Origin: an uncultured Gammaproteobacteria bacterium
Lineage (GTDB): Bacteria; Pseudomonadota; Gammaproteobacteria; PS1; Pseudothioglobaceae
Reading direction: 5' to 3'
Assembly (NCBI GenBank): GCA_937899995.1
Contig: CALCCK010000061.1
Coordinates: forward strand, 1 to 37,674
Length of the DNA stretch: 37,674 nucleotides
Shown: positions 1 through 37,674 of the stretch, piece by piece
Layout: the number at the start of each line of letters is the position of its first letter
Position numbering within the stretch: the stretch's first letter is position 1
The notes under the pieces: generated by a model
The model's database searches: none
What the model was told of the DNA's origin: nothing
Seen by the model: the letters and a program-made list of their open reading frames with translations, nothing else
Program-made: the position numbers and the translations under genes

Positions 1-142
1 GGCATATGCTAGTACGAGCAGCACATGCACGTGGAGTGATGGCTGCGCGATTAGACGGGTTGCTGTGTGCGAACAGTGGCAGTCATGTTATTAGCTTCCC
101 CTATTTTCTACTTGGAATTTTATTATCTTTTTTTTTTTTTTT
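1..142. other. Sequence of unknown provenance joined upstream of the adapter, ending in a T15 run (128-142)
   Basis: Lies on the far side of the adapter; adjacency to 201+ is not supported. Confidence 0.85.
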
Positions 143-200
143 AATGATACGGCGACCACCGAGATCTACACTCTTTCCCTACACGACGCTCTTCCGATCT
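143..200 (+). other. Illumina universal/P5 sequencing adapter embedded in the contig (artefact)
   Basis: Exact 58-nt AATGATACGGCGACCACCGAGATCTACACTCTTTCCCTACACGACGCTCTTCCGATCT; translates to the known contaminant peptide LMIRRPPRSTLFPYTTLFRS in the 6..431 ORF. Confidence 0.99.
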
Positions 201-431
201 ACCATTAATATTGGCGAGTCTAAAGAGCAGATTATAGAATTTATGAAAAAAGTAAAACTTGAATTGCCAATTATGATGGATGCTGATGGACAGGCGGTAA
301 AAGATTGGGGTGTATACGCTTATCCTTCTAGCTTTATTTTAGACAGAAAAGGCGTTACTCGTTACGCTTATCGCGGCGCTTTAGAGTGGGATTCACAGTT
401 AATTGTCAACACTATTAAAAAACTCCTTTGA
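201..431 (+). CDS. C-terminal fragment of a TlpA/redoxin-family thioredoxin-like protein (5' end lost at adapter junction)
   Basis: TINIGESKEQIIEFMKKVKLELPIMMDADGQAVKDWGVYAYPSSFILDRKGVTRYAYRGALEW: redoxin C-terminal half; only adapter-derived sequence lies N-terminal. Confidence 0.7.
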   Translation, partial: TINIGESKEQIIEFMKKVKLELPIMMDADGQAVKDWGVYAYPSSFILDRKGVTRYAYRGALEWDSQLIVNTIKKLL

Positions 432-1612
432 AACAATATGATGTCATTATTATTGGTGCAGGTGCTGCCGGGTTAATGTGCGCTATTGAGGCCAGCAGAC
501 GCGGGCGAAAAGTACTAGTTTTAGAAAGCAGTGATAAAGTTGGAAAAAAGATTTTGATTTCAGGTGGTGGTCGTTGTAATTTCACCAATTTACATATTGA
601 TCCTGAAGCTTATCTTTCTCACAATTCGCATTTTTGCAAATCAGCACTAGCGCGTTATACCCAGTGGGATTTTATTGCACTGATGGATAAACACAAGTTG
701 AGTTGGCATGAGAAAACACTGGGCCAATTGTTTTGTGATGACAAGGCACCAGCTGTATTAAATATGTTGCTTGAACAGTGTAAGCGTGTCGGCATCAAAT
801 TAGAGTCAAAGGTAGGCACTATTGACTTTAAAAACCAATATGTTGTAGTTGCAGATGGACAGAAATATCAGTCAGGGTCATTAGTGATTGCCACTGGCGG
901 GCCCTCTATTCCTAAAATGGGCGCAACTGATTTTGGTCTGCAAGTGGCTAGACAATTTGGCATTAAAACAATTTCTTTTAGGCCAGCACTGGTGCCTTTT
1001 ACTTTTCATCAGAATGATATTGACAGATACTTTAAAGATTTGTCAGGTTTATCAATTGATGCCTTAGTAAGTTGTAATGGACAAAGTTTTAGAGAAGGGG
1101 TATTAATTACTCATCGAGGTATTAGTGGCCCGGCAATTTTGCAGATTTCGTCTTATTGGTATAAGGGTGATGAAATTAGTGTTGATTTATTGCCAGATTT
1201 AGATGCCAGTGATTGGCTGTTAAAAATGCAGGCAGATCGCGGAAAGGCAGAGCTAAAAACCATTTTATCCAAACTTTTCCCCAAGCGTTTAGCCATTCGT
1301 TTGGCCGACACTTTAACTGATCAGCACCTGTCAAACTTGCCTTTAGGTCAAATCAAGCAAAGTGATTTAAAAGCACTAGGCGCTACGTTGAATAATTGGG
1401 TATTACGCCCGAGTGGTACTGAAGGCATGCGTATAGCAGAAGTATGTACAGGTGGTGTCAATACAGATGAGCTATCTTCTAAAAGTATGGAGGTTAAGTC
1501 ACAAACAGGCTTGTACTTTATTGGTGAAACAGTAGATGTGACTGGCTGGCTAGGCGGTTACAACTTTCAGTGGGCTTGGTCGTCAGGCTGGGCTGCCGGC
1601 CAAGTGGTGTAG
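428..1612 (+). CDS. NAD(P)/FAD-dependent oxidoreductase, HI0933/YhiN/BaiN-like flavoprotein
   Basis: N-terminal GAGAAGLMCAIEASRRGRKVLVLE dinucleotide-binding motif, ISGGGRCNFTN, C-terminal CTGGVNTDEL and GETVDVTGWLGGYNFQWAWSSG; TTG start overlaps previous TGA. Confidence 0.9.
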   Translation: MKQYDVIIIGAGAAGLMCAIEASRRGRKVLVLESSDKVGKKILISGGGRCNFTNLHIDPEAYLSHNSHFCKSALARYTQWDFIALMDKHKLSWHEKTLGQLFCDDKAPAVLNMLLEQCKRVGIKLESKVGTIDFKNQYVVVADGQKYQSGSLVIATGGPSIPKMGATDFGLQVARQFGIKTISFRPALVPFTFHQNDIDRYFKDLSGLSIDALVSCNGQSFREGVLITHRGISGPAILQISSYWYKGDEISVDLLPDLDASDWLLKMQADRGKAELKTILSKLFPKRLAIRLADTLTDQHLSNLPLGQIKQSDLKALGATLNNWVLRPSGTEGMRIAEVCTGGVNTDELSSKSMEVKSQTGLYFIGETVDVTGWLGGYNFQWAWSSGWAAGQVV

Positions 1613-1615
1613 AAT

Positions 1616-2197
1616 TTAGATAATTTCGCAAGCCTCATCAAAGCTCAAGCGCGGAGATCTTGGAAAAATTTTAGTGTTGTCGCCATGACCAATGCCACAT
1701 AAAAAGATGGATTTAGTCTTGCCATCAGGGAAAAATTCTTGATTCAATGTTTCAGCGTTAAAACCAATCATCGGCCCACAATCGAGACCTATTGAACGCA
1801 CAGCAATCATAAAATAAGCGCCTTGTAAGATAGCATTCAGAGATCCGGCCGCTGTAATTTTATCGGGCTTGTCTGCGTACCAACTCCTAGCATCAGCATG
1901 TGGAAAAAGGTAGGGTAGTTTTTCGTAAAATTCTGTATCGTAACTAATAATAGCCACTGCGGGCGCGCTCATTGCCTTGTCAATATTGCCTTCGTCTAAG
2001 TGTGGTTTGAGTTTGTCTTTAGCTTCTTTAGATTTGACAAAAGTAATACGAGCAGGGCAAGTATTAGCTGATGTTGCGCCAAATTTCATTAATTCATAAA
2101 TTTGATGCACCTTCTCATCAGAAATATCATGATCCAACCAACCATTATGACTTCTTGCCTTTCTAAATATAATGTCTAAACTTTCTTCTGATAGCAT
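1616..2197 (-). CDS. Nitroreductase-family protein, RutE (malonic semialdehyde reductase)-like
   Basis: FMN nitroreductase pattern: FGATSANTCPARITFVKS, SLNAILQGAYFMIAVRSIGLDCGPMIGF. Confidence 0.85.
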   Translation of the reverse strand: MLSEESLDIIFRKARSHNGWLDHDISDEKVHQIYELMKFGATSANTCPARITFVKSKEAKDKLKPHLDEGNIDKAMSAPAVAIISYDTEFYEKLPYLFPHADARSWYADKPDKITAAGSLNAILQGAYFMIAVRSIGLDCGPMIGFNAETLNQEFFPDGKTKSIFLCGIGHGDNTKIFPRSPRLSFDEACEII

Positions 2198-2317
2198 TAA
2201 AATATCCTTATAAATTTAATTAAAATCTTATGATAGATTATATATTTTTTGATTCGAAACTCTCAGGAAAATTTAAAAACCATTTGACAAAGGTGGGAAT
2301 AGAATTTTAATGTAAAG

Positions 2318-2510
2318 ATGATGAATGGCGCAGGCATAGAAGTAAGGCTTAAAGACAGTAGTATGTGTGCACTGAGAGTATCATCAAATGTAGTAAATTT
2401 TTTTAACTGTGTTAGAATTTGATGAATTACAAGCGTTTGTAGACAATATTTCGAGAAGTGTTGAGGAGCCGGATAGTGGCCACTTTTGCCATAATTTAGA
2501 AAAGGATTAG
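2318..2510 (+). pseudogene. Possible small gene (about 63 codons) with a frame break at a T7 run, ending 1 bp before the next gene
   Basis: ATG at 2318 opens MMNGAGIEVRLKDSSMCALRVSSNVVNF; removing one T from the T7 run at 2398-2404 continues as LTVLEFDELQAFVDNISRSVEEPDSGHFCHNLEKD*. Confidence 0.4.
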
Positions 2511-2511
2511 T

Positions 2512-3639
2512 ATGAAAAAGATTACCATCATTGGTTCAGGTTTTGCAGGCTTAACTGCGGTTAAAACTCTGAGAAAGAAAGACAAACAATGTGAAATTAC
2601 CTTGATATCTCCCAAGGCAGAACTGGTTTATATGCCAAGTCTAATTTGGGTGCCATCAGGTGCAGCGAGTAAAAAAGACATTGTTGTGCCATTAGATAAT
2701 TTTTTCAAACGTATGAATGTTCACCATGTAGCCAGCGAGGTGACAGGTCTAGAAGAAGGCGGTCGTAAAGTGATCACTCCTATTGGTCTGTATGAAAATG
2801 ATGCATTGATTATTGCTTCGGGTGGACGGTTTATTAAAAAATTACCCGGTATCGAGCATGCGATCACGCCTTGTGAAGGATTAAGTGCAGCAGAAGCAAT
2901 CCGTGATCGTTTAAGGGTGATGGATGGTGGTGATATTGCTATTGGGTTTTCGGGCAATCCAAAAGAGCCAAGTGCGATGCGTGGCGGTCCAATGTTTGAA
3001 TTTTTGTTTGGCATTGATACGCAGCTTCGACAAGAAGGGCGACGTGATAAATTTAATCTAACGTTTTTTACCCCTGCAGAAAAACCCGGTGCACGTTTAG
3101 GTAAAAAAGCGGTTAAAGGTTTGCTGGGTGAAATGAAAAAACGCAATATTGTCACGCATCTTGGCAATAAGATTAAAAAATTTGAAGTTGATAAAGTGAC
3201 TACTGAGGGTGGTGAGTTTGCTGCAGATTTAATCTTGTTTATGCCAGGCATGACAGGTAACCAATGGTTTGACAATTCTGATCTTATGCGTAGCGAAGGT
3301 GGGTTACTTAAGGCTAATAGTTTTTGTGAAGTAGAGGGTGCTAACAAGGTTTTTGTCGCGGGTGATTCGGGTTCTTTCCCAGGGCCTGAGTGGATGCCTA
3401 AGCAAGCGCATATGGCAGACCTTCAAGCAGAGGCAGCTGCTAAAAACGTATTAGATGTGCTGGATTCAAAACCTGCGAGCCACACCTTTAAGATTGAATT
3501 GATCTGTATTGTTGATTCAAATAATAAAGGTATGTTTGTCTCACGTACGCTAAAGGGTGGATTAATGTTGCCGAGCTGTCGACTGATGCACTGGGCTAAG
3601 AAAGTCTTTGGCTGGTGGTATCTTAGAGGCTATCGATAA
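2512..3639 (+). CDS. FAD-dependent pyridine nucleotide-disulfide oxidoreductase, SQR/flavocytochrome c-like
   Basis: GSGFAGLTAVKTLRKKD N-terminus, SPKAELVYMPSLIWV, GDSGSFPGPEWMPKQAHMADLQAEAAAKN; SQR-like organisation. Confidence 0.75.
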   Translation: MKKITIIGSGFAGLTAVKTLRKKDKQCEITLISPKAELVYMPSLIWVPSGAASKKDIVVPLDNFFKRMNVHHVASEVTGLEEGGRKVITPIGLYENDALIIASGGRFIKKLPGIEHAITPCEGLSAAEAIRDRLRVMDGGDIAIGFSGNPKEPSAMRGGPMFEFLFGIDTQLRQEGRRDKFNLTFFTPAEKPGARLGKKAVKGLLGEMKKRNIVTHLGNKIKKFEVDKVTTEGGEFAADLILFMPGMTGNQWFDNSDLMRSEGGLLKANSFCEVEGANKVFVAGDSGSFPGPEWMPKQAHMADLQAEAAAKNVLDVLDSKPASHTFKIELICIVDSNNKGMFVSRTLKGGLMLPSCRLMHWAKKVFGWWYLRGYR

Positions 3640-3642
3640 ATT

Positions 3643-3981
3643 ATGAGTGATTGTTTATTTTGCAAAATTATTGCTGGTGATATCCCAGCCGATAAAATTT
3701 ATGAAGATGATGATGTGCTGGCTTTTCATGACATTGGTGCACAGGCGCCCCACCATTTTTTAGTCATTCCTAAAAAACACATTACAACTCTGAACGACAC
3801 AGATGATGCTGCATTAGTTGGCAAGCTTGCTTTAACAGCTAGCAAGCTTGCCAAAGAGTTTGATTTTTCTGAAAATGGCTACCGCGTGGTAATGAATTGC
3901 AATGAACAAGGCGGGCAGACGGTATACCATATCCACTTACATTGCTTGGGTGGGCGCCAACTCACTTGGCCGCCAGGTTAG
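3643..3981 (+). CDS. HIT-family histidine triad protein (HinT-like)
   Basis: CLFCKIIAGDIPADKIYEDDDVLAFHDI and triad QTVYHIHLHCLGG. Confidence 0.95.
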   Translation: MSDCLFCKIIAGDIPADKIYEDDDVLAFHDIGAQAPHHFLVIPKKHITTLNDTDDAALVGKLALTASKLAKEFDFSENGYRVVMNCNEQGGQTVYHIHLHCLGGRQLTWPPG

Positions 3982-4088
3982 CGATAAACAGTAATCCTCT
4001 GGGAAGGTTAAATCCCTATTCTTTTTAGGTTGCATTTCTTTGAAAGAAGGCTAAAATTCAGGCCTTAATTTTTTTATATTTTGATATC

Positions 4089-6887
4089 ATGAGTAACGAG
4101 TTTTTAGACAGACATATTGGCCCAAGCCAAACAGAAATTGACGCAATGCTAAGTACCATTGGTTGCGACTCTGTAGAGCAAGTTGTTGCTAGAACAGTGC
4201 CAGAAAGTATCTTGTTTGGTAATCGTATGGAAATTGAAGAAGGGATAACTGAGCGCGACAGCTTAGCACTTGCTAAAAAATTGGCAGGTCAAAATCAGTT
4301 ATTCAGTAATTTTATTGGTCAAGGCTATTACGGCACTTTGATGCCAACGGTGATTCAACGCAATATCTTAGAAAATCCGGGTTGGTACACAGCCTACACA
4401 CCATATCAAGCAGAAATCTCGCAAGGTCGTTTAGAGATGTTGCTGACATTCCAGCAAATGATCATGGATTTAACGGGTATGGATATTTCCAACGCCTCTT
4501 TGTTAGACGAGCCAACGGCAGCAGCAGAAGCGATGATGATGGCTAAACGTGCCAATAAAAAGAATAAATCTAATCGATTCTTAGTTGATAGTAATACTCA
4601 CCCACAAACAATTACTATTTTGCAAACCCGCGCTAAACCAATTGGCATTGAGCTGGTTGTTGAAGATATTCAAAACAACGATTTTTCTGATTGTTTTGCT
4701 ATGCTTATGCAGTCGCCAGGTACAAATGGTGAGGTTCGTGATCTTACCGCTGATATTGCTAGGGCAAAAGAGGCTGGCATATTGACTATTGTTGCTTGTG
4801 ATATCTTGGCGTTAACTTTAATTAAAACACCGGCCGAAATGGGCGCTGATATTGCCATTGGTAATTCACAACGCTTTGGCGTACCAATGGGTTTTGGCGG
4901 TCCACACGCAGCATTTTTAGCCACGCGTGATGAGTTTAAACGCATGGTGCCAGGGCGTATTATCGGTGTATCACAAGATGCCCATGGCAACCCAGCAATG
5001 CGTATGTCGTTGCAAACGCGTGAGCAACATATTCGTCGTGACAAAGCCACCAGTAATATTTGTACGGCTCAAGTATTATTAGCGGTATTGGCAGCGGCCT
5101 ATGGTATTTACCATGGCGCTAACGGTTTAAGGAAAATTGCCAACAAAGTACATTCTAAGGCGAGCAGTCTTGCCAAAAGCCTAACTCAGGCTGGTTTTGA
5201 GTTAGCGAGTGAGCAATTCTTTGACACGATTACATTGAATACAACAGATGCTCAAGCCTTATTTGCTAAAGCGCAAGCACAAAATATTAACTTACGTTTA
5301 TTAAGCGATAATCAATTAACTATCGCTGTTGATGAAACCACAACAACACAAGATTTATCTGAATTATTGGCAGTTTTCTCTGTTGATTCTTTAACTGAAT
5401 CTGAATTTAGCCTAACATCTGTTATGTTAAGAGATTCAGACTACTTAACCCACTCAGTGTTTAGTCGTTATCACTCTGAGACAGAAATGATGCGTTATTT
5501 AAAGCGCCTAGAAAACAAGGACATTGCCCTTAATCATTCAATGATTGCGCTTGGGTCTTGTACGATGAAGCTTAACGCTGCTACGCAAATGTATCCAATC
5601 AGTTTACCGGGTTTTTCATCAATGCATCCATATGCACCAGTGGATCAAACAAAGGGCTATCAACAATTATTTAAAGATTTAGAACACGCATTGGCCGAGG
5701 TAACAGGTTACGATGCAGTATCGTTACAACCAAATGCCGGCTCTCAAGGTGAGTTTGCAGGGTTATTGGCAATCCACTCTTATCACGAGTCTCGTGGTGA
5801 TTTCGACCGTAATATTTGCCTTATACCATCATCAGCACATGGCACTAACCCTGCCAGTGCAGTAATGGCAGGCATGAAGGTGGTGATTGTAAAATGTGAT
5901 GAATCAGGTAATATTGATATTAATGATTTAAAATCTAAAGCAGAAAAACATGCTGATAAACTCTCAGCAATCATGGTGACATACCCATCAACTCACGGTG
6001 TGTTTGAAGTTGAGATTAAGCAGGTTTGTGATATTATTCACAACCATGGCGGTCAAGTTTATTTAGATGGCGCTAACCTTAACGCTATGGTGGGCATTAC
6101 TCGCATGGGTGAATTTGGCGCTGATGTGTCACACATTAATTTACATAAGACTTTTGCTATTCCGCACGGTGGTGGTGGTCCAGGCATGGGGCCCATTGGC
6201 GTTAAAGCGCATTTAGCAGAATTTTTACCAGGCAATCCTTTAGAAAGAGATTCAAATGCAGTATCAGCGGCAATGTATGGTTCTGCCTCAATTTTGCCAA
6301 TTTCATGGTCGTATATCAAGTTATTAGGCAAGTATGGCATGCAACGTTCAACAGAAATTGCCATTGTTAGTGCTAACTATATGGCTAATGAATTGAAAGC
6401 ATTTTTCCCAATCTTGTACCAAGGAGGCCAAGGCTTTGTTGCACACGAATGTATTATTGATATTCGCCCACTTAAAGAGCAAAGTGGTATTTCTGAAGAA
6501 GACATTGCTAAGCGTTTGATGGATTATGGCTTTCATTCGCCAACCATGTCATTCCCAGTGGCAGGTACATTAATGATTGAGCCAACTGAAAGTGAATCAA
6601 AAGGTGAAATGGATCGTTTTATTACAGCGATGGCGAGTATTCATAGTGAGATTCAGAAAGTGATTGAAGGTGAATGGGATAAAGATAACAACCCACTTAA
6701 AAATGCGCCACACACAGCGCTTGAAATGGCTGGTGAGTGGAACTACCCATACTCAAGGGAAGTCGCGTTATACCCAGTAGAGTCGTTGAAACAAAGCAAA
6801 TATTTCCCACCGGTTAAACGTATTGATAACGTCTATGGTGATCGTAATTTATTCTGTTCGTGTATCACCACAGAAGACTTTGCATAA
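4089..6887 (+). CDS. gcvP: Glycine dehydrogenase (decarboxylating), glycine cleavage P-protein
   Basis: Single-chain P-protein: RHIGPS N-terminus, GSCTMKLNA, LHKTFAIPHGGGGPGMGPIGVK PLP-lysine region. Confidence 0.98.
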   Translation: MSNEFLDRHIGPSQTEIDAMLSTIGCDSVEQVVARTVPESILFGNRMEIEEGITERDSLALAKKLAGQNQLFSNFIGQGYYGTLMPTVIQRNILENPGWYTAYTPYQAEISQGRLEMLLTFQQMIMDLTGMDISNASLLDEPTAAAEAMMMAKRANKKNKSNRFLVDSNTHPQTITILQTRAKPIGIELVVEDIQNNDFSDCFAMLMQSPGTNGEVRDLTADIARAKEAGILTIVACDILALTLIKTPAEMGADIAIGNSQRFGVPMGFGGPHAAFLATRDEFKRMVPGRIIGVSQDAHGNPAMRMSLQTREQHIRRDKATSNICTAQVLLAVLAAAYGIYHGANGLRKIANKVHSKASSLAKSLTQAGFELASEQFFDTITLNTTDAQALFAKAQAQNINLRLLSDNQLTIAVDETTTTQDLSELLAVFSVDSLTESEFSLTSVMLRDSDYLTHSVFSRYHSETEMMRYLKRLENKDIALNHSMIALGSCTMKLNAATQMYPISLPGFSSMHPYAPVDQTKGYQQLFKDLEHALAEVTGYDAVSLQPNAGSQGEFAGLLAIHSYHESRGDFDRNICLIPSSAHGTNPASAVMAGMKVVIVKCDESGNIDINDLKSKAEKHADKLSAIMVTYPSTHGVFEVEIKQVCDIIHNHGGQVYLDGANLNAMVGITRMGEFGADVSHINLHKTFAIPHGGGGPGMGPIGVKAHLAEFLPGNPLERDSNAVSAAMYGSASILPISWSYIKLLGKYGMQRSTEIAIVSANYMANELKAFFPILYQGGQGFVAHECIIDIRPLKEQSGISEEDIAKRLMDYGFHSPTMSFPVAGTLMIEPTESESKGEMDRFITAMASIHSEIQKVIEGEWDKDNNPLKNAPHTALEMAGEWNYPYSREVALYPVESLKQSKYFPPVKRIDNVYGDRNLFCSCITTEDFA

Positions 6888-6917
6888 TTCGTCCATCCTA
6901 GACAAAAAGTTGCATTA

Positions 6918-6954
6918 AAATAACTCAAAACTTTTATATAAAAGTGAGTTATTT
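6918..6954 (+). promoter_or_regulatory. Long AT-rich inverted repeat just upstream of parC (gcvP terminator or 5'UTR hairpin)
   Basis: aaataactca-aaa-cttttat / ataaaag-tgagttattt: 17 bp of complementarity with an AAA bulge, 11 bp before the parC ATG. Confidence 0.55.
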
Positions 6955-6965
6955 CTAGGGGGAGA

Positions 6966-9203
6966 ATGAGCCAAATTGGCCTTGAGCAGCAAAGCGTAGC
7001 AGAATTTAGTGAACGCGCTTATCTTGATTATTCAATGTACGTCATTCTTGACCGTGCATTGCCTTTTGTCGGTGATGGCCTCAAGCCTGTACAAAGACGC
7101 ATCATCTACGCGATGAGCGAATTAGGTCTTAAATTCACAGCAAAATTCAAAAAATCAGCCCGTACCGTGGGTGATGTTTTAGGTAAGTTCCATCCGCATG
7201 GCGACAGTGCTTGTTACGAAGCCATGGTGCTCATGGCACAGCCTTTTTCTTATCGCTATCCTTTAATTGATGGACAGGGTAACTGGGGTGCACCCGATGA
7301 CCCTAAGTCCTTTGCTGCCATGCGTTATACCGAGTCTAAATTGTCTCGTTACGCTGATTTATTACTAAGTGAAATTAACCAAGGTACAGTCAATTGGGCA
7401 GATAATTTTGATGGGTCTTTGCAAGAGCCTAAAAATCTGCCTGCACAGGTGCCTAATTTATTACTCAACGGCACCTCAGGCATTGCCGTGGGTATGGCGA
7501 CCGATGTACCACCGCATAATTTAACTGAAGTGGTTTCTGCTTGTATTCAATTATTAGACAAGCCTTCGACTGATTTGGATGAAATTATGCAACTCATCCC
7601 AGCGCCAGATTATCCAACGTCTGCCCATATTGTTTCGTCGGAAACAGACTTAAAGCAGATTTATGAAACCGGTCACGGTTCAGTTAAGATGCGTGCTACT
7701 TATAAAAAAGAAGAGAGTGATATTATTATTGAAGCACTGCCTTTCCAAACATCAGGCTCTAAGGTGATCACCCAAATTGCCGCACAGATGCGGGCAAAGA
7801 AACTCCCATTGGTGGATGATATTCGTGATGAGTCAGATCACGAAAACCCAACCAGAATTGTGATTGTGCCACGCTCTAACCGTGTTGATACTGATGCATT
7901 GATGTTGCATTTATTTGCTACGACAGATTTAGAAAAAAATTATCGTGTTAATATGAATGTGATTGGTCTTGATGGCAAGCCTCAAGTCAAACCATTGATA
8001 CCAATGCTGAAAGAATGGCTGACGTATCGTACAAAGGTAGTTACTAATCGTTTAAGTCATCGTTTAGATAAAATTTTGGCACGTTTGCATATTTTAGAAG
8101 GTCTGTTAATTGCCTTTTTAAATATTGACGAAGTGATTGCCATTATTCGTTCTGAAGATAAACCTAAGCCAGTGCTAATGTCACATTTTAAGCTGAGCGA
8201 AATACAAGCGGAGGCAATTTTAGAATTAAAACTTCGTCATTTAGCCAAATTAGAAGAAGTAAAAATTCAGGGCGAGCAAAAAGAATTAGCCGTCGAAAAA
8301 GAAAAATTAGAGCTGTTACTGTCAAGCGATACACGCCTAAAAACTTATATCAAAAAAGAGCTTAAAACCATTGTTAAAGATTTTGGTGATGATCGTCGTT
8401 GTAAAATTGTATCGAATGTTAATTCTGCTCAAGCCTTCAGTGAAGATGATTTAATGCCAGCTGAAAATGTCACCATTGTGATGAGTGACAAAGGCTGGGT
8501 GCGTAGCGCCAAGGGCCATGACATTGACCCAACCACACTGAATTACAAATCGGGTGATGGCTATATGGTGAGTGTTAAGGGTCGTAGCAATAAGAGCGCT
8601 ATCTTTATTGATTCTACGGGTCGATCTTATGCTTTGGCTGCCAATTCTTTACCAAGCGCTAGAGGGCAAGGCGAGCCGTTAACAGGCAGATTAAGTCCAC
8701 CAGCTGAAGCTGAATTTATAGATGTGATTATGGGTGATATGGATCAAACAATCCTACTGTCTTCTGATGCAGGCTATGGTTTTGTTTCTACCATTGGTGA
8801 TTTAATTTCGAAAAAGAAAGCCGGCAAACATGTACTGTCTTTGCCGATGAATTCAAAGGTTATGCCAATAGTGAGTGTGGATGATCTTGAAGCTCAATTT
8901 GTTGCTGTGGTGACTAATCGTGGGCGTTTGTTGGTTTTCCCAATTGCTGAATTACCAATTTTGTCTAAAGGTAAAGGCAATAAGTTGATCCAAATTCCAA
9001 GTAAGGATATCAAGGAAAGACAAGAATTTGTTGTTGGTATTTGTGTTTTATTAGACACGCAAAACCTTAAGGTTTATGCAGGTAAACGCCATCTTACCAT
9101 CAAATTTCAAGACTTGACTAACTATGTGGGTAATCGCGCTCGTCGTGGCAATGTATTACCTAAAGGTTATCAAAACGTTGCCTCTATTGAAGCGGTCGAT
9201 TAA
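6966..9203 (+). CDS. parC: DNA topoisomerase IV subunit A
   Basis: [61 protein letters not shown], ParC-type QRDR, 745 aa. Confidence 0.97.
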
Positions 9204-9290
9204 GATTTACCCCAACCACCTAATAATTGAGGGTGTAATTAATCGTGATAAATCGGTATAATGATTGGTTTTTAACGATTTTTCCGAATT

Positions 9291-9665
9291 ATGTTCGTCC
9301 TAAAAATTGTCACTGATTTTGCTTCTGCGCATTCGCTGAGAGATTATCCAGGTAATTGTTCACGTCTACACGGTCATAATTGGCAAGTTGAGGTATCAGT
9401 TGAATCCGAAGTGCTTAATGCTTTAGGTATTGCAATCGATTTTCGTGAAATTAAAAAACAAACTAAGGCCGTTGTTAAGCGACTAGATCATCAATATTTA
9501 AATGAAATCCCTCCATTTGATGAGCTTAATCCGACGGCTGAAAATATCGCCAAATATTTTTATGACGAAGTGGCGAAACTTATTAACAATCCAGATGTTC
9601 GCGTATGCGAAGTTATTATCTGGGAAACCCTTAGAGCATCAGTTGCTTATTCGGAGAATAAATGA
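9291..9665 (+). CDS. queD: 6-carboxytetrahydropterin synthase QueD
   Basis: FASAHSLRDYPGNCSRLHGHNWQVEV zinc/catalytic motif, LDHQYLNEI, PTAENIAKYF. Confidence 0.95.
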   Translation: MFVLKIVTDFASAHSLRDYPGNCSRLHGHNWQVEVSVESEVLNALGIAIDFREIKKQTKAVVKRLDHQYLNEIPPFDELNPTAENIAKYFYDEVAKLINNPDVRVCEVIIWETLRASVAYSENK

Positions 9666-10456
9666 TGAAATCATACGATTTACCTGATACACAAAACAAC
9701 GAAGACACGCGTCAAATCGTGATTGATAAAGTGGGTATTAAAGATATCTCACACCCAATTACATACGTTGATCGAAATGGAAAGCACATGCCAACTATTG
9801 GTAATTTCACCATGACAGTAACACTGCCAGAGCACGTTAAAGGCACACACATGTCACGCTTTATTGAAATTTTGAATGATGGCCCATGTGAGTTTAACAG
9901 CGGTAATTTTGATAAAATTCTTAAGAAGGTTCGTGAAAAGTTAGAATCTGACACAACACACATCACTCTAGATTTTCCATTTTTCAGAAAGAAAGTTGCT
10001 CCCTCTTCAGGTGTGGAATCCATGATGGATTATCAGGTAACTTTGTATGGTGTATTAGATAAAGGCGAATCAGAGGTAATGATGAAAGTCGTAGTACCAG
10101 TGACCAGTTTATGCCCTTGTTCGAAGAGTATTTCTAAATATGGCGCACATAATCAGCGTTCGCACATTACTATCAAGGCTAAAGCTGCTAAAGGTCAAAC
10201 ACTTTATATTGAAGATCTAATTGATTTGGCTGAGCGCAAGGCTTCGTGTGAGTTGTACGCTATTTTAAAACGTGAAGATGAAAAGATTGTGACCGAAAGG
10301 GCGTATGACAACCCTGCCTTTGTTGAAGATTTAGTACGAGATATTGCTGTTGAACTCAATAACGATGAAAAAATTAGTTACTACTGCCTTGAGTCAGAAA
10401 ATTTTGAATCGATTCACAATCATTCAGCTTACGCATTAATTGAAAAACAGAAATAA
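9662..10456 (+). CDS. folE2: GTP cyclohydrolase I, FolE2 (type IB)
   Basis: DISHPITYVDRNGKHMPTIGNFTMTVTLP, VTSLCPCSKSISKYGAHNQRSHITI; overlaps queD by 4 bp. Confidence 0.95.
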   Translation: MMKSYDLPDTQNNEDTRQIVIDKVGIKDISHPITYVDRNGKHMPTIGNFTMTVTLPEHVKGTHMSRFIEILNDGPCEFNSGNFDKILKKVREKLESDTTHITLDFPFFRKKVAPSSGVESMMDYQVTLYGVLDKGESEVMMKVVVPVTSLCPCSKSISKYGAHNQRSHITIKAKAAKGQTLYIEDLIDLAERKASCELYAILKREDEKIVTERAYDNPAFVEDLVRDIAVELNNDEKISYYCLESENFESIHNHSAYALIEKQK

Positions 10457-10459
10457 ACC

Positions 10460-11515
10460 TTGAAACATAATACTGATAATTTAAGAATTACCTCAAGCGC
10501 ACCGATGGTAGCACCCCACGAATTAATGGAGAAATATCCATTAAGCGAGAACGGCTCAGCGCACATCTTTTATACAAGAAAAGCTATTAAAGATATTTTA
10601 GAAGGCCGAGATAAGCGCTTAATGGTGATTGTAGGCCCTTGCTCTATCCATGATTCTAAGTCTGCACGTGAATATGCAGAAAAACTTTTAGTACTAAAAA
10701 AACAATTAAGCGATAATTTGCTTATTGTGATGCGTGTCTACTTTGAAAAGCCACGTACTACGATTGGTTGGAAGGGGTTTATTAATGATCCAGATTTGGA
10801 CGAAAGCTTTAACATTGATAAAGGCCTTAAAATTGCACGTCACTTGCTTACAGATTTGGCAGAGATGGGTGTCCCTGTTGCCGTTGAGTATCTTGATTTG
10901 ATTACGCCACAATATATTTCAGATTTAATTTCGTGGGGTGCAATTGGCGCACGTACGACTGAGAGTCAGTCTCATCGTGAGTTGGCCTCAGCCTTGTCTT
11001 GCCCTGTTGGCTTTAAAAATGGCACTACAGGCTCGCTTAGCGTAGCCATTGATGCGATTAAATCAGCTAACAATCCACATCATTTACTCTCAGTCAATAA
11101 AGAGGGTGGTGTGAGTCATTACACCTCGTCAGGCAATGAAACAGCACACATTATTCTGCGTGGTGGTGCTGACGGCCCTAATTATTCAAAAGCACACATT
11201 GATAAAACGATTTCTCAATTAAGAGCAGAGAATTTATTGGATAAGATTATGGTTGATTTTTCGCATGCCAATAGTCAAAAACAATTCAAAAACCAGCTAC
11301 TGGTTGGTGAGGATATCGCTGGCCAAATTAGCGCTGGATCGCAAGAGATTTTTGGGGTGATGATTGAGTCGCACATTAATGAGGGGAACCAAGCTGTTGG
11401 CCCTTTAAAATCACTTAAATATGGGGTTAGTATTACCGACAGTTGTATTGGCTGGGCTGATACTGAAAACTTGCTAAAAACACTGGCACAAGCCGTGCAA
11501 AAAAGAAACGCATAA
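10460..11515 (+). CDS. 3-deoxy-7-phosphoheptulonate synthase, class I (AroF/G/H type)
   Basis: LMVIVGPCSIHDSKSAREYAEKL, MRVYFEKPRTTIGWKGFINDPDLDESF, GARTTESQSHRELASALSCPVGFKNGTTGS; TTG start. Confidence 0.96.
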   Translation: MKHNTDNLRITSSAPMVAPHELMEKYPLSENGSAHIFYTRKAIKDILEGRDKRLMVIVGPCSIHDSKSAREYAEKLLVLKKQLSDNLLIVMRVYFEKPRTTIGWKGFINDPDLDESFNIDKGLKIARHLLTDLAEMGVPVAVEYLDLITPQYISDLISWGAIGARTTESQSHRELASALSCPVGFKNGTTGSLSVAIDAIKSANNPHHLLSVNKEGGVSHYTSSGNETAHIILRGGADGPNYSKAHIDKTISQLRAENLLDKIMVDFSHANSQKQFKNQLLVGEDIAGQISAGSQEIFGVMIESHINEGNQAVGPLKSLKYGVSITDSCIGWADTENLLKTLAQAVQKRNA

Positions 11516-11526
11516 ATAATTGATTT

Positions 11527-11554
11527 TTAATTAATTTTTTTAATTAATTTTTTT
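11527..11554 (+). terminator. Possible A/T-only hairpin (two ttaattaa palindromes) followed by T7
   Basis: ttaattaa (11527-11534), ttttt, ttaattaa (11540-11547), ttttttt; no GC in stem, so weak. Confidence 0.3.
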
Positions 11555-11644
11555 CTAAAAAACCCTGCTTTATTTCCATATCTTTGTTGTCTAAAAATAC
11601 CAGTTAGGGTACAATAAAAGTTAATTTAATTAAGCCTTTTTTGT

Positions 11645-14233
11645 ATGTCTGAAAACACCGATAATCCAGAAAGTTTCGAGCCTAATTTCCCGATAGTTAC
11701 CATTGAAGATGAGATGCGAGATTCCTATTTGGAATACGCAATGAGTGTCATCGTCGGTCGTGCTTTGCCCGATGTTCGAGACGGCCTCAAGCCGGTGCAT
11801 CGTCGAGTGCTTTACGCAATGGAAGTATTGGGCAATGACTATAACAAATCTTACAAAAAATCAGCCCGTATTGTCGGCGACGTGATTGGTAAATATCACC
11901 CGCATGGTGACACAGCCGTATATGACACCATTGTACGTATGGCTCAGCCATTCTCAATGCGTAACATCCTAATCGATGGCCAGGGTAACTTCGGCTCGGT
12001 TGATGGTGATTCGGCAGCAGCGATGCGTTATACGGAAATCCGTATGGCCAAGCTTTCGCACGAATTATTACGCGATCTTGAAAAAGACACGGTTGATTTT
12101 AATGAAAACTACGATGGCTCTGAGTCTGAGCCATCGGTACTTCCAACCCGTGTGCCAAACTTATTAGCCAATGGTTCATCTGGTATTGCCGTTGGTATGG
12201 CGACTAACATCCCACCACATAATCTAGGCGAAGTGATTGAAGCTTGCCTTAGAACCATTGACAATGAAAACATCACCGTTGATGAGTTATTAGAAATTAT
12301 GCCGGGACCTGATTTTCCAACAGCCGGTATTATTAATGGCTCGGCCGGAATTCGTCAAGCTTACGAAACGGGCAAGGGTAAGATCTACCTGCGTTCAGTT
12401 TCTCATGTTGAGGGTGAAGACAAGCAAAGCATTGTGGTTACAGAATTACCTTATCAAGTCAATAAAGCCAAACTTATTGGTAAGATCGCAGAGCTTGTTA
12501 AAGACAAGCGTATTGATGGCGTTACTGGCCTTCGAGATGAATCTGACAAAGATGGTATGCGTATGGTGATTGAGCTTCGTCGTGGCGAAGTACCAGAAGT
12601 CATGCTCAATAATCTTTACAAGTTGACCGAAATGCAAACTGTATTTGGTATCAATATGGTGGCGATTGACAAAGGCATGCCTAAATTAATGACACTCAAA
12701 GGCATACTAGATGCGTTTATTGCGCATCGTCGCGATGTGGTGTCCCGTCGTTCTATCTTTGATCTAAACAAAGCTAGAAACCGCGCTCACTTGTTAGAAG
12801 GCTTATCAGTTGCATTACATAACATTGATGAAATCATTGAGTTGATTAAGGCTGCAGCCAATCCTGCCGAAGCAAAAGCCAGCTTAGCTGCTGAAACATG
12901 GCAAGGTTCTGTAATTAAAGAACTTATTGGTGATCGTGATATGGCAATGTTCAAGCCAGAAGATTTACCAGCAGAGCTTGGCTTACAAGCCAGTGGTGAT
13001 TACCAATTGTCACAAAAACAAGCGCAAGCAATTCTTGACCTTAAGCTTCATCGCTTAACTGGTTTAGAAAAGGATAAGATTTTTGATGAATTTAATGAAT
13101 TGTTAGAACGCATCAAGTACCTATTAGACATCCTACAAAATCCTGACAGACTAATGCAAGTGATTCGTGACGAGCTAATTGAGATTCGTGATAATTTTGC
13201 AAATGATCGCATGACTGAGATTCTTGAACATAAGATTGATTTAACGCTTGAAGACTTAATCATTCAAGAAGAACGTGTAGTGACCTTGTCTCATGGCGGT
13301 TACGTTAAGGCGCAATCGCTCAGCGATTATCAAGCACAGCGTCGTGGCGGTAAAGGTAAGGTAGCAACGAAGATGAAAGACGAAGACTTTGTTGATCAAT
13401 TATTTGTGGCTAATTCCCACGATACGGTATTGTGTTTCTCATCTACTGGCAAGGTGCATTGGCTCAAAGTTTATGAGTTGCCAATGGCATCACGTACAGC
13501 GCGTGGCAAGCCAATTATTAATTTATTACCATTAGAAAAAGAGGAAGTAATTAATGCGATTCTTCCGGTTTCCGAGTTTAATGATGAGCAGTTTGTATTT
13601 ATGGTGACTAGCAGTGGTACTTGTAAGAAGACTTCACTGACTAATTTCGCCCGCCCAAGAAAAGGTGGCATCATTGCTATTGAACTTAGAGATGGTGACA
13701 AACTGGTTGGTGTAAAAATCACCTCAGGTGAGCACGACATTATGTTGTTCTCAGCCAATGGTAAGTCGATTAGATTTAAAGAGTCAGACGTGCGCGCCGT
13801 AGGCCGTACTGCTATCGGTGTACGCGGTATCAAGCTCACTGATGACGAAGTAGTATCATTGATTGTTGCAGAACAAGACAGCCCAATTCTAACTGCCACT
13901 GAAAAAGGCTATGGTAAGCGTACTGCACTCAATGAGTATCGCGCTCAAGCACGTGGCGGTTCGGGTGTTATCTCTATTAAGACTTCAGATCGTAATGGTA
14001 AAGTCGTGGGTGCTATTCAAGTCACTGATGAAGATGAAATGATGCTGATATCTAACAAGGGCACTTTGGTTCGTGTAAGAGCTATTGATGTCTCCATCAT
14101 TGGTCGTAACACGCAAGGTGTAACCTTGATTAACATTGCCAAAGGTGAGAAGTTAGTATCAGTTGCTAAGATTGCTGAAACCGAAGAGAAAGACGCAGAC
14201 GCAGAAGGCGAAGAGCAAGCTACTGAAGAATAG
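11645..14233 (+). CDS. gyrA: DNA gyrase subunit A
   Basis: [68 protein letters not shown] GyrA box, acidic C-terminal tail. Confidence 0.98.
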
Positions 14234-14262
14234 CTTTAATAGACTTTAGTTATTAACAAAAC

Positions 14263-14302
14263 AAAAGACCTTGAAGTTAATTATTACTTCAAGGTCTTTT
14301 TT
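14263..14302 (+). terminator. Intrinsic terminator downstream of gyrA
   Basis: Perfect 15-bp stem aaaagaccttgaagt / acttcaaggtctttt plus T tract. Confidence 0.93.
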
Positions 14303-14344
14303 ATTACAATAAGTAAATAATATAATTGATTAGTAGGAGTGAGT

Positions 14345-14944
14345 ATGCATTTGATAAAAATAAGTTTGAGTATTGTTGCTATGATCATAGCAATGCCTAT
14401 GGCCAGTGCACACATGCATCATGCCAATATGAACCACGCGGCAATGATGGGCAACAATACAGCAGCTACTCCAGTAATATTAACAGAATCAGGCACTGAC
14501 CCATTCGCAACCCTGCAAGAGGTGATTACTGCGATGGAAGCTAACCCTGGCACCAATTGGGAAAAAGTCAACATTGAGGCGTTACGATTGCACTTAGTTG
14601 AAATGCAAGATATGACGATCAATGTCGATGTTAAACAACAGCATATCGATAATGGTTTTCAGGCCGTAGTTACGCCGACAACCAATAGAGCGGTAAAGTC
14701 ACTCACTAGAGTACTATCAGGGCACCCAATGCAAATGAAAGCAGAAACGGGCTGGGACATGCAAGTACAAAATAATAACGGTGTATTTACCCTAACTGTA
14801 ACTACCAAAAAAGCACACGATATTGCTAAAATCAGAGGCTTAGGTTATATTGGTGTTATGGCCTACGGCAACCATCATCAGCCCCATCACCAGGCACTGG
14901 CATCAGGTGAGAATCCTCACTCTGAGCATAATATGAAATACTAA
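14345..14944 (+). CDS. Secreted His/Met-rich hypothetical protein, possible metal binding
   Basis: Signal peptide then HMHHANMNHAAMMGNN; C-terminus GNHHQPHHQ...HSEHNMKY; AGGAG 6-11 nt upstream of ATG 14345 (track start GTG 14339 also possible). Confidence 0.75.
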   Translation: MHLIKISLSIVAMIIAMPMASAHMHHANMNHAAMMGNNTAATPVILTESGTDPFATLQEVITAMEANPGTNWEKVNIEALRLHLVEMQDMTINVDVKQQHIDNGFQAVVTPTTNRAVKSLTRVLSGHPMQMKAETGWDMQVQNNNGVFTLTVTTKKAHDIAKIRGLGYIGVMAYGNHHQPHHQALASGENPHSEHNMKY

Positions 14945-14969
14945 TCAGAGTACTATAAATAGAAGAGCG

Positions 14970-14996
14970 AAGGGTGTTAGTAACACCCTTTTTTTT
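14970..14996 (+). terminator. Intrinsic terminator
   Basis: aagggtgtta g taacaccctt followed by T run. Confidence 0.92.
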
Positions 14997-15058
14997 ACGT
15001 CATATAATTAAATTAAGAGTATAGTAAAAACCAATTCATTCATTTTTCTATCTAGGGG

Positions 15059-15787
15059 ATGTTTATGAAAAAGCTACTAACCATACTACTAACTATATTA
15101 TTTATCTCCATAAGTACGTTTGTAAATTCAAATGAGCCTATATATTATGAGGTTTTATATCCAGAAAGTGAGGAACCAGCTCCAGCTATTATAGTACTGT
15201 ATACTAGTGGTGGTCTTGAAAAAGGAACACAAAGAAAAGCTGAAGACTATGTAGATGAAGGTTTTGTTGTATATATGCCAGATTTTTTTGAAAGACACGA
15301 TATAGATAAAAGTAATAGATTTGAAACTTGGACGACTTATAGAGAGCCAATTGAAAAAGAGTTAAGTCAAATTGTTGAGATAATGAAGCAAGATAAACGA
15401 ATCAATCCAAATAACATCTTTGCACTGGGTCACTCGAATGGTGGTTATTGGGCTACGTACCTTGCAGCAACTAATCAAGTAAATGCTGGTGCTTCACACT
15501 ATGGCGTATGGCAATGGTATGGGAGTCATAATGGTTATCCTGCTAATTATTTTAATGACAATAGTAATCCCGTGCTGGCACTACACGGAGAGAATGATAA
15601 AGTGCAAAAATACTACCGTGTTGAAACTGAATGGAATATGGCTAGAAATAAAGGTGCAAATCTAACAACACATACTTATTCTGCAGGACATAAATGGGAT
15701 TGTGGAAATTGTGGCAGACGAGACGATTCAGTTACTAATGATGCTTTTTGGAAAACAATTAATTTTTTTAATGAGCATAAAAAATAG
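15059..15787 (+). CDS. Secreted alpha/beta hydrolase, dienelactone hydrolase-like
   Basis: Signal peptide KKLLTILLTILFISISTFVNS; nucleophile elbow GHSNGGY; LALHGENDKV; SAGHKWDCGNC with candidate catalytic His. Confidence 0.8.
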   Translation: MFMKKLLTILLTILFISISTFVNSNEPIYYEVLYPESEEPAPAIIVLYTSGGLEKGTQRKAEDYVDEGFVVYMPDFFERHDIDKSNRFETWTTYREPIEKELSQIVEIMKQDKRINPNNIFALGHSNGGYWATYLAATNQVNAGASHYGVWQWYGSHNGYPANYFNDNSNPVLALHGENDKVQKYYRVETEWNMARNKGANLTTHTYSAGHKWDCGNCGRRDDSVTNDAFWKTINFFNEHKK

Positions 15788-15792
15788 TTAAA

Positions 15793-15891
15793 TCTCACAC
15801 GGACTTAAACCCCAGAGGGGCAAATATTGGCGCTGATGTATTAGTAAACCCTCCCTTTCAAATCAAACACAATTTCAAATTAATCATCTAG
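15793..15891 (+). pseudogene. Possible short coding remnant without a start codon
   Basis: 33 open codons in the intergenic gap: SHTDLNPRGANIGADVLVNPPFQIKHNFKLII*. Confidence 0.2.
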
Positions 15892-15918
15892 TGATTTATT
15901 TAGGTCTACAATTGACCT

Positions 15919-16533
15919 ATGAAAAAACTACTAACCTTACTACTAACTCTATTCCTATTCAGCTCAGTCTATGCAACTGAGAAGTCAGTTCAAACACAAC
16001 AACAAAAGGTAAATATTTACCAGCAGTGGCAAACTCTACACCAGCAGGTGGTGGTGCTTTACAAGCAAGGTGGATATGTTGAAGCGCTTGCACAAGCGTT
16101 TAAATCACTACAATTTGCACGAAGTAATATCGGAGAAAAACATCCAAATACAGCCAGTAGTCTCAATACTTTGGCTTTTATTTATCACACACTTGGCGAT
16201 TACCAAAAGGCATTACCTTTGTATAGAAGTGCACTCCGTATCCGCATCGATACACTGGGAGAAAACCATCTTGATGTGGCGAGGACGCAGACTAATTTAG
16301 CCTTATTAACCAATCACCTTGGTCGATTTGACGAGGCTGAGTTGTTATATAAAGGCGCATTAACTTCAGTAGAGCAGAACCTTGGATTATTTCATGCGGA
16401 TGCAGCTATTATTCTTGAGAATTTATCGTTATTATATAAAGACACTAATCGCGAGCTATTGTCTAAGCAGTTACATCAACGTGTATTAGAGATCCGAGCC
16501 ATGCAGGAAAAAAATAAAAAGGAGAAATTATGA
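15919..16533 (+). CDS. Secreted tetratricopeptide (TPR_12/kinesin-light-chain-like) repeat protein
   Basis: Signal peptide; about 42-aa repeats GEKHPNTASSLNTLAFIYHTLGDYQKALPLYRSALRIRIDTLGENHLDVARTQTNLALLTNHLGRFDEAELLYKGAL. Confidence 0.85.
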   Translation: MKKLLTLLLTLFLFSSVYATEKSVQTQQQKVNIYQQWQTLHQQVVVLYKQGGYVEALAQAFKSLQFARSNIGEKHPNTASSLNTLAFIYHTLGDYQKALPLYRSALRIRIDTLGENHLDVARTQTNLALLTNHLGRFDEAELLYKGALTSVEQNLGLFHADAAIILENLSLLYKDTNRELLSKQLHQRVLEIRAMQEKNKKEKL

Positions 16534-16709
16534 AAAACTATATCGCAATATCAGGATCAATTTTTGCCATTGTAGCATTTGCGCATTTGCTTAGAATTAT
16601 TGATGGATGGGAAGTTGTTGTTAATGGTCAAGCAGTGCCTATGACTATTTCTTATATGGCTTTTGTGGCAACAGGGCTATTAGCTGTTTGGGCATTTAGA
16701 GCTAAATAA
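16530..16709 (+). CDS. 59-aa small membrane protein with two predicted hydrophobic segments (absent from the ORF track)
   Basis: MKNYIAISGSIFAIVAFAHLLRIIDGWEVVVNGQAVPMTISYMAFVATGLLAVWAFRAK*; ATGA overlap with TPR gene; upstream aaaaggaga. Confidence 0.75.
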   Translation: MKNYIAISGSIFAIVAFAHLLRIIDGWEVVVNGQAVPMTISYMAFVATGLLAVWAFRAK

Positions 16710-18278
16710 TTAGTGCTCTCTGGTTGCGGAGAATACAAGATTTGGATGACGCTCTATCGTCAACTGTAGATTAACCATAGAAGGCGCTAGATAAGTCAGC
16801 ATACCAGCAGAGTCAATCGCTACATTATTACCAGCCTTTATTTTAAGCTGTTCAATATCTTTATCATCACCTGTTACCCAGCGCGCAGTGGCAATGGCAA
16901 TGGTTTCAAACTGACAATCAACTCCGTATTCATATTTGAGTCGATGAGCAACCACATCAAACTGCAAAATACCCACTGCACCTAAGATCTGAGCACTATT
17001 CATTACTGGACGAAACACTTGAGTTGCACCTTCTTCTGAGAGTTGATTAAGGCCTTTTTGTAGCGCCTTAGCTTTAAGTGGATCTTTGAGTTGGGCACGG
17101 CGGAATAGCTCTGGGGCGAAGTTTGGAATACCTTGGAAGGTTAGCTTTTCACCTTGGGTGAAAGTATCACCAATACTAATACCACCATGATTGTGAATAC
17201 CAATCACATCGCCGGCATAGGCCACTTCAGTTGAGATGCGTTCGCGCGACATAAAAGTCACTGCGTTAGCAATTTTGATTTGTTTTCCAGTGGCTACCTG
17301 TAAGACTTTCATGCCTTTTTTATACTCACCACTAACGATGCGCATAAAAGCTAAGCGATCATGGTGCTTGGGATCCATATTCGCCTGAATTTTAAACACA
17401 AAGCCTGTCATCTTAGCTTCATCAGGCTTTACTTCACGTACGTCTGATTTACGATTTTGAGGAGCTGGAGCATACTCAATAAAGCCGTCAAGTAGATTTT
17501 GGATACCGAAGTTTGAGATAGCAGAGCCAAAGAATACAGGTGTTTGTTTTCCTGCTAGGAATTCATCCAAATCAAATGGCGTTGTAGTCTCGCGAATCAG
17601 TTCGACTTCTTCACGCATCTCAGTTACCATTTCTTCACCCAAAATGGTATCGAGTTTAGGATTATCAACACCATCAATAATGATGTTTTCACCAATTTCA
17701 GAGTTTTTACCAGCTTCGTATAAATAGACTTTATCCTCGAGTAAATGCACCACACCTTTGAAACGTTTACCCATGCCAATTGGCCAAGTAATAGGCGCAC
17801 ACTCGATATTAAGTACAGATTCAACTTCGTCTAATAGGTCAATGGGTTCTTTGCCTTCACGATCAAGCTTATTAATAAAGGTAAGGATAGGAGTGTCACG
17901 TAAGCGACAAACTTCCATGAGTTTGATGGTGCGCATCTCGACGCCTTTGGCGGCATCAATCACCATCAGCGCCGAATCTACTGCCGTTAGTGTGCGATAA
18001 GTGTCTTCAGAGAAGTCTTCGTGTCCTGGGGTGTCGAGCAGGTTGATGACATGATTGTCATAATTAAACTGCATAATCGATGAAGTAATCGAGATACCTC
18101 TTTCTTTCTCCATTTCCATCCAGTCGGATGTGGCATGGGTGCTGGCTTTTCTGGCTTTAACACTACCGGCAGTTTTAATGGCACCTGCGTATAGTAAGAG
18201 CTTTTCAGTAACCGTAGTTTTACCGGCATCAGGGTGAGAGATAATCGCAAAGGTACGACGTTTAGATACTTCAGACAT
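16710..18278 (-). CDS. prfC: Peptide chain release factor 3
   Basis: [78 protein letters not shown]. Confidence 0.98.
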
Positions 18279-18727
18279 TATTCGCCTTTAATGATAAGTT
18301 CGACACCCGCTTCATCAAACATTTCTTGTGAAAGTTTAACGCTGTCATTCCAATTACTGAGTTCTTTAGATTTTTCAATCACCACTTTTTTAATACCGAC
18401 TTGGATAATGCCCTTGGCACACTCTGAGCAGATTGGTAGTCCGTGTACATACAAAGTAGCACCATCGAGTGAAGCGCCTGAATAAGTCGCGTTATAGATA
18501 GCATTCATTTCTGCATGTACGACAAATTTGTATTTGGTTTCTCGGTCATTGTAGCGCTCATCGGTGTCATGAATACCACGAGGAAAGCCATTAAAACCTT
18601 GAGATAGTACTTCTTTTTTACTGCCAACAGTGACAGCACCTACTTGTGTAGAAGGATCTTTTGACCAAGTTGCTACCTCAGCAGCAAGTGATAAGTAGCG
18701 CTCATCCCATTTGTCTAAATTACTCAT
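18278..18727 (-). CDS. dCMP deaminase-family protein
   Basis: Zinc deaminase motifs VVHAEMNAI and [29 protein letters not shown]. Confidence 0.92.
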
Positions 18728-18738
18728 AAGGTGCTATT

Positions 18739-19824
18739 TTAACGTATCTTGATTGAGGCTAGACTGATCAACACCAAGATTAAAGTTACCATCCAAAAAC
18801 GCACAATGATTTTAGGCTCTGACAGGCCTTTTTCCTCAAAGTGATGGTGTAGTGGTGCCATCAAAAATACTCGTGTTTTGGTACGTTTGTACCAGCCAAC
18901 CTGAATAATAACACTGAGAGTTTCAGCAACAAATACGCCACCCATAATAAATAATAATATCTCTTGACGAACAATAATGGCAATAACTGCCAAGATAGCG
19001 CCTAACGACAATGAGCCGACATCACCCATAAAGATTTCAGCGGGGTAGGTGTTAAACCATAAAAAACCAAATCCTGCACCCATCAGTGCGGCGCAAATGA
19101 CAAATACCTCACCAGTACCGGGCATAAATGGCATATTAAGATAATCAGAAAAATTATGATTGCCGCCAATATAAGCAAAAATCGATAAGCCACCGGAGAT
19201 TAAGATTACTGGCATGATGGCTAGACCATCAAGACCATCGGTTAGATTGACCGCATTTGAACTACCTACAATAACAAAGTAAGAAAAAATAACCAGTCCG
19301 AAAGCGCCTAATGGAAGACTCCAATCTTTAAAAAATGGAATCAGTAGTTCAGTAGAAATAGGTTGGTGTGTATTGGTAACTAGCCAAAATCCAATTAAAA
19401 TAGCACCCAAAGATTGCGTTAGATATTTTTGTTTAGAGCTCAGACCATCAGAAGATTGGTGTTTGATTTTCAAATAATCATCAGCGAATCCAATAGCGCC
19501 AAAAATAAGCGCAGTAGCAACTATAATCCATAAAAAAGAATTATGCCAATCACCCCAAATAAGGACACTAACAAGAAAACAAAATAGAATAATTATGCCA
19601 CCCATGGTTGGAGTACCGGCTTTTGCTAAGTGTGATTTTGGGCCATCAGTGCGAATAACTTGGCCAATTTGATATTGTTGTAACTTAGCAATAAAAAAAT
19701 GACCTAGAAATAGACTAATAAATAATGCTGTCAACATGGCAAAAACAGCCCTAAGTGTTAGATAGTTTAGGACATTGAAGCCTGAATCATACTGAGACAG
19801 AAAGTTGACGAACTCTAAAAACAT
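18739..19824 (-). CDS. mraY: Phospho-N-acetylmuramoyl-pentapeptide-transferase
   Basis: [53 protein letters not shown]; multi-pass membrane protein. Confidence 0.98.
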
Positions 19825-20816
19825 TATTTAGACAGTAATTCTAATTCAAAAATCAAAATAGATTCTCTACTTAGAAGGCTTGATTGAGGTTCTTCATCGC
19901 CAAAGACCAAAAAGTAAGGTGCAACAACAGTTCGTTTTTCTCCTGCTGTCATTGTCATGACAGACTTGTCTATCGCGTCGACTACTTGACCCGTTCCAGG
20001 TACGAATAGTAAAGGCCTACCTGCTTTTCTAAGTACAGTGCCATCTTCAATTTTAAGCTCATAATTTACTTTGGCTAATTTACCTAACACAGGTATTTTT
20101 TTGCCATGTCCAGCCAATTTAATTTGATAATAAAATCCTTCTTCAGTTTGAATGGCATCTGGGTAATTAAGATCAATATAGGCTTGAAAACCCCTTAGTT
20201 TCTCTTTTTTTGCTTGTTCTTTAGAGATTAAAGATTTTTGTGCATGCTGTTTAAAGGCTGTTTCATCAGTTTGAAAATTCTCTGCTTCTGTGCCAATACG
20301 AATAATTTTTACTTTACGAATAAAGTCGCCTTTTTTAATACGATTAACCACATCCATTCCGTCAACTACATGACCAAAAACTGTGTGTTTTCCATCTAAC
20401 CATGAGGTTGCCTTATGGGTGATAAAAAATTGTGAGCCGTTGGTATCAGGACCTGAGTTCGCCATTGATAAAATACCACCTTTATCATGTGTTAAATCTG
20501 TAATCTCATCAGCAAACTGATAGCCAGGACCGCCAGTACCATCGCCTTTTGGGTCGCCGCCTTGAATCATAAAGTTATTCATAACTCGGTGAAATTTTAA
20601 GCCGTTATAAAAAGGCTTCCCTGTTTGAATATTTGATTTTTTTGTACCTTCAGCCAGGCCAACAAAATTAACAACAGTGAGTGGGGTTTTTTCAAAGGCA
20701 AGTTTGATAATAATATCGCCTTGATTTGTATGTAAATTAGCATACAAACCGTCGTTTAATTTCGCATGAGATTGAAGTGATAAAAAAAGTGTTAAAAATA
20801 TGGCTAGAATTCGCAT
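19824..20816 (-). CDS. Secreted dual-domain peptidyl-prolyl isomerase: cyclophilin N-terminal, FKBP-like C-terminal
   Basis: Signal peptide [18 protein letters not shown] (start 20816 preferred over track start 20840); cyclophilin [48 protein letters not shown]-terminal [58 protein letters not shown]...ILIFELELL. Confidence 0.85.
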
Positions 20817-20906
20817 GATTACCCCCAAAAAGAAAACCAATATGTTACCAAAGATATTGATTTTAATCAGTTAAAATACCGTTGTTGAGCTAATAACAAT
20901 TATTAG

Positions 20907-21164
<258 letters not shown>

Positions 21165-21180
21165 ATAGTATTTATTTCAA

Positions 21181-21210
21181 AAAAAAGGCGACCATTAGGT
21201 CGCCTTTTTT
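21181..21210. terminator. Bidirectional intrinsic terminator between ferredoxin and aminotransferase
   Basis: aaaaaaggcgacc atta ggtcgcctttttt. Confidence 0.93.
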
Positions 21211-21227
21211 GTATTGGCTAATTGAAA

Positions 21228-22343
21228 TTATTTACTTAATATATCCTTAAGTGCAGCTAAACATAAGGTAATATTTTCCAAACGTGAAGTGTGACCCATT
21301 AAACCAATACGCCAAACTTTACCTGCGTAAGCGCCTAAGCCTGCACCAATTTCTAAATTGTAATCATTTAACAAAGTAGAGCGAACAGCAGCATCGTCAG
21401 CACCTTCTGGAATAAACACAGCGTTTAGTTGCGGTAGACGGTCTTCTTTTTTCACTAGTAAATTAATACCCATCGCCTCTAAACCATCTCTTAAAATCTC
21501 GTGGTTACTTTGATGACGTGCCCATGCATTTTCAAGACCTTCATCAGTAAGCATTACTAATGATTCGTGTAAGCCATATAAAGTATTAACAGGTGCTGTA
21601 TGGTGGTAAGTACGCTTAGCGCCTTCACCCCAATAACCCATCACTAAGTTAAGGTCTAAGAACCACGAAGTCACTGGTATTTTGCGATCAGTTAATTTTT
21701 TAATGGCACGTTCACTAATACTGATTGGTGAAATACCTGGCATTGCTGATAGACATTTTTGTGTACCTGAAAAAATCGCATCGATTTCCCACTCATCTAC
21801 ACGAAGTTCAACACCACCTAATGAAGTCACCGCATCAACAATAGTAATACAATCGTGTTGATGTGCCAGTTGACATAAGGTTTTAGCATCAGAAAGTGCA
21901 CCCGTTGAAGTTTCTGCATGAACAAACGCTAGAATGACTGCATTTGGGTTATCTTTAAGTGCTTGCTCAACCTTATCAGTTGAAACCGCTGTACCCCAGT
22001 CGTCTTCAACCACAATCGCTTCACCACCAAAACGTGTGATGTTTTCTTTCATACGCATGCCGAATACACCATTGATACAGACGATTACTTTGTCGCCAGG
22101 CTCAACCAAGTTAGCAAAGCAAGTTTCCATTCCTGCAGAACCTGGAGCCGATACAGGCATAGTTAGGTCGTTCTCAGTTTGGAACGCATATTTAAGCGCT
22201 TCTTTGGTTTCATCCATCATGCCAACAAAAGCAGGATCTAGGTGGCCAATAGTCGGACGTGCCATTGCAGATAGAATTCTTGGATGTACGTTAGAAGGGC
22301 CTGGACCCATTAATGTTCTAATTGGCGGATTAAACGATTTCAT
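21228..22343 (-). CDS. Class V aminotransferase, alanine/serine-glyoxylate aminotransferase family
   Basis: LMGPGPSNVHPRILSAMARPTIGHLDPAF, VSAPGSAGMETCFANLVEPGD, FSGTQKCLSAMPGISPISIS PLP-lysine region. Confidence 0.9.
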   Translation of the reverse strand: MKSFNPPIRTLMGPGPSNVHPRILSAMARPTIGHLDPAFVGMMDETKEALKYAFQTENDLTMPVSAPGSAGMETCFANLVEPGDKVIVCINGVFGMRMKENITRFGGEAIVVEDDWGTAVSTDKVEQALKDNPNAVILAFVHAETSTGALSDAKTLCQLAHQHDCITIVDAVTSLGGVELRVDEWEIDAIFSGTQKCLSAMPGISPISISERAIKKLTDRKIPVTSWFLDLNLVMGYWGEGAKRTYHHTAPVNTLYGLHESLVMLTDEGLENAWARHQSNHEILRDGLEAMGINLLVKKEDRLPQLNAVFIPEGADDAAVRSTLLNDYNLEIGAGLGAYAGKVWRIGLMGHTSRLENITLCLAALKDILSK

Positions 22344-22381
22344 AGTCTTTTTAGGTTAATAAATTTAAAGAAACTATTATA

Positions 22382-23821
22382 ATGACTTGCATGTCAGTTA
22401 CTGAACAATTATTACGTGCTCTACCTGAGGGTTTTGTTATTACAGGTGATGAAAACACACGCCCGTTTGAATGCGATGGCCTCAGTGTCTATAGGCAGAA
22501 ACCTTTAGCGGTGGCTTTGCCTGAGAATATCGATCAAATTAAGCAGGTTTTAAAAATTTGTAAGGCTAACAATACACCAGTGGTGACACGTGGCGCAGGC
22601 ACCGGTCTATCCGGCGGCGCCACGCCTTTAGAACAAAGTGTGGTATTAGGTCTATCAAAGTTAAAGAAGATCAAATCTATTGATACTGATAAGCGTTTAG
22701 CTGTGGTTGAGCCAGGGGTTACGAATCTTGCTATTAGTGAGGCAGTAGCTGAGTTTGGTTTGTATTATGCACCCGATCCTTCCTCGCAGATAGCCTGTAG
22801 TATTGGTGGCAACGTGGCTGAAAATTCTGGTGGTGTGCATTGCCTTAAATACGGATTAACCGTACATAATATTGAATCTGTCACTATCCTTACTATCGAT
22901 GGTGAAACATTAACCCTAAGTCGTCAGGATGAAGGGTTAGGCTTGCTGGCACTGATGAATGGTTCTGAGGGTTTGTTAGGTGTTATTGTTGAGATTACTG
23001 TTAAGCTAACACCAACACCACAACTAGCACGAGTAGTGATGGCTGCTTATGATTCGGTGCGAGAGTGTGCTAATGCAGTAGCCGATATTATCAAAGCCGG
23101 CATCATTCCAGCAGGTTTAGAAATGATGGATAAATTTGCTATTGAAGCTGCTGAAGGTTTTGCTCAGGTGGGCTATCCACTAGATGCCGAAGCGCTATTA
23201 TTATGTGAAGTTGATGGCACTGAGGCGCAAGTACAAGCTGAGCTAGATCAAGTGTTAGAAGTTTTGTCTGGTGCCTCAAGTCTTAAAGTATCGAATAATG
23301 AGGCTGAGCGCCTGGCATTATGGAAAGGAAGAAAATCCGCCTTCCCTGCAGTTGGCAGACTAGCGCCTGATTATTATTGTATGGATGGCACCATTCCACG
23401 TCGTCATTTAGCCGATATGCTAGAAAAAATTAACGAACTTTCTAAACAATATAAGCTAAGAGTGGCTAACGTATTCCATGCTGGTGATGGCAACTTACAC
23501 CCTTTGATTTTGTACGATGCAAATATTCCGGGTGAAATAGAACGAACTGAGGAATTTGGTACAAAAATTTTAAAACTCAGTGTTGATATGGGTGGCACCA
23601 TTACCGGTGAGCATGGTGTCGGTATTGAAAAACTCAATGCCATGTGCCATCAATTTAATACTAAAGAATTAGAAATCTTTCATAAGATTAAAGCAGTGTT
23701 TGATCCTGAGTCACTACTTAATCCTGGCAAGGCAGTGCCGGAGTTACATCGTTGTGCGGAATTAGGTGCGATGCATGTACATCATGGTGAATTACCACAT
23801 CCTGAGTTGGAACGTTTTTAA
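22382..23821 (+). CDS. glcD: Glycolate oxidase FAD-binding subunit GlcD
   Basis: VVTRGAGTGLSGGATPLEQSVVLGLSKLKKI, YAPDPSSQIACSIGGNVAENSGGVHCLKYG, ITGEHGVGIEKL. Confidence 0.95.
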   Translation: MTCMSVTEQLLRALPEGFVITGDENTRPFECDGLSVYRQKPLAVALPENIDQIKQVLKICKANNTPVVTRGAGTGLSGGATPLEQSVVLGLSKLKKIKSIDTDKRLAVVEPGVTNLAISEAVAEFGLYYAPDPSSQIACSIGGNVAENSGGVHCLKYGLTVHNIESVTILTIDGETLTLSRQDEGLGLLALMNGSEGLLGVIVEITVKLTPTPQLARVVMAAYDSVRECANAVADIIKAGIIPAGLEMMDKFAIEAAEGFAQVGYPLDAEALLLCEVDGTEAQVQAELDQVLEVLSGASSLKVSNNEAERLALWKGRKSAFPAVGRLAPDYYCMDGTIPRRHLADMLEKINELSKQYKLRVANVFHAGDGNLHPLILYDANIPGEIERTEEFGTKILKLSVDMGGTITGEHGVGIEKLNAMCHQFNTKELEIFHKIKAVFDPESLLNPGKAVPELHRCAELGAMHVHHGELPHPELERF

Positions 23822-24354
23822 TGAGCGAACGTATTGAACAACTACAAGCAATGATTAAACAGGCAGATAGTTTGCATTTGTGTACCGAAATGCTCGATTA
23901 TTCAGGCATCATTGAATATTATCCAGAAGAATTAGTGATGACCGCTAAAGCCGGAACTTCTATTGCAGAAATTCAAGCAACGTTGGCTGAAAATAATCAA
24001 GCATTGGCTTTTTTCACTGAGGATCAAGCCGAAAGTATCGGTGCCGCTTATGCGAATGGCGGGCAAGATTTGTCCGATTATGTATTAGGCATAAAGATCA
24101 TTGATGGTAACGGTGAGTTGTTAAACTTTGGTGGTCAAGTAATGAAGAACGTTGCCGGCTATGATGTGTCACGATTGTTGGTTGGCTCAAAAGGTCAATT
24201 AGCTCTAGTCACACAGATTAGCTTTAAAGTCTTACCAAAATCCTATATTGCCAAGTTAACAGCGCCGATTAAATCCACAGCTTCATCAGGCCTACGCCAG
24301 AAGATTGAACAAAAATTAAAGCAGGTGTTTGATCCAAGAGGTGTGTTTAACTAA
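23821..24354 (+). CDS. glcE: Short GlcE-like glycolate oxidase subunit (177 aa)
   Basis: IIEYYPEELVMTAKAGTSIAEIQATLAENNQALAF, YVLGIKIIDGNGELLNFGGQVMKNVAGYDVSRLLVGSKGQLALVTQISFKVLP, C-terminal LKQVFDPRGVFN; between glcD and glcF with 1-bp overlaps. Confidence 0.85.
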   Translation: MSERIEQLQAMIKQADSLHLCTEMLDYSGIIEYYPEELVMTAKAGTSIAEIQATLAENNQALAFFTEDQAESIGAAYANGGQDLSDYVLGIKIIDGNGELLNFGGQVMKNVAGYDVSRLLVGSKGQLALVTQISFKVLPKSYIAKLTAPIKSTASSGLRQKIEQKLKQVFDPRGVFN

Positions 24355-25508
24355 TGCAAACACAGATCTCCGAAAATTTATTACAAACACCAATGGGCAA
24401 GAGGGCGAATAAAATTATTAGAACTTGTGTCCATTGCGGATTCTGCCTACCTACTTGCCCGACTTATCAAATATTAGGTGATGAGCTTGACTCGCCAAGA
24501 GGGCGTATTTATCTCATCAAATCATCGTTGGAAAATAATCATTTTTCTAAGGAAAGTATTAAGCACCTAGATAGATGTCTTACTTGCAGATCTTGTGAAA
24601 CGACTTGCCCATCAGGGGTTGAATACGGTAAGTTGGTGGACGTTGGTCGTGAATTTATTGAAGCAAAGCGACCATTGTGGCAAAAGGCTTATCGTTATAG
24701 TGTGCGTAAGTTTTTAACCACACCACTATTGTTCAATCCTGCCGGGTTTTTGTTTAGACATTCTAAAGTTAAAACTGCCGCTATCAAACCACAAACTACG
24801 ATTGGTAAAGTTCTATTATTAGGCGGCTGTGTACAACCAGCTTTAGCGCCGAATATTAATCATAGTGTGAAAAATATATTGGCCAAGCTCGGTTATGAAA
24901 CCGTTGAAACACCACAAAAAGAGTGCTGTGGTGCGGTGGATCAGCACCTTAGTGCTAATGCAGATGCACTGATTAAAATCAAACATAATATTGACCAGTG
25001 GTTAGCACAACTCAGTACTGGTATTGATGTCATTATCTCAACGGCGAGTGGTTGTGGGGTAATGGTGAAAGATTATAGTCATATGTTCGAAGAGTCTGAC
25101 CCATACCATCAAAAAGCAATTCAAGTGTCGCAGAAAACTCAGGATATTGCCGAGTTTTTAGTGGATAAAGATTTATCAAAACTCAATTTAGAAAAGGTCG
25201 ATATCTCTTACCATGAACCTTGCACTCTGCAGCACGGTCAACAATTGGCTGGACTGGTTGAATCAATTTTAAAAAGCTTGGGTTACAAGCCTGCAGCGGT
25301 TAAAGATTCACACATTTGTTGTGGCTCGGCAGGTACGTATTCTATATTCCAGCCGAAATTATCTCAAACCTTAAAAATTAATAAATTAAAATACTTGCAA
25401 GCCTCTAATCCACAGATGATTGTTACCGCCAACATCGGTTGTTTGATGCACCTGCAAAAAGGCAATAAAACGCCCGTCAAACACTGGGTGGAATTACTAG
25501 ATAAATAA
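24354..25508 (+). CDS. glcF: Glycolate oxidase iron-sulfur subunit GlcF
   Basis: Two 4Fe-4S motifs CVHCGFCLPTCPTY and CLTCRSCETTCPSGVEYG; two CCG domains (ECCGAVD, HICCGSAGTYSI). Confidence 0.95.
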   Translation: MQTQISENLLQTPMGKRANKIIRTCVHCGFCLPTCPTYQILGDELDSPRGRIYLIKSSLENNHFSKESIKHLDRCLTCRSCETTCPSGVEYGKLVDVGREFIEAKRPLWQKAYRYSVRKFLTTPLLFNPAGFLFRHSKVKTAAIKPQTTIGKVLLLGGCVQPALAPNINHSVKNILAKLGYETVETPQKECCGAVDQHLSANADALIKIKHNIDQWLAQLSTGIDVIISTASGCGVMVKDYSHMFEESDPYHQKAIQVSQKTQDIAEFLVDKDLSKLNLEKVDISYHEPCTLQHGQQLAGLVESILKSLGYKPAAVKDSHICCGSAGTYSIFQPKLSQTLKINKLKYLQASNPQMIVTANIGCLMHLQKGNKTPVKHWVELLDK

Positions 25509-25512
25509 AAAC

Positions 25513-26829
25513 ATGGGCAGAAGAAGAAAACCAAAAGCCAAAACCTACGAATTAGAAATCGAATCACTCTCACATGAGGGACGTGGTATTGCGCATTTAG
25601 AAGAAAAAGTCATTTTTGTTAGTGGAGCCTTGCCGGGTGAAACCGTGATTGCGGATCGCACTTTTTCACGTGCTAAGTTTGAAGAGGCGGATGTTAAAGA
25701 GGTATTAAAACCAGCAGATAATCGAATTACACCTAAGTGTGAAGTCTTTGGTATTTGTGGCGGTTGTTCATTTCAGCATCTGTCTAGCGAAGATCAAATC
25801 GAAGCTAAAGGTAACTGGCTTAAAGACGCTTTTTCCAGTCAGGCTAAAGTTGAACCCAAGCATTGGCTGGAGCCACTACAAGTTGAAAGTTGGGGTTATC
25901 GTCGCAAGGCGAGGCTTGGCGTACGTTATGTGGCAAAAAAAGAAAAAGTACTGGTAGGTTTTAGAGAAAAGAAATCTGGCTTTATCACTAACATGAGTCG
26001 TTGTGAGGTGTTACACCCGTCTTTAGGTGATAATCTTGAAGTATTGGCTGAGGCAATAGAAAAACTCTCAATCAAATCACAGGTTCCACAATTAGAAGTT
26101 GCAGTGGCTGAGAATAATACGGTGGTAATCTTGCGACATTTAGAGCCACTGACTGTTAAAGATGAACAAATATTACTTGATTGTGCTAATGAGCTAGATA
26201 TTACGTTTTATACTCAAAGTGGCGGACAAGATACGGTCAAACCATTGGATCAACCAGTTGTATTAACTTATTCGCATCCTGATCATGATATCGAGATGGA
26301 GTTTTTACCAACTGATTTCACCCAAGTGAATTTTAAACTTAATCAAAAGATGATTAACTTAGCTTTGAGCATGCTTGAGCTTAGTGATGAAGATGAAGTG
26401 ATTGATTTATTTTGTGGTTTGGGTAACTTCACTTTGCCGATTGCTAGACATGCTAAACATGTGGTGGGTATCGAGGGTGATTTAGGCTTGATTGAGCGTG
26501 CTAAATATAATGCCAAGAAAAATGCAATTACTAATGCGGATTTTTACAAGGCCGATCTATTTAAAGAAGTTGAAGGTACTGAATGGTTTAGAGGTAAAAC
26601 TTACAACAAAGCACTGATTGATCCAGCACGTTCAGGTGCGATTGAGATTGTAGAATTACTACCCAAACTTGGTGTTAAGCGATTGGTATACATATCGTGT
26701 AATCCGGCAACATTAGCACGAGACACAGCCAAACTAATTGAATTAGGTTACAAATTAGACACTGCAGGGGTGATGGATATGTTTCCACAAACTGCTCATG
26801 TTGAGTCGATCGCATTGTTTACAAAGTGA
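25513..26829 (+). CDS. rlmD: 23S rRNA (uracil(1939)-C(5))-methyltransferase RlmD
   Basis: N-terminal TRAM region SLSHEGRGIAHLEEKVIFVSGALPGE; CEVFGICGGCSFQHL Fe-S cysteines; DLFCGLGNFTLP; YISCNPATLARD. Confidence 0.95.
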   Translation: MGRRRKPKAKTYELEIESLSHEGRGIAHLEEKVIFVSGALPGETVIADRTFSRAKFEEADVKEVLKPADNRITPKCEVFGICGGCSFQHLSSEDQIEAKGNWLKDAFSSQAKVEPKHWLEPLQVESWGYRRKARLGVRYVAKKEKVLVGFREKKSGFITNMSRCEVLHPSLGDNLEVLAEAIEKLSIKSQVPQLEVAVAENNTVVILRHLEPLTVKDEQILLDCANELDITFYTQSGGQDTVKPLDQPVVLTYSHPDHDIEMEFLPTDFTQVNFKLNQKMINLALSMLELSDEDEVIDLFCGLGNFTLPIARHAKHVVGIEGDLGLIERAKYNAKKNAITNADFYKADLFKEVEGTEWFRGKTYNKALIDPARSGAIEIVELLPKLGVKRLVYISCNPATLARDTAKLIELGYKLDTAGVMDMFPQTAHVESIALFTK

Positions 26830-27272
26830 TAAGTATTAACATTAAAAATCAAACACTTGAATACAAAGGTAAAACTTATTCTATCAGTAGTGCAAAAAAT
26901 GGTGTGGGTGAAGTTGAAGAGTCTTACTGTACACCAACTGGACAATTCAAAATTACTGAGAAAATTGGAGATAACCTTGAAGTAGGCTCTGTACTGGTTG
27001 CCAGAGAGCCAACCAGTGAAATTTATTCCCCAGCATTGTTAGCTAAGCATCCTGATAGGGATTGGATACTCACCCGTATTCTCTGGCTAGAAGGTGCTGA
27101 AGCACACAATCAAAATACCAAAGATCGTTATATTTATATTCACGGATCACCTAACGAAACGTCGATGGGAATACCAGGATCAAAAGGCTGTATTCGTATG
27201 CACAATCAAGATGTTATCGAGTTATTTGATCATGTTAAAACAGGTGAAGATGTCGTTATAATGAAGCCATGA
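26826..27272 (+). CDS. YkuD (L,D-transpeptidase/L,D-carboxypeptidase) domain protein without signal peptide
   Basis: YIHGSPNETSMGIPGSKGCIRMHNQDVIELFD active-site motif; N-terminus MISINIKNQTLEYKGK has no hydrophobic segment. Confidence 0.9.
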   Translation: MISINIKNQTLEYKGKTYSISSAKNGVGEVEESYCTPTGQFKITEKIGDNLEVGSVLVAREPTSEIYSPALLAKHPDRDWILTRILWLEGAEAHNQNTKDRYIYIHGSPNETSMGIPGSKGCIRMHNQDVIELFDHVKTGEDVVIMKP

Positions 27273-27676
27273 GCAAGTTAGCGCAATACTTACCAAAAAA
27301 AGCTTTTGAGCATCTTCAAGAAAACCCAGATTCGATTTTAATTGACGTGCGTACCGAGGCTGAAAATAAGTTTGTAGGTAGGCCGTTAGATTGTATTTTT
27401 GTACCTTGGGTAGATGATCCTGATTGGGAGCCACATCCAGATGATTTTATTGCCTCGATCAAACGTTTTATTGGTGAAAGCGCACTCAGTACTGAGATTA
27501 TTTTAATTTGCCGTAGCGGTTATCGTTCTGATGATGCGGGCCGATGCTTGATTGATAATGGCTTTACCAATGTGTCTCATGTGGTGAGCGGCTTTGAAGG
27601 TGACCTTGACGAACAAGATCAACGTGGTAACGTCAATGGCTGGCGTCATGATGGTATGCCTTGGGATCAATGTTAG
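27269..27676 (+). CDS. Rhodanese-like domain protein
   Basis: ILIDVRTEAENKFVGRPLD, LICRSGYRSDDAGRCLIDNGFTNVSHVVSGFEGDLD. Confidence 0.92.
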   Translation: MSKLAQYLPKKAFEHLQENPDSILIDVRTEAENKFVGRPLDCIFVPWVDDPDWEPHPDDFIASIKRFIGESALSTEIILICRSGYRSDDAGRCLIDNGFTNVSHVVSGFEGDLDEQDQRGNVNGWRHDGMPWDQC

Positions 27677-29184
27677 AGAGTATTAAGTTATTCATTCACC
27701 CGCGGGTGATGACCATGCTGTTCTTGGGATTTTCAGCCGGTGTACCAATCTTACTTATTTTTTCAACGCTGGGGCTTTGGCTTAATGAGGCGGGCGTTGC
27801 CAAATCAACCATTACTTATTTTTCTTGGGCAGCGCTAGGTTATTCATTTAAGTTTGTGTGGGCGCCACTGGTTGACCGACTGCCTTTGCCAGTTTTAACC
27901 AAAACATTGGGTCGTCGCCGTGCCTGGATGTTGGTTTCACAGTTGGCAATTATGGGTGCGATTTTGTTGATGGCATCGGTTGATCCAAAAGCTGGTATTG
28001 ATGGCTTAACCATTATGGCTTATGGTGCGGTGTTATTAGGGTTTTCATCAGCTACACAAGATATTGTGATTGATGCTTATCGTATTGAATCAGCCGATAA
28101 AGACATGCAATCGATGCTCTCAGCAACCTATATTGCGGGCTATCGTATTGGCATGTTGGTTGCGGGTGCGGGTGGTTTGTTTATCGCTAGCTATCTAGGC
28201 TCAACCAAGGCGCTTTATAGTTATGATGCTTGGTCAGGTGCTTACATGATTATGGCAGCGGTGATGTTAGTTGGTGTGGCGACCACACTGATTATTAGTG
28301 AGCCCGACACCAAGAGACAAGAGGCTGAATACAGTACAACTGATTACGCCCGATTCTTCTTATTATTTTTATCAATTGTTGTTGCCTTTATCTTAACCTT
28401 TAACGCAACAGCCGGTCTGGTTAAAGACGCTAAAGAAGCTTTAATTGAGTTTTTTGCTAACAAGCACCTTGCTGGCTTTATTGTTGGTATAGTTCGTATG
28501 ATGATAGCGCTTTTAGGTGCTTATATTACGGCCAGGGTATTGATTGCATTCAACATTGTTAATCGATCCATGGTCAACAATACGTATGTTGATCCAGTTA
28601 AAGACTTCTTTAATCGCTACGGTATGAGTGTGGCTGTATTGTTATTAGCTGTAATTGGTTTGTATCGTGTGAGTGATATTGTACTCGGCGTGATGGCTAA
28701 TATTTTTTATCAAGATATGGGCTTTACTAAGGTTGAAATTGCGACAATTTCTAAAACTTTTGGCCTATTTATGACACTTGCTGGTGGCTTTTTAGGCGGT
28801 GTTTTAGCCATTAAAGTTGGCGTATTCAGGGTGTTATTTTTAGGTGCATTGCTTTCAGCACTTACCAATCTTTTGTTTATAGTGCTGGCAAATGTGGGTC
28901 ATGATATTACTTGGCTGTATGTCACTATTGCTATGGATAATTTGTCTGCCGGCATTGCAACAACTGCCTTTATTGCCTTTTTATCTAGCCTTACTAACAT
29001 TCAATTTACTGCAGTTCAGTATGCGATTTTCTCATCACTCATGACCTTGCTGCCTAAAATATTTGGTGGTTACTCAGGCACCTTAGTTGAGCAATTTGGC
29101 TATAGTGAATTCTTTGTGATTACCACACTAATTGGTATTCCAGTGTTATGGCTTGTGTACAAAGTTAAACCTTATATTGATTAA
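27670..29184 (+). CDS. ampG: AmpG-like MFS muropeptide transporter
   Basis: Multi-TM; GFSAGVPILLIFSTLGLWLNEAGV, SWAALGYSFKFVWAPLVDRLPLP, SSATQDIVIDAYRIE; ATG 27670 preferred over TTG 27661. Confidence 0.85.
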   Translation: MLESIKLFIHPRVMTMLFLGFSAGVPILLIFSTLGLWLNEAGVAKSTITYFSWAALGYSFKFVWAPLVDRLPLPVLTKTLGRRRAWMLVSQLAIMGAILLMASVDPKAGIDGLTIMAYGAVLLGFSSATQDIVIDAYRIESADKDMQSMLSATYIAGYRIGMLVAGAGGLFIASYLGSTKALYSYDAWSGAYMIMAAVMLVGVATTLIISEPDTKRQEAEYSTTDYARFFLLFLSIVVAFILTFNATAGLVKDAKEALIEFFANKHLAGFIVGIVRMMIALLGAYITARVLIAFNIVNRSMVNNTYVDPVKDFFNRYGMSVAVLLLAVIGLYRVSDIVLGVMANIFYQDMGFTKVEIATISKTFGLFMTLAGGFLGGVLAIKVGVFRVLFLGALLSALTNLLFIVLANVGHDITWLYVTIAMDNLSAGIATTAFIAFLSSLTNIQFTAVQYAIFSSLMTLLPKIFGGYSGTLVEQFGYSEFFVITTLIGIPVLWLVYKVKPYID

Positions 29185-29187
29185 ATT

Positions 29188-30174
29188 ATGACACTAGGCA
29201 CAATCATGATGGACGTGTCAGGCTTGATACTGACGCAAGAAGAAAAGAACCGATTATCTAAGCCGAGCATAGGTGGCGTGATTTTATTCACACGTAATTT
29301 TGAGAGTATTGATCAAGTTAAAGAGCTGATTAAATCAATCCGTTTGATTAATCAAAATATGCTAATTTCAGTAGATCACGAGGGCGGCAGAGTTCAGCGT
29401 TTTAGAGAGGGCTTTACCCACTTGCCAGCCATGGCAAAATTGGGCAAAGTCTATGATCAAGATCCTAAATTAGCTTTAGAACAAGCTTTTTCTTGTGGCT
29501 GGGTTTTGGCGGCAGAATTATTAGATATTGGTGTGGATTTTTCTTTTGCACCGGTGCTAGATTTAGATTACGGCCATTCTCACGTGATTGGTGATAGGGC
29601 GTTTCATTCTAATCCTAAAGCGGTAGTGAAATTAGCCGGTGCTTTGATTGAGGGTATGCATGAGGCGGGCATGAAGTGTGTGGGTAAGCATTTTCCTGGC
29701 CATGGCCATGTGGCACTTGATTCACACCTAGATTTACCGATTGACGAACGCTCAATGAATGAAATTAGGCAAGATATTCTCAGTTTTAAAGGCTTGATTA
29801 ATCAGGGTTTAGATGCTGTTATGCCTGCCCATGTGGTGTATTCTCAGGTAGATGATAAGCCTGCAGGATTCTCATCAAAATGGATTAAAGATATTTTGCA
29901 ATCGCAGCTTGGTTTTGCCGGCGTAGTGTTTAGTGATGATTTATCCATGCAAGGTGCACATTTTATTAAAGGCATTGCTGAGCGTGTGCAGGTGTCGTTA
30001 GATAGCGGCTGTGACATGGTTTTAATCTGTAATCACCCCGAGTTGGTAGAGCAAGTTATTGATCTTAATTGGCCTAAGTGTGAAAAACTACACTTAATGA
30101 AAGGGATTAAACCCTTTAATCTTGATAAAATAGCGCATAACAATCATCGACAAAATATACAATCATTATTATGA
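29188..30174 (+). CDS. nagZ: Beta-N-acetylhexosaminidase NagZ (GH3)
   Basis: ISVDHEGGRVQRFREGFTHLPAM, FAPVLDLDYGHSHVIGDRAF, GMKCVGKHFPGHGHVALDSHLDLP. Confidence 0.97.
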   Translation: MTLGTIMMDVSGLILTQEEKNRLSKPSIGGVILFTRNFESIDQVKELIKSIRLINQNMLISVDHEGGRVQRFREGFTHLPAMAKLGKVYDQDPKLALEQAFSCGWVLAAELLDIGVDFSFAPVLDLDYGHSHVIGDRAFHSNPKAVVKLAGALIEGMHEAGMKCVGKHFPGHGHVALDSHLDLPIDERSMNEIRQDILSFKGLINQGLDAVMPAHVVYSQVDDKPAGFSSKWIKDILQSQLGFAGVVFSDDLSMQGAHFIKGIAERVQVSLDSGCDMVLICNHPELVEQVIDLNWPKCEKLHLMKGIKPFNLDKIAHNNHRQNIQSLL

Positions 30175-30452
30175 GTACAGACAACAAACCAAATTTTGAA
30201 ATTCGTTTATTAAGTGCTTTTAGAAAAACCCTAATTGCCGTTGCAAAAGACACCATGACTAAGCCAGGCTTACGCCACCCATTAACAGAAGGCACACAAA
30301 AAATGATCACCGATTGTTTAGATATTGTCATTTCTAGACAAATAGCCATTGAAAAAGAGTCGGGCACACATACTAAAATGAAGCCAGTTTATACCGATGA
30401 ACAAACGGTACAAAGCTTCTCAGTTGACGATCTTAAAAAGACTTTAAATTAA
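30171..30452 (+). CDS. Hypothetical 93-aa protein, last gene of the rlmD-nagZ operon
   Basis: 4-bp overlap with nagZ; no family recognised. Confidence 0.7.
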   Translation: MSTDNKPNFEIRLLSAFRKTLIAVAKDTMTKPGLRHPLTEGTQKMITDCLDIVISRQIAIEKESGTHTKMKPVYTDEQTVQSFSVDDLKKTLN

Positions 30453-32614
30453 ACAAACTCCAGATTAGCATACGAGCTAATTAACCACTTAGTGCCCGCT
30501 TGTTTGAATTTAATTTGAATACGCGCTGAGTCACCATCACCTTCAAAGTTAAGTACCGTACCAAAGCCAAATTTGGCATGTTTAACCGTCACACCAATCG
30601 ATAGCTGACCTTGCCCTTCGGGATTGATATCTTGATTAAAGATATCATCCTCTTGATAATTTTGTATGGTTGAGCCAAATTTTTGTTTAACAGAATTGGT
30701 GTATTCACTGGGAATTTCATTTAAGAATCGAGAAGGATAGGCGTATAAAGACTGACCATGTAAATAGCGTTTAATTGCAAAAGATAAACTGAGTTTTTTC
30801 ATGGCGCGGGTCATGCCAACGTAGCATAGCCTTCTTTCTTCATCCATTAAGTGTGGCTCGTCTTTACTTTGCCTAGATGGAAACAAGTCTTCCTCCATAC
30901 CGGTTAAAAACACATTGGGAAATTCTAAGCCTTTAGCAGAATGAATGGTCATTAATTGTACGTTTTGATTGATAGGCGCGTTAGTATCACCACTAGAGTC
31001 TAATGAAGCTAGTGAGATAAAGCCAACCACTTCACTCATGTCAGAGTCTTGATCATGGGCGTATTGCTTGGCTGCAGCAATGAGTTCTTCCAGATTTTCT
31101 TTTTTACTACCGACCTTGTCAGTTTTGTCATTTGAATAATGTTCAATTAAGCCAGAAGCTTTAATTAAGTGAGCAACTTTTTCACTTAGATCTAGGTGTT
31201 TGGCATCGTCACACATTTGTTCAATCAGTTGTGTAAATCCGATTAGCGCATTGCTTGCACGAGTCGGTAATGAAGGTGATATTGCAATTGCCGCTTGAAA
31301 GAGGGTGGTGTGATTATCACGCGCAAATTCTCTCACTTTTTCAATGGTGGCATTACCAATACCACGAGTCGGAAAGTTGACCACGCGCTCAAAAGCAACA
31401 TTATCAGCCGAGCTTTCCATTAAGCGTAAGTAACACAGTGCATCTTTAATTTCAGCGCGTTCAAAAAAGCGAAGACCGCCGTAAATCACATAAGGGATAT
31501 TGTATTTAATCAGTCGTTCTTCAAAGCCTCTAGATTGTGCATTTGAGCGATACAAAATAGCGCATTCGTTGGCCGATGCGCCATCATCAATGTATTTTTG
31601 AATAGCGCTAACAACATAGTCTGCCTCATCTGTTTCAGTACGTGCTTCGTATATATCGATCAAATCCCCATTACCTGAATCGGTCCACAACGACTTTCCT
31701 AATCGATTAGAATTATTAACAATAAGCGCGTTAGATGCACCCAAAATATTACCTGTAGAGCGGTAATTTTGCTCAAGTCGGATGGTTTGAATAGGGTGAA
31801 AATCAGATTCTAATTTTTGAATATTTTCAATCTTTGCGCCACGCCAGCCATAGATTGATTGATCATCATCACCCACACAAAATATTTGATTTTTGCCTGA
31901 TGAGAGTAGTTTAATCCATTTGTACTGAATGGTATTGGTGTCTTGAAATTCGTCAACTAAGATGTGTTCAAAGCGATTTTGATAGTGTGTAAGTAACTCA
32001 GTATTGTTTTTTAATAACTCATAACTACGCACTAAAAGTTCGGCAAAATCAATCAGTTCATTGGCTTTACAGTGCGCCTCATAGAGTTCAAATACCTTGA
32101 TACTCTGCTTAACGAAATAGTTATACCCAGCATCGATATCACCAGGGCGAATTCCTTCGTCTTTTTGTTGGTTGATAAACCACTGAATCTTTCTAACGGG
32201 ATATTTTGATTCATCGATTTGATTTTCTTTCATCAGGCGCTTAACAATACGAAACTGATCTTGCTGATCAAGAATTTGAAATTGTGTGCTTAAGTTGGCC
32301 TCAATAGGGTGGGCACGTAATAATCGATGTGCCAATCCATGAAAAGTACCCACCCACATGCTTCTAATCGGACGTCTTAGTAACACTTCAAGGCGTTCAC
32401 GCATTTCCTTGGCAGCCTTATTGGTAAAGGTTACTGCTAGGATGGCGTCAATATGCCTATTTTTCTGTGTGACTAAATAAGCAATACGGTGTATTAAAAC
32501 TCGGGTTTTACCACTACCTGCACCTGCGAGTATTAAAGCATTTTGTCCATCATCTAAAGTAACTGATTGGTTTTGTTTGTCGTTAAGTCCATCGGTAATT
32601 TCAGATAAATTCAT
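30449..32614 (-). CDS. uvrD: ATP-dependent DNA helicase UvrD/Rep family
   Basis: LILAGAGSGKTRVLIHRIAYL Walker A, VDEFQDTN, VGDDDQSIYGWRGA, LMTIHSAKGLEFPNVF. Confidence 0.95.
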   Translation of the reverse strand: MNLSEITDGLNDKQNQSVTLDDGQNALILAGAGSGKTRVLIHRIAYLVTQKNRHIDAILAVTFTNKAAKEMRERLEVLLRRPIRSMWVGTFHGLAHRLLRAHPIEANLSTQFQILDQQDQFRIVKRLMKENQIDESKYPVRKIQWFINQQKDEGIRPGDIDAGYNYFVKQSIKVFELYEAHCKANELIDFAELLVRSYELLKNNTELLTHYQNRFEHILVDEFQDTNTIQYKWIKLLSSGKNQIFCVGDDDQSIYGWRGAKIENIQKLESDFHPIQTIRLEQNYRSTGNILGASNALIVNNSNRLGKSLWTDSGNGDLIDIYEARTETDEADYVVSAIQKYIDDGASANECAILYRSNAQSRGFEERLIKYNIPYVIYGGLRFFERAEIKDALCYLRLMESSADNVAFERVVNFPTRGIGNATIEKVREFARDNHTTLFQAAIAISPSLPTRASNALIGFTQLIEQMCDDAKHLDLSEKVAHLIKASGLIEHYSNDKTDKVGSKKENLEELIAAAKQYAHDQDSDMSEVVGFISLASLDSSGDTNAPINQNVQLMTIHSAKGLEFPNVFLTGMEEDLFPSRQSKDEPHLMDEERRLCYVGMTRAMKKLSLSFAIKRYLHGQSLYAYPSRFLNEIPSEYTNSVKQKFGSTIQNYQEDDIFNQDINPEGQGQLSIGVTVKHAKFGFGTVLNFEGDGDSARIQIKFKQAGTKWLISSYANLEFV

Positions 32615-32623
32615 GATTTTTTC

Positions 32624-32651
32624 TTGCTTGATAGTTTTAAATGGTTATAAT
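32624..32651 (+). promoter_or_regulatory. Candidate sigma70-type promoter for the 61-aa ORF
   Basis: TTGCTT (32624-32629), 16-nt spacer, TATAAT (32646-32651). Confidence 0.45.
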
Positions 32652-32732
32652 ATTATCTTTCTCTGATATCAAGCAATTTTAAGCCTAATTGAAGAGTGTG
32701 AAATTATAAACAAAATTTAAGGAGTATCAATA

Positions 32733-32918
32733 ATGACTTACTACGAAGGTGTTAAAAAAATGGAAGAAATGGGCGTAAACGACAACTATATTCAAGGTTG
32801 GGTAGCTGGTTACTTACATAATCCTGAGCTTGAGGAGCAAAGAATTACTGATGAGTGGGAATCTGGCTTTGCAGATGGCAAAGAGAAAACAGATGAAAAC
32901 TTCGCTAACTTCTGTTAA
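32733..32918 (+). CDS. Small acidic hypothetical protein (61 aa)
   Basis: Strong SD aaggag 8-13 nt upstream, own promoter-like element and terminator; MTYYEGVKKMEEMGVNDNYIQGWVAGYLHNPELEEQRITDEWESGFADGKEKTDENFANFC. Confidence 0.8.
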   Translation: MTYYEGVKKMEEMGVNDNYIQGWVAGYLHNPELEEQRITDEWESGFADGKEKTDENFANFC

Positions 32919-32940
32919 TTACATTTATTAAGAATGATCT

Positions 32941-32966
32941 AAAAAGCCCCGTTTACGGGGCTTTTT
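32941..32966 (+). terminator. Intrinsic terminator downstream of the 61-aa ORF
   Basis: aaaaagcccc gtttac ggggcttttt. Confidence 0.93.
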
Positions 32967-32981
32967 AATGCACCAACCCAT

Positions 32982-33923
32982 ATGCAAAACAGCTGGCAAC
33001 ATAACGCAAGAAACACCTTAAAAGGGGCAAGCAGTTGTAATGATTTTTTTCAAAGCAATCAGTTTGAAGACCAGCACTTCCCAATCAAAATTCCTTTAGA
33101 ATTTGCCAATCTGATTGATAAAAATAATCCGGACGATCCTTTACTAAAACAAGTTATCCCCTCTGAGAACACACAAAGCCAACCAGAGTTTAGTTTATCC
33201 CCATTGGGAGATGAAGACAACGCACCAGTCGCAGGCTTAATTCATAAATATCCTAATCGTGTTTTATTGATTACATCAAGGGTTTGTGCAATTCATTGTC
33301 AATATTGTTTTCGACAAAATTTTGATTATAGTGGTCATGATGCGATTAGTAATTGGTTGGCAATTGAGGACTATATTTGCTCTCATCAATCAATTAATGA
33401 AGTCATACTCAGTGGCGGCGACCCGCTAAGTTTGAGTGATGAAAAACTACAAGACTTGATTGATAAAATTCAGCGGATTGATCATATAAAAACTTTGCGT
33501 ATTCATTCACGTAGCATGGTTGTCACACCAAGTAGAATAACAGACCAGCTGATTGGTATTCTGAATAATACTAAGCTTAATGTAGTGATAGTGTTACACG
33601 CCAATCATGCGAATGAATTATCAAATGAATTTGCTAATGTAATACAAAAACTAGTAAAAATAACTCTGTTAAATCAATCAGTTTTGTTAAAAGGCGTGAA
33701 TGATTCAGTATTAGTATTGAGCGAGCTTTCACTGCGTTTGTTTGATCTGGGCATCTTGCCGTATTATTTACACATGCTAGATAAGGTAAGTGGTGCAGAG
33801 CATTTTTTAATCAGTGATGAGCGTGCAATTCAGCTACATCAAAGCTTAAAAAAAAATCTAAGTGGTTATCTGGTGCCTAAGTTGGTTCGAGATGAAAATT
33901 TAGCCGCTAAAACTTGGGTTTAA
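32982..33923 (+). CDS. epmB: EF-P beta-lysylation protein EpmB (radical SAM lysine 2,3-aminomutase-like)
   Basis: RVCAIHCQYCFRQNF radical SAM motif, EVILSGGDPLSLSDEKL, PYYLHMLDKVSGAEHF. Confidence 0.93.
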   Translation: MQNSWQHNARNTLKGASSCNDFFQSNQFEDQHFPIKIPLEFANLIDKNNPDDPLLKQVIPSENTQSQPEFSLSPLGDEDNAPVAGLIHKYPNRVLLITSRVCAIHCQYCFRQNFDYSGHDAISNWLAIEDYICSHQSINEVILSGGDPLSLSDEKLQDLIDKIQRIDHIKTLRIHSRSMVVTPSRITDQLIGILNNTKLNVVIVLHANHANELSNEFANVIQKLVKITLLNQSVLLKGVNDSVLVLSELSLRLFDLGILPYYLHMLDKVSGAEHFLISDERAIQLHQSLKKNLSGYLVPKLVRDENLAAKTWV

Positions 33924-34438
33924 AGAATAGCTTTCTCTAGATCGGCAATATTCATCTCACCCATGCGAAAATCTATCAATTCCCCTTTTGGACTGTAGAT
34001 GTAAGTGGTTGGCATGCCAACCACTTCGCCAAATTTCTTAAACTCTTTACTGTTGGTATCATCGAATAAAATTATCGGATAGTTCACCATGTAAGTGTCA
34101 GTGAATTCGACAATTGTAGATTTATCTGCTCCCTCATAATTCAGCCCTAATATTTGCACCTTATCGGCGTGTTTTTCATAAAATTCAACAAAGGCAGGGA
34201 TTTCTTTTAGACAAGGTGGGCACCAAGTAGCCCAAAAATTCACTACTAAAAATTTACCTTCAACAGTCTCGTTAGTGTGTGTATTACCGTTCAGATCAAC
34301 TACTGAAAAATCAAGTAGTTTTGTTGATTTTTCATCCTGCCACATTTTTGAAGCTTTGGCGACAATTTCGTCAATGGTAATTGCTTGTGTCGTTGTTAAT
34401 GGTAAAAAAAGTGCGAGTATAATTAGAATTTTTTTCAT
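33920..34438 (-). CDS. TlpA-family secreted thioredoxin-like protein
   Basis: Signal peptide; FLVVNFWATWCPPCLKEIPAF, GMPTTYIYSPKGELI. Confidence 0.93.
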   Translation of the reverse strand: MKKILIILALFLPLTTTQAITIDEIVAKASKMWQDEKSTKLLDFSVVDLNGNTHTNETVEGKFLVVNFWATWCPPCLKEIPAFVEFYEKHADKVQILGLNYEGADKSTIVEFTDTYMVNYPIILFDDTNSKEFKKFGEVVGMPTTYIYSPKGELIDFRMGEMNIADLEKAIL

Positions 34439-34453
34439 AACCAGTTTTTAATA

Positions 34454-34801
34454 ATGAGTGTAAAAATTTATCATAATCCAAGATGTACAAAATCTAGACT
34501 AACGTTAGCTATTTTAGAAGAAAAAGGCATTGATTTCGAAATAATTAAATACTTGGATGACACGCCTAGTGTAGCAGAATTAAAAGGTTTATTAGATGAG
34601 CTTAAGATGGATCCACGTTCTTTGATGCGTACATTTGAAGCTCCATATAAAGAAAACAATTTAGATGATGAATCACTCAGCGAAGATCAACTTATTCAAG
34701 CGATGGTTGACAATCCAATTCTAATTGAGCGTCCGATTGTCAAAACCGATAAAGGCATTGTCATTGGACGACCACCTGAAAACGTTTTAGCGATTTTGTA
34801 A
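34454..34801 (+). CDS. ArsC-family (arsenate reductase, glutaredoxin-type) protein
   Basis: IYHNPRCTKSRLTLAILEEKGIDFEIIKYLDDTPS, NPILIERPIVKTDKGIVIGRPPENVL. Confidence 0.93.
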   Translation: MSVKIYHNPRCTKSRLTLAILEEKGIDFEIIKYLDDTPSVAELKGLLDELKMDPRSLMRTFEAPYKENNLDDESLSEDQLIQAMVDNPILIERPIVKTDKGIVIGRPPENVLAIL

Positions 34802-34805
34802 ACGA

Positions 34806-35468
34806 CTATTCATCAACCAGTAAAGTAGATAGATGGCCTTCACGTGCTTCGATATTTGAATAATAAACATCATCTATTCCTTCAGATACTGAACCCTTAA
34901 CTTCATCAACCGCTAAGATTGCCTCGCTCCAAGCGCTGAGGTTGCTAAATTCATTGAATGATAAGGCATTATCAGTAAATTCATTAATCCACGATAAGCG
35001 CATAAAGATAGGCGCAAAGGCTGCATCAATCATAGCAAAATCAGCACCATTAAAGAAAGTACCTGTGCCTTTGACCACCTCAACTTTAGCAAACTTTGCA
35101 AACAAAGATTCTTTGGCTTTAACGTAAGTTTCTTTATCACCAGTTACAATATTAAATAAGTCATCAAACATTTTGGACGAGAACTCTATCCAAGCGCGGT
35201 TTTTAGCTTTTTGTATTGCATTACTTGGGTGTAAATCATTCTCACTAATGTCATTAGCAAACTCACTAATCACACTTGATTCAAAAATCACTTCATCATC
35301 AGCTTTTAATAAGGGCACCTGACCTGATGGTGAGATGGCTTTAAACCAATCGGGCGGATCCATTGGATTGATAAAAGTGATGTCGTAATCAATCTTTTGT
35401 CTTTTTAATATGATGATAGCGCGTTGAACAAACGGGCAAAGTTTAAAGCTAATGAGTTCTAATTTCAT
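34806..35468 (-). CDS. Glutathione S-transferase family protein
   Basis: LISFKLCPFVQRAIIILKRQKIDYD, PSGQVPLLKADDEVIFESSVISEF. Confidence 0.92.
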   Translation of the reverse strand: MKLELISFKLCPFVQRAIIILKRQKIDYDITFINPMDPPDWFKAISPSGQVPLLKADDEVIFESSVISEFANDISENDLHPSNAIQKAKNRAWIEFSSKMFDDLFNIVTGDKETYVKAKESLFAKFAKVEVVKGTGTFFNGADFAMIDAAFAPIFMRLSWINEFTDNALSFNEFSNLSAWSEAILAVDEVKGSVSEGIDDVYYSNIEAREGHLSTLLVDE

Positions 35469-35470
35469 GG

Positions 35471-35938
35471 TTATTCCCTATGGTATGGATGATTGGTTAA
35501 TAATGAATGCGCACGGTAAATTTGCTCAACGGCTAGTAAGCGCGCCATGGAGTGTGGCAAGGTTAAGTTTGATAAGCCCCATAGTTGATTAGCGTGTTGT
35601 TTACAGGCAGCAGATAGCCCGTCTGCACCACCAATTAACAGGGCTATATTGTCACCATTTTGTTGCCAATTTTCCATGTTTTTGGCAATGTCTTTGGTGG
35701 TATGTTGCTTGCCCTTTTCATCAAAGGCAATGACTAAGTTTAGCCCTTGTGTGGCCTTTATTAGTAGTTCGCCTTCTAAGGCTTTAATTTGCTCAATATT
35801 TTTACCTTTGCGTTTTTGCGCTTCAAGCGTAATTAATTCAAAGTTAAGCGAGGCGGGTAATTGCTTTTGGTAATGATTGATACCAGTCTGTATCCAGTCT
35901 GGCATTTTTTTTCCAATCGCAATCAGCTTAATTTTCAT
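35471..35938 (-). CDS. rlmH: 23S rRNA (pseudouridine(1915)-N(3))-methyltransferase RlmH
   Basis: MKIKLIAIGKKMPDW, LLIGGADGLS, LSNLTLPHSMARLLAVEQIYRAHSLLTNHPYHRE. Confidence 0.97.
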   Translation of the reverse strand: MKIKLIAIGKKMPDWIQTGINHYQKQLPASLNFELITLEAQKRKGKNIEQIKALEGELLIKATQGLNLVIAFDEKGKQHTTKDIAKNMENWQQNGDNIALLIGGADGLSAACKQHANQLWGLSNLTLPHSMARLLAVEQIYRAHSLLTNHPYHRE

Positions 35939-35943
35939 CTAAA

Positions 35944-36327
35944 CTAGTCGTCAGAACTCTCAGAACTCTCAGAACTCTCAGAACTCTCAGAACTCTCAGA
36001 ACTCTCAGCACCAGACCAAAGTTTTTCGAGTTTGTAGAATTCTCGGGTTTTTTCTGTCATCACGTGCACAACCACTTCAGCCAAATCAACCAGTACCCAG
36101 TGGCCTGTTTCTGTGCCTTCAATACCGACAACTTTCATACCTAAGCGCTTGGCTTCAATCTTAATGTTGTTGGCAATACCACGCACATGCTGTGTGGATC
36201 GCCCTGTGGCGACAATGATAGCTTCAATATCAGCGCTTTGCTCTAATACCTTTAAGGTAATAATATTTTCGCCTTTTAATTCTTCAATGGTGTCAGTAAC
36301 GACTTTGAGTTGCTCTTCTAATTTCAT
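35944..36327 (-). CDS. rsfS: Ribosome silencing factor RsfS with (ESS)6 C-terminal extension
   Basis: VVATGRSTQHVRGIANNI, VVGIEGTETGHWVLVDLAEVVVHVMTEKTREFYKLEKLW; followed by SGAESSESSESSESSESSESSDD. Confidence 0.96.
   Translation of the reverse strand: MKLEEQLKVVTDTIEELKGENIITLKVLEQSADIEAIIVATGRSTQHVRGIANNIKIEAKRLGMKVVGIEGTETGHWVLVDLAEVVVHVMTEKTREFYKLEKLWSGAESSESSESSESSESSESSDD
35952..36005. repeat. Six perfect tandem copies of 9-bp unit cagaactct inside rsfS
   Basis: Read directly; encodes (ESS)6 on the minus strand. Confidence 0.98.
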
Positions 36328-36923
36328 AAGTGTTGTAGGTAGTGAATAATGGACTCTGGCAATAGGCCAGATAAACTTTGTTGCGTACCCATTTTACAGT
36401 GAATATCACTAGAAGAAATATCAAGCAGTTCAGTATTGGCAAAATACAGCAAACCTGCAGTTTGATCGTGCAGTTCAGCCACAGCCTGGGTTAGTATAAA
36501 TGAATGAGATACGCTTGGTGCTTGGTGACCTGGGCGTGCAATCACTACAAGGTGTACATGTTGGTGAAAGTCTTGATAATTTTTCCAGGTGTGTAAGTTG
36601 ATAAAGCTGTCCATACCAACAATCAAACAAATAGGCGTGTCAGGATATTCGCGTTTAATATCAATCAAAGATTCAATGGTATAAGAAGCGCTATCTCGGT
36701 TAATTTCGCGAAAATCAATTGACAGTTCATTAAATTCTTGAGTCGCTAATTGCAACATTTCAAGGCGTTGATCATTAGAAAAGTTAAGTCCATTTTTGTG
36801 CACAGGTGCTGCACAAGGCATTAAAAATAACTCAGACAGGTCAAGTGTATTTTTTAGTGAAACTGCATTTTTTAAATGACCAAAATGAACAGGATCAAAT
36901 GATCCGCCAAAAAAACCAATCAT
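36324..36923 (-). CDS. nadD: Nicotinate-nucleotide adenylyltransferase NadD
   Basis: IGFFGGSFDPVHFGHLKNA, LMPCAAPVHKN, CLIVGMDSFINLHTWKNYQ. Confidence 0.96.
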   Translation of the reverse strand: MIGFFGGSFDPVHFGHLKNAVSLKNTLDLSELFLMPCAAPVHKNGLNFSNDQRLEMLQLATQEFNELSIDFREINRDSASYTIESLIDIKREYPDTPICLIVGMDSFINLHTWKNYQDFHQHVHLVVIARPGHQAPSVSHSFILTQAVAELHDQTAGLLYFANTELLDISSSDIHCKMGTQQSLSGLLPESIIHYLQHL

Positions 36924-37642
36924 AACAGGGCATCAAGGGCTTGCTGGCTCACCGGCTGCATTGGATAAGTGCGCGAACCATCATGAATATGATTACGATA
37001 ACGCACAAAATCGTCTTTATTGTCAATCATTAAAAACGGGTTGCCTGATTTTTGTTGTGCCATGGTGGTGGTGATCTCTGATCCATAATCATGTCCACAA
37101 TGCAACAATACCTCATCCCCTATCTGCTTAAATTTTTGCATTGAATGGAATAACACACTTGCGTCAGCACCCGGCATGGCACAGTGTCCTGCGCCATACA
37201 CAAACAAACTATCACCGGCAATCAGATGACCATCCAATAAATAGCAAATACCACCAGCCGTGTGCCCAGGGGTGTTGATAATAGTGGCTTTAGTATCACC
37301 TAAAGTAACCGTGTCGTTGTCATCAACCGTTGTCACTGCATGTCTAAGGTGCAAGTAGCGTGTCTCATTAACACCGACGGTGATTTTAGCGCCGGTCTTT
37401 TCAGCAATTTCATCGACAGCATTGATATGATCATTGTGCCAATGGGTTATCCAAATATCGGTAAGTGTATAGCCTTTGTCAGTAATTTTTTGAATGAATA
37501 AATCTGCATTCCAGGCAGGGTCAACAATCGCACAGGTTTTAGAAGCATGATCAAAAATAAAATGGATTGAGTTTTCATAGGTGCCGATATGATAGAGAAT
37601 CTCTAAAGTGTAGGATTTTTCAGTAAAGGTTTTTTCAAGCAT
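36920..37642 (-). CDS. MBL-fold hydrolase, glyoxalase II/persulfide dioxygenase-like
   Basis: ITHWHNDHINAVDEI metal motif, NTPGHTAGGICYLLDG, LIAGDSLFVYGAGHC, LLHCGHDYG; start MLEKTF at 37642 preferred to track start at contig edge. Confidence 0.85.
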   Translation of the reverse strand: MLEKTFTEKSYTLEILYHIGTYENSIHFIFDHASKTCAIVDPAWNADLFIQKITDKGYTLTDIWITHWHNDHINAVDEIAEKTGAKITVGVNETRYLHLRHAVTTVDDNDTVTLGDTKATIINTPGHTAGGICYLLDGHLIAGDSLFVYGAGHCAMPGADASVLFHSMQKFKQIGDEVLLHCGHDYGSEITTTMAQQKSGNPFLMIDNKDDFVRYRNHIHDGSRTYPMQPVSQQALDALL

Positions 37643-37674
37643 GAGAATTTTCCATAAGTATTGTACAAACATTT

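Follow-up and report, generated by a model that had tools for sequence, protein, structure and literature searches.

The first 200 bases of the contig analysed here, C61, carry an open reading frame that runs on into a redoxin-like coding sequence, which raises the question whether these bases belong to the genome at all and, if not, what they are and where the gene continues. The window (37,674 nucleotides) is the whole of C61, base 1 of the window being base 1 of the contig, in a genome of 1,243,108 bases in 78 contigs. As claimed in a preliminary description, the 58-nt Illumina P5/TruSeq universal adapter is found on the + strand at positions 143-200 (58/58, 0 mismatches), where chance would yield no exact match to a 58-mer; with up to 3 mismatches allowed, the window contained no second adapter match, and 100 shuffles contained none. 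The adapter lies 142 bases from the contig start, faces outward and is directly preceded by 15 T (T15, positions 128-142), which leaves 127 bases (positions 1-127) between the contig start and T15. The evidence set out below supports the view that window 1-200 does not stem from the organism and instead represents the outer part of a read that outran its short fragment and continued through the adapter and the flow-cell anchor into random base calls. The features are as follows:

1..127, - strand (strand of the original read): putative base calls past the template end, a non-genomic tail; it has only short AT-rich matches in the collections searched, and comparable tails occur at other ends
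128..142, + strand: T15, interpreted as the T10 linker by which the P5 oligo is fixed to the flow cell, lengthened by further A calls in the read, given the T-run peak at 10-12 and the printed T10 primers
143..200, + strand: the Illumina P5/TruSeq universal adapter in full, matching at 58 of 58 nt
201..295, + strand: genomic, identical to positions 6981-7075 of contig C58, at its 3' end
201..431, + strand: genuine 3' part of the gene for a 414-aa protein, the remainder of which lies on C58 from 5967
6..431, + strand: artificial 141-aa ORF, its N-terminus false up to base 200

The real gene extends across two contigs. The 3' end of C58 holds exactly the same 95 bp as window 201-295; next to them lie the P7 adapter, A14 and, outermost, noise. 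The true continuation upstream of position 201, as seen on C58 and in whole orthologues, differs from the sequence present on C61. Joined via the overlap, C58 and C61 encode a protein of 414 aa in which PF00578 matches residues 284-393 (E=2.1e-22) and WCRPC, a WCxxC motif, is encoded on C58; judged by sequence, the C-terminus, combining the fold match with this motif, is a thioredoxin-like domain of the TlpA/ResA type, and the N-terminus appears, by eye, signal-peptide-like. Eight relatives have the complete or almost complete gene in a single frame (57-75% identity; two of the eight are single-contig genomes), and in the four relatives examined for it, a gene for an HI0933-like flavoprotein adjoins downstream, as here. 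In a profile search the genuine part on C61 (201-428) matched the C-terminal half only of the AhpC-TSA/Redoxin profiles. The suggestion that the true N-terminal part lies upstream of 201 was therefore correct, but the accompanying statement that its sequence is missing was not: it is absent from C61 only and present on C58. The ORF 6..431 (141 aa) spans the tail, T15 and the adapter in frame and contains LMIRRPPRSTLFPYTTLFRS; this course, together with the whole gene in relatives, confirms that it is artificial and wrong at its N-terminus. That the adapter is read through in frame is unremarkable, because two of its three forward frames are open, one of them starting at the adapter's own ATG. 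The peptide RRPPRSTLFPYTTLFRS was not found in print in the literature searched.

The start of C61 is one of many such ends. A scan of the ends of all 78 contigs (n=156) revealed an adapter at 117 of them (46 P5 and 71 P7; five of these truncated by the contig end), all directed outward, so that the adapter contamination proposed earlier holds. Across the genome the P5 oligo matched 43 times and P7 70 times, always outward and, except for one case in C73, always at contig ends; all 53 readable copies of the P7 index read AGGCTT, and adapters plus the sequence outside them add up to 15,592 bases, or 1.25% of the assembly. The A run (here a T run) behind the full adapter, followed by non-genomic sequence, recurs across the genome: among the 112 ends with full adapters the T run measured 10-12 at 71 and at least 10 at 97, with the same peak, 10-12, behind P5 and behind P7, and of the 15 ends with a run shorter than 10 several are explained by the contig end or by one miscalled T. 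The tails are T-rich beside the T run and of mixed composition farther out. Since the P5 oligo sequence was found in none of 93 related genomes, its presence is a property of the library and not of the lineage. At the ends of C20, C22, C24 and C74, adapter-like pieces occur in the tails beyond the adapter, which suggests carry-over or signal from neighbouring clusters. The internal copy, in C73:9458-10096, shows the order genomic sequence, P5 adapter, A run, A/C-rich noise and about 500 bases of unrelated sequence, the latter with no Pfam match in the one frame tested, and looks like an adapter-bridged chimera. The last ~470 bases of C71 are G+C-rich and encode an IS3-type transposase OrfA (PF01527, E=1.4e-12), unlike the A+T-rich rest of the genome, as would be expected of foreign sequence or a recent insertion.

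Untrimmed read-through of a short library insert almost certainly explains window 1-200. The read would have been longer than the library fragment from which it was taken and would have covered that fragment completely; in the orientation of C61, which shows its reverse complement, it would exit the genomic insert at position 201, cross the adapter from 200 to 143 and then the T10 linker of the P5 oligo (142 to 128, with a few additional A calls), and finish in unanchored base calls from 127 to 1. With the adapter left untrimmed, a de Bruijn assembly with k=127 would keep the last read wherever the real overlap was shorter than k, its entire tail thus becoming the contig end. Reads running out into the P5 side are read 2, which is the probable origin of the tail. 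The longest tail plus adapter in the genome measures 200 bases, at the start of C61 and at one other end, a maximum that would fit reads of about 300 bases. The link drawn earlier between the T run and the linker of the flow-cell oligo agrees with these run lengths, as immobilised P5 and P7 primers of this design are both printed with T10 (PMC11123353).

The contig ends themselves carry the mark of the assembly. At adapter-free ends seven pairs overlap by exactly 127 bp, the right end of C61 and the left end of C74 among them, and overlaps of this length are characteristic of de Bruijn assembly with k=127. At adapter-bearing ends 14 pairs overlap by 20-95 bp, all below k; therefore, the contigs broke off where genuine sequence overlapped by fewer than k bases, and the final read was retained together with its adapter. 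These 14 pairs look joinable after trimming. One and the same fragment behind both sides of every break was ruled out as a general rule, because eight of the 14 pairs are P7/P7; the C58/C61 pair (P7/P5, overlap 95 bp) would be compatible with one fragment of that length.

The source of the outermost bases was sought in the genome itself, 39 relatives, phages, plasmids and E. coli, where positions 1-142 yielded only short, mostly AT-rich matches; nor was the likeness of the C61 tail to adapters or to other tails above that of shuffles. The caution that bases 1-142 cannot be assumed to belong to this genome was justified: 1-127 has no notable match in these collections, and the true flank lies on C58. 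Whether noise or physical sequence, 1-127 is foreign to this genome at this place. Its base composition is the most even among 89 tails and its Markov score ranks 4-10 of 89, at the genome-like end, with models that separate noise from genome poorly for this tail; judged by composition alone, real DNA of an unsampled source would be compatible with these 127 bases, which counts against the noise reading. The most economical reading is that 1-127 represents noise and not a physical sequence; an origin from a neighbouring flow-cell cluster or from an unsampled organism is improbable. Still less credence is due to a chimeric library molecule, in which 1-127 would be real DNA of another source ligated or assembled beside the adapter: the even composition is in its favour, as is the adapter-bridged join to other sequence that C73 provides within the same assembly, but it leaves unexplained why 10 or more T adjoin the adapter on C61 and at most of the other ends; 1-127 likewise passes from T-rich to mixed composition, and the searches in the genome, its relatives, phages, plasmids and E. 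coli speak against it. That the adapter truly resides in the chromosome, e.g., of an engineered strain, has its presence in assembled sequence as the sole point in its favour and is practically inconceivable, given more than 100 copies at contig ends, of both P5 and P7 and with a sample index, and a gene that is whole in relatives; the true continuation through the C58 overlap refutes it.

With untrimmed read-through as the explanation, the artefact is one already known, and C61 is a correct, ordinary case of the published adapter pile-up. According to the parts of Moeller et al. 2024 (PMC11536531) considered here, the universal adapter piles up at the contig ends of public microbial genomes together with contig breakage; as in our case, it faces outward and is associated with broken contigs, and trimming lets contigs merge, as it would be expected to do here, whereas that study searched MGnify catalogues with a 12-base universal part, and the T run and random tail seen here are not described in those parts of its text. 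Reads that pass the whole adapter were reported to show an A run and then seemingly random sequence (Turner 2014, PMC3906532), the same short-insert read-through that appears here in reverse complement; those were raw Nextera XT reads, whereas here the signal was carried into an assembly of a TruSeq-type library. The exact P5 58-mer also occurs in other species-representative genomes, and many among the matches listed are bins from DRR093003-DRR093005, of which DRR093004 is a metagenome of a sulfide deposit in the Southern Mariana Trough (PMC6946796); in 84 copies from other genomes the T run likewise peaks at 10-12. In IMG/VR viral contigs, T8 plus P5 was found in 42 stretches, most at the very end and a few farther in (e.g., L377 at 250).

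At 42 contig ends of the present genome an ORF starts in the artefact and extends 50 codons or more into genuine sequence; at 56 ends a real frame runs outward into the artefact. Automatic annotation will therefore give many false protein ends, e.g., MIRRPPRSTLFPYTTLFRS. The finding is thus a matter of data quality and hygiene: genes at most contig ends of this genome carry false ends.
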